From assembly GCA_947629745.1 (NCBI GenBank), contig CANREZ010000002.1:64210-128209 (forward strand): 64,000 nt of DNA. The letters are read 5' to 3'. Shown piece after piece: positions 1 to 64,000 of this stretch. This DNA comes from an uncultured Clostridia bacterium (GTDB taxonomy: Bacteria > Bacillota > Clostridia > Christensenellales > UBA1242). A program made the position numbers and the translations under genes. The notes below the pieces were generated by a model that saw only the letters and a program-made list of their open reading frames with translations, was not told where the DNA came from and searched no databases. Within the stretch, counting starts at the first letter, position 1, and every line of letters starts with the position of its first letter.

Positions 1-2
1 TA

Positions 3-1379
3 CAATCTAAAATTACTGGTAAGTCATACGTTGGTGGTATGTTTGGTTCAGCAAGGGATTCATATATTACAAGCTATAATATTAGTAACCTAGATATTTC
101 CTCTAGTGAGGGTGCCGATATCCAAAATACCAATAATGATAATGGCAAATACATTGGTGGTGTATTTGGTAAGATAGATAGTAATCCAACTAATGTTACA
201 CTAAATGCAACCAACATTTCAGTCACATTAAAGACGAAAAATGAGAGTGAACAGGTAGGTAATGCAATTACATTTGAGGGCCATACAATTGCAGATTTGA
301 ACGATAGCAATTTGCTTACAGCAGAATCTATAAAATCAAGCTTCAGGACTATGCAACAAAGTGGTAATATGTATGGTATTACTCATAATGAAAATTACAA
401 CCAAGGTGATGTAAAGCTAAAGAGAGAATGGTTTGGTTATAATGATGCTTGGTATGTTATGACCCCTAATACTTCTGGATCTCAAACATATAAATGGACG
501 ATTAAATCAAGTGACAAATGTCGTGATACAGATATGTGGAAAGATGATGATCATTTGCCAGGTGATTCTGGTACAGGAAACACAATGAGCTTCTATGGTA
601 CGATGCCAGCAGATATCTATAAAGAAACGTTCTATTACAGTCATTTAAAGAATGATGGAGAAAAAGAATATTCAACTAGTATAAATATTCAAGGTAAAAA
701 CTATGGTACTTATATTGGTGGTGCAGAGTATTATAATACACCAGATGACAGAGTAGCAGCATCAAAGCATTTCTTCAAAGGTGGGAACTTTGGTATTGAT
801 GATGACGAGAGCTTCCCAGTAGGATTATTTAGTGGAAGCAAAATTACATCTACTATCCAATATACAGAGAATGAAACAAATAATGTGTTTGTAAAGGATA
901 GTGTAGGCAAGGATTATGTCGATGTGTTCTCCAAATTATTCTTCTATTACAATAATAGTCTTGGAATGGATGCAGACTATGCTGCAGTGTTACTAGTGTT
1001 ATATGCACGTAGCGTTAGCTCAAATAATGCATTGTATCCTATGAGTGTTGAGGAAAAAGGCGGAATAAGTTATAAAGATATTAAACATATGGCATATGGT
1101 ATAGATACTCAAGGTGTATCCTCAACTTATCATTTTAAGGATAATGAAAAAGATCATAATTTAAATGTATATAGTTTAGATGACTCATATATTGAAAAAG
1201 CAATATTCGGTGATAAAGACCATTACTCTCTAATCTCAGCATTTATAGAAGGCGGCTTGAGAAGTAACAGTTATGATGTAAGTGCTATGTATAGGTATAA
1301 TGATTATATCAATGGTACTAGCACGACATTTAATAAGAGGACAACAAATCAGGAACTTCAGATAAGCTTTGATGCTTAA
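3..1379 (+). CDS. Large surface protein with GLUG-like repeats, C-terminal part (5' end outside window)
   Basis: Frame is open upstream of the ATG at 39 (QSKITGKSYVGGMFG...); motifs 'GKSYVGGMFG' and 'GKYIGGVFGKI' resemble GLUG-type repeats. Confidence 0.6.
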   Translation, partial: QSKITGKSYVGGMFGSARDSYITSYNISNLDISSSEGADIQNTNNDNGKYIGGVFGKIDSNPTNVTLNATNISVTLKTKNESEQVGNAITFEGHTIADLNDSNLLTAESIKSSFRTMQQSGNMYGITHNENYNQGDVKLKREWFGYNDAWYVMTPNTSGSQTYKWTIKSSDKCRDTDMWKDDDHLPGDSGTGNTMSFYGTMPADIYKETFYYSHLKNDGEKEYSTSINIQGKNYGTYIGGAEYYNTPDDRVAASKHFFKGGNFGIDDDESFPVGLFSGSKITSTIQYTENETNNVFVKDSVGKDYVDVFSKLFFYYNNSLGMDADYAAVLLVLYARSVSSNNALYPMSVEEKGGISYKDIKHMAYGIDTQGVSSTYHFKDNEKDHNLNVYSLDDSYIEKAIFGDKDHYSLISAFIEGGLRSNSYDVSAMYRYNDYINGTSTTFNKRTTNQELQISFDA

Positions 1380-1420
1380 ACATCTAGCAACAATTATCCC
1401 CATTTTGCATAGTATAGAGT

Positions 1421-2332
1421 ATGGGTGAAAATGAGGTACGAGATCCATTTGCACAAGGTGTGAGTGAAGAATATTTGCAGGATATTGCAAAATATTTTGA
1501 AGTAGATGATATAGATGGTGTGTGGGATACATTTTTGGTAGACGCCAGTTATGTATCCCGCAGTGACCCATCTATAGAGGATATAGATGATCTACTAGAT
1601 TCCGCACCAAAGTCACTCATCGCTACATTATTTTATAGGCTTAGTCACAAGGTGTATAGCACGAGCAAATCAAAAGCTAGGCGAATTAGCGAATATGGCA
1701 GTTTGCTCACCGGAATTGAGATACACCCCGGAGCCGAGATCGTAGCCCCACTATTTATCGATCATGGATACAAGATAGTGATAGGACAGGATGTGAAGAT
1801 TGGCCCGCGTTGTAGGATATTCCAAGGATGTGTCTTAGGCGCAACTACTAAGGAAAAAGATACTGAGCGTAGGCACCCAACTATAGGCGCAGACGTGACA
1901 CTTTGCCCAGGGTGTAAAATACTTGGTGGTATTACCATTGGGGATAATAGTTTCATCAGTCCCGATTGTGTGGTGTTAGACGATATCCCAGCGGGAACTA
2001 AAGTGAGCAATGTGTGCCAACTGCAATTCCAAGCAAGTGTGGTGAGGAATACTCTTCCTCGGCAAAAATTAATCATATATGGGGCTATCCCAAAGTGGAA
2101 GAATACACTAGTCATAGAGGGTAGTGGGATATACAATCCAACTATTCTTGTCAAGTGCAGGACGAAACTAACTTACCATATAGATTATTGGGATAAGAAT
2201 AAAATTATCCTAAAATTTGAGCCAAAGGAAGTGTCTCACGAGGATTTGCATCGAACAAAGATAGTGATACTATCTCGGTCCGACAAAGTGATTCTCGCCC
2301 ACTGCTATGCCTTGTATGAAGTACTTAAATAA
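1421..2332 (+). CDS. Serine O-acetyltransferase-like left-handed beta-helix protein with about 100-aa C-terminal extension
   Basis: CysE-like stretch GIEIHPGAEIVAPLFIDHGYKIVIGQDVKIG...LGGITIGDNSFISPDCVVLDDIPAGTKV. Confidence 0.8.
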   Translation: MGENEVRDPFAQGVSEEYLQDIAKYFEVDDIDGVWDTFLVDASYVSRSDPSIEDIDDLLDSAPKSLIATLFYRLSHKVYSTSKSKARRISEYGSLLTGIEIHPGAEIVAPLFIDHGYKIVIGQDVKIGPRCRIFQGCVLGATTKEKDTERRHPTIGADVTLCPGCKILGGITIGDNSFISPDCVVLDDIPAGTKVSNVCQLQFQASVVRNTLPRQKLIIYGAIPKWKNTLVIEGSGIYNPTILVKCRTKLTYHIDYWDKNKIILKFEPKEVSHEDLHRTKIVILSRSDKVILAHCYALYEVLK

Positions 2333-2467
2333 TGTAGGGTAGGCTTATATACGCGCTAATATTAAAACACTAAATAGTGGCATCTATTCTAGGTGCAAAT
2401 ATATAGTGTAAACTCTGAATAAAAGTGCAAATTGTAAGCCAAAATATACTCAGTTAGTGTCAAAAGG

Positions 2468-2541
2468 CACTAAATAAGTGCAATATGTACTAATAAGTAC
2501 AAATAGACACTAAATAGTGCAATATGTACTAATAAGTACAA
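2468..2541. repeat. Two tandem ~34-bp copies of cactaaata(a)gtgcaatatgtactaataagtacaa, each holding two small palindromes
   Basis: Copies at 2468-2502 and 2508-2541; related cactaaatagtg near 2366. Confidence 0.85.
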
Positions 2542-2563
2542 TAGTAAAATAAATTTTGGTCTT

Positions 2564-2598
2564 TACCCACTGGCGTTGCTAGTGGGTATATTTTTTGT
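2564..2598 (+). terminator. Rho-independent terminator-like hairpin
   Basis: acccact...agtgggt followed by atatttttt. Confidence 0.6.
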
Positions 2599-2670
2599 GT
2601 TCCATAAATATCTAGCGCAGATATTTATGGAGGAGGATATGAGAGTTGGGACTTAATATGGGTAGGGTAG

Positions 2671-2865
2671 CCGGCTCAATGTGGCACGCCACTGTCCTTG
2701 GTTATATTAAATTACACTTTGTATTAAAGCTATAATTTTATTATTTATGTTAATAATTACCTTATTTTTTGTGGGTTAATGAGCTCGAACCTAAGTAGGC
2801 TCGTGTACCGGCTCAATCCCCTCAGACACCTAATCGGTGCCAGCTCCCCTTACTAAAAGGGAGCC
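2671..2865 (-). repeat. ~195-bp dispersed repeat, copy A
   Basis: Reverse complement matches 5149-5342 over nearly its full length. Confidence 0.85.
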
Positions 2866-3010
2866 TTATGAGGTTAAAAGTGAATGGTAAAATGAAAATT
2901 AGTTATGAAATAATATTAAATTTTAACTGATTAGTTCCTAACTTCCATCTTACTAATTAGAATAAAATTTTTAGTTTCTTATTTTTATGTTCAATATCCA
3001 ACCGATTAAA

Positions 3011-3160
3011 GGCGCCCCGTAGTAGGGGGAGCTGGCGGAAACTTCCGCCTGAGGGGATTGAGCAAGCTTTTATCTCTCTTTCTACCAACTCCTTGCTCTC
3101 TTAATAATTAAACAAATATACTTTATTATTACCTCAGGAGAGTGGCGCACCACAAAAAAT
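3011..3160 (+). repeat. Diverged/shorter copy C of the same repeat family
   Basis: Has ggggagctggcgg...cctgaggggattgag and agtggcgcaccac as in the other copies. Confidence 0.6.
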
Positions 3161-3187
3161 GGCTTAACTATTTAGTTAAGCCATTTA
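3155..3187 (-). terminator. Terminator of the PH-domain gene
   Basis: aaatggcttaact/agttaagccattt hairpin followed by a T-run on the minus strand. Confidence 0.7.
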
Positions 3188-3300
3188 AATTTTATATATC
3201 ATTATATTATCTTGATATACATTATTGTTATATTATTGGATAAATCGTTATTACATCAATCAAAATATAATATCAATCAATTTACATTATTATATCCACA

Positions 3301-3687
3301 TTATCTTTGTATATTAGACTCGGTCCAGATGACTTTCCTTGTAGCCTTGTCTTTCTGGACTAAGGTATTGAGCAAGTCATAGACTTTGTATGGATTCTTT
3401 ACACGGACGGCACGAAGTTTGCTAGTTGTATTGTCATTGACATAGATATCTATATTACCCACGCCAAAAAGTTTGTTGACAAGAGATTCATACACGGACA
3501 CGTCATCCACTTTGTATAGGTGGAATTCATCAATCTTGGTGTAGAGCAGACCGGTCTCTACTATGAACTTGATCCATTCTCCCTCTTTCTCCACAAGGGA
3601 ATATTGAGTGAAGGAAATTGGCAGTCCCCAATAACGCTTACGGTCATGCCATAATACTTTTACATCTTTTCCAAAAGTTCTTTTCAT
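3301..3687 (-). CDS. Bacterial PH domain-like protein
   Basis: 128 aa; 'LLYTKIDEFHLYKVDDVSVYESLVNKLFGVGNIDIY' is typical of bacterial PH (bPH/DUF304) domains. Confidence 0.7.
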   Translation of the reverse strand: MKRTFGKDVKVLWHDRKRYWGLPISFTQYSLVEKEGEWIKFIVETGLLYTKIDEFHLYKVDDVSVYESLVNKLFGVGNIDIYVNDNTTSKLRAVRVKNPYKVYDLLNTLVQKDKATRKVIWTESNIQR

Positions 3688-3833
3688 ATTATCACCTTGA
3701 TATATTCTAACACATTTATTTTAATTTTCCAATGATTTGTTGCTATTATCCTAAACTTATGTTAATATTATTATAACAAATATTTTGTGATTACACACGG
3801 CAAAAAGTCGTGTTTTGATATGGAGTACCGAAG

Positions 3834-5102
3834 ATGTTTAGTACGGCAATTCTTATTGTCAATATAACCATAGTTGCGATATTCCTATTACTATATCTTT
3901 ATCAGGGCGTCTACATGGTGGTGGGCATTTTTGGGAAAAGTAAAGTTATCCCAAAGTCGGACAAACTCGGTAGATTTGCTTGTGTCATCCCCGCAAGGAA
4001 TGAGCAAAATGTCATTGATAAATTGATAGATAGTATAGGCAAGCAGACTTATCCAAAGGAATATTTGGATATCATCGTGATTGCGGATAATTGCACTGAC
4101 GACACGGCAAAGGTGGCGGAAAATTTAGGTGCAAAAGTGTACACGCGCACTGATTGTGAGCATATAGGCAAAGGTTATGCGCTAAATTATCTATTTGACA
4201 CTCTTAAAAAAGATGGCATGGATACTTATGACGGATATTTTGTATTTGATGCAGACAATCTAATCGAACCTGAGTATATCTCGCGAGTCAATGATGTGTA
4301 TCAGGCAGGGTATGAAGTGGTCACGAGCTATAGAAATAGCAAAAATTTCGGTGACAACTGGTTATCCATGAGTTATGGGATATATTTCCTAAGGGAAGCC
4401 GTGCTAGTCAATGCACCTAGGATGAAACTGGGTGTGAGTGCAGCAATTTCCGGTACGGGTTTCCTAATCAGTGCTAAGACTATAAAAGATATGGGAGGGT
4501 GGAATTGTGTCACACTCACCGAGGATCTAGAATTTAACACTGATTACGTGTTATCTGGTGGCAAAATTGGCTACGCTAATGATGCTGTAATATACGACGA
4601 GCAGCCAACGAAATTCCTGCAGTCATGGAAACAGCGTTTGCGTTGGTCAAAAGGTTTTGGCCAAGTGATGAATAAGAATGGCTTAAAACTAGGCTCGAAA
4701 GTATTAAAGAGATTCACATTCTCTGCATTCGACACACTGATGTGCATAGCACCTGCAATGTTTGTGGTGGGACTAACGATATCTTTTGACGTTATATCCC
4801 TTATAGTAGGTCTTGCCATTCGTGACTTCCACGCCGCTGCAATGGTGGGGATAATGTTTGGTTGTGCACTAGGATTTTACCTACTATTATTCTTTATTAT
4901 AGGATTAATACTAGTGATAAAGGAATGGGACAAGCTTCGCGCACCGTGGTACAAAAAGATATTTGCCATACTATCTTATCCAGTATTCATGTTGACGTTC
5001 GTGCCAGTATCCATAGTGTCTACGTTCTGCAAAGTAAAATGGACGCCTATTGAGCACACTGCGCAAGTTTCCATCGACGACCTAAATGATGAAAGTAAGT
5101 AG
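3834..5102 (+). CDS. Membrane glycosyltransferase family 2
   Basis: VIPARNEQNVI, FDADN, GTGFLIS, TEDLEF and QRLRW motifs; C-terminal TM segments. Confidence 0.92.
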   Translation: MFSTAILIVNITIVAIFLLLYLYQGVYMVVGIFGKSKVIPKSDKLGRFACVIPARNEQNVIDKLIDSIGKQTYPKEYLDIIVIADNCTDDTAKVAENLGAKVYTRTDCEHIGKGYALNYLFDTLKKDGMDTYDGYFVFDADNLIEPEYISRVNDVYQAGYEVVTSYRNSKNFGDNWLSMSYGIYFLREAVLVNAPRMKLGVSAAISGTGFLISAKTIKDMGGWNCVTLTEDLEFNTDYVLSGGKIGYANDAVIYDEQPTKFLQSWKQRLRWSKGFGQVMNKNGLKLGSKVLKRFTFSAFDTLMCIAPAMFVVGLTISFDVISLIVGLAIRDFHAAAMVGIMFGCALGFYLLLFFIIGLILVIKEWDKLRAPWYKKIFAILSYPVFMLTFVPVSIVSTFCKVKWTPIEHTAQVSIDDLNDESK

Positions 5103-5148
5103 TAACTCGCAACTGTCCTTATTGATCAAAATGATATTATAGTAATAA

Positions 5149-5342
5149 GGCTCCCTTTTAGTAAGGGGAGCTGGCACCGTTTAGGTGACTGAGGGGATTG
5201 AGCCGGGACATGAGCCTACTTAAGTTCGCGCTCATTAACCCACTAAAAAATAAGGTAAGTATTAACATAAATGCTCAAGTTATAGTATTAATACAAGAAA
5301 ATTTATTATAACCAAGGAAAGTGGCGTGCCACATTGAGCCGG
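5149..5342 (+). repeat. ~195-bp dispersed repeat, copy B (inverted relative to copy A)
   Basis: ggctcccttttagtaaggggagctggcaccg...gtggcgtgccacattgagccgg; its gagccgg..gagcctactta.gttcgcgct end is partly duplicated at 5336-5368. Confidence 0.85.
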
Positions 5343-5407
5343 TATACGAGCCTACTTAGGTTCGCGCTTGCCATCCTACTACTTATTAAAAGTTTAATAA
5401 CTAAAAT

Positions 5408-5438
5408 AAAAAGTGTCACAATCTTGTGACACTTTTTT
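5408..5438. terminator. Bidirectional terminator between convergent genes
   Basis: aaaaagtgtcacaatcttgtgacactttttt. Confidence 0.85.
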
Positions 5439-5606
5439 AGTAGTGTTTTCCTATAAATATTGTTTTCCTATTTTATTTACCTAATAATTATATTATCTAA
5501 TAATTATATTTATTTATATTCATTTATTTTATTATCTTTTATGTGATGGTTATTTGTAATGATTGGGAGCCGAAAATTGCCCTCATAATCATTATACATA
5601 TCACAT

Positions 5607-6800
5607 TTAGCCTTTGTCTGTGCCGGTTTTGAATTGGTCGAGGCCGTCGCAAGCGAGGTTTTTGCCACGGACTTTGTATTCGGATACTGCGTCTTTGAAC
5701 ATCTGCTCCATCTCATCTAGGCAGTGCTCTATCTCAAATTGCTTTGCATACTCGAGATATTCGCTTGAGACCTTTGCCTTTTCCTTGGAATGCTCTATCC
5801 AATAATCAATCTTCTTGGATAAGTCCATTGCATTGCCTGCCTCAAACAAATTATTTGGGTGGAGGGCAAAATGCTTCGTAGCGGACTTTGGAGAATTGGA
5901 TATCACTGGCACTAAGCCGCACGATATAGCCTCAAGGCAGGATATAGCCTCGATCTCCACATCAGCAGGATGTACATAGAGGTCGGCATAATTTAGTGTC
6001 TTGCTAAGGTCGTCCTTATTCATAAAAGTCATGATCGGAGGATTTGGCAAGTTCGCTCCGAGTTTGGTTATCTTGTTCTTTAGAGGTCCGCATCCTGGAA
6101 GTATCAATTGGATCTTGTCACGATACTTGCTATATGATACCGCCTCTATTAGTAAGTCATGGCGTTTTTCCCTACTATAGCGGCCTACAAACATGATGAT
6201 AAATTTGTCTTGCAGGTCCTTTGGTCTAGAGGATTCGAATTTGTGGAAAGTCGGCACAACGCCGTTGGATATCACATACTTCCTTGCCTTGTACTTGTGC
6301 TCATCTAGTTGCCTTGCGATAAACTCCGTAGGGCAGTGCACGAAATTCGTGTGATTGTATATCTTATGATCAAAATATCTATACATCATGTTGTTGGCAA
6401 GTTTGCTCTTCTGTAAGAAAAAGTGTGCAGTGACATTCTCTGGTTGCACATGGAATGCACTAGTGACAGGCACTCCCAGCTCGTCTGCTACTTGTATAGC
6501 ATATTTGCCGGTCTTGAATGGCATCATGATATGCACGACATCTGCTCCATTGATTGCACGGCGCAGGGTTACTAAGTCCTTCTTTGCCAATTTCACGCCA
6601 TTGCTTGCCACATAATTGTTGAATGGTCCAAATGATCTAGTAGGCACGGTGTAATACATCGGGTCATCAGTATTTTTCATCGTGGAAACCATACGGACCG
6701 TATGGCCACGTTTTTTTAGTCCTTCTATCAGTCTAGTAGCGGTGATGGTGGTGCCGTTGTTTTGTTCACCATACACATCACAAATTAAAGTAATTATCAT
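5607..6800 (-). CDS. Glycosyltransferase family 4 (diacylglycerol glucosyltransferase-like)
   Basis: GT4 features: FVGRYSREKRHDLLIEAV, HPADVEIEAISCLEAISCGLVPVIS. Confidence 0.9.
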   Translation of the reverse strand: MIITLICDVYGEQNNGTTITATRLIEGLKKRGHTVRMVSTMKNTDDPMYYTVPTRSFGPFNNYVASNGVKLAKKDLVTLRRAINGADVVHIMMPFKTGKYAIQVADELGVPVTSAFHVQPENVTAHFFLQKSKLANNMMYRYFDHKIYNHTNFVHCPTEFIARQLDEHKYKARKYVISNGVVPTFHKFESSRPKDLQDKFIIMFVGRYSREKRHDLLIEAVSYSKYRDKIQLILPGCGPLKNKITKLGANLPNPPIMTFMNKDDLSKTLNYADLYVHPADVEIEAISCLEAISCGLVPVISNSPKSATKHFALHPNNLFEAGNAMDLSKKIDYWIEHSKEKAKVSSEYLEYAKQFEIEHCLDEMEQMFKDAVSEYKVRGKNLACDGLDQFKTGTDKG

Positions 6801-6994
6801 TTTAATCTCCTCGGGTGATCAGTATAATTGTAGCACATGGGGACACTTCTGCCAAAGACATTTTGAGCACATTATTAAAATTTTTGACAAAAATTAATAT
6901 TTCAACTAGTTCTAGTGGCAAAATATCATAAATTTCCCGTTTTCACTTGGAAAAAAGTGGCCATATATGTATACTATTTCTAGCGGAGATAGGT

Positions 6995-8569
6995 ATGATA
7001 CAAGTAAATAATGTACGTTTGCAGTTTGGCAGTCGTGTGCTGTTTGACGAAGTGAATTTGAAGTTTACCAAGGGGAATTGCTATGGCATCATTGGAGCCA
7101 ATGGTGCGGGCAAGTCCACTTTTTTGAAGCTCCTAACCGGGGAACTGGAGCCAAACAAAGGTGAGGTCATAGTAGACAAGAATGAGCGCATCAGCGTGCT
7201 ACAGCAGAACCAAAACGCCTTCGATAATCTAACTGTGCTTGATTGCGTGCTAGCTGGTCACAAAAGGCTAGTGGAGATAATGAAGGAAAAAGACGCGCTC
7301 TACAGCAAACCTGACTTTGACGAAAAGGATGGCATCAAGGCTGGAGAACTAGAAGCCGAGTTTGCCGAACTTGGTGGGTGGGAAGCCGATAGTGAGGCTG
7401 CGAACTTGCTAAATTCCCTAGGAATTGAACCTAGTGAGCATTACAAATTAATGTCCGAACTGGATGCGAAGAAAAAGGTGAAGGTCTTGCTCGCGCAGAG
7501 TCTATTTGGCAATCCAGATATACTGATACTTGATGAGCCTACCAATAACCTCGATGTGAAGACGGTAAGGTGGCTAGAGGATTACTTGCTAGATTTCCAG
7601 AACACCGTGATCATCGTGTCGCACAATAGACACTTCCTAAACAAAGTCTGCACGCATATATGCGATGTGGATTATGGCAAGATAAATATTTATGTGGGCA
7701 ACTACGACTTCTGGTACGAGACAAGCCAATTAATCCTTCGTCAACAAAAGGAGCAGAATAAGAAAGCCGAGGCACGTGCCAAGGAATTGCAAGAATTCAT
7801 CCAACGCTTTAGCGCGAATGCTAGCAAGTCCCGTCAGGCTACTAGTAGGAAAAAGGAATTAGAAAAGCTCACCATCAACGACATCAAGCCATCGCTTAGG
7901 AAATATCCGTACATTGACTTCAAATATGATCGTGAGATAGGCAACGATGTGTTGCTAGTGGAGAATTTGACAAAGAAGGGATATTTCGAGAATATATCAT
8001 TTAGAGTAAACAAGGGTGATAAGATTGGTTTTGTCTCCTCTAATTCAAATGTTATCACCAAGTTATTTGATATACTCGCTGGTGAAGATACAGCAGATTC
8101 TGGCAATATCAAGTGGGGATTGACAATAACTACCGGGTATTTGCCACAAAATAACAATAAGTACTTCGAGGGATGCGATCTAAATCTCGTGCAGTGGCTA
8201 GGACAATATAGCAAGGAACAGGAGGAGACATTCCTGCGCAGTTGGCTAGGGCGAATGCTCTTTGCAAAAGAGGAAGCACTAAAATCCGCCAAGGTCCTAT
8301 CCGGTGGAGAGAAGGTGCGTTGTATGCTAGCGCGCATGATGCTACTAGGTGGCAACGTGCTGATACTAGATGAGCCAACCAATCACCTCGACCTTGAGAG
8401 TATCACGGCGCTAAACAAGGGTATGATAAACTTCCGCGGATGTATGCTATTTACCTCTGGTGACTACGAAGTGATGAATACTGTAGCAAATAGGATAATC
8501 GAAATAGAGGGTGGACATAAGACAGTGGACAAGCTCGAGACATTCGACGAATATATTGAGTCAAAATAA
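6995..8569 (+). CDS. ABC-F family ATPase (YkpA/YbiT-like)
   Basis: Two ATPase domains (GANGAGKST, LDEPTNNLD; LSGGEKVR, LDEPTNHLD) and an inter-domain linker; likely start MIQVNNVRLQF at 6995. Confidence 0.9.
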   Translation: MIQVNNVRLQFGSRVLFDEVNLKFTKGNCYGIIGANGAGKSTFLKLLTGELEPNKGEVIVDKNERISVLQQNQNAFDNLTVLDCVLAGHKRLVEIMKEKDALYSKPDFDEKDGIKAGELEAEFAELGGWEADSEAANLLNSLGIEPSEHYKLMSELDAKKKVKVLLAQSLFGNPDILILDEPTNNLDVKTVRWLEDYLLDFQNTVIIVSHNRHFLNKVCTHICDVDYGKINIYVGNYDFWYETSQLILRQQKEQNKKAEARAKELQEFIQRFSANASKSRQATSRKKELEKLTINDIKPSLRKYPYIDFKYDREIGNDVLLVENLTKKGYFENISFRVNKGDKIGFVSSNSNVITKLFDILAGEDTADSGNIKWGLTITTGYLPQNNNKYFEGCDLNLVQWLGQYSKEQEETFLRSWLGRMLFAKEEALKSAKVLSGGEKVRCMLARMMLLGGNVLILDEPTNHLDLESITALNKGMINFRGCMLFTSGDYEVMNTVANRIIEIEGGHKTVDKLETFDEYIESK

Positions 8570-8597
8570 GTAGGACTATTATCGTCCTACTTTTTTA
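8568..8597 (+). terminator. Rho-independent terminator
   Basis: aagtaggactattatcgtcctactttttt. Confidence 0.85.
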
Positions 8598-8701
8598 TAT
8601 AGACTAAAGTATTTTGGGATGAGGAAACTTCGCATGGTTAATAATATTTATAGGCCAAAATGTTTGGTAGTAAGTAATTTATTTGATAAAATATAACTAA
8701 G

Positions 8702-9409
8702 ATGGAAAAAGGTAAGATAAACAAATTATTAGGTATAGCGATGTTCGTCGTGGCACTCATCCTGATTGCGGGGATTGTCACTGGCGTTACCTATGCCTAT
8801 TTTAGAGGTCAGGACGAGAAGAGCGGCAATATTACTCTCTCTGACCCTATCACACTACAAGTGTTAGCGGCAGAAGATGACAAGATGACTGCCGGTGTCA
8901 CTATCACCGGAGATACGGATAGTAAACTCGTGCCGGGCGGGCAGATGACTTTGCGCTCAGGAGTTAAGGTAAAACAAGGCAACACCAAGGTACTCCTAAG
9001 GGCTTTAGTGATAGTCAACGTGGCAAGTCCAGCGGGTGCAGATAGCACTGCTCTAAATAATGCAATACTAGAGTCGATATTCTCCACAATGAATGCACAG
9101 ATGGATAATGCCAAGTGGAGGAGTTATGAGGGTTATCTATATTATGTTGGGGACAAAGCATCCTCGACCAATATAGGCACAATCGTGCTACCTGAGATTG
9201 ATTCGAGCGAAAGTGACCAAGATATATATCTATTCAATAATAGGGTAGTGAGCCTTGGCGGGAATGTCGCGAGCGAGATGAATGACAATTTTCAGAACGC
9301 TACTATATCTATTACTATCAAGTATCAGGCAATACAATCTTATCTATCGGGCAACGAGCAGAATATAGCATATGTCAGTACTATTATGGATAGCGTATTT
9401 GCAGCATAG
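8702..9409 (+). CDS. Secreted protein with SipW-dependent-type (TasA/camelysin-like) signal region
   Basis: MEKGKINKLLGIAMFVVALILIAGIVTGVTYAYFRGQDEKSGNITLSDPITLQV. Confidence 0.55.
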   Translation: MEKGKINKLLGIAMFVVALILIAGIVTGVTYAYFRGQDEKSGNITLSDPITLQVLAAEDDKMTAGVTITGDTDSKLVPGGQMTLRSGVKVKQGNTKVLLRALVIVNVASPAGADSTALNNAILESIFSTMNAQMDNAKWRSYEGYLYYVGDKASSTNIGTIVLPEIDSSESDQDIYLFNNRVVSLGGNVASEMNDNFQNATISITIKYQAIQSYLSGNEQNIAYVSTIMDSVFAA

Positions 9410-9429
9410 GAATGGAAAACATTGGGAAT

Positions 9430-9467
9430 AAAAAAAGAGAAAGTCGGTAAATCGACTTTCTTTTTTG
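9430..9467 (+). terminator. Rho-independent terminator
   Basis: aaagtcggtaaatcgactttctttttt. Confidence 0.8.
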
Positions 9468-9610
9468 TCTTATGAGTTAGAGATAACTATTATTTGGTCA
9501 TTAGGTGACTATTGTTGACCGGAAGTTAAATCATCATTAAGACACTACTAGTATGAGTGAATGATGATATATTATACAAAATTTTTCTTAGCAAAATATG
9601 TAAATAGGTT

Positions 9611-10057
9611 TTAGTCATTCTTGGTATCAAGGACTATGGAGAATGGCCCGTCCAGTGTGCAGTCTATGTGCATATGGTGACCAAAACTGCCACCGACGAC
9701 GTTTCGCACACCTTCGCTTTTTAGTTCATCCATCAAGTCGTGATACATAGCATCGGCCAGATCATAATCCATAGCGTGGTTAAAATTTGGTCTAGTGCCA
9801 CTGCGAATCTCGGCTTGTAGGGAAAAATTGCTGACTAGCATAATCTCGCCTGATATATCCATCACTGATTCGCGCAATTTGCCGTCTCTTACGAATATCC
9901 TAAGGGCGGATATCTTGTGTGCCATATATTTTACATCATCCATGGTGTCATGGCGGTTGATACCAACGCTCACGAGCAATCCTGCATCAATGTGGCTGAT
10001 GACTTCTCCGTCTACCGATAAGGTGGCACTATGGACTCTTTGAATCAATGCGCGCAT
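9611..10057 (-). CDS. dtd: D-aminoacyl-tRNA deacylase
   Basis: MRALIQRVHSATLSVDGEV; SNFSLQAEIRSGTRPNF; GGSFGHHMHIDCTLDGPFSI. Confidence 0.9.
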   Translation of the reverse strand: MRALIQRVHSATLSVDGEVISHIDAGLLVSVGINRHDTMDDVKYMAHKISALRIFVRDGKLRESVMDISGEIMLVSNFSLQAEIRSGTRPNFNHAMDYDLADAMYHDLMDELKSEGVRNVVGGSFGHHMHIDCTLDGPFSIVLDTKND

Positions 10058-10060
10058 AGA

Positions 10061-10591
10061 TTAATCCTTGAATGTGGCGTGATAGAGTTTCTTTGCAGCA
10101 TTTATTGAGACTATTGCGTCATGTCTGCCACCTAGTTTGCCTATATCCACCACTTTGTTTTCCAGTTGTTTGTAGACTGTGAGGAAGTGCATCAATTCAT
10201 CGAATATATGCTTTGGCAATTCCTTAATATCCTTGTAACCATTGTATGACGGGTCGCCAAATGGGATAGCGATGATCTTCTCGTCATGCTTGCCTGAATC
10301 GATCATCTCGACCACGCCTATCGGATAGCACTCTACAAGGCTATTCATCTGGATTGGCTCGCTGCATAGCACGAATACGTCTAGCGGGTCACCGTCGTCA
10401 CAATATGTCCTTGGGATGAATCCATAATTCATAGGGTAGTGGGTGGCAGAATATAGCACACGGTCGAGCCTGATTAGGCCGGTTGCCTTATCCATTTCGT
10501 ACTTTATCTTACAACCCTTTTCTATCTCAATGAACGCTAGGAAGTCCTCCGCCTTTATCCTATCGTCTTCACATTCTCTCCAAATATTCAT
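10061..10591 (-). CDS. ppa: Inorganic pyrophosphatase (family I)
   Basis: EIEKGCKIKYEMDKATGLIRLDRVLYSATHYPMNYGFIPRTYCDDGDPLDVFVL; likely start at 10591. Confidence 0.93.
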   Translation of the reverse strand: MNIWRECEDDRIKAEDFLAFIEIEKGCKIKYEMDKATGLIRLDRVLYSATHYPMNYGFIPRTYCDDGDPLDVFVLCSEPIQMNSLVECYPIGVVEMIDSGKHDEKIIAIPFGDPSYNGYKDIKELPKHIFDELMHFLTVYKQLENKVVDIGKLGGRHDAIVSINAAKKLYHATFKD

Positions 10592-10892
10592 AAATTCTCC
10601 TAATTTCCAATATTTTACATAAATAATGCGTGCATTTCGCATAATAGAAGTATTGCAAAATGTCTTTTATCATTATATACTATTATTGCCACATTGTCCA
10701 AGTTTTGGATGATAATAGGCGCTAAAATATTTTCCTTATTCAGAAATTTTTGAGCCCAACATATTTATTTCAAATTAAAGTATGGAGAGGTTATCAAAAA
10801 TTATGCAAGTTGAATAAAAATATATAGAAAATATTTGGAACAAACGAAAAAATAAAGTACAATACAAGTAGTAAAAAATTGTGAGGTTAAAT

Positions 10893-13592
10893 ATGACTGA
10901 TACTATCTTGACAATTTTAAAATTCGCATTCATAGGACTATTTGCACTAATCATACTGCTACCTACTCTAGTGGGACTCGTCCGTGGATGGAAGAAGAGT
11001 TTATTTAGATTCGCATGGACCGCAGTTATCACTGTGGTGCTAATTTTTGTGGCAGGGGCTATCACCAAGATGCTCTTTGACATCAATTTGCCATTCCTGC
11101 CAAGCAATGAGGGTTATCCTCAGAGTATCCACGGATATATCGACTACACCATAAATAGCAATGAGCAATTAGCAGGACTATGCAGCAGCTCGCCAATATT
11201 TACCGAATTCATCGATAATGCACCACTACTAATTTGCAACGTCATTGTGTTTGAATTGTTATTCTGGGTGCTAAAGTGGTTGCTTTGGCCAGTATATGCT
11301 ATCATTGCACACTTTGTATGCAAGTACAAGACCGATGATGACGACAAACCAAAGAAACATCGCCTAATCGGTGGACTCGTTGGACTGCTCATGGGTGTGT
11401 TTGTGGCAGCTACTACATTCATGCCACTAGTGGGACTAAATGACGTCGTGATGAAGCTAGAAAATACCAAGGTCGATAGCGGTAACTCAGCATTGACCGA
11501 GATATTAGGAGAGAATGCTAGTGAGTACAAGCCACTGATATTATCATTCAACGACAACATGATAACGCCAGTGCTAAGATATACAGGAATTGAATTTGCC
11601 GACCGTGCAGTATTCGATTACCTCACTACAATCAAAGCCGGCGGTGCTTCAACCAACCTTAGGAAACTAGCTGACCAAGCATCCAAGGTGTATAGTGATG
11701 TGAATTTCATCATGAACTTTGATTACGCTACCGCGACCAAAGCTACGATGACGGGATATCTCACACACTTAGAGAATATAGTAAATGCTCTCATGGATGA
11801 CCCACTATGGGGTGGACTAGTCCAAGGAGTCGCAAGTTATGGAATAGATTACTTCACCGAGACCCCAGACTTTGACGAAATGTTAGCGGGCTACAATCTA
11901 ACTGATAGGAAAGAGGATGTTGTCGAGCACCTAAGCAACATTGGTGACTTAACTGCAACAGAGCTAAAGGGTGAGATACTAAATCTCATTGGCATTGCAA
12001 AGACGATGAATAGCACGGAGCTCCTTGCAACCATCGTCCGTGGCGAGACCAGTGATATCCACGCATTAACACAATTATATCCAGAGGACTTAGAGAACTT
12101 CGCACAGAGCCTATCTACAAGCATCAATAACCTAAAAGTTGTGAAAGAAATATTCCCAATCGCTATGGAGATTGGTGTCAATATGATGTGCGATTACTTC
12201 AGTATCGAGCAAAATATTACAGTATCCAACGACTATGACGATTACAAAGAATCCATCTCTGAGATCATCTCAGCTGCATTAGATATATCCGCACTTATAG
12301 ATGAATCGAATAATATCGAAATAAATTCTGACACATTAGTAACCGTTGGTGCATTGATTGACACTATAAAGGATTCCGAGATTATGTCAGGCACAGACTT
12401 TAACGTGTTAGTGGAGTCTGCACTAGAGAATGTAGTAGAGGAGATGTTGCCAGACAACGATTTCACACCAATCATCACCGCACTCATTCCTAATATCACT
12501 CAAATTACAAGCTTTGAAAGTGATCTAAAGATCTTGGGAAAGGCTTTTGACACTATCAGTGCAGAGTATAACCCAGATGAAGATCTATCCCTAAGCCAGA
12601 TTGGTTCATGGCTGGATCTATTAAAGGGTTCGGAACTTGTGAAGAAATCACTTGGAACTTTAGCCGATACTATCGCAGATATGTTCATTGATGAGTCAGT
12701 TGTCACTGATGAGAATATCCGCAATACTCTAAAAGATGTGATAAACAATATCCAACAAGTGGAGAACTTCGAAGAAGAATTAACAAATATTGAAAGTATC
12801 TATAATCAAATTAAAGGATTAAGTAATCTATCCTTTGATTCCATCAAACCATTAGTGGATGATATTGATACACTGATTGATGGTGGATCAAAATTACTCA
12901 CTCATGAAGTAGTCAACAAATTATTAAAGTCTGTGGTAAATGGACTTGAGATTGACGCAAAATATGCATCCATCACTGACTTGATTGCAGCAAACGTCGA
13001 CAATATGACCGCTGGCAAGAAATATGCTGATGAAGTAGAATTCATCCAAAATGTGCTTGATGCAATAAATAATGAGAATGGTCTTCAAGTCAAAGATCTA
13101 TTCAATAAAGAACATGAAAAATCTATCCTAGACGTAGACGGCAATAGCAAGAGCGTGCTCATTGACAACAAAGTTATCAAGCAAATGATGACTGTAACCA
13201 TCGATGAAGTAGAGGTTGAGGAGAAGTATCAAGGAATTGTTGATGTTGTGAAGGATCATCTCGATAACCTCGAGCAACTAGGCGAAATCATGGACGAGGT
13301 CCAATATGTGGCAGATAACCTAGATAGTCTAACAAGTGGAAATATTGAAGATATGGGTGAAACATTAAATGAATTAGTCGAGAATACCACTGATCTATTA
13401 GGAACTGAAGGTGTTAAGGATCTTGCTGACGCATACTTAGACAGTGCAATTCAAGATGCTATGACCAGCGAGGATACTGAGAAACAAGAAAAATTAGAGC
13501 AAGCTAAAGAAGAATTGCAACAAGCATTTGAGAGTGGTGGAGATATTAACTATCAAGAATTGATTGAAAAATATTTCCCAAAGAACGTTTAA
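10893..13592 (+). CDS. CvpA-like membrane domain with long helical extracytoplasmic region
   Basis: TM-rich N-terminus 'LPTLVGLVRGWKKSLFRFAWTAVITVVLIFVAGAITKML' then about 700 aa of acidic helical sequence. Confidence 0.5.
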   Translation: MTDTILTILKFAFIGLFALIILLPTLVGLVRGWKKSLFRFAWTAVITVVLIFVAGAITKMLFDINLPFLPSNEGYPQSIHGYIDYTINSNEQLAGLCSSSPIFTEFIDNAPLLICNVIVFELLFWVLKWLLWPVYAIIAHFVCKYKTDDDDKPKKHRLIGGLVGLLMGVFVAATTFMPLVGLNDVVMKLENTKVDSGNSALTEILGENASEYKPLILSFNDNMITPVLRYTGIEFADRAVFDYLTTIKAGGASTNLRKLADQASKVYSDVNFIMNFDYATATKATMTGYLTHLENIVNALMDDPLWGGLVQGVASYGIDYFTETPDFDEMLAGYNLTDRKEDVVEHLSNIGDLTATELKGEILNLIGIAKTMNSTELLATIVRGETSDIHALTQLYPEDLENFAQSLSTSINNLKVVKEIFPIAMEIGVNMMCDYFSIEQNITVSNDYDDYKESISEIISAALDISALIDESNNIEINSDTLVTVGALIDTIKDSEIMSGTDFNVLVESALENVVEEMLPDNDFTPIITALIPNITQITSFESDLKILGKAFDTISAEYNPDEDLSLSQIGSWLDLLKGSELVKKSLGTLADTIADMFIDESVVTDENIRNTLKDVINNIQQVENFEEELTNIESIYNQIKGLSNLSFDSIKPLVDDIDTLIDGGSKLLTHEVVNKLLKSVVNGLEIDAKYASITDLIAANVDNMTAGKKYADEVEFIQNVLDAINNENGLQVKDLFNKEHEKSILDVDGNSKSVLIDNKVIKQMMTVTIDEVEVEEKYQGIVDVVKDHLDNLEQLGEIMDEVQYVADNLDSLTSGNIEDMGETLNELVENTTDLLGTEGVKDLADAYLDSAIQDAMTSEDTEKQEKLEQAKEELQQAFESGGDINYQELIEKYFPKNV

Positions 13593-13606
13593 TATCTCTT
13601 AACAAT

Positions 13607-13640
13607 AAAAAAATGGATGGCCAATGTCATCCATTTTTTA
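13607..13640 (+). terminator. Rho-independent terminator
   Basis: aaatggatggccaatgtcatccatttttt. Confidence 0.85.
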
Positions 13641-13990
13641 CGGCCTAAGTTAAAAGTGAATATATTTTCTAGCCACATATATGTCTATGCCATATAAGAT
13701 TTGATAGATATAATAGGGGATAGTACATAATGTAGATGAGTGAAGTTAGTGAACTCATATTGAATTGCGATGGAAAGTGAATAATAAGTTTAAGTAAAAA
13801 TATATCAAAAAAGTATATTTTTCGACAAATTACATCAAAAATGTAAAAATTTAGAACATAATTTTAAAATTTTTGAAAAAATTTTAAAAAGTTTTGGCAC
13901 GGATATTATAGGTATATTGTAAAATATTAGTGTCAGGGAGCGATAGTTTTAGTGTAGTAACTTTTCCCAAAAATCACTATTACATAAGCC

Positions 13991-14033
13991 ACCTTGGCTG
14001 GGTCACACAGTTTGTGTGGCTCTTTTTTATGAA
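13991..14033 (+). terminator. Two adjacent hairpins ending in a T-run with no upstream ORF (possible 3' end of a small RNA)
   Basis: agccacc/ttggct then gtcacac-agttt-gtgtggc followed by tctttttt. Confidence 0.5.
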
Positions 14034-14042
14034 AAATGCGTA

Positions 14043-14071
14043 TTGACGAGACTGTATATAGGTGGTATAAT
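14043..14071 (+). promoter_or_regulatory. Sigma-70-type promoter P1 upstream of the 1135-aa surface protein
   Basis: TTGACG - 17 bp - TATAAT. Confidence 0.75.
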
Positions 14072-14132
14072 ATATATATATACTAAAGATATGAGCTTAG
14101 AAAAATTCTTCACTATTTCGTAAAATTGCATA

Positions 14133-14161
14133 TTGACGAATCGCAATTTGCGTTGTATAAT
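14133..14161 (+). promoter_or_regulatory. Sigma-70-type promoter P2 upstream of the 1135-aa surface protein
   Basis: TTGACG - 17 bp - TATAAT, 90 bp downstream of P1. Confidence 0.75.
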
Positions 14162-14203
14162 CTTTACAGGAAATATGAAATACAGAAGGAAGGTCGTAAA
14201 ATT

Positions 14204-17200
14204 ATGAAGAAATTTTTAATTTATTTGGCCGTCATTGTGGTGATGGTCGCGACAGGATTCACAATATTTGTTTTGGTTAGGGATGACGAGTATATGGAGC
14301 TTCCTACTTCTACTATGTATGTGAATATCGGAGACAGCTTTAAGGTAAATTTCGTGCATAACAATCCAAAGGGTCACACCAAGGTGAAGGTGCACACCAC
14401 AGATGGCAAACTCGAATATGACGAGTCAACCAAGTCATTTACCGCTCTGAGCGCAGGTAAGGCTGCTATCCAGTATGAGACCAATAATATTAAGTTTGGT
14501 ACTCTTACATGCTATGTCATCATCGGTGATGGTGAGAGCGCAGGTAGCCCATTCTACATCCAGACAGTAGAGCAATTAGCAATGATTGGAAAGGTCGTAA
14601 GCAACAATGCTGATGGCACTGCAAACTATGTGTATGGACCAGACAAGTATTACTCATTGCAGAATAATATCAATATTGGTGAGACCTTTGAAGACAACCA
14701 GACCGGATATTGGGTACCACTTTGTAGTGATGAGGCATTCACTGGTGTATTCGAGGGAAATGGTTACACACTATCCAATATGAGGATCAATGGAGACTCA
14801 TACAATAAATTTGTTAAAGATACTAATATTAATGGTATAGAATTACCATTTAATGATGTCGGTTTGTTTGAGCAAATTGGCGAGGGTGGCAAGGTACAAA
14901 ATGTCATGCTCGACAATGTGACAATCACTGGAGATTATGACAACGCAGGTGCTGTTGCTGGCGTCAACAATGGTACTATCGAGCGTGTCGGCGTCCGTGG
15001 ACTAAATGTCAATTATGACACAACCACAGCAGGCGCTGCAGCATTTGATGGTAACTTCGGTGGAATCACCGGTACCAACAATAGCCGTGTGGATAGAGCA
15101 TTTGTGGAGATTGGTTCTCTTGGTTTCGAGGAAACTAACATAGCAGGCGAAGTCACAAAGCATGGACTTGCTGGTAACATCGGTGGACTAGTTGGTCTCA
15201 ACAATAGCGCAATCATCATTAACTCTTATGTAAGACAACCAATTGAGAAGAAACTAGATGGATCAGTCGAAAAGACTGTAACCGGTGTATATGTCACAGA
15301 CAATAGCAGCACCGCATTTGGTGGAATCGTTGGTAAATTGACTCATACCGATGGTCAAAATGATGAAGAAGGTACAAAGTCTTATGTGAAGAATACCTAT
15401 GCTATGTTAAAGATAGATAATTTGAATGTAGATTCACAGGCAAAGATTGGTTTGATCGCAGGTATCTCTGAGTTAAAGAATAATGCAGAAGGAGAGCAAG
15501 CAAACTATCTATTTGGTAACTACTACAGGAATGACATGAATACTAGCTTCACCGCATTTGGTGACGCTGATGATAGCGCAAAGGATTCTGATACAGGCAA
15601 AGAATATATAGGTGCAGGTCTTACAAAAGATCAGATGAGAGTACGTACGAACTATGTATCAAATCTCGATGTGAATGATATCGAAGTGCTATGGTTCTCA
15701 ACCGGTGCATGGTTGATCGATGGCACATATACTCAAAATGATGGATATCCATATATCTCCACCCGTGAGAATAAGATTCCAGATAACTTTGTAAAAGGTG
15801 ACAAGGTCGATACTATCACCGAGATGACTCCAGATGGGAACTATGTGATAGATCATGATGTCACAATTGATGAGACTTGGCCATTCTGGGATGTAGAATT
15901 TAACGGACATATTACATTCGAAAACGGTGCAGCCCTAGTTGGTGACCCAGATAAGACATATTCAAAGCCATTATTCAGGTCATTATCTGAGGATGCTACA
16001 CTAACCAATATCACTGTCCGTGACTACGAGTTTGTAGCAGCACCATCAGCTGAAAATGACACAGCAGAGTTAGCAATAATTGCAGGACAAAATGCTGGAC
16101 GCATCGAGGGTGCAATTCTAGAGAACTGCTCAATCACTGTCAATGTGACAGATTTTGAGACAGGTGACTTTGAGAATGCTCCAGTTGAGGCACTATTCGT
16201 TTCAGGTATTTGTGCTACAAACCGTGGAACAATAATTAATAGCAAGATTATCGATACTGAGATTGTGATTGACAATCATCAGAGCGTGACCGTTCCTGCT
16301 TCTACTACTACACAAACTCCAACCCCAGCCGCAGCATTCAGAATGCTAGGTGAGGATGGTACTACATCAACTGAGGAACCAAAGACTGAGCAAAAGACTG
16401 TAAATGATCTAACACCTCATATGGTATATGCAGGACTAGTTGCTGCTACTAACGAATCTACTATTGATGATATAATGATATTAGGTACGAGCTCAGTAAC
16501 CGCAGAGGATACACCACAAGCATTGATTGATGGTGTCGTGATTGACAAGCAAGTGACTGGTACAGACGGCAACCCTACTACAACCAAGATTACTTACAGG
16601 GATTTACTAAATGTATATCTAGGTGGTATCGCAGGATCTAGCAAGGGTAGCATCTCCAATTGCTATAGCATGGCAAGTGTATCTGCTGGTTTCACTCAAA
16701 GAGATGACAAGACTGTGAAGAAAGTCGCTGGTGGAATCGTCGGATTATTGAATAACAATCAATTTGAGAATACTGCTAATGTGGTAGCTTGCCTAGAGAG
16801 GTGTGGTGTGACATCGGCAGCACTCGAGGGATACTATGTAGGTGGCTTAATCGGTGAGAATGCTAATGCTGGTAATGGTTACAATCATTCTATCGGCGTG
16901 AAAGTTGACGTATATGACAATCAAAATAGTGATTGCTATGATGTATTTAAAGTAACTTATGATGTGAAATATTGTTATGTCGACAATTCTACTATTGAGG
17001 GTCGTTATGCAGGTGGATTAATTGCTATAACTAATCAAAATGGTAGCTTCCTAAATTGCTATGTAGACGAAGTAGAATTGAAGGGTGCAGATCTAGAGGA
17101 TAGTAATTGGACTAGTGTCACTGCAGGATTTGTTGCAGTTACTGCAAACTTCCGTTATGTAAGGCCTTCAGAGGGCGGTGCATTATTTAGAAATACTGTA

Positions 17201-17608
17201 TTTGCTGGATGCTATAGCACTGCAAAATTCAGTGATAATGCTGGAACAAAATATTTACTTGCTCCAGGTTCACAAATTCTAAATATGCCACAAACTATGT
17301 TCTGGCTTGCTAAATGGGTTAATGATACGTTTGGATTAAACAATGCAAAGGATAGTATACTTATCACTGACAGTGTCTACGTCGGTAGATCAAATGCATC
17401 TATAGATAGTCTAGGCACAGGCTGGTGCTATTGTGGTGATAGGACTGACTTCACATCGTTTAATGATAATGAGCAAGTCGTAAAGGCATTCTCCGGACGT
17501 GCAATCTCTAATACTAGTAAATATAATTGCTGGATATATTCTAGGGAATTTACTCCAAGATTAATTGACGTGAAGTACTTTAATGACCAGACAAATTTAT
17601 TCCAGTAA
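14204..17608 (+). CDS. Large membrane-anchored surface protein with GLUG-like repeats
   Basis: N-terminal TM MKKFLIYLAVIVVMVATGFTIFVLV; repeated 'GGLVGLNNSAIIINSYV', 'GGIAGSSKGSISNCYS', 'GGLIGENANAG' motifs. Confidence 0.75.
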   Translation: MKKFLIYLAVIVVMVATGFTIFVLVRDDEYMELPTSTMYVNIGDSFKVNFVHNNPKGHTKVKVHTTDGKLEYDESTKSFTALSAGKAAIQYETNNIKFGTLTCYVIIGDGESAGSPFYIQTVEQLAMIGKVVSNNADGTANYVYGPDKYYSLQNNINIGETFEDNQTGYWVPLCSDEAFTGVFEGNGYTLSNMRINGDSYNKFVKDTNINGIELPFNDVGLFEQIGEGGKVQNVMLDNVTITGDYDNAGAVAGVNNGTIERVGVRGLNVNYDTTTAGAAAFDGNFGGITGTNNSRVDRAFVEIGSLGFEETNIAGEVTKHGLAGNIGGLVGLNNSAIIINSYVRQPIEKKLDGSVEKTVTGVYVTDNSSTAFGGIVGKLTHTDGQNDEEGTKSYVKNTYAMLKIDNLNVDSQAKIGLIAGISELKNNAEGEQANYLFGNYYRNDMNTSFTAFGDADDSAKDSDTGKEYIGAGLTKDQMRVRTNYVSNLDVNDIEVLWFSTGAWLIDGTYTQNDGYPYISTRENKIPDNFVKGDKVDTITEMTPDGNYVIDHDVTIDETWPFWDVEFNGHITFENGAALVGDPDKTYSKPLFRSLSEDATLTNITVRDYEFVAAPSAENDTAELAIIAGQNAGRIEGAILENCSITVNVTDFETGDFENAPVEALFVSGICATNRGTIINSKIIDTEIVIDNHQSVTVPASTTTQTPTPAAAFRMLGEDGTTSTEEPKTEQKTVNDLTPHMVYAGLVAATNESTIDDIMILGTSSVTAEDTPQALIDGVVIDKQVTGTDGNPTTTKITYRDLLNVYLGGIAGSSKGSISNCYSMASVSAGFTQRDDKTVKKVAGGIVGLLNNNQFENTANVVACLERCGVTSAALEGYYVGGLIGENANAGNGYNHSIGVKVDVYDNQNSDCYDVFKVTYDVKYCYVDNSTIEGRYAGGLIAITNQNGSFLNCYVDEVELKGADLEDSNWTSVTAGFVAVTANFRYVRPSEGGALFRNTVFAGCYSTAKFSDNAGTKYLLAPGSQILNMPQTMFWLAKWVNDTFGLNNAKDSILITDSVYVGRSNASIDSLGTGWCYCGDRTDFTSFNDNEQVVKAFSGRAISNTSKYNCWIYSREFTPRLIDVKYFNDQTNLFQ

Positions 17609-17642
17609 TAGCTAACTAATGATTTTATACAATAACTAAGTA

Positions 17643-17678
17643 AAAAAGGAAAGCTCGAGATGAGTCTTCCTTTTTTTA
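17643..17678 (+). terminator. Rho-independent terminator
   Basis: aaaggaaagctcgagatgagtcttccttttttt. Confidence 0.75.
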
Positions 17679-17931
17679 GTATTAGAATTGTATAGCAATG
17701 ACTTAGAAATTGTAGTACAATAAACGTGCAAGTTTATTTGATTATACACGCGTTGTTAGCGGGATAAGGGATAGAATGATATGCAAAGTGATATAGCTAT
17801 ATCTTAGAATCATTGCTATTTTGTCTTAATATGATTGCTATGATATCCGCTAATATAATTAAATAAACTATCCAATGATATAAAAGTAAAATTATATACT
17901 ACTATATTTGTCACAAGGCAATTATTTGATA

Positions 17932-19461
17932 TTAGAATAGTGGGGCAAATATTTTGATGAGGCCGCCTAAGAGTTTCTCATACCACTTCCTATGCTTGAC
18001 ATCACGCAGTGTGACCAAGTGGCAGGAGGCGAGGGTCTCATCCAAGGATTCCTTGATCTCATTAATGGAATTCGTGCCATAGAGCATGACACCATCTTCG
18101 TAGTGTAGATATAGACTCCTAAAGTCTAGATTGATTGTGCCCACACATGCCATATTGTTATCTGCAATGATGATCTTCTCATGTATGAATCCTGGAGTGA
18201 ATTCATATATCTCGACACCTGCTTTGATAAACTCTGCATAGTAACTACGGCTTAGATAATACACCCATTTCTTGTCTGGGATACCTGGCATGATTAGACG
18301 CACGTTCACACCCGACTTTGCTGCAATCTTCACAGCATCCTTTGTAGTGTTATCTAGTATAAAATATGGGGTAGTGAGCGTCAATTGTTCGTTTGCGCTA
18401 CCAATTAACTTGATATACGAATTGCGGTGCACTGGCTCAGGATTTAGAGGTCCATCACCAAATGGTTGGACGAAGCCCTGACCCTTGGCTTTCTCGGGCG
18501 TATATGGCTCGATATAGTCGTTAAACTCTACCTTTTTGCCTGTAGCAAGTTCCCAATTATTGAGGAACATGACTAGGAAATTTTTTACCGCTGGACCGGA
18601 AATTTTGATTCCTGCATCCTGCCATACTCCAAATGGAGTGTTGTCGCTAGCGTATTCATCGGCTAGGTTAATTCCACCAGATATTGCCTGAGTGCCATCT
18701 ACAACCACGATCTTCCTATGGTCTCTATAATTGCTAAATTGTGTGATCTGGAATGATAGTTTATTGAATGCAGCACTATTTATGCTATGGTTATTTAGCT
18801 TTGCAAAAGTGGTCTTATCTTCGAATCTATCTAGACATCCGAAGTCGTCATATAGCACTCGCACGTCCAGTCCCTCACGGGCTTTTTGCTTTAATATCTC
18901 AAATAATTCATCCCACATCTTGCCAGGTTTAATTATGAAATATTCTAGGAAGATATATTTCTTGGCAGATTTTACCATATCAAATAGGGCTTTGAAATAT
19001 TCCTTGCCGTTTGGCAGATACTCGCTATTTGTAGCATTGTACACTGGCATATTGGAAGACGAGCATATATACTTTGAGATAGAATATGCGTTTTGATTAT
19101 ATTTCTTTAGAGCAGTGAGGATATCTTCGTTTTGCTCTAGGAGTGAGGAATTGCGATAAGTGGTCTGCTGCCACACTTTCCTCTGTTTCTTCGTGCCACG
19201 GCGCTCCTTTAGATAGAGATATAGGGCAGTGCCAAAGAGTGGCATGATGACGATGGCAAGAACCCAAGTGAATTTGTAGGCTGGGCCATCATCCGAGCGG
19301 GAGATAAGGAATAGACACAGGAAAAACGACACTACCGATAATATTCCATAGTAGATAGAGCCGATGAATATAGTAAAGAGTACAAATACGGCTATATTTA
19401 CTAGGAACGATAGTGCTAATAAAAATTTCCCCGATGTTAAAAATTTTACAAATTTCTTCAT
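17932..19461 (-). CDS. cls: Cardiolipin synthase (PLD superfamily)
   Basis: Two HKD-type motifs (HRKIVVVDG; HEKIIIADNNMACVGTINLDFRS), N-terminal TM segments. Confidence 0.93.
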   Translation of the reverse strand: MKKFVKFLTSGKFLLALSFLVNIAVFVLFTIFIGSIYYGILSVVSFFLCLFLISRSDDGPAYKFTWVLAIVIMPLFGTALYLYLKERRGTKKQRKVWQQTTYRNSSLLEQNEDILTALKKYNQNAYSISKYICSSSNMPVYNATNSEYLPNGKEYFKALFDMVKSAKKYIFLEYFIIKPGKMWDELFEILKQKAREGLDVRVLYDDFGCLDRFEDKTTFAKLNNHSINSAAFNKLSFQITQFSNYRDHRKIVVVDGTQAISGGINLADEYASDNTPFGVWQDAGIKISGPAVKNFLVMFLNNWELATGKKVEFNDYIEPYTPEKAKGQGFVQPFGDGPLNPEPVHRNSYIKLIGSANEQLTLTTPYFILDNTTKDAVKIAAKSGVNVRLIMPGIPDKKWVYYLSRSYYAEFIKAGVEIYEFTPGFIHEKIIIADNNMACVGTINLDFRSLYLHYEDGVMLYGTNSINEIKESLDETLASCHLVTLRDVKHRKWYEKLLGGLIKIFAPLF

Positions 19462-19592
19462 AATCTCGCACTTAAATAATAAGTATTCTTATAATATTAG
19501 TCTTGGATATTATAACACAAGTATGTATTTTAGACAATAAAAAACTAATCTAGGCTAACAAAAAATGCAACATAACATTGCATTTTTTGTAA

Positions 19593-20819
19593 TTATCTGT
19601 ACAATAAGTCCTTTGACATAGATAGGACTTCGCTATAGTTATCCATCAGGGCTAGGCTTATCAATCTCTGTGCATCTGGGTCGAGTATTGTCACACTCTT
19701 TAGGTCCAGAGATTTTAACCATTTGGAAAATTCCAGTCGTCCCTCTCTAGATAATGTCAGGCATAATAGGACGTTGTAGTCCGTGCATAGACAGTAATTG
19801 AAGTAATATTCTAGTTTTGCGGAATCAACGTGCCTTAGCACTCTTTCTGCATAAGCCTTGGTGTTTTCGTTATGGTCGATCTTCTCACCAATTAGACAGA
19901 GCAAGGCGCTTCCTATATATAGGCTAGTGTATTGGATAGGGCAATGCTTGATGCAAGATAAGTTGTATAGAGCATCAGGCAGATATTCACGGTATTTGAA
20001 GCTATAGTAGCTATTGATCACGCGTTTGCAGCAGAGTATGAGATTTGCTAATCCCTCACCGTCATTTGCCACGAAATTGTTGTTGGAGAAATTGAGTAGC
20101 ATCTGGCATAGATTCTCCAATCCCTCATTCTCGCCACATATTGCTAGATATCCTAGCGCCAATTTGTCCTCATATTTTAGGTCAATCCAGCCGTTTGCAA
20201 CAAGCAATAATAGATTGCGCTTTATCACTTCATGGTCGCATCCACGCTCAAATTGATAGGCGTAGAGCAGATATTTGATTGCTGCTGGGATGTACTGTTT
20301 GCGTGTCACACATTCGAGCAGTTCCGGGTCGGAGGATAGGTTAGTGTTAAGTAACTTCTGCCCAACGGTAAATAATTTTTCCTTCTTATGAGTTAGGTCT
20401 TTTGAGAAAAGTGATCTCATGCATAACTCTAAGATATTTAGGAATCTTCTCTCGGAGAGGGTTGGGTTAGAAATATTATTTTGCACCTCAATGAACACTT
20501 TGAGTAGTTCCACCCACTCGGCATGGTCGATGATGCCAAGGATCAATAATAGGTCAATATCCTCGCATGAGAATGGTTCGATCAATTCCTTTTGTGGGAC
20601 GAATAATAGCATATTGATAAGATTTGGGTCAATATCTCGGTAGAAATCTTTGATAGCTACACGGAATTTCCTCCACAAAAAGTCCAGTGCTAGAGCATAA
20701 AACTTTGCTCTATATCTCGTGGTGATCTGGGAGATATCTCCGGAGGAGAGGATTTTGTTGGTAGATAGGATGCTCGTTAGTTGTTGCATCCTCTGGTCGT
20801 TTTCTAAAGTTTTACTCAT
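19593..20819 (-). CDS. Uncharacterised helical protein, second gene of operon with DAC-like protein
   Basis: 408 aa; ATGA overlap with the upstream ORF; no family recognised. Confidence 0.7.
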   Translation of the reverse strand: MSKTLENDQRMQQLTSILSTNKILSSGDISQITTRYRAKFYALALDFLWRKFRVAIKDFYRDIDPNLINMLLFVPQKELIEPFSCEDIDLLLILGIIDHAEWVELLKVFIEVQNNISNPTLSERRFLNILELCMRSLFSKDLTHKKEKLFTVGQKLLNTNLSSDPELLECVTRKQYIPAAIKYLLYAYQFERGCDHEVIKRNLLLLVANGWIDLKYEDKLALGYLAICGENEGLENLCQMLLNFSNNNFVANDGEGLANLILCCKRVINSYYSFKYREYLPDALYNLSCIKHCPIQYTSLYIGSALLCLIGEKIDHNENTKAYAERVLRHVDSAKLEYYFNYCLCTDYNVLLCLTLSREGRLEFSKWLKSLDLKSVTILDPDAQRLISLALMDNYSEVLSMSKDLLYR

Positions 20820-21859
20820 TTCCTACGCACCTCCTCATAGAAGTTGTCACCATCTTGTGACTGGAAGTACACACCAATGAATTTGTTGTTCCTAGAATTC
20901 ACCAGGCTAAGCGCTGCACGCTTCCTAGCACCACCGCTAATCACCTTTCGCGATTCCTTGACAGTATCTATGAAGACATTGTAGGCAAGAATGCGTCCGG
21001 AATTGTCCATGACGGTGATTCCGTCAAAATTTAACATATCTATGAGTAGATCTGCATAACTCCTAAGCTTCATCTCGCTATAATTCTTTGACTGCAGGAA
21101 TAATTTGCTCATCTCTATCGGCACAGGTAGCCAGACGCCATCGGAGAGCATTCCCTTGGTGTCTACGAAGTCTTTATCTACTATTAGGCAAATAGTGCCG
21201 TGGACGCTCTTGAATGCGTTGTGGAAAATATTCTCATACATAGTGCGGATATCTTCTAGCTTCTTGTGAGTAGTCTTGATCTTAGACACACTGGCTTCGA
21301 CAAACCTATGGATAACACCTTCCCAGTTAAAGGATTCGTGCTCGGATAGGGAGAAATTGATTGCAATGGAATTTCCCTTGATTCCAGTTAAGACCACATA
21401 GTTTGAGGATATTATCTCGATTGACAACAGGTCAATTTTCTCCGCTAGCCTTTGCCTATGCTCGGGTCTAAATAATTGGGAGAGGAGATATGGCTCCTTG
21501 ATGCTATTTAGCGTGCGAATTAGACCATACTCGATGGTCGCACCTAGATTGATATACACTGACCACTCGTTCTTGCAAAAATATAGCAAGGACTTCATAT
21601 GAGAATTGAATTCATTGTCATTTAGGTCATTAAACATAGCGATCTTGCACGCATCAGGTATTTCGCGCGCAACCGCATTGATATTATTGGTGAATAGGAT
21701 ATTTGGGCGCACTTTTAGCCCTTCTTCCTCATAATGGACGAGTTTTGAGAAGTAATTGAGAAACTTGATTAGCGTAGTCTGGCTGAAACTCTCGAATTCG
21801 TCTCCAAATATATTGATGATTGCATTGTTTGCTTCTGAATAAAAAATACTATCACGCAT
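20816..21859 (-). CDS. DisA_N/DAC-like domain protein
   Basis: C-terminus NFDGITVMDNSGRILAYNVFIDTVKESRKVISGGARKRAALSLVNSRNNKFIGVYFQSQDG aligns by eye with the diadenylate cyclase DGA...RHR region. Confidence 0.65.
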   Translation of the reverse strand: MRDSIFYSEANNAIINIFGDEFESFSQTTLIKFLNYFSKLVHYEEEGLKVRPNILFTNNINAVAREIPDACKIAMFNDLNDNEFNSHMKSLLYFCKNEWSVYINLGATIEYGLIRTLNSIKEPYLLSQLFRPEHRQRLAEKIDLLSIEIISSNYVVLTGIKGNSIAINFSLSEHESFNWEGVIHRFVEASVSKIKTTHKKLEDIRTMYENIFHNAFKSVHGTICLIVDKDFVDTKGMLSDGVWLPVPIEMSKLFLQSKNYSEMKLRSYADLLIDMLNFDGITVMDNSGRILAYNVFIDTVKESRKVISGGARKRAALSLVNSRNNKFIGVYFQSQDGDNFYEEVRRK

Positions 21860-22070
21860 ATGCTACCACCCCTATTAGATGTATATTTTAGTATAATATA
21901 TCCATGAATATTTTTACAAATAAAATTTTGCATAATTATTCAAAAATGTAAATATCTTACAAGATAGTCTGCACTAATTGTATACTTTTTGACAAAATGT
22001 CGCAGTTATGTGAATTATTTGATACTATTATTTAGATAAAAAAAGTCTAAGTGTGATACTTAGACTGGTA

Positions 22071-22146
22071 TGGTAGCCCCAAGGAGAATCGAACTCCTGA
22101 TTCCGCCTTGAGAGGGCGACGTCTTAAACCGCTTGACCATGGGGCC
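22071..22146 (-). tRNA. tRNA-Glu(CTC), CCA encoded
   Basis: Cloverleaf from ggccccatggtcaagcggtttaagac...ttggggctacca; anticodon loop ctCTCaa; T-arm aggagttcgattctcct. Confidence 0.95.
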
Positions 22147-22364
22147 ACAAATTTAGATTGCAAGACTATTATATCTAATAATAGTAGATTTTGCAAGTGT
22201 ATTTTTAAATATTGTGCATTTATTTTTTGCTCGCATCAACTGATAGACTTAATGCAATGGGAGAATATATATATCGTTCGCACCGACCAGCGTATGTGGA
22301 ATGTCATGTTAGCACAAAGACCGGGTGTCTCTCATACTAAATATTATGTTTAGGGAGATAAAGT

Positions 22365-24275
22365 ATGGAAAAAGATAAAGTGATGCGCGATAGGGATTTT
22401 AAGAAATATTTATCCAGTGAGGACTACAGCAAATTTATTAGATACAAGAGTGAACATCTATACATAGACGAGATGGATGATGACTTGCTAGATAAGTTGT
22501 GTGGAGCAATAGTGGAGTGGGCGAAGACAAAGGATGTGAATGTCTACACACAAATATTCCTGCCTCTTACGGGATATTTATCTGGGAAGTTCCTTGCATT
22601 ATATAGGACGGGGGAGACAAATGAGGTTCGTAGGATCACAAGCAAGGATCTAAAGTATCAGGAGTGCGACGCGTCGAGCTTCCCAAATGGTGGGGCTAGA
22701 GGATGCGCCAATGCTAGGGGATACACTAAGTGGGATATCCATAGCCCGATATACATCATGTACGATTGTGACCGCCCGGGAGTGCTGGTGATTCCCTCTA
22801 TATTCACGTCCTATGATGGCACTGCACTAGATAATATCGATGTGCTACTGAGGTGCAAAGAGGGGATAAACCGTGCAGTGGAGAGATTGTATGAGGCAAT
22901 GGGCAGAAGTTATAGCGGATGCAATATATTTGCCGGCATGGAGCAGGAATACTTCCTCTTCCCAAAAGATATAGTGGGATGCCGGGCCGATCTAGCCCTC
23001 TGTGGCAAGGAACTGCTATACGATAGTCCTACCATCCCACAATCTCAGTACGCGCACTATTTCGCCCTTCCTAGGCCAAAAATTGCGGCTTATATGAATG
23101 CACTGCGTGGAGAACTTGCGAGTATCGGGATAGACGTTGAGGCACAGCATAGCGAGGTTGCCCCGCGCCAGTATGAGATAGTGACGCGTTATAGCGATAT
23201 GGAACACGCCGTACTAGAAAATGCCATTGTAAAGCAAAAGATATCTGAGGTGGCGGATAGATATGGCTATATAGCCGAGTTTAACGAAAAAATCCATCCT
23301 AGGATTAACGGCAGTGGCAAGCACCTAAATATTTCTTTATCGGTCAATGGACAGAATGTGTTTAAAGTAGGCAGTGACCCTAGCATATTCCTGCTATTTT
23401 TCACCACTATGATAGATAGTGTGAGACAGTATCAGGATCTAGTGCTCGCCAGTATATCTAGTTATAGCAACGATAATAGGCTCGGAGGCTACGAGGCCCC
23501 GCCAAAGGATATCACGGTCTACATAGGGGAGAAATTGTATGAAGTGTTACTAGATATCCGGGATAAGAAGTACAGCATGTGTGACATCCTTGGCATTGAC
23601 CCTGCGCTACATGATAGACTAGCACAAATATTAGGGCAGGACTTTGACCGCAACCGCACAAGCCCATTTGCGTTCACGGGAGATAAATTTGAGTTTAGGC
23701 TGATGGGCTCGGCAAATACAGGATTTATGCCGCTTGTCGTTATATCCACCATACTAGTTGATAAGATAAATAGTGCGACAAGCAAATTGCAGTCGGGCAG
23801 CAGTATACTTGATATCGTCATGGAAAACATAATATCTATGGATAGCGTAATCTACAATGGCGATAATATGACTAGGTCTAGTAAGGGCAATAAATGCGCG
23901 CTAGATGCAATCAAGATATACAATAGTGACACTGTGCGCGAACTTTTTGTCAAAAACAATATATTTAGTGAAACTGAGTTAAAAGTGATATACAATACTG
24001 AAACTGCCAAGTATATCGATGAGGTGACGCTCGATGCGCACGTGCTAATTCATATGTTAGAGGATACTCTAAAGGTCAGTCAAGACGAACTTGTGGCAAG
24101 CGAGATTTGCAAGTGCATTGATAGTATTTCCGATGAATTATCTTGCAAGAAGATAAATTATAAGCGCTTAGCACGGACCATTCACAAAGTGTGTGAGACA
24201 TACTATGATATGCGCGATGTAGTAAATAGCGTGGTCAGTAAAGATGACTACTTGTATTTTGATATGTGCAAGTAA
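22365..24275 (+). CDS. glnN: Glutamine synthetase type III
   Basis: DASSFPNGGARGCANARGYTKWDI, NIFAGMEQEYFL, EVAPRQYEI, NGSGKHLNISLS, RNRTSPFAFTGDKFEFR. Confidence 0.93.
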   Translation: MEKDKVMRDRDFKKYLSSEDYSKFIRYKSEHLYIDEMDDDLLDKLCGAIVEWAKTKDVNVYTQIFLPLTGYLSGKFLALYRTGETNEVRRITSKDLKYQECDASSFPNGGARGCANARGYTKWDIHSPIYIMYDCDRPGVLVIPSIFTSYDGTALDNIDVLLRCKEGINRAVERLYEAMGRSYSGCNIFAGMEQEYFLFPKDIVGCRADLALCGKELLYDSPTIPQSQYAHYFALPRPKIAAYMNALRGELASIGIDVEAQHSEVAPRQYEIVTRYSDMEHAVLENAIVKQKISEVADRYGYIAEFNEKIHPRINGSGKHLNISLSVNGQNVFKVGSDPSIFLLFFTTMIDSVRQYQDLVLASISSYSNDNRLGGYEAPPKDITVYIGEKLYEVLLDIRDKKYSMCDILGIDPALHDRLAQILGQDFDRNRTSPFAFTGDKFEFRLMGSANTGFMPLVVISTILVDKINSATSKLQSGSSILDIVMENIISMDSVIYNGDNMTRSSKGNKCALDAIKIYNSDTVRELFVKNNIFSETELKVIYNTETAKYIDEVTLDAHVLIHMLEDTLKVSQDELVASEICKCIDSISDELSCKKINYKRLARTIHKVCETYYDMRDVVNSVVSKDDYLYFDMCK

Positions 24276-24312
24276 ATAGCAATAAAAAAGTCCAAGATAT
24301 ACTTGGACTAAA

Positions 24313-24388
24313 TGGTAGTCCCTAGGAGAATCGAACTCCTGATTCCACCGTGAAAGGGTGACGTCTTAAACCGCTTGACCAAGGGACC
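24313..24388 (-). tRNA. tRNA-Glu(TTC), CCA encoded
   Basis: ggtcccttggtcaagcggtttaagacgtcaccctttcacggtgg...; anticodon loop ctTTCac. Confidence 0.95.
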
Positions 24389-24451
24389 ACATATTTTTGA
24401 TACAATAGGATTATATAGAAAAAATACCTTGGTGTCAAGGTATTTTAGAAA

Positions 24452-25153
24452 TTATTTTACAAAGGTAATATTGTGGTCTGACAGTGTAAGCGAGGATGTA
24501 GCACTTCGTAGCGTATTTGCGATAGCATAATCGAATAAGTCGGACACTCGAGTGTTGCTGCTCTCTAGTACTTGGTCGATGATCGCCACAATATCAGCCG
24601 AGTCTTTCTCATTCATATTGTTGATCCTGATATCCTCATGCGATACATCCATATTTGCACTGCACTCTACATCGAGTATGATATATAGGCTAAGGGCACT
24701 TGAGTCGCTCTCGACTGAGAAGCATATCACCGTGTGAATACTAAAATTTTCTTCGGCAGAAGTTATAATCTCAAATTCCCTCACATTGACAGATGATCGC
24801 TCAGTGTCAATGGAATTTAGTTTGTTTATGATAGCGCCACACACGTTGTCGGCTACCTTGATGCTAGGGGAGTCAAAGACTAATTTATCTTGCTCAATGT
24901 GTGCACCAAGGGCGTCTAGTGCGCCATCCATCTCACTATCTGTTGCTACTGGGGAGCTAATGATAGTACTCTCATCTACTTGAGATACAAGGCCACGCAA
25001 AAGGTCGACGAATCTAGATAGTTCATCTGAGTCGTTTAGCTTAAAATTGGTCACGACAAAGTAGATACAAAAAGCAATGCAGCCAAGAATTAGCAGCAAG
25101 TTTAGTATTCTACTACCTCGCGATTTAGTGGATTTAGTCTTCTTCCTGAACAT
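24452..25153 (-). CDS. Membrane-anchored hypothetical protein
   Basis: 233 aa, single N-terminal TM after basic residues. Confidence 0.6.
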   Translation of the reverse strand: MFRKKTKSTKSRGSRILNLLLILGCIAFCIYFVVTNFKLNDSDELSRFVDLLRGLVSQVDESTIISSPVATDSEMDGALDALGAHIEQDKLVFDSPSIKVADNVCGAIINKLNSIDTERSSVNVREFEIITSAEENFSIHTVICFSVESDSSALSLYIILDVECSANMDVSHEDIRINNMNEKDSADIVAIIDQVLESSNTRVSDLFDYAIANTLRSATSSLTLSDHNITFVK

Positions 25154-25262
25154 ATTTTATTATAAGATAATAACTGCCCGCTCGTCAAGGATTGTGATAG
25201 TACCCAAGCAATCGATGTGTGTCTAGTGTATCAATTATTGTTGCCCGCGCATAAATAACTAT

Positions 25263-26069
25263 ATGATAAATACAGCAGTTATAATGTGTGCAGGTTATGG
25301 GTCGAGATTTTATCCCGAGTCAAAAGTCGTGCCAAAAGAGATGTTGCCCGCAGGGCGCGAACCTATTATTGCAGGGATTGTGCGAAATCTGGCACGTATC
25401 GGAGTGGATGACATCACTATAATTATCTCGCCCGGCAAAGAGATGATAAAGACCTATATGGAGGAAGTATCGTTCCCGTCAATGCAAGGGCAGAGCACTA
25501 TCCCGCATATAGAGTATATCTATCAACACACTCACCGAGGCACAGCAGATTGTGTGAAATTGGTGCAGGATAGAATGCGTGGCAAACCATTTTTCGTGTT
25601 AAACGGCGATGAGATAATAGATAGTGTTGATTCCTATAGAGGGATGATAGATTGCTACACTAAATATTGCGCTCCGTGTATATTACTACAGGATATCGAT
25701 ATATCCTGTTGCAACCAATTTGGCATGGCTGAGATATCGGGCGATAGGGTATTAAATATCACTGAAAAACCACAGTTATCTGAGTGTCATACACACTTTG
25801 CATATATAGGCCTATGCATACTCGACGATAAAATATTTCCTATGATAGACAAGTGTATTAGTCATAGTGGAGAGGTGTATCTGACAGAAGCACTCAATTA
25901 TTTGGCAAAAAGTGGCAATTTGTATGGAGTGACGGCGCCGTCTACGAGATACGACTTTGGCGATATAGGCAAGTATTATCTAGAGAATATCAGGTACTTG
26001 ATAGACCATGATGATATGCGGGATAGGATGATCACGGGGATAAAAAATCTAATTAACAAATACGACTAA
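25263..26069 (+). CDS. UTP-glucose-1-phosphate uridylyltransferase-like nucleotidyltransferase
   Basis: AVIMCAGYGSRFYPESKVVPKEMLPAGREPII; FVLNGDEIID; TEALNYL. Confidence 0.88.
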   Translation: MINTAVIMCAGYGSRFYPESKVVPKEMLPAGREPIIAGIVRNLARIGVDDITIIISPGKEMIKTYMEEVSFPSMQGQSTIPHIEYIYQHTHRGTADCVKLVQDRMRGKPFFVLNGDEIIDSVDSYRGMIDCYTKYCAPCILLQDIDISCCNQFGMAEISGDRVLNITEKPQLSECHTHFAYIGLCILDDKIFPMIDKCISHSGEVYLTEALNYLAKSGNLYGVTAPSTRYDFGDIGKYYLENIRYLIDHDDMRDRMITGIKNLINKYD

Positions 26070-27338
26070 TCACGCACTTGACTTTGCAGGCTCATTAGAC
26101 TTTATCGTGCTATGGATACGATCAAAGGTAAATATCACTCCCACGCTAAATAGGGCAATTAGGATGTATATAGCAATGACGGTCACACTATATAGCATAG
26201 GTATTCTAGCGCCTGCTAGATATATATAAGCGAAACTATCAAACGCCCCAAGATATATAGGACTGCGCAAGACAAAATTGTAATTCACATTTATTTTTAG
26301 CGCGCCCACTATTGCGGCGCTAACAAATAGAGTTAGTATGAGGTAGACAAATATTGCACTACATAGCACTATTAGGTCGCGAATAGTGTATTTTAGGCTA
26401 TTGTATCTAGCAAGGGTGAGTGAAACTCCAACTAGTGCAAGCGCGCTAAGTAGGTTGTACATATACTCGCCTGATAGTACCGGCATCATGCTAGGGTCGT
26501 ACACGAATAGTTTGATGATAGGAATAGCAAGTCCCAGTGGGACAAGCATCTTGTATAGATATTTGATATCAAATAGCACGGCAATTGGTAGTAGTATCCC
26601 AATAATGTCCAGTACATTTAGTGGCAAGTAGTAGTATATAGCTGTGATGCTATGTGTGAGCAATGCTCGCCCAATCCTAAGTGCTCCATGATAGATATTT
26701 GATGCGAGCAATATCCAGAGTATCACGCGCATGGAACTATGACGGATCTTTGGCAGCATCAGAATAATTGGGATGAAAAACGCTAGAAACACAATTCGCA
26801 CTATCCACCATAGCCCGTAGTGACTGTATAGTAGTAGGTCGGGGAATTGTGGCACAATGGCCTCTAGTGTGTATAGGGGGATTAGCATCGAGCATACACC
26901 AAGTAGGGCAAGACACCCCACCCAAAAATGTCGCGTGATAGTATATGAGTCATAGAAAATGAGGAGGGCTGGATATAATACACCCAGTGTGCCAAATATG
27001 ATATGAAATATTAAATAATAGATATCGAAATATTGTAGAGTATTTTGATAGTCCCGGAATATAAAAATATTGTAGATGACAAATGCTGGGAGGATTATGA
27101 ATATGGATAATTTCTTCCAGACTCTATCATGCGTAGCAAGAGTTAGGGGATAGACTACAATCCCGCTAAAGGCTATGATCCTAATACATGAGATGATTAG
27201 GTCTAGCACGCCAGAATATGTTATATAACAATTGATAGTGGCAGGGGATGATATGGCAAGCAATCCAAATATTAGGAAACTTGCGACAACTATGCACAAG
27301 ATATATGAATAAATGCTAGATACTTTAGACTTTCTCAT
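26070..27338 (-). CDS. Polytopic membrane protein, remotely YwaF-like
   Basis: 422 aa, about 12 hydrophobic segments; 'YYYLPLNVLDIIGILLPIAVLF' resembles the YwaF 'LPLHLCN' region. Confidence 0.55.
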   Translation of the reverse strand: MRKSKVSSIYSYILCIVVASFLIFGLLAISSPATINCYITYSGVLDLIISCIRIIAFSGIVVYPLTLATHDRVWKKLSIFIILPAFVIYNIFIFRDYQNTLQYFDIYYLIFHIIFGTLGVLYPALLIFYDSYTITRHFWVGCLALLGVCSMLIPLYTLEAIVPQFPDLLLYSHYGLWWIVRIVFLAFFIPIILMLPKIRHSSMRVILWILLASNIYHGALRIGRALLTHSITAIYYYLPLNVLDIIGILLPIAVLFDIKYLYKMLVPLGLAIPIIKLFVYDPSMMPVLSGEYMYNLLSALALVGVSLTLARYNSLKYTIRDLIVLCSAIFVYLILTLFVSAAIVGALKINVNYNFVLRSPIYLGAFDSFAYIYLAGARIPMLYSVTVIAIYILIALFSVGVIFTFDRIHSTIKSNEPAKSSA

Positions 27339-27557
27339 ATAGTAATTTTGGACTTTTAAGGGAGAGTGTAAACATAGGATATTTTGTTAGTGTATCAAAA
27401 ATGATAATCGATATTTTATAATAAAATCTAAATTGTATAATAGTCGACTATGTGCTAGATTTATTATTAGAATACCAAATATATATAGCATAGCCAGGGG
27501 TGTATAGGAGAATGCTGTATGCTAGATTATTTATCCGTCAAATGATTAAATAAAGCG

Positions 27558-27587
27558 TAAAAAAGGACAGCAGATGTGTCCTTTTAC
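27558..27587 (-). terminator. Terminator of ldh
   Basis: aaaaaaggacagcagatgtgtcctttt. Confidence 0.6.
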
Positions 27588-27597
27588 TTTAATGTAT

Positions 27598-28509
27598 TTA
27601 CTTCAATTTTAGTTTATTTATCTCGCCTTCGATAGAGTAGATACTCTCATCGAGTAATATTTTCTCATCATGTGGCAGGTCGAGTTTTTGTCTAGACTCC
27701 ACACCTTTTGCGCCAATCACTGCAGGATTGCCATAATATATCTTTTTCTTTGGGTCATAGCAAGATACTGTGAATATCGCATGGCTATTATCTAGTATTG
27801 CATTGGTTAGGGCTAGTAGGCACATCCCTATGCCATAACTAGTATTACCCTTTTTGTTGATGATATCATAAGCACTGTTTTTCACATCATAGGATATTCT
27901 TGACCTACTATTAGCGGACAACTCATTTGTTAGTTTGCCTACTCCAATCATAGCGGTGCTCCATGCGACAAATTCGCTATCGCCATGCTCACCTATCACA
28001 TAGGCGTGGACGTTCTTTGGGTTAATCTTTAGTTTCTGCCCAACTAGATGTCTAAGCCTTGCAGTGTCGAGTGTAGTGCCCGAGCCAATGACCCTCTCGT
28101 GTGGGAAGCCAGATAATTTGTAGGTCACGTAACTCATCACATCGAGTGGGTTGGTCGCAATGAGTATTATCCCGTCAAACTTTGTCTTCTTGATCTGGCT
28201 AATGATATTATCGAATACATCATAATTCTTGAAGATTAGGTCGCTCCTAGTCTCGCCCACTTCCTGATTCTTGCCCGCAGCTATCACTAGAATATTTGCA
28301 TCATCTAGGTCGCTATAATCTCCTGCATATATTTTTAGCTGATTTGGCGAATAGGTGAGAGCGTGATTTAGGTCCATCGCCTCGCCTTCGGCCTTGTCAC
28401 GATTGATGTCAATCAATACTAATTCATTTACCTTATTTACCTGCACTGTGAGGGCAAAAGCATAGCTCATACCCACATTGCCACAACCAATTATTGCTAC
28501 TTTGTTCAT
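27598..28509 (-). CDS. ldh: L-lactate dehydrogenase
   Basis: GCGNVGMSYAFAL; GKNQEVGETRSDL (Gln at the lactate-specific loop); YVIGEHGDSEFVAWS. Confidence 0.88.
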   Translation of the reverse strand: MNKVAIIGCGNVGMSYAFALTVQVNKVNELVLIDINRDKAEGEAMDLNHALTYSPNQLKIYAGDYSDLDDANILVIAAGKNQEVGETRSDLIFKNYDVFDNIISQIKKTKFDGIILIATNPLDVMSYVTYKLSGFPHERVIGSGTTLDTARLRHLVGQKLKINPKNVHAYVIGEHGDSEFVAWSTAMIGVGKLTNELSANSRSRISYDVKNSAYDIINKKGNTSYGIGMCLLALTNAILDNSHAIFTVSCYDPKKKIYYGNPAVIGAKGVESRQKLDLPHDEKILLDESIYSIEGEINKLKLK

Positions 28510-28582
28510 AATATACCTCGATTATCATTTTAGCATATTATGCACTATTTTTAAAATGATATTGCTGACGTTAAGATTATTT

Positions 28583-29053
28583 TTAGTAGAGAGGGGAATT
28601 TCGCACAATCTTGCCGCAAGCTATTTTCCTGCCAGAATTTCCTGCGGGTTGACTAGTAAAGTCATCGACATCCTCATGGATGACTACCACATGACCCTCT
28701 AGCATATCGCACGAGGCATTTGGGTGGAAGAATATAGAGTATGCCACACCGTCCTTTGCAAATAGCGGAGGCATATCTCCTATATGCGTTGGGTGAGGGG
28801 AATTTGCTGGATTGAAATGCCCACCAGTGCTCTCAAAATTTTTCCCACAAGCATCACCTTCGTGTATGTGATAGGCGAATATATTAGTAGGAGTTTTTGG
28901 CAAATTATTCACCTCGGTGAGAATTAGCGTGCCGCCATTGAGTGGGTAAAATTCTGCAATGCCACGGATATCATTCTCCCCACTAATCTCGGCCATTAGC
29001 GTGGGCCTAAGATAGGATATGTATCTAAAAATTGATTTGTCTATGTATTTCAT
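28583..29053 (-). CDS. Cu/Zn superoxide dismutase family protein, no signal peptide seen
   Basis: AYHIHEGDACG, GGHFNP, HPTHIGDMPPLF, HVVVIHEDVDDFTSQPAGNSGRKIACGKI; likely start MKYIDKSIF. Confidence 0.85.
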   Translation of the reverse strand: MKYIDKSIFRYISYLRPTLMAEISGENDIRGIAEFYPLNGGTLILTEVNNLPKTPTNIFAYHIHEGDACGKNFESTGGHFNPANSPHPTHIGDMPPLFAKDGVAYSIFFHPNASCDMLEGHVVVIHEDVDDFTSQPAGNSGRKIACGKIVRNSPLY

Positions 29054-29173
29054 AATCTCCTCTAATTTATATTTGTTATGTAGCACAGGGAATTTTTGTG
29101 AAAAACACTGGAAATTTTGGATATTTTATATTGAATAAGCGAAATTCTTGTGTTATAATCAAGATATATTAGG

Positions 29174-29776
29174 GTGAAAATTATGGAAGATAAGGCTAAG
29201 AAATATAGATTATTAAAAGATGATTTTAGATACATGGATGTCGGTGGCAGGAAGAGGAAAGTGTACCATATAGTATACGACAGATATGTCACCAATCCTA
29301 GTAAGGATAGATATCAAGTAAAGCCGGGCGACCTAGGTGGGTGGATAGAAAACGAGAGTTGTCTATCCCATGATGGTGAGTGTATGATACTAGGCGACTC
29401 AGTGGTGTGTGGTTATTCACGCGTCAGTGACAATGGCTTAGTAGTGGACTCCACGGTAGTCGATTCGCGTGTGAATGGCGACTCTATGGTGATAGACAGG
29501 TCAGTATTATCAGGGAATTCCGAGACACGCATGAAGGCTTATATCAGCAATTCAAAACTTGATCGCTCGAGAGTGACCGATGATGTAATAGTGATGAATG
29601 GCTCGGATGTGAAGTCATGTTGGTTCGCATACAATCTAGTGGTGGATAATTCTAAGATTGATAGTAGGATATATATGTCGGCCATCAATATGTATGTCTA
29701 CCATGGGCAACTAATGAATATGCACGACTACGACCAGATAACATATGAAGAGGCAATGAAAAGAGGCAGAAGGTAA
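29174..29776 (+). CDS. Beta-solenoid (hexapeptide-like) protein of a type often found in prophages
   Basis: 'VKPGDLGGWIENESCLSHDGECMILGDSVVCGYSRVSDNGLVVDS'. Confidence 0.6.
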   Translation: MKIMEDKAKKYRLLKDDFRYMDVGGRKRKVYHIVYDRYVTNPSKDRYQVKPGDLGGWIENESCLSHDGECMILGDSVVCGYSRVSDNGLVVDSTVVDSRVNGDSMVIDRSVLSGNSETRMKAYISNSKLDRSRVTDDVIVMNGSDVKSCWFAYNLVVDNSKIDSRIYMSAINMYVYHGQLMNMHDYDQITYEEAMKRGRR

Positions 29777-29886
29777 TTCTGCCTCTTTTTTTTATCGTAT
29801 TCTTATATTCAATTTTAATAAAACACTATATAGTCACTAATCCTAAATCATTACGATAATTATCTCATGTGTGATATAATCATGTT

Positions 29887-30195
29887 ATGGGAAAAGATTT
29901 GTCACTAGAATTTATCAAAAATAGATTTCAAACTGAAGATGAGCTAAACTATGCCTGCAATGTGGTCTTCTCGAAATATCTAAAGCTAGAGGATAAGATA
30001 GATTATATTGTGGGGTTAGATGCCATAACCCGTGAGGATATTAGGGTAATTTTTAGTTTGACCCCTTATGAGACAAATAATCTTATAGAGCAGATGCTAA
30101 GCGGTGGCGCAATAAAGGAAATTGTCGGTGAGAAATATCAGGTGATAGATCACTCTATGGCAAAAACTATTCTAGGCAAAACATTTGGTCACTAG
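29887..30195 (+). CDS. Hypothetical protein
   Basis: 102-aa ORF, -10-like tataat just upstream, collinear with neighbours. Confidence 0.55.
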   Translation: MGKDLSLEFIKNRFQTEDELNYACNVVFSKYLKLEDKIDYIVGLDAITREDIRVIFSLTPYETNNLIEQMLSGGAIKEIVGEKYQVIDHSMAKTILGKTFGH

Positions 30196-30271
30196 ATGTG
30201 GCCCAGAGTGAAATATATTTTACAAAATATTGCATATTGTGGTAATATTTTTTATAAGATACGAGGTGGAT

Positions 30272-30646
30272 ATGGTTATCCCAAATGGTTTCATTGAGGC
30301 GATAGTAAGACGCAGTGCACTCGAGGGAAAGGGCAGTGGTCTAGCAGAGGAATTAATAGAGAAATATAACTTAGCGGAGAATTCCTATGACAAGGACTTG
30401 CTAATCATTCCTCTTGCTATGAGTGAGAGGGATAAGATTGATGCGATAGAGAAGATTGAGAAGAATTATCATCTAGTGCATCTGGATGAATCGGGCAGTG
30501 CAAAAGATTTTGTCATCTGCAGTAGGATATTTGGACTAATGGATAAATGCAATTGGCTGAGCGAAAAATATTTTGCAAAGAAAACTACTATTGGTGGCAG
30601 AGAATATAGCAAAGGCAGTAGATATTATACTTTATGTGAGGAGTAA
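30272..30646 (+). CDS. Hypothetical protein
   Basis: Likely start MVIPNGFIEAIVRR; 2 bp before the next ORF. Confidence 0.55.
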   Translation: MVIPNGFIEAIVRRSALEGKGSGLAEELIEKYNLAENSYDKDLLIIPLAMSERDKIDAIEKIEKNYHLVHLDESGSAKDFVICSRIFGLMDKCNWLSEKYFAKKTTIGGREYSKGSRYYTLCEE

Positions 30647-30648
30647 TT

Positions 30649-31413
30649 ATGGAAGAAATTCACGAGTTTAGCCCCGAGGTGATAGAGAAACTCGGCTACT
30701 ATGTGTATAGATTGATTGACCCGAGGAATGGTCAGACCTTTTATGTGGGGAAGGGCAAAGGAAATAGAGTTTTTGCTCATGTAAAAGGTGCGCTAAAAAA
30801 TTATAACGGGCAGGATTACACAGAGGCTGATGAGGATGATATCTCGGCCAAATATAGTGTGATACGCGAGATACACAATGCAGGACTAGAAGTGATACAT
30901 TTGATCCAAAGATATGGCATGAAGGAAAACGAGGCATTTGAGGTGGAAGCTGCGCTCATCGACTGCTACATGAATCTGACTAATATACAGAGCGGACATT
31001 ATTCGGAAAGAGGAGTGACCAATGCATACACCTTGGAGCACACATTATCCGTCAAGCCTTATGTCGAGCCAAAGGATATCAAGTACATGATCATCAAGAC
31101 ATCTTGGGATAGAGTAAATTTCTTGTCAACTACGTCTAGTGTAGACCCTGTGTATCTAGCAACCAGATATTGCTGGAAGATAGATAAAAGTAGAGCAGAT
31201 AAATATCCCTATGTACTAGGCGTGATAGATGGCATTGTCGAGGGTGTGTATAGAGTAGATTATTGGCAGGAATCTGACGTCGAGGGCAAGAAAGAATTCG
31301 TAGGTCATGAGGCTGAAAAGGAAATAAAAGATATATTTTATCACAAGCGTATCCCTGATGTGTACAAGGGTGGTCGTGGCCGCGCAACGCCAATTCGTTA
31401 TTCGCAAAATTAG
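30649..31413 (+). CDS. GIY-YIG (LEM-3-like) domain protein
   Basis: YYVYRLIDPRNGQTFYVGKGKGNRVFAHV; C-terminal region ending KRIPDVYKGGRGRATPIRY. Confidence 0.8.
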   Translation: MEEIHEFSPEVIEKLGYYVYRLIDPRNGQTFYVGKGKGNRVFAHVKGALKNYNGQDYTEADEDDISAKYSVIREIHNAGLEVIHLIQRYGMKENEAFEVEAALIDCYMNLTNIQSGHYSERGVTNAYTLEHTLSVKPYVEPKDIKYMIIKTSWDRVNFLSTTSSVDPVYLATRYCWKIDKSRADKYPYVLGVIDGIVEGVYRVDYWQESDVEGKKEFVGHEAEKEIKDIFYHKRIPDVYKGGRGRATPIRYSQN

Positions 31414-31487
31414 CGGATAAATAATTTTTGAGATTTAGTATGATTGTGGTGACACAATAATAGTATTTGTCACAAATACGAGTGTTT

Positions 31488-31640
31488 ATGACAGAAAATT
31501 TGATGTTAACTATATTGCAGACTAGGAATAATTATGCTATTGCGCAAAGATTGGATGATAGGACACTTGACTCTGTTAGGAGACTCTATCAAGGCTTCCT
31601 GCAATCAAAAAATGATATCAATAAAAGAAAATCCCACTAA
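31488..31640 (+). CDS. Small ORF (50 aa)
   Basis: MTENLMLTILQTRNNYAIAQRLDDRTLDSVRRLYQGFLQSKNDINKRKSH; terminator overlaps the stop. Confidence 0.45.
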   Translation: MTENLMLTILQTRNNYAIAQRLDDRTLDSVRRLYQGFLQSKNDINKRKSH

Positions 31641-31666
31641 GGAAATATCCTAGTGGGATTTTTTGT
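31629..31666 (+). terminator. Rho-independent terminator
   Basis: aatcccactaaggaaatatcctagtgggattttttg. Confidence 0.85.
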
Positions 31667-31670
31667 TCGC

Positions 31671-31769
31671 GCAGGGGTGTGCTTGCACACCGAAGGCCGG
31701 AGCGAGTACGTTCGAATCGATTGCGAGAGCAATCACAGGGGGACCTGTCCGCCATTAGCGCCACAAAAA
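31671..31769. other. Structured element 3' of tRNA-Thr with inverted T-arm/acceptor copy and two-hairpin insert
   Basis: gttcgaatc (31710-31718) + 30-nt insert gattgcGAGAgcaatc-acaggGGGAcctgt + ccgccattagc (31749-31759), matching tRNA-Thr in inverse orientation. Confidence 0.75.
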
Positions 31770-31845
31770 TGGAGCTAATGGCGGGATTCGAACCCGCGAC
31801 CTCATCCTTACCAAGGATGTGCGCTACCTACTGCGCCACATTAGC
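31770..31845 (-). tRNA. tRNA-Thr(GGT), CCA encoded
   Basis: gctaatgtggcgcagtaggtagcgcacatccttggtaaggatgaggtcgcgggttcgaatcccgccattagctcca. Confidence 0.95.
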
Positions 31846-32006
31846 ATACCCATTGCATGACACATCTATACCATGCATGCTTAGTATATTAAAAATATCT
31901 GCCCGTGTCAAGATAATACACCACATTTTATTTTAATTTGCAGTATCTTTTTTACTCATTTTTTTATCCCTGCATAATTCCGCTAATTTCATGGTAAAAT
32001 AATTAT

Positions 32007-32120
32007 ATGAAGCAAAAGTCACAGAAAAAATTCATATCAAAAGATGACCCACTAGGCTCATACACAGGCAATAGCACAATAGTAGATGATGATCCTGTGC
32101 AAGATGCAGATGACTTGTAG
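32007..32120 (+). CDS. Small acidic protein (37 aa)
   Basis: MKQKSQKKFISKDDPLGSYTGNSTIVDDDPVQDADDL; I recall similar '...DPxGSYTG...PVQDADDL' small proteins in Clostridia. Confidence 0.6.
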   Translation: MKQKSQKKFISKDDPLGSYTGNSTIVDDDPVQDADDL

Positions 32121-32191
32121 ATAAATTTCCCCAATTAGTAACCAGCGCATAATTATTTGGTATTTTAAGACTTTTAATATATAATCGTCTT

Positions 32192-33297
32192 ATGAGTGAC
32201 ACAAAAGACAATATCAGGCAAAGTAGCTTTGAGATCTTAAGAATAATTGCTATGTTCCTCATTATCCTGCATCATTTCATAATTCATGATGGGGGGGGTC
32301 GTGGGAGAGCTTAAGCGCTACCAATAGATTCTTCTACAGTATATTTAGCATTGGTGGGAAGATCGGTGTCAATGTTTTCTTCGCTATCACCGGTTATTTC
32401 CTTGTCAATAAGAAACTGAATATCAAGAGGATCATAAACTTGATCCTTTCTACTTCTTTTTATGCAATAACAATATTTGTAATATTTGCTATTTGTGATA
32501 GAAATTTTTCCATCACATCTTTTCTTTGGTCAATATTTGCTCCAATTGATGGTATGTATGGATTTGTCTTAGAGTATCTCATACTTATGATTATTTCCCC
32601 GTTATACAATTATATAATGCACCATGTGAGCCGCACCTCACATCTATGTATCTGCATTGTATTATTCATATTATTCTCGGTGCTGCCAACTGGCATCAAT
32701 TACACAAAAATTATTTATATTCCTTCAGCGGAAATTTTCTCAGGCACATTTTTGTACTTCTTCGCAGGATACATTAGGTTTTATGTGACACCACGCAATG
32801 GGTCTAGAATCTGGGTAATACTCACTACCTGCCTAGTATATATTCTTTCGGTAATTGATGTATTCTATTTCAATGACCAAGTAATGATACGTGAGTCTTC
32901 GGCAATCGCTAGCGTGATAATTCCAATGGGTTTATTCCTATCTTGTTATGGGTCAAATTTTAGGTCCAGGATTGTAAATAAAATTAGCGGCCTTGTATTT
33001 GGAGTCTATCTCATTCATGAAAATTATTACATACGGCAGTGGCTATGGGGATACACTAGTAGTCTCGAGCTCTACAATAGCATTTACTATCCATTACTTG
33101 GCATTTCCATAGCGCTAATTATTTTTGTCGTATGCGCGCTGATAGAATATATTAGGCAAAAGACTATCCAAAGGCTACTTGATAAGCCTATAGATATTAT
33201 ATCCTGCAAATTGCAGGATAAATTGGATTCAATTACTAGAAAATTGAGTGAAAAGATTCATCAAAAATCTGAGTCTCAGGGACAAGTAAAAGATTAA
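32192..33297 (+). pseudogene. Acyltransferase 3 family membrane protein, out of frame at a G8 tract (candidate phase-OFF state)
   Basis: MSDTKDNIRQSSFEILRIIAMFLIILHHFIIHDG then G8 (32291-32298); +1 nt restores SWESLSATNRFFYSIFSIGGKIGVNVFFAITGYFLVNKKL... into ORF 32440-33297. Confidence 0.85.
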
Positions 33298-33334
33298 AAA
33301 ATTATTAGATTAATTTGGGTGCAAATAGTTCACA

Positions 33335-33358
33335 AAAAGTATAGATATGCTATAATAC
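33335..33358 (+). promoter_or_regulatory. Putative promoter with -10 TATAAT upstream of M60-like gene
   Basis: agtatagatatgcTATAATactaata. Confidence 0.5.
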
Positions 33359-33374
33359 TAATATAGAGGTATTT

Positions 33375-36300
33375 ATGAATAAAAGTATACTTAGGAAGAT
33401 GATATTTGCACTTATTGCAATGTTTGCGGTAGTAGTTGGGGCATATGGTGTACACCTGGTAAGTGGCACCACACTTTTTGCTGCAAGCAACGACTCGGAT
33501 ATTACTGCTACAGTTCTTGATAGCAATAGCAGGTATCTAGATGCGCAGTACATAGATATTCACTCACTATCAAGTGAGCAGATAACGAATTATTCTAATA
33601 GCGGTGGGTCTAAGGAAAGTAATCCACTAAGTTATGCTTTTGACCGCAACTGGTCGACTTTTTGGAAATCCGATCAAGCTAATAATGTGAATGATTTCCA
33701 CAACGTGTTGCAGATAGATTTTGATGCAAGTTATACAATAGATAGGATATTGTATCAAGCAGAGAACTACTCTGACGGCCGTGGTTATCCAAATGAATTT
33801 ATTGTCTACGCTAAGCAGGGGACAGAATATGTAAAGGTTGGCACGTGTAAGAGCAAACCTACTGTAAAAATGGTCATGTTCACTCTGCCAAATGCTGTGG
33901 ATACTGATTCGATCAAGATTGAATTCGTGGATGTGAATAGAGCACACAGCTGGAATATTGAAGCATATGAGATCATTATCCTCTCACCCGAGACTAATGA
34001 TACTCGGGATATTATGAATCTATTTAGTGACTACGCTATGTATCACGTAAATAGCAATTATCGTACAGTGCAGGATATAGTAAACCTTGAGACTAGGCTT
34101 GCTAGTAACCCACATTTTGAGCAGATGCAGGAGCTCACTACTCGTGCTAAGAGCATACTTGGCAACGAGATTTGCTTTGACTACAGGCGTGAGTTTGGCA
34201 CAGACACAAATAGTGTGAATGTGCTCTCTCGTCACGGCGCAGTGAAGGATTACGCAAATCGCACGCTAAAGATGGTCTGGATGTCGACAGATAGACAGTC
34301 CACAGGTATATATGCAAAACCTGGTGAGGAGATCACGGTGTATGTCACAGCTGAAGATGACGATCCATTGCCAAGACTGTATTTTAGTCAACATTGGGGC
34401 ACATGGCGTGGATGGCTGGGATCAGTCGCACTAAATCGTGGCAAGAATGTATTTAAGGCCCTTGACTATTACACCAATTTCACACAATTTTTCGATGACA
34501 CATCAGTTATGCCGGGTGGACCAATTTACCTAGCCAATCCATATACGCCAGATGATCAATCATCTAATGTAAAAGTTTATATCGAGGGAGGACATCTATT
34601 CCCACAATACAAACTCGGGCAAAACGAGGGAAGATACCTTGCTGAATTGCACGAGTATGTAGAGGATATGAATGCAAATCCCAACGAGATAATGAATGTG
34701 ACCGAGCTTGTCAGTGACAGATTCATATTCACTGTCCGAGCTTCGGTGGCAGATGAAGTGTACAACAATCCAAATAGTGACGCTAGCCCGTCAAAGAATT
34801 TTGATTACTGGGATCCATATCTAAAGAAAGTCCTAGAATTCGAAGGAATCAGTTTCGATCCAAATGACCCTCATTATGACGAACGTGCCAATTACATCAA
34901 TTGCAACATTCGTTTGATGCAAAAATTTGGTTGGGCTTATGCGTACCCCGAGCACGTAGGAATACAAGTTGACTGGGAAGGCGCAGCGCTATATGCCACC
35001 ACCTCAGTTGGTTGGGGATTCACTCACGAACTAGGCCATATGATAGATATATCTGAGAGGACAGTCAGCGAGTGCTCCAACAACATGATGTCGCAATACA
35101 TAGAGGTGGCAGTTGACAAGAATACTCCGCGTGGCAGTTTCGCTAATATTAGACAGTACCTGATACCAGATGGCAGCGATGTCAATCTGTGGAATAAAGA
35201 TGCATCAAATTTCCTCGTATGGTGGCTGATAGAATGTCACTGGCCGGGATATTGGGGAAAAGTGGAGAATATGTACCGCTATGAAAACTTTGATATCAAA
35301 CCTCTTGGCATGACGGGAACGGAAAAGCAAATATACTTTACCTCCCTTGTAACTGGGGTGGATATGTCCTACTACTTCGATAGATGGGGATATGCACTGG
35401 AGAATCATACTGAGGGCGAGGGTAAAGAAGCACATGCCGTCTACGAATCCTTCACAATAGAGGGCGCAAGTGAGGCGTTTAAGGAGAAAATGAACGAGGC
35501 TGTAGCCGCAGGCAAAATCTCTCGCACAGTTGCTCCAAAATTATGGTACTTTGACGAGAATCAATACTGGATACAGACTAGTGGGCAAAATCTAAATTGT
35601 TATACCGGTAGCATTCAGCCAAAGATTCTATCAGCATACAAGTCTTCAGCTGGCAATACTATTGAGATTAGTAGCCCAGTATCTAATAATCCTGCACACT
35701 TAGGATATGAAGTGATAGAGGGCACAGGAGCAGACAAACACGTAATTGGTTTCACAAACTCCGATTACTTCGTGGATACCAATACTTATGCATCAAATTA
35801 CACACCAATATATTCGGTAGTGGGATATGATAGGAATCTAAATACTTCAAAGGCAAGCCTAGGAGTGGCACTTGGCACAACTGATGCTGTGTGCAGACTA
35901 GGGGATGTGACTTATCCAAGCCTTGGGGCAGCAATTGCTGCTGCCAGCGACAACAGCACTATTTATTTGCTAAAAAATGTTGCAGACGTCAATGTCGTTG
36001 TGGATAAGAATATTACTATCACTCCTGTGGATACTCTGCGTGGAGTGGTCACTATCTCCAAGATTACAGGCAAAGACTTATTCATCGTGAACGACAATAT
36101 CACGCTAAGTATACTTGGTACGGACAAGTGCCGTGTGGAGATCAGGAGCGCAAAGTCGGTGAAAGAAGGCGCGCTAATCAACGTGCTTGGCAGCTGCAAA
36201 CTAGATTATTGCAATGTGATGGACAATTACACTACATCAAATACTCTAGGAGGCGCAATCTTCATACGCAATGCGGGCAGGAGGTTCGTGCAACTCGAGG

Positions 36301-37853
36301 CAACTAATACTAAGTTTAGCGGCAACTACGCATATTCGGGCAGTGCAATATTCGCTAATAATAGCTCGAATACAACTATCAATCTTACTAACTGCGAATT
36401 CACTAATAATAGCTCCAAGGTCGATGGTGGAGCGTTAGTCAATCGTGGCACGGTCAATATGACAGCTTGCACATTCCGGGATAATACTTCGGGCTCAACC
36501 GGTGGTGCTATATGTAATACCGATGGCGGAGTGATGTATCTAGTCGACTGTGTGATAGAGAATAATACATCAAAGTACGGCGGTGGACTATTCCTCAATG
36601 GATATGTGGATCTGTCTTCCTGCAAACTATCGGGCAACGTCGGAGACTTTGGTGGATCAATTTATCTAAACGCAGCCAATGATTCTAGAGCCGCAACATT
36701 ATTCGAGGGCACCGAAGTGCTCGCAAATTCCAACGATGATACTGTAGCGATATACATCAATCGTGGTGTGATGAATCTAAGGGGCTGCAAGGTCGAGACT
36801 CGTGGCACATCCTATGGAATATATGCCGCTAGTGGGAAGCTGAATATCTATGGCGCACATAATTTTAATAAAACAGCATACGCTGCAACCATTCTTGACA
36901 CCAGTATGTACATAAATACTGATGAGGAGAATAACGCTGCTAGTATCAAGATACTAACCTCAATGCCAGATATAAGGAAGCTAGAAATTAGCGTGGATGC
37001 GATAGAGGATGAGAAGGCTATAATCCTCACTGATTTTGACATAACCGAGTCCGATATATCTAGGATGTCAGCAAAATATGCGACACTTCAGGTATTCGGT
37101 GGCAGGAGGATCGAACTAGGTGAAATTTCGGTCACTGTGACATATATCGTAGACGGAGTGGAGACCACATCGACTTATGCTAGTGGATATGAATTGACGC
37201 TAGATAGCACATATAGTACTGTAGGGAAATACATCAAGTCCTGGACTATTGGGAATAAAGAATACGCAAGTGGCACGGTGTTTACCCTATCGGGGGATAT
37301 CACAGCCCGAGCAAATGTAGCCGATATGTACAAGATCACATACCGTAGAGGAAGTGATGTGAGTAACAAAGTGTATGTGATACCGGGAAGTACATTTAAC
37401 CTACCTAATATGACGTTCGATGGAGCAAAAGTGATCTGCTGGGCGCATAGGGGGGGGACATATTTGCCTAATTCCTCAATTATAGCAACAGGGGATATGA
37501 CATTCAATGCAATGCTCAATAACTCTATTGCAGTATCCGTCACAGTCAATGGTGAGAATTCCGAGACAATATACGCTAACTATAGCGAGCAGCTAACACT
37601 CGAGGACTTGATAGATATGTATCCTGATCTATTTAGTCATATGGCTCTAGATAAATTCGAGGTCAATGGCGTGGCATATGACGGGAAATATCTGACAATT
37701 ACTGAGTCTCAGAATATTAATATTCTGGCGCACGAAGTGGCAAAGCCTGTAAATATAGTGATGATCATAGCAATTGCGGGTGCCGCATTACTCGTGCTGA
37801 GCGCAGTAATTGGTGTGGTCGTAGTCAAAGCAAAAGCAAAGAAACAAAAGTAA
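33375..37853 (+). CDS. Surface M60-like (enhancin/mucinase) metallopeptidase with discoidin-like domain, beta-helix region and C-terminal TM
   Basis: Zincin motif GWGFTHELGHMIDISERTVSE; M60-like GIYAKPGEEITVYV and GGPIYLANPY; N-terminal F5/8C-like region; C-terminal 'AGAALLVLSAVIGVVVVKAKAKKQK'. Contains a G8 tract at 37450-37457. Confidence 0.82.
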   Translation: MNKSILRKMIFALIAMFAVVVGAYGVHLVSGTTLFAASNDSDITATVLDSNSRYLDAQYIDIHSLSSEQITNYSNSGGSKESNPLSYAFDRNWSTFWKSDQANNVNDFHNVLQIDFDASYTIDRILYQAENYSDGRGYPNEFIVYAKQGTEYVKVGTCKSKPTVKMVMFTLPNAVDTDSIKIEFVDVNRAHSWNIEAYEIIILSPETNDTRDIMNLFSDYAMYHVNSNYRTVQDIVNLETRLASNPHFEQMQELTTRAKSILGNEICFDYRREFGTDTNSVNVLSRHGAVKDYANRTLKMVWMSTDRQSTGIYAKPGEEITVYVTAEDDDPLPRLYFSQHWGTWRGWLGSVALNRGKNVFKALDYYTNFTQFFDDTSVMPGGPIYLANPYTPDDQSSNVKVYIEGGHLFPQYKLGQNEGRYLAELHEYVEDMNANPNEIMNVTELVSDRFIFTVRASVADEVYNNPNSDASPSKNFDYWDPYLKKVLEFEGISFDPNDPHYDERANYINCNIRLMQKFGWAYAYPEHVGIQVDWEGAALYATTSVGWGFTHELGHMIDISERTVSECSNNMMSQYIEVAVDKNTPRGSFANIRQYLIPDGSDVNLWNKDASNFLVWWLIECHWPGYWGKVENMYRYENFDIKPLGMTGTEKQIYFTSLVTGVDMSYYFDRWGYALENHTEGEGKEAHAVYESFTIEGASEAFKEKMNEAVAAGKISRTVAPKLWYFDENQYWIQTSGQNLNCYTGSIQPKILSAYKSSAGNTIEISSPVSNNPAHLGYEVIEGTGADKHVIGFTNSDYFVDTNTYASNYTPIYSVVGYDRNLNTSKASLGVALGTTDAVCRLGDVTYPSLGAAIAAASDNSTIYLLKNVADVNVVVDKNITITPVDTLRGVVTISKITGKDLFIVNDNITLSILGTDKCRVEIRSAKSVKEGALINVLGSCKLDYCNVMDNYTTSNTLGGAIFIRNAGRRFVQLEATNTKFSGNYAYSGSAIFANNSSNTTINLTNCEFTNNSSKVDGGALVNRGTVNMTACTFRDNTSGSTGGAICNTDGGVMYLVDCVIENNTSKYGGGLFLNGYVDLSSCKLSGNVGDFGGSIYLNAANDSRAATLFEGTEVLANSNDDTVAIYINRGVMNLRGCKVETRGTSYGIYAASGKLNIYGAHNFNKTAYAATILDTSMYINTDEENNAASIKILTSMPDIRKLEISVDAIEDEKAIILTDFDITESDISRMSAKYATLQVFGGRRIELGEISVTVTYIVDGVETTSTYASGYELTLDSTYSTVGKYIKSWTIGNKEYASGTVFTLSGDITARANVADMYKITYRRGSDVSNKVYVIPGSTFNLPNMTFDGAKVICWAHRGGTYLPNSSIIATGDMTFNAMLNNSIAVSVTVNGENSETIYANYSEQLTLEDLIDMYPDLFSHMALDKFEVNGVAYDGKYLTITESQNINILAHEVAKPVNIVMIIAIAGAALLVLSAVIGVVVVKAKAKKQK

Positions 37854-37878
37854 GTGGAGAGCATCCACTTATTTTTTT
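37852..37878 (+). terminator. Rho-independent terminator
   Basis: aagtggagagcatccacttattttttt. Confidence 0.75.
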
Positions 37879-37912
37879 GCATCAAAAAAGATTTCTTCGC
37901 ATATGCATATAT

Positions 37913-38869
37913 ATGAGAGAAATTGAGGTTTTGGAGAGAATTTTCCCGCTTATATCAGGCTCTCCTATGGTAAAGATAAGTTGTACATTTAGGGGTCGAG
38001 ATATTAGCATTTTTGCCAAGTGCGAGTGGTATTCTCTTAGCGGGAGCATCAAGGATAGAGCAGCGTATTTTATCCTGCATGAGGCACTGGAATCTGGAGC
38101 GTTATCCGAAGGGCAGCCAATTGTGGAATCCACTAGTGGGAATATGGGGATATCGCTTGCAGCAATGTCTCGTATATTAGGCCACGAGATGACTATCGTG
38201 ATGGCTAGGACTATGAGCCAGGAGCGAATGACTCTTGCTAAAATGTATGGGGCAAAGCTAATCTTAGTAGACAACCTAAATGATGCTGTGGATATGTGTG
38301 CTAGACTGGAGAGTGAGGGATATTTCTGGCCAAAGCAATTTGAAAATAGCGCAAACTCTGATGCACACTACTTAGTCACCGCTACCGAGATTGACCAAGT
38401 GCTAGGGGAGAGGGTAAAAAATATTGCAGTGGGCGTCGGCACTAGTGGCACACTTGCAGGACTGTCTAGATATTATGGCAGTCGTGGAGTGAAGATCGTG
38501 GCAATCGAGCCGGATAGTGCAAGGGTGTTATCCAGATGCGTTCCTGGCTCACATCAATTGCAAGGGCTGAATGGAAGTTTCGTGCCAGAGATATTCCGTG
38601 GTGTGCATGTGGACGAAATATTATCTATCAAGGATAGTGACGCCATACGCATGGCACAACGTGTTTGCCAAGAATTAGGATTGGGAGTCGGCATATCCAG
38701 CGGAGCAAATATTCTAGGCGCCATACTAGTGGGAGATGGCAGTGTGACAGTGCTTCCTGATGACAACAAGAAATATATATCCACTGCACTATCAAGCAAG
38801 GTATCATCCGCACTGGTGGATGAGATAAAATTGACTGGAATCGAGTGGGTAGGAAAAGATAAAAATTAG
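37913..38869 (+). CDS. Cysteine synthase-like PLP-dependent enzyme
   Basis: SLSGSIKDRAA, ESTSGNMGISLA, GVGTSGTLAGLSRY, GISSGAN. Confidence 0.85.
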   Translation: MREIEVLERIFPLISGSPMVKISCTFRGRDISIFAKCEWYSLSGSIKDRAAYFILHEALESGALSEGQPIVESTSGNMGISLAAMSRILGHEMTIVMARTMSQERMTLAKMYGAKLILVDNLNDAVDMCARLESEGYFWPKQFENSANSDAHYLVTATEIDQVLGERVKNIAVGVGTSGTLAGLSRYYGSRGVKIVAIEPDSARVLSRCVPGSHQLQGLNGSFVPEIFRGVHVDEILSIKDSDAIRMAQRVCQELGLGVGISSGANILGAILVGDGSVTVLPDDNKKYISTALSSKVSSALVDEIKLTGIEWVGKDKN

Positions 38870-38879
38870 TGCAAAGTGT

Positions 38880-38908
38880 TTGGAATAATTTTTCCTGTGG
38901 TGTATAAT
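38880..38908 (+). promoter_or_regulatory. Sigma-70-type promoter
   Basis: TTGGAA - 17 bp - TATAAT. Confidence 0.6.
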
Positions 38909-38932
38909 GAAAATGCTTTACAGGAGACAATT

Positions 38933-39649
38933 ATGGAACCACAATTATACGGGTGGCAGCACCTTACATTCCTTGCCCTATTAGTAGTCGTAGGGGGGGG
39001 ACTGATAATTCTTTCTCACTTCTTCATTAAGACTGAGAAACAAAAAATGATTTTCCTAAAATGCGTAGCAGCGTTCCTATTCGTGTGGATCATTATCAAT
39101 AGGATATCCATTGCAATTAGGTTCAACGACCCTGCTATGTTCATTCCTAATTCCTATTGCGGCATGACAAGCCTAGTGCTATCTATCATGGTGCTATTAG
39201 GTAACAAAAATAACATCACTTATCACTTCTTATGGTACATGGGATTCTTTGGTGGTCTTGCTACCATGCTATATCCAGATTTCTTGGGGCAGAATCCATC
39301 GTTCTTCTACATCCCAACTATTTCTGGCATGATGCATCACGGAGTATTGCTGCTACTATGTATCCTCATGGTCCAGCACAAATGGTTTAGCCCAGATATC
39401 AGACGTTGGTGGGTGTTCCCAGCAGGTCTTGGCATATATGTGTTATTTGGACTATTCTGCATGGATATATTTGGTTGGGGATCATCCATGGAGATCAATT
39501 CTAGCCTAATCTCCGGTACGCCGCTCAATTGGTGGTTTGTGCTACTAGTCGGCAGTGCAATACTATTCATAGTATTACTATTCATCGAATGGCTAAGGTG
39601 CAGGAAATCCGGCAAGAAATTATTCAATTTTAAGCGTAAAGAAAAATAA
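38933..39649 (+). CDS. YwaF-like (TIGR02206-type) membrane protein
   Basis: MEPQLYGWQHLTFLALLVVV..., multi-TM; G8 tract at 38993-39000. Confidence 0.65.
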   Translation: MEPQLYGWQHLTFLALLVVVGGGLIILSHFFIKTEKQKMIFLKCVAAFLFVWIIINRISIAIRFNDPAMFIPNSYCGMTSLVLSIMVLLGNKNNITYHFLWYMGFFGGLATMLYPDFLGQNPSFFYIPTISGMMHHGVLLLLCILMVQHKWFSPDIRRWWVFPAGLGIYVLFGLFCMDIFGWGSSMEINSSLISGTPLNWWFVLLVGSAILFIVLLFIEWLRCRKSGKKLFNFKRKEK

Positions 39650-39654
39650 ATTAT

Positions 39655-39678
39655 AGGGGTCAGCTAGACCCCTATTTT
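39655..39678. terminator. Bidirectional terminator
   Basis: aggggtcagctagacccctattttt. Confidence 0.7.
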
Positions 39679-39680
39679 TA

Positions 39681-40934
39681 TCACATAATAGCAAGTGTCG
39701 GGTTGATGAAGAATATCATATCCTCCACAAATAGCATGGAGCATATTACTAGTATTATGCATATGATAGGAAGCATCGCTTGCCTACTTTTGCCTCGGAA
39801 TATAAATATGAGTGAGAGCAGTAGTAGAATGCTACCTACTAGTCCTATCTGATACAGGCTAGATAGATAGGCATTGTGAGGGGATGAGGGGACTTGTGGG
39901 ATATATCCCGCGCCAAGCCCTGCGCCAAAGAATAGTTGTAGTGGGTTATTTAATAGATATTTTGCAGTCTCCATCCATAGTGAGAACCGGCCTGTGAATA
40001 TCACATCCATCACACTTGCCGCGTCATGCGCACCCGATATATTTGAGACAAACCTTGACACATACACCGTGATTATCCCAGGCTTTGCTATGAGTATTAT
40101 CCCGCATATTAGTAGGAATACAAGTAGTGTTAATAGTGCCGAACGTGGAGCAATAATCATTCTGCCGATGAATATCACTACTAATAGTAGGATGAGTATT
40201 ACTAGGAACGCTTTGGATAGGGTAAATGCCCCACATAGACCAACTAATATGAATGCAATGACATAGACCATGCAACGCTTGTGGGATAAGATGTTGTAGC
40301 CAGTGAATGCTAGGGATATCTCGCATATCATGGCAAAGATATTTGGATTGGGGGTGAGTGCGCAAAATCTATCCCCACTAGATGTGTACATGATAGGGCA
40401 GTGAGAAATATTAAGACCGGGGATGAAATATAGCATAGATATTATGCTAGAAGTGATTATGCCAAGGGCGAGATAATTTGCACATTTCTCCAGTCTAAAA
40501 GTGTGCCCATCGCATGAGAAAGCAAGAAGTAGGATAAATAATATGATAAATAGTGATATCTTCACAAATTTGCTAAAATTGTATGGCCCGATAGGCAATA
40601 TCATATATAGGAAGAATAGCGATATAATTATAGTGCTTGGCACACTTAGCTTAATAGATCTAAATGATAGTGAGAAGAATTTAATAAAGAAAATGACTAC
40701 ACAGGCCACATAGAGGATGATGCTGATATTGCTATTTATCATGCAGTAGGGCAGACAAAATAATATTAAGCAAAACCCATCATCTTTTGGGCTAAAAATT
40801 ACTGCAAGCGCTAGATAGGGAAATAGGATATATGTTGTGATGGGGAAAATATAGCACATAGCAGAGAGTATGCATATTGCTGCAATATGCACAATTATCC
40901 CATATTTGACGAAAAAATTTTTTAGTCTATCCAT
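39681..40934 (-). CDS. O-antigen ligase/polymerase-like (Wzy_C) membrane protein
   Basis: Polytopic; 'FFGAGLGAGYIPQVPSSPHNAYLSSLYQIGLVGSILLLLSLI'. Confidence 0.8.
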   Translation of the reverse strand: MDRLKNFFVKYGIIVHIAAICILSAMCYIFPITTYILFPYLALAVIFSPKDDGFCLILFCLPYCMINSNISIILYVACVVIFFIKFFSLSFRSIKLSVPSTIIISLFFLYMILPIGPYNFSKFVKISLFIILFILLLAFSCDGHTFRLEKCANYLALGIITSSIISMLYFIPGLNISHCPIMYTSSGDRFCALTPNPNIFAMICEISLAFTGYNILSHKRCMVYVIAFILVGLCGAFTLSKAFLVILILLLVVIFIGRMIIAPRSALLTLLVFLLICGIILIAKPGIITVYVSRFVSNISGAHDAASVMDVIFTGRFSLWMETAKYLLNNPLQLFFGAGLGAGYIPQVPSSPHNAYLSSLYQIGLVGSILLLLSLIFIFRGKSRQAMLPIICIILVICSMLFVEDMIFFINPTLAIM

Positions 40935-41068
40935 GTACCACAAACTATGCTATTTAGTATGCAAGACGCCATACTTTCGCTACATGGATTATTGCCCAAT
41001 ACTAGTATCTCTAAAAGAATAAGTAGGCAAAGTGACGATAAATATTTACTAAAGTTATTTATTAAGTA

Positions 41069-41122
41069 CAATCCCCTCAGATTTCATACGCAATCAGCTC
41101 CCCGAACTTGTGGGCGCCTAAA
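41069..41122. repeat. Degenerate solo end of the dispersed repeat family
   Basis: caatcccctcag...cagctccccgaacttgtgggcgcc, cf. 2814-2865. Confidence 0.5.
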
Positions 41123-41154
41123 ATTAGTTAAAATAAGAATAATATTTGTCAAAA

Positions 41155-41186
41155 AGAAAAGACTACCATTGTGGTAGTCTTTTCTT
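41155..41186. terminator. Terminator hairpin
   Basis: aaaagactaccattgtggtagtctttt. Confidence 0.8.
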
Positions 41187-41442
41187 ATCTATCGCGATCA
41201 TCTTCATCAAGTATTCTATTCATTGCGGCTAATATCTCGGGGGAGAGGTCGGATGTTTTATCCCTAAGTGCCTCGTCTATTTCGGCGAGTTGCTCAGGTG
41301 ATAGCGTGTGATACTCGTCACCCTCCAATATCCTATCCATTTCGGCTATTGTATCAGGGCTAAGATCACTGTTTTGTGTACCCTGTGGCATATGTATTCT
41401 TGAAGTGCTCGAATGTGAAGTTGTAGGTCTACTCATATCCAT
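41185..41442 (-). CDS. Small acidic protein with three ~20-aa internal repeats
   Basis: SDLSPDTIAEMDRILEGD / TLSPEQLAEIDEALRDK / SDLSPEILAAMNRILDED. Confidence 0.65.
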   Translation of the reverse strand: MDMSRPTTSHSSTSRIHMPQGTQNSDLSPDTIAEMDRILEGDEYHTLSPEQLAEIDEALRDKTSDLSPEILAAMNRILDEDDRDR

Positions 41443-41752
41443 TTCTCCTCATATATAAAATTATACCAAAAATAGCGCCATTTGTCAATATTTACATGTA
41501 TATTGCTAGTATAACAGGAGACAAGCAAAAGTAGCAAGTTTTTGCATAAAATTGAGTGTAAAATTTTTACAAATCTTGGGGTCTAATAAATGTAGTGATT
41601 ATATTTGGAGATTTTTGTCGAATGGTGTTACAATATACTAGTCCCGCTTTGGGGTAACATAAAAATTTAAATAATAAATTATAACGATAAATTGCCCTAA
41701 GGCTAAAAGATTTTATTGACCAAAAAATAAAATTTGTAAAAATGGAGACACT

Positions 41753-44188
41753 ATGTTACTACTACAATATTTACTGATGAGTGGTATATTTGTTGCACTA
41801 GTAGCGACATATTTTTTGTTGAAAAAATTTCACAAACTAAATAAGTGGTACTTTAGGAGTATTGCACTAGTAATTGCTGCATTCTTCACATTCCGCTACA
41901 TGATGGGCAGAGACCAGATACAATATATCTACAAGCTCACAGGTGGACCGTTTGGCGATAACATGGGCCTAAATGCTCTAGCGCTTATCTCCAATTGGTT
42001 TTTCTACTCAGCAGTGTTACTAGTCGCAGTAGAGCCGTTCTTCAAGAATAAGACGGCAAAGAATATAATTAAACTCTTTGTCCTGCCAGTAGCCATATTT
42101 AGTTTTTGTGTCATAAAATGGCAATCAATCGGCGTTGTAGGGCAGAGTGCCTATGATGCTTTCTCATATAGAGCTGTGTTCCTTAGCATTGAGGTCGCGG
42201 GAGTGCTCGCGTATAGCTTCGTGTCATGGTTTAACGAACCATTTAAGCTAGGCAAAAAAGACGCACTAAGATTGCTCTATATCATCCCAATGCTACTTGC
42301 TACTATGCCGACCTACATGATCTCAGGATTATTTGGTTATGCAAATCTTAGCACGAGCATAAAGAATCTATCTTACTATCACAGGTTACTTCTATATATT
42401 GGATTCCTGCTGCCGGTGATACTATATGCATTCTTGCACAAAAAAGATTATGATACTAAGAAATTAGCCCTAGTCTACATATGTCTTGGCACGATGATAT
42501 CCTTTACCCTTGACTACAAATTCGTGGATATCACCCACATCACGAGCCTGCCACTGCATCTGTGCAACACGGCAATGTATCTCATGCCACTGTGCCTAAT
42601 ATTCAATATGAAGAGATTATTCTACTTCACATTATTTATCAACGTGTTAGGAGCGTTCCTAGCAATGGCTGTGCCAAACTACGACGCTGCGACAAATATC
42701 CTAGCGCCAAATCTTGTGAAGTTCTTCCTCAATCACTACATAGCGTTCTTCATGCCATTCCTGTTTGTGGCACTGGGTATGTTCGAGCGGCCGAAGCTAA
42801 AGCAATTCATCTACTCCATGGTAGCCTTCATGGTCTACTTCGTGCTAATACTATTCATCAATGCATGGTTCTCAAATTACGGCTCAGTCGATTATTTCTA
42901 TCTAAATACCGACTATATTGCAGAGAAATTGGGTGTTTGGGCGGAGAGTACTAGGAAATTCGTTTGGACGTTCAATATAAACGAGCTTAGTTTCACATTC
43001 TATCCGCTATATCAATTCCTATACTTCATAGTATACTGTTTCCTAGGGCTTGGGATGTGGTTCCTGTATGCATATTGTTTCTCAGTCGCGGACTTCTACA
43101 AAGATATGTTCGCAAGGAAGAAGCAAATCAAACTCGACCAACTCGCCTTAGAGGTAAAACTTGCAGGAAAATCAAAGGAGGAGCCAATGAATAAAGATGG
43201 CGAAAACATCATCGCGCTAAAAGGTTTTTCGAAGAAATACGCGTCTAGTAAGACTTATGCAGTAAAGGATGCGAATCTCGAAATTTACGGCGGCGAAATA
43301 TTCGGATTCCTAGGGCCAAACGGCGCAGGCAAGAGCACTATCATTAAGAGTATGGTGGGCATCCAGCCTATCACCGAGGGCGCTATCGAGATATGTGGAT
43401 ACGACGTCAATACTCAGCCTGTGCAGGCCAAGAGGGTAGTTGGCTTCGTGCCGGATCACTATGCTCTATATGAGAAATTAACTGGCAGAGAATATATCAA
43501 TTACATTGCAGATCTCTATGACGTGAGCATCGAGGATAGGACTAAGGCTATTGACAAATACGTGAAATTATTCGAACTAGAAGGCGCGTTTGATAATCAA
43601 ATGAAGACCTATTCTCATGGAATGAAGCAAAAGATTGCTATCATGGCAGCTCTTGTGCACAATCCAAGAGTTTGGATATTGGACGAGCCGTTGACCGGTC
43701 TCGACCCAAATAGCATATTCCAGGTAAAGGAATGTATGAAAGCGCACGCCAAGGCTGGCAACATTGTCTTCTTCTCAAGTCATATCATCGACGTGGTGGA
43801 GCGTATCTGTGACCGAATTGCTATTATCAAGAAAGGCAATATCCTCACTTGTAGGAAAGTGTCGGATATAGAAAAGGAATGTTCTCTTGAGGAATTTTAC
43901 CTAAAGACTATTGGCGAGCAAGACTTGATCGAAACTATGGCAAACGCAAATGAGGAGACGAAGTCAAACGAGGCAAATAGCGCTAAACAATCTACCAAGC
44001 CTAAGAAAGTAAAATCCGATAAGAAAGTATCTGCAAAGCAAACTAAATCGGCTAAATCAGCCGAGCAAAGTGCTGAGGGGAAAATTACTAAATCTCAAAA
44101 ACAAAAGTCTAAAGCGCCAGCAAAGAAAAAGACTGGCACTAAAGCAAAGAAAACTGCAGAGAAAAAACAAACTAAAGCAGCAAAATAA
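41753..44188 (+). CDS. Fusion: YwaF-like membrane domain + ABC ATPase + Lys/Ala-rich tail
   Basis: ITSLPLHLCNTAMYLMPL (YwaF-like); FLGPNGAGKST...YSHGMKQK...ILDEPLTGLDP; tail KSDKKVSAKQTKSAKSAEQ...KKTGTKAKKTAEKKQTKAAK. Confidence 0.85.
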   Translation: MLLLQYLLMSGIFVALVATYFLLKKFHKLNKWYFRSIALVIAAFFTFRYMMGRDQIQYIYKLTGGPFGDNMGLNALALISNWFFYSAVLLVAVEPFFKNKTAKNIIKLFVLPVAIFSFCVIKWQSIGVVGQSAYDAFSYRAVFLSIEVAGVLAYSFVSWFNEPFKLGKKDALRLLYIIPMLLATMPTYMISGLFGYANLSTSIKNLSYYHRLLLYIGFLLPVILYAFLHKKDYDTKKLALVYICLGTMISFTLDYKFVDITHITSLPLHLCNTAMYLMPLCLIFNMKRLFYFTLFINVLGAFLAMAVPNYDAATNILAPNLVKFFLNHYIAFFMPFLFVALGMFERPKLKQFIYSMVAFMVYFVLILFINAWFSNYGSVDYFYLNTDYIAEKLGVWAESTRKFVWTFNINELSFTFYPLYQFLYFIVYCFLGLGMWFLYAYCFSVADFYKDMFARKKQIKLDQLALEVKLAGKSKEEPMNKDGENIIALKGFSKKYASSKTYAVKDANLEIYGGEIFGFLGPNGAGKSTIIKSMVGIQPITEGAIEICGYDVNTQPVQAKRVVGFVPDHYALYEKLTGREYINYIADLYDVSIEDRTKAIDKYVKLFELEGAFDNQMKTYSHGMKQKIAIMAALVHNPRVWILDEPLTGLDPNSIFQVKECMKAHAKAGNIVFFSSHIIDVVERICDRIAIIKKGNILTCRKVSDIEKECSLEEFYLKTIGEQDLIETMANANEETKSNEANSAKQSTKPKKVKSDKKVSAKQTKSAKSAEQSAEGKITKSQKQKSKAPAKKKTGTKAKKTAEKKQTKAAK

Positions 44189-44233
44189 ACTACAAAACTT
44201 TGCAAACAAAAATAAACTAAAAAGGAGGGGCAA

Positions 44234-45880
44234 ATGCGAAACTTAAGAACACTCGTTATGATGCAGCTAAAGGACAAAATTGATTTTTCGTTCCTAAAGA
44301 GCAAGCAGAAGACAATTTTTAAAGTAGTATTCACTATTTTGAAGTTCGCTATCATCACTGGTCTAATATATCTTGGTTTCTCACTCGTGTCGGGTATGCG
44401 ACTAGTTTCACTTTTGCCTGGCATTCCAGTTGAGGTGCTAACTATCATTATCACACTTATGATGGGGCTATCGATACTAGCGTGTACATTTGGCCTCATG
44501 AAGAGCCTGTATTTCTCACTGGATAATAGAGTGCTACTCACCCTTCCTACTAGTAGACTTACTATTTTTGCATCAAAGTTACTCGTGTATTACATATATG
44601 AGATATTTAGGAATGTCACATACATCCTTCCAATATTCATAGCTTATGCAATGATAAATGGATATCCTATATACTTCTACCTATGGCTAATCCCGACATT
44701 CCTACTAATTACTGCAATTCCTGTGGTGATAGGAGCAATGCTTAGCATCCCTGCTATGTATATCTCAAATTTTGTGAAACGTTTCAAGTGGTTGGAGTTA
44801 CTGCTGCTTGCCGTTGGCGTAGGATTAGTCACATGGCTGCTTGTCACAGTCATTGGCATCATCCCAACTAATATTGACCTAATCGGTCAGTGGGGGACAA
44901 TCTTCTGGCAGATACAGGACTTCATATCAGCATTTGTCAAGGCAGCACTACCATTCTACTGGATAGTCACTAGTGTGGTTGGTGTGAAATATGGCATCAG
45001 GATAGATGTGGTGACTACACAGTCCCTATTATATTTCCTAGGGCTTGTTGGATTCGTCCTTGTGATGATAGGGCTAATACTATTAATAGTGAGGCCACTA
45101 TTCTTCCACATGATTAGCATTCCATTTGAATTTAGAAAGAATAATGAGATAAAGGAAAAGAAGAATCACAAACTCCCAGCATTCTGGTCCGCTATTAGGA
45201 AAGAAGTGGTGCTAAGCTACAGGCAGCAGAGCAAGTTTTATAGCTTGCTTTATGTCGTGGTCGGCACACCTATTGTGATACTATTATTAAACAAAATCTA
45301 TGCAGCGATGGATACTCGTATCAGTGGCACATATATGACAATTGCATTCAATGTGCTACTACTCTTACTCATCGTTTGTTCGTCAAATTCCTCTATGGCA
45401 AGCGTTTATTCCGAAGAAGGTGCATCATCGTATCTCATCAAAACCACGCCAAAACCATTCCTACAATCATTAGTCGCCAAGATCATTGTAAATGCAGTGG
45501 GAGTGTCAATATCTATTGGCGTGAGTGTGGGGATATTCGTGTGGTTCAGTAATATCAGCGTGGTAAATGGAATAATTATCTTCGTCATGGTGGATGCATT
45601 CTACCTAGGGCATTTACTATTCTCAGCATGCCTAGATATCATGAATCCTCAGACTGCGCAATACGCTACAACCGGTGAGGTTAGCAATAATCCAAATGAG
45701 ATCAAGTCGGTGATCGTGGCACTCGCTCTATCCAGTGTCATAGCGCTTGCTACATTCTTCTTAATTAGTGAGAATCCACTGAGTGTGTGGACGAAACTAA
45801 TGTGTGTTGGCCTCGTATTCCTAGCATGGGAAATCTACAACTACGTGAGCAAAATAAACGTTTATTATAAGGAAAAGTGA
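44234..45880 (+). CDS. ABC transporter permease
   Basis: 548 aa, about 12 hydrophobic segments, directly downstream of the ATPase fusion. Confidence 0.75.
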   Translation: MRNLRTLVMMQLKDKIDFSFLKSKQKTIFKVVFTILKFAIITGLIYLGFSLVSGMRLVSLLPGIPVEVLTIIITLMMGLSILACTFGLMKSLYFSLDNRVLLTLPTSRLTIFASKLLVYYIYEIFRNVTYILPIFIAYAMINGYPIYFYLWLIPTFLLITAIPVVIGAMLSIPAMYISNFVKRFKWLELLLLAVGVGLVTWLLVTVIGIIPTNIDLIGQWGTIFWQIQDFISAFVKAALPFYWIVTSVVGVKYGIRIDVVTTQSLLYFLGLVGFVLVMIGLILLIVRPLFFHMISIPFEFRKNNEIKEKKNHKLPAFWSAIRKEVVLSYRQQSKFYSLLYVVVGTPIVILLLNKIYAAMDTRISGTYMTIAFNVLLLLLIVCSSNSSMASVYSEEGASSYLIKTTPKPFLQSLVAKIIVNAVGVSISIGVSVGIFVWFSNISVVNGIIIFVMVDAFYLGHLLFSACLDIMNPQTAQYATTGEVSNNPNEIKSVIVALALSSVIALATFFLISENPLSVWTKLMCVGLVFLAWEIYNYVSKINVYYKEK

Positions 45881-46332
45881 TTATGAGGAAAGCGACTACT
45901 ATGTTAATAGCCTTGGTATTCGTGGCTTCCGTTGCAGCAATCAGTTTCTTTGGAATGCGCATGAAAGTGTACAACGAAGTCATCCCAGTATCCGAGATAG
46001 TTTGTCTCAATGAAACTAGCGGGGATATCAAGGTGACAGATGGTCCTGATAATAGGACGGTCATTCAAACGAAATTTACTACCCCTGCGGACAAGACTGC
46101 TCTTAGCGGCACTATGATCCAACTCATGGTGAGGGTCCTGCCGGATAACGCTACTACTAAGGGCGTTAGATACGTCTACGATACGGAGAATCCTAATGTG
46201 GAATTTTACGAAACCGAGAGTGGGGAGCAAACCGGACTTGTGTTATTTTATAACAAAGCCGTGATAGAAGTAAAAGTGATGTCAACCGACGGACGTCGTG
46301 TTGAGAAGAAATTGACAGTGGCAGCACTGTAA
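45877..46332 (+). CDS. Secreted/membrane-anchored Ig-like protein
   Basis: Overlaps upstream stop; N-terminal TM MRKATTMLIALVFVASVAAISFFGM. Confidence 0.6.
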   Translation: MIMRKATTMLIALVFVASVAAISFFGMRMKVYNEVIPVSEIVCLNETSGDIKVTDGPDNRTVIQTKFTTPADKTALSGTMIQLMVRVLPDNATTKGVRYVYDTENPNVEFYETESGEQTGLVLFYNKAVIEVKVMSTDGRRVEKKLTVAAL

Positions 46333-46397
46333 AATTATTTTGGTTATACTACACAAGTAACATTGTGTTTTATAATAATGTTTTCAAAAGGAGGAAA

Positions 46398-48737
46398 ATG
46401 GAAAACATGAAAAAATGCCTTACGGGAGTGTTAGCATTGCTTGTTTTATTCGTCGGGTGTTTTATCGTCAATGCATGTGGCGCTGAGGTCAAATTGTCCA
46501 ACGCTTATGTAGAAGACGGCACACTAGAGACAACTGTCGGATTGAACGAGCAAGTAGTAACAGACAACGTCGTGGCACACTTCGAGTTTAGTGATGGAAT
46601 AGAAGTTGTTGCCCAAGCAAGTGTACTAACATTCTCCAGCGTTGATACCTCAACTGCAGGTGCTAAGACACTCAAGATTAGTTATGTCTACAATGGCATT
46701 ACATTTAGTTTTGATGTATCTATTACCGTTACCGATGAGGGTCAACAAAGTAGTAGCCTGTTGACGAATTTTTCCAGCGAGTTGTTGACAGATTACAATG
46801 CAAATAAGTCTGCTACAGGGCAGCATGATGGATTCAAGATTACCGATCGTCCATTATTTGTTGGCGACGACAATCCATTCAATTTTAGATTAGTCGCAAA
46901 TGGTATTGACGAGAACGGTGACTTAGTCGTAGGCTCCGAGAACTTGACCATTGAGACCACGATGAAGGTCGAGCACAAAGTTTCTGGGGGGGGGTTCGTT
47001 GAACTCACCGGAGCCGATCTTGAAGAATATGTAAGAATCATCACAGACACGAACGAATTAGACTTCACTCAAAAGGCAGCAAATGAAAATGCAGTATTTA
47101 GAGTAACAGTCACTGCTACAAATATTGACCCAGTGCTATTCACTGGCAATAGTAGTTTTAGCACCGAACTAACCATTGTCGATGGTTGGAATGTATATGA
47201 TGCAAAGGATCTAAGTTTGTTTGATAATGTCCCTGACCACTATGGATATACTGATGTCAATGAGGGTTGGGCTGCATTGAAACAAAGTTGGGAACTAAAA
47301 GATAGCTGGAAATCACAAGGTGTCACTACATATAAGGACGTCACTACCAACGGAATTATTTTGCAAAGTGACATAGAATTACACGATAGCGATATCCCAT
47401 CTGCATATTTTGTAAGCGATAGTATCGCAAGCAGTTGGAGTAATATCCCACAGGGTCTAAATGTCGTTGGAGCCCTACGCAATAGGACCAATAGCGATGT
47501 TTATGGCAGAGAAATTGTGGATGCTTCGTTCAATATGTACGGTAATTATTTCCAAGTGGATGCTTCGAAATTATCCCGTGCAGTAACCGAAAAGGAAAAT
47601 GACGGAATTAGCGCAGCTAGCCAATTCGTTGGCGTTGAGGACGATAACAATCCTGAGACTTGGGGAACAGGGCACGCACTGACGATGAGCACCGCTCTAT
47701 TTGCTATTGGCCGTGGCAACAATACTTACGTAGGTCTAGAGAATACTGCAAATATCCAGGATGTTTCCTTCCTAGGTAATGCACAACGTAGCCAACAATC
47801 CAAATATTCCGGTGGAATTTCCGGACTAAAGACTTATGGACTCACCGCAACTTGGGATAATATCATATATCAAGATTTCTACAATGGATTTAATGTTACT
47901 GAAATTAGGAACAATGGACACTACGAACTCACTAATTCAAAAGGTTTCAATTGCTATTCCATGCTCATCTTCTGCTGGGGCAGCAATGACCTAGTAGTCG
48001 AGAACTGCGAATTGAAGGGTGCAGGTGGCCCAGTGTTAGTTGCTGACCACACCACAGATGGCACAGGAGGAGTTGAGTATAATCCAGAGACTGGTGCGGG
48101 TGGACAACCTGTTCATGTCAATTTCATCAATTGTGATCTTGAGAGTCTTGTTGATGGCAAGGAGCCATGGTTTGTTACATATGGAGCACAAGACATCGTC
48201 ACTAAATTAAAAACTAGCATAGGTCAATTATTGGGCAAAGCTCAATTATTCCAAACTAATCAAGCCTTACAGTATTTGTATCCAGAAATTTCTACTTTAC
48301 CACAAAAAACTGCAACCAAAAAGGTTGATGGTTATGAAGGTGACTATCTGAATGCAATTGCATTCTTTATGAAAGACGGTGCAGTTGAGTTAACAAGTCT
48401 TGTCAATTTAAGAGGATATGTAAGGGTATTTAATAGTAGAACTGAATATGAGGCATATTATGATGCTGAAGATCCAGTAAAGAATAACTATGGACTAGAT
48501 ATGGAAGAAGATTTAACTATTAAAAATTATGTCCAATCTAATCACAACTACTACTTCCAATCCAATACAGGTGGCTATGTGTCTTCTGCATTTGATGGAA
48601 CTAATGCAGCTGATACCACAGTAACAAATCTTTCACAAGGTAAATTCTATTTCTATGGTGACCTGCTAAATATCTATATGGGTAATGGCATGGGAGCTAT
48701 TATCAGCATGTGGGACGCACAAGTCCAAGCCGGCTAG
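46398..48737 (+). CDS. Large lipoprotein with N-terminal Ig-like domain
   Basis: Lipobox-like VNAC; RBS aaaaggagg before ATG 46398; G9 tract 46986-46994 in frame. Confidence 0.7.
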   Translation: MENMKKCLTGVLALLVLFVGCFIVNACGAEVKLSNAYVEDGTLETTVGLNEQVVTDNVVAHFEFSDGIEVVAQASVLTFSSVDTSTAGAKTLKISYVYNGITFSFDVSITVTDEGQQSSSLLTNFSSELLTDYNANKSATGQHDGFKITDRPLFVGDDNPFNFRLVANGIDENGDLVVGSENLTIETTMKVEHKVSGGGFVELTGADLEEYVRIITDTNELDFTQKAANENAVFRVTVTATNIDPVLFTGNSSFSTELTIVDGWNVYDAKDLSLFDNVPDHYGYTDVNEGWAALKQSWELKDSWKSQGVTTYKDVTTNGIILQSDIELHDSDIPSAYFVSDSIASSWSNIPQGLNVVGALRNRTNSDVYGREIVDASFNMYGNYFQVDASKLSRAVTEKENDGISAASQFVGVEDDNNPETWGTGHALTMSTALFAIGRGNNTYVGLENTANIQDVSFLGNAQRSQQSKYSGGISGLKTYGLTATWDNIIYQDFYNGFNVTEIRNNGHYELTNSKGFNCYSMLIFCWGSNDLVVENCELKGAGGPVLVADHTTDGTGGVEYNPETGAGGQPVHVNFINCDLESLVDGKEPWFVTYGAQDIVTKLKTSIGQLLGKAQLFQTNQALQYLYPEISTLPQKTATKKVDGYEGDYLNAIAFFMKDGAVELTSLVNLRGYVRVFNSRTEYEAYYDAEDPVKNNYGLDMEEDLTIKNYVQSNHNYYFQSNTGGYVSSAFDGTNAADTTVTNLSQGKFYFYGDLLNIYMGNGMGAIISMWDAQVQAG

Positions 48738-48841
48738 ATATAACTACAAGATAGAATGTGACATATCTCAAAATTATTAGTAAAAATGTGAGATATAAAT
48801 TCCATGCAGGAAAACACATTTAATAAATAAACAAAAAAAAA

Positions 48842-48868
48842 GAAGCAAGCAATTGCTTCTTTTTTTTG
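48842..48868 (+). terminator. Rho-independent terminator
   Basis: gaagcaagcaattgcttctttttttt. Confidence 0.85.
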
Positions 48869-48986
48869 TTTGTATTAAAAGCATCTAGTAGCCCTAGATG
48901 CTTTTAATATTTATGAGGATAAATTATCCCATATATAGATAGATGTAATTAATAAAATTATCTCATGCTCACATATTAAATATTTT

Positions 48987-49172
48987 CGTCCAGAGGCCGT
49001 GTTAAGAAAGAGCGTGGTTCTCGGGATGTTTGTGTGATAACACAAATCCGGGGACCCGAGCGTCCCAAACCGTCTCGAAGAGACTGGTTGGGGGTTCGCT
49101 GCAAGATATTGCAGGGTGTGCGGATAGCACACAGACTCCCTCTGGGATAAGTGAAGTTTTTTGATAAAAAAA
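48987..49172. other. Structured element 3' of tRNA-Arg with inverted T-arm/acceptor copy, two-hairpin insert, and 10-bp repeat of the tRNA end at its far edge
   Basis: ggttgggggttcg (49086-49098) + 36-nt insert + actccctctgg (49135-49145); cgtccagagg at 48987-48996 and 49178-49187. Confidence 0.8.
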
Positions 49173-49249
49173 TGGTGCGTCCAGAGGGAGTCGAACCCCC
49201 AACCTTTGGTTCCGTAGACCAACGCTCTATCCAATTGAGCTATGAACGC
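49173..49249 (-). tRNA. tRNA-Arg(ACG), CCA encoded
   Basis: gcgttcatagctcaattggatagagcgttggtctacggaaccaaaggttgggggttcgactccctctggacgcacca. Confidence 0.95.
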
Positions 49250-49429
49250 ACGCAAATATTTATTAACTATTAGACTATATACCAACATGACCTAATTGTC
49301 AAGTAAATATTTTTCATAACGCAAAAATTATTCAGCAATTGTGCTAGCCCTAACTAAATTTCGCGTCAAAACTATTGACTAGGGAAATTGTTTTGCTTAA
49401 AATTAAAGAAAGGTAAAAGGGTGAGCATA

Positions 49430-51016
49430 ATGCAGAAGATTACAAGTGTTGCAAAGAAATTGAATTTATCTAGGTCAAATCTAGTCCTCTATGGGGATTA
49501 TATGGCAAAGATAAAGGGCGTAAATGGCCCAAAATCGGGCAAACTGATACTAGTTAGTGCAATCACCCCAACTACATCAGGCGAGGGCAAGACGACCGTC
49601 TCAATCGGTCTAGCAGATGCCATGAATTACATTGGCTACAATACTTGCCTTGCACTGCGTGAGCCGAGCCTAGGACCAGTATTTGGCATGAAAGGTGGAG
49701 CGTGCGGTGGAGGAAAATCCGAGATACTGCCTAGTGTGGATATCAATCTACACTTCACAGGAGATCTGCACGCAATAACTAGTGCGAATAATCTACTCTG
49801 TGCGATGATAGACAATTCAATATTCCAGGGAAACGCTCTAGATATTGACCCAAAGCGCGTTGTGTTCCATAGGTGCCTAGATATGAATGACCGAGCACTA
49901 AGGCAGGTGGAGATATCTAGAGAGAAGCTAAAATCCCAGTCACCAAGGGCGGAAGAATTCGTCATCACCGCTGCTAGTGAGATAATGGCGCTGATGTGCC
50001 TATCCCGTGACTTTGATGACCTAAAGAGGAGACTTGGAAATATCCTAGTCGCGTACTCAAGGAGTGGCAAACCTATTTTTGCTCGTGACCTTGGGGCAAA
50101 TGAAGCCATGGCAGTGCTGCTATATAATGCACTTATGCCAAATTTAGTCCAAACAGGTTATGGCAATCCAGCAATTGTTCACTTAGGACCATTTGCTAAT
50201 ATTGCTCATGGATGCAATTCGGTGGTTGCGACCAAACTTGCGCTATCGCTTTCCGACTACGTTGTCACTGAGGCTGGTTTTGGGGCTGACCTTGGCGGGG
50301 AGAAGTTCCTCGATGTCAAGTGCAGGACAAATGATTTAGCTCCAGACTGTGTGGTGATTGTTGCTACTATCAAGGCGCTAAAATTGCACGGGAATGGAGA
50401 TATTGATGCAGGTTTTTGTAATCTAGAGAAGCACATATCCAATTTTAAAGATATATACAATAGACGAGTGGTTGTAGCACTAAATATTTTCGCTGGTGAC
50501 ACAGACGAGGAGATAGCGCGTGTTGTAAGACTCACGAAGGCTCTTGGTGTCGAGGCTATTCCATGCAGTCCATATATCTTGGGTAGAAGTGGTTGTGTGG
50601 ACCTAGCACGTGCTGTGCATGAGATTGTGTCAAAGAGGCCAAATAGGATGCACTATCCATATGATCTAGATGATAGCTTACGTGTAAAGATAGAGAAACT
50701 CGCAAAGTCTGTCTATGGCGCAGGGCAGGTCATATTTAGCGATGAGGCGAATGAGAATATTAAGGCAATTGGCCGAATGCAAAAGGGTCTGCCAATAGTC
50801 GTGGCGAAGACGCAGTACAGCTTAAGTGATGATGCGAAGAAACTTGGCGCGCCAAAAGGTTTTGACTTCCACGTCCGCCGAATAGAGATTAAGTGTGGTG
50901 CGGAATTTATTGTGGTTGAGGCAGGGAATATTTCCCTCATGCCGGGGCTTAGCAAAGTGCCAAATGCCGTGAAGATGTCAATAGATAAATTTGGCACGGT
51001 AAAAAATCTAAAATAA
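49430..51016 (+). CDS. fhs: Formate-tetrahydrofolate ligase
   Basis: TPTTSGEGKTTVSIGLADAM, REPSLGPVFGMKGGACGGGKSEILP, INLHFTGDLHAITSANNLL. Confidence 0.95.
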   Translation: MQKITSVAKKLNLSRSNLVLYGDYMAKIKGVNGPKSGKLILVSAITPTTSGEGKTTVSIGLADAMNYIGYNTCLALREPSLGPVFGMKGGACGGGKSEILPSVDINLHFTGDLHAITSANNLLCAMIDNSIFQGNALDIDPKRVVFHRCLDMNDRALRQVEISREKLKSQSPRAEEFVITAASEIMALMCLSRDFDDLKRRLGNILVAYSRSGKPIFARDLGANEAMAVLLYNALMPNLVQTGYGNPAIVHLGPFANIAHGCNSVVATKLALSLSDYVVTEAGFGADLGGEKFLDVKCRTNDLAPDCVVIVATIKALKLHGNGDIDAGFCNLEKHISNFKDIYNRRVVVALNIFAGDTDEEIARVVRLTKALGVEAIPCSPYILGRSGCVDLARAVHEIVSKRPNRMHYPYDLDDSLRVKIEKLAKSVYGAGQVIFSDEANENIKAIGRMQKGLPIVVAKTQYSLSDDAKKLGAPKGFDFHVRRIEIKCGAEFIVVEAGNISLMPGLSKVPNAVKMSIDKFGTVKNLK

Positions 51017-51072
51017 GAGATATATACATTGTAAAACGGATTTTATTTGTCAAAAATATTTTAGAGGGACAT

Positions 51073-51759
51073 ATGAAATCTAGGATTGCAATGTATATAT
51101 TTTTTTCTATTCTATGCGTAGTTGGGATAGCGCTGTATATGGTTCGTCCTGACTTTCCATTCTTTAATGTGACCATGAGCGCAGGAGCAGGACTAATTGG
51201 GGCAATATTTGTGGCTGTCAGCCTCGAGGCAATCAATGGCTATGAGAAGCGTAGATACACCCTCTTTGTTCAAAAAGAGATATTATCCGGAGCGCGCAGT
51301 GTGTTAAAGAATTTTTACTGGGTAGTATTCAAAATGTTCCTAAAATATGACATGGATATACCTAGTCCTTGCAGTCTAGATGAGGAGACGGATATAGGAG
51401 GAATTTTTGCCGAGATTAGACGTCATATTGGGGAGAACGCGGAGATTGACGGGCAAATACTCAGCAAAATTACTGCCAAGGTGGATGACTGCATTGACGC
51501 CTTCGATAGGCTAAATTCCACTATTCACAAGAATATGGCAGTGTATGTGGCAGGAGGGATACTCACTGAGGGTGAGATAGTGTATCTATCTAGTATACAT
51601 GAAGAGCTAAGGGAAGTGGACGCCAGTAGCAACATGACAGAGCTACTAGATAACCTCATTCGCCTGTACGACTTAATCTCAAAAAGCGAAGTGCTAAGGG
51701 TGCAGGTGGCAGACATTCTTTGCAAGCAATATAGCACAAAAAAGTCCTCAAATATTTGA
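51073..51759 (+). CDS. Hypothetical membrane protein
   Basis: Two N-terminal TM segments then helical domain. Confidence 0.55.
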   Translation: MKSRIAMYIFFSILCVVGIALYMVRPDFPFFNVTMSAGAGLIGAIFVAVSLEAINGYEKRRYTLFVQKEILSGARSVLKNFYWVVFKMFLKYDMDIPSPCSLDEETDIGGIFAEIRRHIGENAEIDGQILSKITAKVDDCIDAFDRLNSTIHKNMAVYVAGGILTEGEIVYLSSIHEELREVDASSNMTELLDNLIRLYDLISKSEVLRVQVADILCKQYSTKKSSNI

Positions 51760-51772
51760 GGACTATTTTTTC
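51738..51772. terminator. Bidirectional terminator
   Basis: aaaaagtcctcaaatatttgaggactatttttt. Confidence 0.85.
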
Positions 51773-51792
51773 AATTACTGTGCTAATGGATA

Positions 51793-52386
51793 TCATTCTT
51801 GGTCTTTTGTAATGATACAGGCTATCATTTGACCGGTAGCCAGCATAGCCATGATGGTGGAGACTAACATATTCACACTAAATGGTGAGGCTATGCCTAC
51901 TGCGTTTTGTAATAATTCATTTAGGATGAATCCTGTAAGGGTCATGACAGCAAGAATTGAAACGAATACAATTGATGGGATGATGCAGGAGTTAAAGAAT
52001 ATCTCTAGTATATTGAATATTATAGACAACAGTGCAAATAACCATATAATTATGGTGAATACTATACACAGGATGTATCTCATATTTTGGGTCTTTAGTA
52101 TCTGCATTCCCACTAATTTTGCGGCCTGCTTGTGATTGCCTTCATCCTTTAATCTAGTAATATCTTCCTCAAATGATTCGCTCGATCTTCCCACATTCGC
52201 TAGCATATCTATAGCGCTAACATGGACTGTCACGTCGGTCACTTCTGCATCAGCTGTTGTCTGGTACTTAATATTCATCTTGATGCATGGCAAGAATGTG
52301 AATACTACGAGAATGCACACAAATATTGTGCTTAGTATCGACATGATGATAGATGTCTTAGAATAAACTTTTTCTTCCATAAACAC
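51793..52386 (-). CDS. Hypothetical four-TM membrane protein
   Basis: ORF with several hydrophobic segments downstream of ABC exporter gene. Confidence 0.55.
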   Translation of the reverse strand: MFMEEKVYSKTSIIMSILSTIFVCILVVFTFLPCIKMNIKYQTTADAEVTDVTVHVSAIDMLANVGRSSESFEEDITRLKDEGNHKQAAKLVGMQILKTQNMRYILCIVFTIIIWLFALLSIIFNILEIFFNSCIIPSIVFVSILAVMTLTGFILNELLQNAVGIASPFSVNMLVSTIMAMLATGQMIACIITKDQE

Positions 52387-52429
52387 TCCTTATTACATGA
52401 TAACATTTTTTATCTTTTTTGCAAAACAT

Positions 52430-54199
52430 TTATGCGTCTATGGTGCTTTCCTCTTTGCTCTCTGGCATCAGCAGGGTGGAGATGGATATATCGTCATGGA
52501 TATAAGTATCCACTATTGTGCCGTTATCGATGAAGTAGGAGACCTTGGCCATCACTTTGTACTTCGGGTCATGGGTGAAGAATATCACACTCTTTGTGAG
52601 GCTAATATTGTGAATTGCGCGGATAATTCTATTGTAGTCATGGTTGGTGATGGAATTTGGCAATTCATATATCATAAGAGTCTTGCAATCAGTCAGATAG
52701 CATCTAGCGAGTCCCAACATAAATTTTAGCCCACGGGAGAGCAAGTCATCTATCTTGTGATCGAATCCATCAGGCAGGTCAGCTATTTCGTCGAATATAT
52801 CTAGCATTTTGCAGCAAGCAAAGACTTTCTCCTTATTATGGCACACTGACATGAGATTTTCCATAATCGTACCGGTCGTAAATGCTGGACTAGATACGCA
52901 GTAATATATCTCTTCTTTGAAATTTTTTGAACTGTACTCCAGTATATTTATGTTATTTAATAACACCACGCCATGGTCAGGGGAGATCTTGCGCCTTAGC
53001 ATATTGAATATCAGCCTCTTGCCACAACGCTTGCCACCTATTATACAATTGACACTGTCATTAGCGAATGTCAGGTCGACGTCGTTTAATTTGCCTATGT
53101 AGGGACTATACTTTGTGTCGTTATTGTAACTCACAGCGATGAGACTTAGGCTTTGTCTATCACCTTCCCAAACATTGCCTTGTAATTCGGCCGAATTGAT
53201 GTTGCCAAAGCGCGTCAGTTGCTCATCGGTAAAGTCAAGAATAGTCTGCACACGATTGAGTGATACTTTTAGCTCGGATCTAGCAAGCGTGATTTCAAAG
53301 ACATTATTCATATTCTCTGCCACAGTTAGGAAATACGGCACGACGATGAGATACAACTCTAGTGGAATTGTCCTATTGGATACGAAGAATATCATAAGGG
53401 CAGTGAGCAACATTGCTCCACCTCCCCATATTGCATAAAACCAACTATCCTTGAAACCTTTTGCATAATAATACTTTGATGCAGCCCTGCACCAATCATC
53501 ACAAGATGCTGAGTATTTATTTAGATATTCATCTTGAGAGTTAAATTCGTTAATGACATCCTTGTCACTCATTATCTGTTGAGCAATTGTCATCTGTATG
53601 TCTTTGGCTTCAGACTTGGCTTTTGTGCCACGAGCCATCCAGTTATTGACACTACGTAGCACTAAGATATTTATTATACATAATCCTAGCAATGCTAGCG
53701 CGACATAGACATTTGCACGCCAAACGACTGCGACCGACACTACGGCTTGTATGAGTAGCGAGATCCTCTTAGATAATTCGTCGATGTAGTTTGCTATAGT
53801 ATTGACATCGTTTTGAATAATGTTTAAGATTTTCTCACGACTAGTCTTTTCGAAGTTTGTAGCGTTAGCGTTTAGCAGTTTCTTTATAATCTTGTTTTGC
53901 ACATTGTTGAATATCGGACCATATTGCAGATTGTATGCCCAGTAATTAGCAAAGTCAAATGCTTGCCTTAGTATCATAAGGGAAAATTGGATAAGCAGAT
54001 TGACGTATGCATCAGTGAAGTTACCTGTGTTTATTCCAGTATACAATCCCACAGTGACTCTTGCAGCAAAGACCACATCAATAGCCTTTAGCACATAATA
54101 TCCAATGCTTGTGAATAGCAGCAGTGCCGTTAGCCACCAATTAGGATTTGCTAATTTTATATATTTAGAAAATAAATATTGTTTTTTTGCCTTTTTCAT
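52430..54199 (-). CDS. ABC exporter-like protein (TMD-NBD) with degenerate nucleotide-binding motifs
   Basis: Exporter-type TMD; Walker A GGKRCGKR, Walker B LMIYELP, signature LLSRGLKFMLGLAR, H-loop FFTHD. Confidence 0.82.
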   Translation of the reverse strand: MKKAKKQYLFSKYIKLANPNWWLTALLLFTSIGYYVLKAIDVVFAARVTVGLYTGINTGNFTDAYVNLLIQFSLMILRQAFDFANYWAYNLQYGPIFNNVQNKIIKKLLNANATNFEKTSREKILNIIQNDVNTIANYIDELSKRISLLIQAVVSVAVVWRANVYVALALLGLCIINILVLRSVNNWMARGTKAKSEAKDIQMTIAQQIMSDKDVINEFNSQDEYLNKYSASCDDWCRAASKYYYAKGFKDSWFYAIWGGGAMLLTALMIFFVSNRTIPLELYLIVVPYFLTVAENMNNVFEITLARSELKVSLNRVQTILDFTDEQLTRFGNINSAELQGNVWEGDRQSLSLIAVSYNNDTKYSPYIGKLNDVDLTFANDSVNCIIGGKRCGKRLIFNMLRRKISPDHGVVLLNNINILEYSSKNFKEEIYYCVSSPAFTTGTIMENLMSVCHNKEKVFACCKMLDIFDEIADLPDGFDHKIDDLLSRGLKFMLGLARCYLTDCKTLMIYELPNSITNHDYNRIIRAIHNISLTKSVIFFTHDPKYKVMAKVSYFIDNGTIVDTYIHDDISISTLLMPESKEESTIDA

Positions 54200-54323
54200 A
54201 CATTTATTGTAGCATAAGAAAATATATTTTCAAAAGATTTGACACGAATTGAATTATTTTAGATAATAATTATAGCAAATTATTGACACTAAAAGTTTTT
54301 TTTGCTACACTACTATTGCATTT

Positions 54324-54414
54324 GGAGAGATACTCAAGAGGTCCAAGAGGGCACCCTGCTAAGGTGTTAGTGCGGGCAACTGCAGCGCGAGTTCAAATCT
54401 CGCTCTCTCCGCCA
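54324..54414 (+). tRNA. tRNA-Ser(GCT), CCA encoded
   Basis: ggagagatactcaagaggtccaagagggcaccctgctaaggtg...gcgcgagttcaaatctcgctctctccgcca; long variable arm. Confidence 0.95.
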
Positions 54415-54447
54415 ATCAAAACTGATAAGGTGTTCTTATCAGTTTTT
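54415..54447 (+). terminator. tRNA-Ser terminator
   Basis: aaaactgataaggtgttcttatcagttttt. Confidence 0.85.
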
Positions 54448-54510
54448 CTTTTTTACAAGAATGTTTTGGAATTTGTTTTGAAATATGATATGATAAGAAA
54501 GGAGCACAAA

Positions 54511-54963
54511 ATGAAAAATTACGAAATCCTATCAAATGATTGCAAAATATTATGGAAAGAAAATTACAAGATCACAACTGAAAAATACACACAGGTAAGT
54601 GGATATATTTTTAATGATAAAAATCAATTATTGATTGTTAAAAATGGAGACACATGGACTATTCCTGGCGGACATCCCGAGAAAGGCGAAACTCAAATTG
54701 AAACCCTTTCTAGAGAGCTTATGGAAGAAGCGTGTGTTATCCTTCGAGACATAAAGTATTTAGGCTGTGTTGAAGTTGTTGAAAAAAATGAAGTCTATTA
54801 TCAATTACGCTATACAGCAAAAGTCAAAGAGATCTTGCCTTTTACTAAAGAATGGGAGACAAACGAACGGCTTTTTGTGGATTTAAAAGACCTATCAAAA
54901 TATATTAAATGGGCAAATGGCATCACATTTAAAGCACAGATCAACTCCGCCAAAAAGAACTGA
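54511..54963 (+). CDS. NUDIX hydrolase (cassette gene)
   Basis: WTIPGGHPEKGETQIETLSRELMEEACV; RBS aaggag; last codons overlap a ctccgcca site. Confidence 0.88.
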   Translation: MKNYEILSNDCKILWKENYKITTEKYTQVSGYIFNDKNQLLIVKNGDTWTIPGGHPEKGETQIETLSRELMEEACVILRDIKYLGCVEVVEKNEVYYQLRYTAKVKEILPFTKEWETNERLFVDLKDLSKYIKWANGITFKAQINSAKKN

Positions 54964-54984
54964 TAAGGCATCTCGTCAGTTTTT
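54945..54984 (+). repeat. Repeat of the tRNA-Ser 3' end plus terminator
   Basis: ctccgccaaaaagaactgataaggcatctcgtcagttttt vs 54407-54447 ctccgccaatcaaaactgataaggtgttcttatcagttttt. Confidence 0.75.
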
Positions 54985-55063
54985 ATTTAAAGTTTGAAAG
55001 TTCTGATGGAAACCCACTTTTTCCGCCAAGAGAAACCTAAATCGAACCCTGAAAAGTTTTGGA

Positions 55064-55591
55064 TTAGGTTTTTGTTTGATTCTTCGCTAGTTGCAGCACT
55101 TCTTGAATAAATGCGTTTTTTTGTGCTGTGTATGCTTTCCGTTCTTTCACTTGATTGGAAACATCCCTTTTCATTTCTTCGTATTTTTTGATGTATTGTG
55201 GATGTTTTATTAGAAAATCTCTAAAAATGATATGATTGTTCCAATAAACGCTATCTATCAGTTCAACATGAATATAATGGGTTCTGCACTCGGGAGTTCC
55301 TTTTCTTGCCAAAATTTCCCCCTTTGTTTCTATCGAATTTTTTACATCATAACCAGCTTCTGTAAGAATTGGAATCAATTTATATAGTGAATCCAAATTT
55401 TCTACTGCCACCGCGATGTCGATTATGGGTTTAGCAGACAGCCCCGGTATTGATGTGCTTCCCACGTGTTGTATATCAAGGGCGTAGCTCCCCAAAATGC
55501 GTTTTAAGATTGTTTTTTCTTTTTCGTATTCATCTTTCCAAGTTGGATCATATGGATGCAACTCTACCAAATCTTTATGTAAACCCAACAT
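55064..55591 (-). CDS. GrpB family protein (cassette gene)
   Basis: VELHPYDPTWKDEYEKEK...IQHVGSTSIPGLSAKPIIDIAVAV; start MLGLHKD with gaggtg RBS. Confidence 0.88.
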   Translation of the reverse strand: MLGLHKDLVELHPYDPTWKDEYEKEKTILKRILGSYALDIQHVGSTSIPGLSAKPIIDIAVAVENLDSLYKLIPILTEAGYDVKNSIETKGEILARKGTPECRTHYIHVELIDSVYWNNHIIFRDFLIKHPQYIKKYEEMKRDVSNQVKERKAYTAQKNAFIQEVLQLAKNQTKT

Positions 55592-55720
55592 ATGCACCTC
55601 TTTGTGAAAATCATAATTCTGCATGTTTCAAGTGTACTATATTCTGATTGTAAAACAAATCTGATTATAAAACAAATGAATATATGAATGTTATAAAATA
55701 AAAATTCGTTTTACATTACA

Positions 55721-55800
55721 CGCTTTTCCGCCAGATATGCCGTTTTACCAAAAAATGAAGTAGGAATGTTAGTTCCTACTTCCTTTTTTTTGTTCTTTTG
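55721..55800 (+). repeat. Cassette-boundary direct repeat, copy 1
   Basis: cgcttttccgccagat...gccgttttaccaaaaaatgaagtaggaatgttagttcctacttccttttttttgttc. Confidence 0.85.
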
Positions 55801-55837
55801 ACGTACCAAATATACTTTGGTGCGCCTTTTGTTGAAT

Positions 55838-56866
55838 TTACCCGTTCTCACTTGATTTCAAAATCTTAATAGTCTTGATTAAGGTGTCAATTTCTTTTTT
55901 TTCCGTTTTGAAATTTGTCATGAGTCTAACAATCTTTTTTGCTTTGTTAGAATAACTAAGTGTGTAATTTTTTGTAAGTGCTTTAAATAACGGATAATCG
56001 ATTTTTGCAAAAACCATATTACTTTCAACCGGATAGATAATTTCAATGCCAAGTTTTTCTAGCTCACTTTCTAAATATTTTGCCATTTTGTTAGCGTGTT
56101 GAGCGTTTTTTAGCCACAAATTATTATTGAAATAGGCTTCAAATTGCGCTGCAAAAAATCGAGTTTTTGAAAATGTTAAAGCAAGCTGTTTCTGATATTT
56201 TTCCACATCATCAAATAGCTTTGGATTGACAAAAACAGCCAATTCGCCAAACATACACCCGTTTTTGTTTCCGCCGATTGTGAAAGCGTCAATGCCCGTG
56301 TCTTGCACAAGTTCCTTAAGCGTGCATTTTAAATATGCAAGAGCGTTTGCCACTCTAGCGCCGTCAAAATAAACATACATTTTGTTTGCGTGTGCGAAGT
56401 CGCATATCTTTTTGATTTCTTTTGGTGTGTAGCAAGTTCCAAGTTCGGTGGCCTCTGAAAACACAACAATCTTGATTGGTGGATTATGTCCTAATGTGGA
56501 AATGGTCTTTTTAATTTTTTCAATGGTTATTTTGCCCATTTCATCCGATACAGTCAATATTTTTGTTCCCAAAGAATGCTCTGTCGCGCCCATTTCAGAA
56601 CGAGAAACATGCGTTGTGTCTGTGCAAAGTATTGAACAAATGTCTTTTGTCATCGTTCTTAAAGCCAAAATATTTACCGCAGTTCCGTTTGAAACAAAAG
56701 CCACTTCCACAGGCACTGTAAATTGACTTTGCACCCACTTTTTTACATTTTTTGTGTGCTCGTCCTTAAAATATCCCAGTTCGTAGCCTTTGTTTGCTGA
56801 AATCAGGGCGTTCATAATCTCATCACTAACACCAGAGGTTGTATCGCTTGAAAAATTAGCTATCAT
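55838..56866 (-). CDS. Threonine aldolase-like PLP enzyme (cassette gene)
   Basis: FSSDTTSGVSDEIM, VSNGTAVNILAL, MYVYFDGARVANAL, FTIGGNKNGCMFGELAVF. Confidence 0.9.
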   Translation of the reverse strand: MIANFSSDTTSGVSDEIMNALISANKGYELGYFKDEHTKNVKKWVQSQFTVPVEVAFVSNGTAVNILALRTMTKDICSILCTDTTHVSRSEMGATEHSLGTKILTVSDEMGKITIEKIKKTISTLGHNPPIKIVVFSEATELGTCYTPKEIKKICDFAHANKMYVYFDGARVANALAYLKCTLKELVQDTGIDAFTIGGNKNGCMFGELAVFVNPKLFDDVEKYQKQLALTFSKTRFFAAQFEAYFNNNLWLKNAQHANKMAKYLESELEKLGIEIIYPVESNMVFAKIDYPLFKALTKNYTLSYSNKAKKIVRLMTNFKTEKKEIDTLIKTIKILKSSENG

Positions 56867-56941
56867 ATATAACTCCTTAAGGAATTATAACACAAATGTT
56901 AATATATACAAAGTATTTATCAAAGTACGTCTTGACACACT

Positions 56942-57024
56942 CGCTTTCCGCCAGATTCGTGGCAACGCCGTTTTACCAAAAAAGAAGTAGGAATGTTGGT
57001 TCCTACTTCTTTTTTGTTCTCTTG
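56942..57024 (+). repeat. Cassette-boundary direct repeat, copy 2
   Basis: cgctttccgccagattcgtggcaacgccgttttaccaaaaaagaagtaggaatgttggttcctacttcttttttgttc. Confidence 0.85.
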
Positions 57025-57078
57025 TGCGTGCCACTTTTCCTGCTCCGAGAGCGAGATGCTGAATCGGTGACGCTTGGA

Positions 57079-57321
57079 TTAATCTATTTCTAGTTCTTCG
57101 CTTTCAAAAATAGGATCGTCAAAGAATTCTGCAGTGGTCATTCCAAGTCCGCGTATAATCTGCATTACCGTCCTTAGATTTACGCTCTTGTTGCGTTCTC
57201 CCATAAGTGTCTTCATAGTGTTATGGGGCATAGCAATTATTCTCTCTAATCTATATTGTGACATATTCCTTTCTCTTAAAATATTGCTAATCCTTAACGC
57301 AACAGCTGTGCTTAATTTCAT
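57079..57321 (-). CDS. XRE-family HTH regulator
   Basis: RISNILRERNMSQYRLERIIAMPHNTMKTLMGERNKSVNLRTVMQIIRGLGMTTAEFF. Confidence 0.82.
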   Translation of the reverse strand: MKLSTAVALRISNILRERNMSQYRLERIIAMPHNTMKTLMGERNKSVNLRTVMQIIRGLGMTTAEFFDDPIFESEELEID

Positions 57322-57458
57322 TGAATCTCCTATGGTTGTATTTACAACTATATTCTATCAAATGAAATTTTTAACATAAGGACATACAACCCTAAATGCT
57401 TTGAAAATATATTTATTTATGTTATAATTGCACTATAAATATATGAAAAGGAGTTAAG

Positions 57459-57803
57459 ATGAAAGAAGCGAAATGTACGTCATGTGGGGCAAATATCCAA
57501 GTGGATGAACAGAACGAAGCTGGGGTATGTCCGTACTGCAAAAGTGCGTATGTTACTGAAAAGGCTATTAGGAACTATGATAACTCTATCAGCACAACTA
57601 ACAATGCCGGAACTATAATTAATAATTATTATACAACCTCACCAAATGGCGAAACTGTGCAGAATGGTGTTACTTATCCACCGCGTCCAAAGATAAATGC
57701 AGTATTAGCGACTATAGGGTTACTTTTATATATATGGCCTGGACTTTTATATATTATTATACAAGTTATAAGACAGAAAAATTGGGATAAAAAATATTTA
57801 TAA
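57459..57803 (+). CDS. Zinc-ribbon membrane protein
   Basis: CTSCGANIQVDEQNEAGVCPYCKSAYV, C-terminal TM. Confidence 0.7.
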   Translation: MKEAKCTSCGANIQVDEQNEAGVCPYCKSAYVTEKAIRNYDNSISTTNNAGTIINNYYTTSPNGETVQNGVTYPPRPKINAVLATIGLLLYIWPGLLYIIIQVIRQKNWDKKYL

Positions 57804-57823
57804 TTGAGATAAATTACATAAAA

Positions 57824-57847
57824 AATGCACTCCATTTGGAGTGCATT
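57824..57847. terminator. Bidirectional hairpin terminator
   Basis: aatgcactccatttggagtgcatt. Confidence 0.75.
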
Positions 57848-57849
57848 AA

Positions 57850-60300
57850 TTATTTAAAAAGATCTGGATTGTGTCCACTGACAACACTACCACTTTTTTC
57901 TAAAGTATATTCGTATTTATTCTTGAATACCACTGCTGCGTCAAGTAAAGCGGCATTTTTTTGGTTTACAGTAGGCTCTTTTACCACTACATTATTTTCA
58001 TCTCTATATTCAATTGTCATGAGAATGTGCTTCACATTGCCTTCTTTATATATCCAAGAAGTGCCATAGAAGGATGTTGGGAGAGTGACATTAGAAAATT
58101 TGTTTAAGATGCCTGCTTCAATCCTTTCAACGCTACTACCTATTACAATGTGCCATCCTGAAGCATCACGGAATGCTTTGGCAGTAAGTGTCTTGACGGT
58201 ATCTTTAATTATTGCTTTAAGTTCCGTTCTATTGATAGTTATATATTTTGGGACATAAAGCAACTGGGTAAAATCTTTGTTATACAGCAAACCATTTTCG
58301 CTAGCATACACTGTATTGCCGCTTGCTACGGTAATTGAGCGCAAATTGCAATCGTAGAATGCAAATTTTTCAGCTGTGTCGTGCGCTAGGGTAGTGAGTG
58401 ATGCTGGGAGGGAAATATTTTCAATTTTGCAGGACTTGAATGCATTCTCGCCGATCTCAGTCACACCCTCAGGGATGACAGTGACACTCGCGTTTTCGGT
58501 ATTTGCGAATGCGTATGGTCCTATTTTTGTTATGTTACTACCTATCGTTGTAGTGCTCCTCGTGCCTAGCACCAAGGTATTTTCTCTGGTATCGTATAGA
58601 TAAGTATTGGCACTATCTGTTGCGTACTGGCCTTCAATTGGATCGACTGTGATCTTTTCTCGTTTAGTGCATGTTTCGAATGCTTTTGGTGAGTATATAG
58701 TGACATTGAAACCGATGTTCAAATTTACCACATAATCTAGTTGTGCATCATCAAATGTGTGTTCCTCAACGTATCCGCCAGTCAAATTTAGATTGGTCAT
58801 ACTGCTAAAGTGCTTCACATCTTCAGCGTGGACTGAGAGAGTTTTTACTTTGTGAGTAAACACATTCTCGCCCCACACACGGTTGTAATTGTATTCCACT
58901 TCAACGTTATCGAAATAATAAGGAGAGTGGCGTGATGATGCTATAAATGCACCATCAGCGATTGCTGTCACATCACGTTTAATTACTAAATTAGATATAT
59001 TGACAGTTTGGTATTTATCGAATACAACATCTGCGAAGTTTGATGGGATCTGACCACTAAGTATGGCCAGATCCAAATTCTTCACAAGATTTACAGGAAT
59101 ATTGTATTCACTTATCGCTTCCATTATAGGGTCAGTGATAAGGAAAGAATATTTATTTAATTGCTCTATGTTATTGAAGTTTCCGAAGAAGTCATTAATC
59201 TCTATATCTTCTCCTGTTGCTAGGAATCGTAGTTCCTTAGCGACTGACACATCATCATTTAGGGTGTATCTCGAGAATGCATCGTCTTCAATTGTTTTTA
59301 ATCCCTCGCCAATCTCAATAAATTCTAGAGTCCTAAGTGATGTGACATTTTGTGCAGCAAATGCATAGTAGCCTATATACTCGGTGCCGCTGCCAATTTT
59401 TATACTAGCTAGATTTGTTAGACCTTTAAATGCGCCAGAGCCAATCCTCTTTAGGCTATCTGGTAGCACTAAGTCACCGTCAAAGCCCTTAGCGTTTTGG
59501 AAAGCATAATCTGCAATATCTACTATGCCTGCAAAAGATACTCTGTCATTGAATGTGGCACTATCGAATGCATGGGCACAGATGTATGATGCGGAGCCAA
59601 AGTAGACTGACTCATCAAACGTCCTATTAGCAAAACAATATTCACCGATCAAATCAATGCACATTGGCATCAAATTTCCAACTCCGCTAAAGACTAATTT
59701 GTTTAGTTCGCCAGCGGTACTTGCTCGACCCTTGTCAGTAGTAGGGGAGTCGACTTTTTCTATCAGGCAAGATGGCTCAAAGTCTCGTGCAAAGAATTTT
59801 TCATTATCTGGGCTAACGGTAAATTCTCTAATATTATTGCATCCCTCAAAGACTCCAGCTGGGCTATAGTCGTGATTGAAATCATATCTATCATCTAGTG
59901 ATATAAGGCCGCTACCGATATTCACAGTTTCAAGCGCGGTCATGCCCTTGAATGCGCCACCTGCGATGCGAAGCACACTATCTGGGATAGTGAGAGTCTT
60001 TACAGTGTTATTTCCTGCGTCGGTGTTAAGATCATAGAAGACATATCCTTTCACATCAGTGACAGGTTTTCCATTCACCTCGCTTGCGATCAAAATGTCT
60101 TCATATTGCGGGGCAGAACTATCGTAGTCGATGAGTGAATAACTAGAATTATCCGAATTTATGCGATAGATGAGGCCGTTTGGCATCTTCACGTCATTAT
60201 TCTTTTTGTTGTCGTCATCCCCACCACCACAAGCGGCAAGGCCCAAAGTGAAGCACACTAGAGCACATAGAGTGAGAATACTTAGCAAAAACTTCTTCAT
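57850..60300 (-). CDS. BspA-like LRR_5 surface lipoprotein
   Basis: Lipobox LGLAACG; repeats such as 'LPDSLKRIGSGAFKGLTNLASIKIGSGTEYIGYYAF'. Confidence 0.88.
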   Translation of the reverse strand: MKKFLLSILTLCALVCFTLGLAACGGGDDDNKKNNDVKMPNGLIYRINSDNSSYSLIDYDSSAPQYEDILIASEVNGKPVTDVKGYVFYDLNTDAGNNTVKTLTIPDSVLRIAGGAFKGMTALETVNIGSGLISLDDRYDFNHDYSPAGVFEGCNNIREFTVSPDNEKFFARDFEPSCLIEKVDSPTTDKGRASTAGELNKLVFSGVGNLMPMCIDLIGEYCFANRTFDESVYFGSASYICAHAFDSATFNDRVSFAGIVDIADYAFQNAKGFDGDLVLPDSLKRIGSGAFKGLTNLASIKIGSGTEYIGYYAFAAQNVTSLRTLEFIEIGEGLKTIEDDAFSRYTLNDDVSVAKELRFLATGEDIEINDFFGNFNNIEQLNKYSFLITDPIMEAISEYNIPVNLVKNLDLAILSGQIPSNFADVVFDKYQTVNISNLVIKRDVTAIADGAFIASSRHSPYYFDNVEVEYNYNRVWGENVFTHKVKTLSVHAEDVKHFSSMTNLNLTGGYVEEHTFDDAQLDYVVNLNIGFNVTIYSPKAFETCTKREKITVDPIEGQYATDSANTYLYDTRENTLVLGTRSTTTIGSNITKIGPYAFANTENASVTVIPEGVTEIGENAFKSCKIENISLPASLTTLAHDTAEKFAFYDCNLRSITVASGNTVYASENGLLYNKDFTQLLYVPKYITINRTELKAIIKDTVKTLTAKAFRDASGWHIVIGSSVERIEAGILNKFSNVTLPTSFYGTSWIYKEGNVKHILMTIEYRDENNVVVKEPTVNQKNAALLDAAVVFKNKYEYTLEKSGSVVSGHNPDLFK

Positions 60301-60370
60301 ATTTTCCTCCAGAATTATACTAATATAATTTTATAATAATATAAAAATATAAAAACTGCAATCAATATTC

Positions 60371-60400
60371 ATGAGTGAGTGAGAGAGAGTGTGTGTGGAA
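60371..60400. repeat. Simple-sequence tract upstream of LRR lipoprotein start
   Basis: atgagtgagtgagagagagtgtgtgtggaa. Confidence 0.8.
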
Positions 60401-60485
60401 GGGGTAAAAAGTTTAAATAATTTGTATTTATAAGAATTTTAATTTTAGTCTCTAAAAAGCAAATTTTATTTGTAAAAAATTAAAT

Positions 60486-61109
60486 CTAATTGCCAGATAA
60501 TTTCCTAAGTATTGGGCGGCTGATCTCAATGATTAGCGTAGGGTAGTCGGAGTATGAGTATTCGGCCACTGTGCCCTCGAATTGGTATCTAGTGCCATAT
60601 TTTAAGTACCAATCAATTGCCATATCTTGCTTGAGGGTGCCGACCTGCACATTATTTATGTAGACGGGAGTGTTCTCGGGATATTTTCCATTTGGCTCAT
60701 GGATGACAAGAACGCCATCTCCCACGCAGATATCCGTCTTTTTGTCTATGTAATATTGACACCCGCGCACCTTGGCACGCACATGGGTCCAACCATCTAC
60801 CGCATAACCATCAGGAGGAGAATATTTGTAGGTCGGAGTAGGTTGCTTCACATGATAAATTTTTAGGTCTTCCTTGCGCTTAATTTTCTTTGTCGAACTA
60901 TCATTTAACTTAAGTTTCTTGAATTTTACGAGATACCAAATTATGAACCCAAGCGCTGGCACTAGGCAAATAAATCCTGGTATTAGGAAGTAATAACTGT
61001 ATATTGCAAAGACGCACGACGAAATGCCAATTGCAAGGAGTACACACGCGATCCACAATTTGTCGCGTGCATTCTTCTCAGCAATTTTCCTCTTCATTTG
61101 TTTATCCAT
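60486..61109 (-). CDS. Hypothetical membrane protein
   Basis: Two TM segments then soluble domain; likely start MDKQMKRK. Confidence 0.6.
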   Translation of the reverse strand: MDKQMKRKIAEKNARDKLWIACVLLAIGISSCVFAIYSYYFLIPGFICLVPALGFIIWYLVKFKKLKLNDSSTKKIKRKEDLKIYHVKQPTPTYKYSPPDGYAVDGWTHVRAKVRGCQYYIDKKTDICVGDGVLVIHEPNGKYPENTPVYINNVQVGTLKQDMAIDWYLKYGTRYQFEGTVAEYSYSDYPTLIIEISRPILRKLSGN

Positions 61110-61242
61110 ACCACCATTATACCACAAACTCCTCCCATTAGTATAAAAATTATAGGGTAGAGGGAAATTGAAAAGGGATTAAAACATATTTAACTGTTTA
61201 CTAACAAAAAGATAAGAAGATAAAGTACATATAACTATTTAC

Positions 61243-61275
61243 TAAAAAAGGCGGCTAATCTAGTCGCCTTTTTAG
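61243..61275. terminator. Terminator hairpin
   Basis: aaaaaggcggctaatctagtcgccttttt. Confidence 0.8.
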
Positions 61276-61575
61276 TGATATCCACACTTTCCCCAACAAT
61301 TTTATCTTTGGTAAAACGGTTAAATCTTCACCTATTGTGAGGAGATATATTCTTTTGTTTTGCCCATACACTCATTACGTGTGGATAATGCAATCGATTG
61401 TTGGGGGCATCCTTTTAATATATTATATCACATTATCCATAAGTTGCAAAAAAATTTTAACAAATTGTATGAACTATATAAAAAGATGCTCAGTGTTAAA
61501 CATTTTTTGAGGCTAAATAAATTTAACACGCCCGCCCAGCACAATAACTGATTTCTATAATCACTTTCTAAATGC

Positions 61576-62385
61576 TCATCTTAGTGTTTTAATTTTAAAC
61601 ACAACTACGCCATATTTTTCTTCGTCTTGTTTAGGGTAGATTGTTCTATAAACTTTAATCATCTCTTCCTTTGTTTTTGTGGCAAATCCTAATTCAGACT
61701 TATTCAAACTGTTAGCCATTTCGTCAAAGTTTTTGAATATATACTTGTCTAAAATGATTGCATTAATTGTTTCAGTTCTCTTTGGTTCTTTGTAAAAGGT
61801 TATTGTATCGCCAATGTTAAATTGTTTGCGCTTTTCATCATTAAGCCTACCTTCCAAAATTTTCTCTTGATTTTTTATCAGGTTAAAATAGATTGGGTTA
61901 AGATTGAGTGTGTGTTTATTGAAATGTGTTTTTCTTATTGTCCAATTGCGCCATATATCATCATCTGAGAAACCAGTTGATTCAAACAAGTTCGCAAATT
62001 TTCCCCAAAACTTAATTGCACGAGGATTTGTAAATCTTGTTGAAAAAACAAATTCTCCATCAAACAAGTTAGTAAGTTCAGTTGCAAACCATATTGCATT
62101 TCCGTTTTTTCTATATTCGGGGCGAACATAGAACTCGGCAAAATCATATTGCATATTGGAAAGTTCACGTATCATTGCAAGCCCGGCTATATTGTTATCA
62201 ACAATAAAGTAGAAAGGATATCTATCTTTATCTTCCCAATAACAATCAAACCAATTATAAATAGGTGTGCCATTTTCATCAAATTTTATATCAGGGTCGA
62301 ACTCTGAAAGTTCAGCAAGATATTCATAGAATATCTTCCGCATCTCTTCAATTTTGGACAATGGAACTATTTGAATTTTTCTCAT
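61576..62385 (-). CDS. GNAT acetyltransferase-like domain fused to ASCH domain
   Basis: GNAT-like VRPEYRKNGNAIWFATEL; ASCH-like KNQEKILEGRLNDEKRKQFNIGDTITF...EEKYGVVVFKI. Confidence 0.78.
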   Translation of the reverse strand: MRKIQIVPLSKIEEMRKIFYEYLAELSEFDPDIKFDENGTPIYNWFDCYWEDKDRYPFYFIVDNNIAGLAMIRELSNMQYDFAEFYVRPEYRKNGNAIWFATELTNLFDGEFVFSTRFTNPRAIKFWGKFANLFESTGFSDDDIWRNWTIRKTHFNKHTLNLNPIYFNLIKNQEKILEGRLNDEKRKQFNIGDTITFYKEPKRTETINAIILDKYIFKNFDEMANSLNKSELGFATKTKEEMIKVYRTIYPKQDEEKYGVVVFKIKTLR

Positions 62386-62492
62386 GTTTTATACCTTTAA
62401 AACAATTATAACATAAAATAGAACAAATATAGCGATATTTTTATCATATTTCAATGAGGATTTAAAGAAAATCGAGTTTACATTGTTAAAAT

Positions 62493-62536
62493 TGGTGCAA
62501 CCGAGCAGATTTGAACTGCTGACTTATTGTTATGAG
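62493..62536 (-). other. tRNA 3' fragment (anticodon loop CAT to CCA), probable attachment-site scar
   Basis: ctcataacaataagtcagcagttcaaatctgctcggttgcacca; perfect T-stem agcag/ctgct; no 5' half. Confidence 0.8.
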
Positions 62537-62571
62537 AAAAGGAATTTGGTTGTTTTATTTTTTTCGGCGTA

Positions 62572-62608
62572 AATTTTGACAATTTTTAGCAAAAATATTG
62601 TCAAAATT
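62572..62608. repeat. 12-bp perfect inverted repeat next to the tRNA scar
   Basis: aattttgacaat (62572-62583) / attgtcaaaatt (62597-62608). Confidence 0.85.
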
Positions 62609-62772
62609 GGCCTTTTTCATTAAAATTTCACACCAACTTTCTTATCTTTAACTCAATCGCCATTAATTTTATGGTGGCGAAATGGTGACTTTCTGCACGC
62701 TAATCTGCCCATGGTGACTTTTTGAATATTTGCCTTTTTCTATATCATTGTGATGATATAGTTGGTCAGTTA

Positions 62773-63681
62773 TCAATATTTGATTTTGAAATAATCGAGT
62801 AGCATTTTGTACTGGTCTTGTCCAAAACGGCAAGTTTCAATCAAATAGTTTCTTTCGTTATTCCATTCTTTAAGGCCGCGATAATAATACCATTTGTTTT
62901 TATCATCAATGTAAAATGGTACGATGTTATTTTTTAAACATTCCTTAAAGGCTATTAGTCTGCCAACACGTCCGTTGCCGTCCTGGAAAGGGTGTATGGT
63001 TTCAAATCTATAATGGAATTCAACAATATCTTCAAAGGCCACTTTTTTAAGAGAGTTATACCAAGTAAGAAGTTTTTTAATTTCTTTTGCTACATCCTCT
63101 GGGGGAGTGGTTTCAATTCCGCCAACGGTGTTCGGCATAAGTTTATATTGACCGGCGCCATAATTTTTGGATTGCTCGGTACCTTCCTTTAAAAAGTGAT
63201 GCATATTTTTTATAAGCGTTTCTGTCAATTCAGCGGTGGCGAAATCGATTACATAATCAATGCATCTGAAATGGTTGTTTGTTTCGATTACATCGTCTAG
63301 TTGAATGTTTGCTGCAAGCTCACCAAGAGTTTTGGTTTCAAAGATATAGCGGGTTTGATCTTCAGTCAGTTTGCTGCCTTCAATATGATTTGAATTGTAG
63401 GTTAATTTGATTTGTGTTTCGTGATACAGGCCGCCGCTTAATTTCAACAATTTTTCTTTTTGCAGAGTTTGTAAAATGTGGTTGGTTTCAAGAATATCGT
63501 CAAAATTGGCGTCTAAAAACGCTAAAATCTTGCCTATAACTTTGTCGTTTATATCTTCACCTTTGCTTATTTTTGCAATAGTGCGTGAAGACACTCCAAC
63601 CTTTTCGCATAGGGCGGATTTTGTTATGCCTTTTCGCTTTAATAATTCTTTTAATCTTGCTTCATTGACAATCATAAACAC
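62773..63681 (-). CDS. HTH-Fic family protein
   Basis: N-terminal XRE-like HTH; Fic motif HPFQDGNGRVGR. Confidence 0.92.
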   Translation of the reverse strand: MFMIVNEARLKELLKRKGITKSALCEKVGVSSRTIAKISKGEDINDKVIGKILAFLDANFDDILETNHILQTLQKEKLLKLSGGLYHETQIKLTYNSNHIEGSKLTEDQTRYIFETKTLGELAANIQLDDVIETNNHFRCIDYVIDFATAELTETLIKNMHHFLKEGTEQSKNYGAGQYKLMPNTVGGIETTPPEDVAKEIKKLLTWYNSLKKVAFEDIVEFHYRFETIHPFQDGNGRVGRLIAFKECLKNNIVPFYIDDKNKWYYYRGLKEWNNERNYLIETCRFGQDQYKMLLDYFKIKY

Positions 63682-63971
63682 TCCAAATATTTACTTTTAT
63701 AAATATATTATAACAAAAAGTAAATATTTTACAACTTTTTATATACTAAAAGTAAAGATTTTTAATTTTCTATTTTAAACTTTACTAGGATTATTGGTTT
63801 GAAATATAAAATCTTAATTTGCTCGCCGGTGTTGTTAAGTATTCACACATAAAAATATTAATTTATGAAAAATTTTCAAAAACGAGTGAAATTTTCCTAC
63901 AAAATGAGATGATATATGGTATAATTCTATAATAGCTGATTTAATGAAATACTATTTAAAGGAGAATAACA

Positions 63972-64000
63972 ATGGATAAATTAAAGATGCAAAGTGAAAA
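63972..64000 (+). CDS. Start of a gene, possibly type III restriction-modification DNA methyltransferase (truncated by window)
   Basis: RBS aaaggag; MDKLKMQSE... resembles the usual N-terminus of Mod-type adenine methyltransferases. Confidence 0.4.

What the first reader, a model, noticed from the sequence alone, without database searches (positions are those of the whole stretch)
48987..49249. tRNA-Arg followed by an inverted copy of its own T-arm/acceptor, split by a two-hairpin insert
tRNA-Arg contains ggttgggggttcg|actccctctgg. On the opposite strand just downstream lies ggttgggggttcg (49086-49098), a 36-nt insert of two perfect hairpins (ctgcaa-gata-ttgcag, gtgtgc-ggata-gcacac), then actccctctgg (49135-49145). 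Further hairpins follow (gtctc-gaa-gagac), and the far edge carries cgtccagagg, a direct 10-bp repeat of the tRNA end. This is not a simple terminator. Inference: either a tRNA-targeting mobile element end or folded attachment site, or an RNA that pairs with read-through pre-tRNA.
Basis: seen in the sequence. Interest (0 to 1): 0.82.

Follow-up and report, generated by a model that had tools for sequence, protein, structure and literature searches.

The report
Self-restoring micro-insertions with antisense guides
Next to this tRNA gene sits a small non-coding insert that duplicates the gene's end and carries an antisense copy of the gene across the insertion point; the same layout recurs at many tRNA genes and gene 3' ends in other bacteria and phages, which points to an undescribed kind of tiny mobile element.

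Summary
Downstream of tRNA-Arg(ACG) lies a perfect 24-nt antisense copy of its T-arm and acceptor, split in the T-loop by two perfect hairpins, then a structured stretch, then a 10-nt direct repeat of the tRNA end.

It is not unique. The layout is: intact gene, trailer, antisense 'guide' across a junction a|b, structured core, then a displaced copy of the gene end starting at b. It recurs at other tRNAs of this genome, at tRNA-Leu(CAA) of the sister genome and tRNA-Ser of another genus (both with exactly two hairpins), and, with contiguous guides, at enolase, PGK, rpsI, flagellin and phage gene 3' ends. Cores fall into several families. One (E) covaries strongly, is absent from Rfam, and occurs across Clostridia and in IMG/VR. 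Another (D) is 98% identical at two tRNAs of one genome, each copy with its own guide and repeat. Empty sites exist in congeners. E-rich genomes lack RT, IS110, TnpB and (mostly) Y1 families.

Best reading: a non-coding, target-restoring micro-insertion, probably acting as folded single-stranded DNA. The enzyme, and how the guide is rewritten at each site, are unknown. The window's core scores with neither E model; membership rests on architecture.

The parts
49173..49249 (-). tRNA-Arg(ACG), intact target gene; junction a|b in the T-loop (around 49191/49192)
   Evidence: ARAGORN and Rfam RF00005
49274..49302 (-). promoter-like site TTGACA-17-TATAGT of the tRNA
   Evidence: 11/12 match; about 1.9 such sites expected per region by chance
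49146..49172 (-). trailer TTTTTTTATCAAAAAACTTCACTTATC; no stem-loop terminator
49134..49145 (-). guide half 1: CCAGAGGGAGTC, revcomp of tRNA 3' T-stem/acceptor side (b)
   Evidence: exact 12-nt inverted repeat
49116..49132 (-). hairpin 1 of the split
   Evidence: sequence; fold
49099..49114 (-). hairpin 2 of the split
   Evidence: sequence; fold
49086..49098 (-). guide half 2: CGAACCCCCAACC, revcomp of T-loop/5' T-stem (a)
   Evidence: exact 13-nt inverted repeat
48997..49085 (-). structured core (hairpins 49072-49084 and 49020-49060); no significant match to core model R2
48987..48996 (-). displaced fragment CCTCTGGACG, direct repeat of the tRNA 3' end (49178-49187)
   Evidence: sequence
48834..48867 (.). 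bidirectional terminator-like hairpin, the first downstream of the tRNA
31770..31845 (-). tRNA-Thr(GGT), second target of the same kind in the window
31710..31759 (-). tRNA-Thr split antisense copy: GCTAATGGCGG - ACAGG/CCTGT hairpin - GATTGC/GCAATC hairpin - GATTCGAAC

Best explanation
This is one unit of a small non-coding insertion that restores its target. Gene-sense layout: A-a|b-B'-[rc(b)..rc(a)]-core-b-B. SHOWN: the antisense guide spans the point where the displaced gene copy starts; the displaced copy runs to the gene end or terminator, so one intact gene remains; units can be tandem; cores of E and D type are dispersed families shared between different targets, while guide and repeat belong to each site; some relatives have empty sites. 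SHOWN for E: a conserved covarying fold, with the strand complementary to TCGTC..GGGG as the better-pairing one. INFERRED: the unit acts as folded single-stranded DNA. The guide pairs with a and b and holds the junction; in the window type the two hairpins turn this into a four-way junction with a|b at its centre. Strand exchange or repair at a|b then inserts or removes guide-core plus gene end. The enzyme must be a host function or an unrecognised one.
For: Layout in the window and at other tRNAs. Cross-junction antisense match >=10 nt at 16 of 22 E loci against none of 408 swapped pairs, whose maximum is 8 (of the 6 misses, 4 are where the script picked a remnant copy and 2 are flagellin sites with a mismatch). 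Coding targets: eno, pgk, flagellin, rpsI, phage gene. E fold: covariation 0.504 against 0.186 shuffled and about 0.1 slid; pair 9:31 reads G-T in 100 and A-T in 36 of 151 sequences on the E-bar strand. D core 98% identical at tRNA-Arg and tRNA-Gly of G012 with guides GGGGTCGAAC and GGGGCTCGAAC. Core nearest neighbour in the same genome for 40 of 43 (partly tandem copies). Empty tRNA-Arg in G042 and G043. Guide co-varies with the tRNA: G014 tRNA ACAGAAGGT, guide ACCTTCTGT.
Against: The window core scores only 4 bits with R2 and has no homologue in 40 relatives, so its family is assigned by architecture. Most E copies (about 85%) have no detectable local guide. No enzyme was found. How a new site gains its guide is unexplained. 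G-T versus A-C counts cannot separate RNA from ssDNA.
Confidence: 0.5

Rival explanations
1. No element: replication template switching and quasipalindrome correction at hairpin-rich tRNA ends make the antisense copies, hairpins and short repeats, and keep them perfect.
For: Inverted copies lie next to their source; stems are perfect; guides track changed junctions (pgk junctions differ between L251 and L179). Template switching is known to create and maintain hairpins (PMC8794818, abstract). No enzyme family was found.
Against: Does not explain a 65-nt D core 98% identical at two tRNAs with different guides, E families of 39-46 copies, precise core ends (TCGTC....GACGA), or conserved non-Watson-Crick GAGGA/GACGA motifs.
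Confidence: 0.2
2. Relics of tyrosine-integrase elements: the displaced fragment is an att remnant left after collapse of a larger island.
For: Regenerated target plus displaced fragment is the signature of tDNA islands (PMC4383910, abstract); junctions lie in T-, anticodon- and D-arms and gene 3' ends.
Against: Tandem units of about 155-240 bp with conserved folded cores, and an antisense guide in each. G000 holds one PF00589 gene and G023 none.
Confidence: 0.12
3. A cis-acting RNA: antisense copy and core regulate or splice the transcript (guide as a group-I-like internal guide sequence for a|b).
For: E-bar is gene-sense in the verified coding-gene cases I read; guide order rc(b)rc(a) equals P10+P1; in the window no terminator intervenes; MFE favours pairing with the tRNA.
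Against: Terminators separate tRNA and guide in most 3'-side cases; tRNA-Arg 5'-side units have the core antisense to the gene; no group I/II or other Rfam match; the gene copy is intact without splicing.
Confidence: 0.12
4. The window case alone is coincidental decay of an antisense tRNA or tRNA duplication, unrelated to E/D units.
For: Core is unique and unscored; the repeat is only 10 nt.
Against: The same two-hairpin split occurs at six tRNAs in three genomes, some with long repeats and tandem copies.
Confidence: 0.06

Closest known systems
Genomic islands at tRNA genes (tyrosine integrases, Islander; PMC4383910)
   Same: insertion inside the gene, regenerated target, displaced fragment, tandem units
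   Different: insert under 200 bp, no ORF, antisense guide across the junction, many unrelated targets for one core
IS200/IS605 (IS608) single-strand transposition with guide sequences (PMC5934647)
   Same: site recognition by base pairing of a guide next to a hairpin to the cleavage site (IS608: a tetranucleotide)
   Different: guide 9-25 nt spanning both sides and rewritten per site; Y1 transposase family not found in G000, G012 or G014; long gene-end duplication
IS110/IS1111 bridge RNA (PMC11208160)
   Same: structured non-coding RNA-like module with target-matching guide
   Different: IS110 transposase absent from E-rich genomes; guide matches one strand contiguously
Integron attC cassettes
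   Same: folded single-strand site, cassette-like tandem units (from my own knowledge)
   Different: no GTTRRRY-type site seen; cassette content is the target gene's own end; integrase identity not tested
MITEs / REP-type repeats
   Same: short, non-coding, hairpin-forming, many copies; in G014/G021 E rides in CAGACTG-ended repeats
   Different: no terminal inverted repeats at the tRNA units; target restored; guide
Group I intron internal guide sequence
   Same: guide order pairs 5' and 3' sides of a junction
   Different: about 105-nt core without group I match; often beyond a terminator

Membership tests
tRNA-gene genomic island (tyrosine integrase) | regenerated target plus displaced fragment | tested here: met
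tRNA-gene genomic island (tyrosine integrase) | integrase gene inside the element | tested here: not met
   units of about 155-240 bp without ORF; G000 has one PF00589 gene, elsewhere in the genome; G023 none
IS200/IS605 | Y1 transposase available in the genome | tested here: not met
   no PF01797 in G000, G012, G014
IS110 bridge RNA elements | DEDD/Transposase_20 gene | tested here: not met
   absent from all 24 family relatives and G000
TnpB/OMEGA | TnpB-type nuclease | tested here: not met
   PF07282 in 0 of 40 genomes
Group II intron / retroelement | reverse transcriptase or ribozyme match | tested here: not met
   no RVT_1 in G000, G012, G014, G021; no Rfam match
Integron cassette | IntI and attC R/L boxes | not tested
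   Y-recombinases counted, not classified
E-core family of this report | covariance-model match | tested here: not met
   window element at most 4 bits with R2 and 11.6 bits, at the wrong place, with R1; four R2 hits elsewhere in the same genome
Guide-plus-displaced-end architecture of this report | antisense copy spanning a junction, core, direct repeat of gene end | tested here: met
   (repeat reduced to 10 nt)
MITE | terminal inverted repeats and short target duplication | tested here: not met
   none at tRNA units

The most novel reading that the evidence does not exclude
A class of ORF-free mobile elements, spread over Clostridia, some Bacteroidota and phages, that insert into genes without breaking them: each insertion duplicates the gene end and writes a new antisense guide matching its own junction, using only host enzymes and a folded core.
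Probability: 0.4. Interest if true: 0.95.

Novelty: categorically new. Interest (0 to 1): 0.83.

Why it matters
If true, bacteria and phages carry non-coding elements that retarget by copying a guide from each new site and restore the gene they enter. That would add a guided insertion route without a known transposase, RT or CRISPR-like protein, explain 'tRNA fragments' and odd repeats at gene ends, and offer a compact targeting module. Even under the template-switching rival, it shows how local guides are made and kept in step with their target.

Tried and rejected
Rfam: nothing but tRNA and unrelated leaders. RT, Y1, IS110, TnpB and integrase families against copy number: no partner. Recurrent proteins beside cores: mainly phage structural genes, no transposase. 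Far direct repeats around an autonomous element: MITE-like matches only. RT template-jumping at transcript ends: rejected because no RVT_1 is present in the E-rich genomes and the Leu(TAG) repeat runs past its terminator. My first reading of tRNA-Leu(GAG) as a terminator target was wrong: it is an E core whose stem holds a terminator-like insert. Reading the window core as an E member: not supported. Literature searches by concept and by literal motif found no description.

Full report
Observation. The features described are in the sequence. tRNA-Arg(ACG) runs 49249-49173 on the - strand. Reading on in tRNA sense, after CACCA and a T-rich trailer, come CCAGAGGGAGTC (49145-49134), two perfect hairpins, CGAACCCCCAACC (49098-49086), further stem-loops and CCTCTGGACG (48996-48987). 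The first and third pieces are the exact reverse complement of one continuous 24-nt stretch of the tRNA, cut in the T-loop; the last is a direct repeat of the tRNA end.

Not chance. In the same genome, antisense self-copies of >=10 nt within 300 nt downstream occur at 7 of 42 tRNAs, plus Tyr with a split 8+8 copy, against 7 of 464 non-cognate pairs. In two relatives it is 6 of 72 against 6 of 536. The peculiar split by exactly two hairpins recurs at tRNA-Thr(GGT), Tyr (two tandem units) and Gln(CTG) here, at Leu(CAA) in the same-genus genome, and at Ser in another genus, where the displaced copy AATCCTGTCTTCTCCGCCA starts exactly at the junction.

General layout. Gene-sense: A-a|b-B'-[rc(b)..rc(a)]-core-b-B. 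B' belongs to the intact gene; the second b-B is a displaced copy that usually carries the gene's own terminator. The mirror form sits on the 5' side of tRNA-Arg in at least seven family genomes: leader plus tRNA nt 1-43, core, AACCTTTGGTTCC, then the intact tRNA.

Core E. A covariance model from the tRNA-Arg units found 46, 14 and 10 copies in three relatives. A pattern from these (TCGTC..TCCTCTYCCC..GGGGNCCC) hit at least 120 stretches in GTDB genomes, mostly Clostridia (scan cut off), and 63 in IMG/VR; some scattered hits are expected by chance. An alignment of 66 diverse cores has covariation 0.504 against 0.186 shuffled and about 0.1 slid, 83% paired. In 151 sequences one pair is G-T 100, A-T 36, G-C 5 on the strand complementary to the pattern, so that strand is the folding one. 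It also shows GAGGA/GACGA tandem purine motifs. RNA and ssDNA are not separated by this.

Targets. Verified junctions include tRNA-Leu, Lys, Glu and Arg, and the 3' ends of enolase, phosphoglycerate kinase (two positions), flagellin, rpsI and a phage gene (four tandem units of 220 bp). Gene names of coding targets are my reading of the sequences. The guide crosses its own junction by >=10 nt at 16 of 22 loci; swapped guides never exceed 8 (0 of 408). Four of the six misses are tandem or remnant copies picked by the script, two are flagellin sites with a mismatch.

Mobility. The D core is 98% identical (60 nt) at tRNA-Arg and tRNA-Gly of G012, yet each copy has its own guide and gene-end repeat; it also forms a 155-bp-period array at tRNA-Glu, and an E core lies nested inside a D core. 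tRNA-Arg of two congeners is empty on both sides. Cores resemble others of the same genome more than those at the same target elsewhere (40 of 43 nearest neighbours, partly tandem copies).

Mechanism. In most 3'-side tRNA cases a strong terminator precedes the guide, so co-transcription is unlikely (sequence); the window is an exception. RT, IS110 and TnpB families are absent from the E-rich genomes and Y1 from most; G023, with units, lacks detectable PF00589. I therefore favour folded ssDNA whose guide holds a|b for strand exchange or repair by host enzymes; with two hairpins, a, b and the hairpins make a four-way junction centred on a|b. This step is inference. How the guide is copied anew at each site is the main open point; fold-back copying during repair is one route and links this model to the template-switching rival.

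The window unit. It obeys the layout but its core matches neither model and has no homologue among 40 relatives; the same genome holds four R2 hits beside tRNA-Asn, Leu(GAG) and another tRNA. I call it a member by architecture, not by core.

Known systems. Islands at tRNA genes share the regenerated target and displaced fragment (PMC4383910); IS608 shares recognition by base pairing (PMC5934647); IS110 shares a guide-bearing structured module (PMC11208160). Each fails a tested defining feature. Only abstracts of these papers were seen here; other comparisons are from my own knowledge. Absence from Rfam and from the searched literature does not prove novelty, since subscription papers and preprints are not held.

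Noticed in passing
L144, L145, L140, L141, L143 (G014); L160, L161 (G021): E cores ride inside about 270-bp repeats with ends CAGACTGCC..AAAAC / GTTTTT..CAGTCTG placed beside terminator hairpins; likely a MITE that captured the core.
   Followed up: partly
L444, L448 (G012): An E core is nested inside a D core downstream of tRNA-Gly(TCC)/tRNA-Arg(TCT).
   Followed up: no
L045, L057 (G000 C15): tRNA-Ile(GAT) is preceded by a broken 5' copy and two antisense T-arm pieces, a 5'-side unit beside tRNA-Ala.
   Followed up: no
L080, near C1:152348 and C1:159625 of G000: E cores start directly after the CCA of tRNA-Leu(GAG) and of another tRNA, with a terminator-like insert inside stem 1 and no local guide found.
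   Followed up: partly
L091 / L081 (G000 C10), end of the tRNA-Tyr array: The last unit ends in a 23-nt antisense copy of the tRNA-Tyr anticodon arm instead of the T-arm.
   Followed up: no
L330 (IMG/VR prophage contig): Four tandem 220-bp units at the 3' end of a phage gene, each with guide GATCTGGTC.
   Followed up: partly
L214 (Christensenella intestinihominis): E core between an L20-leader match and the start of an infC-like ORF, a possible 5'-UTR placement.
   Followed up: no
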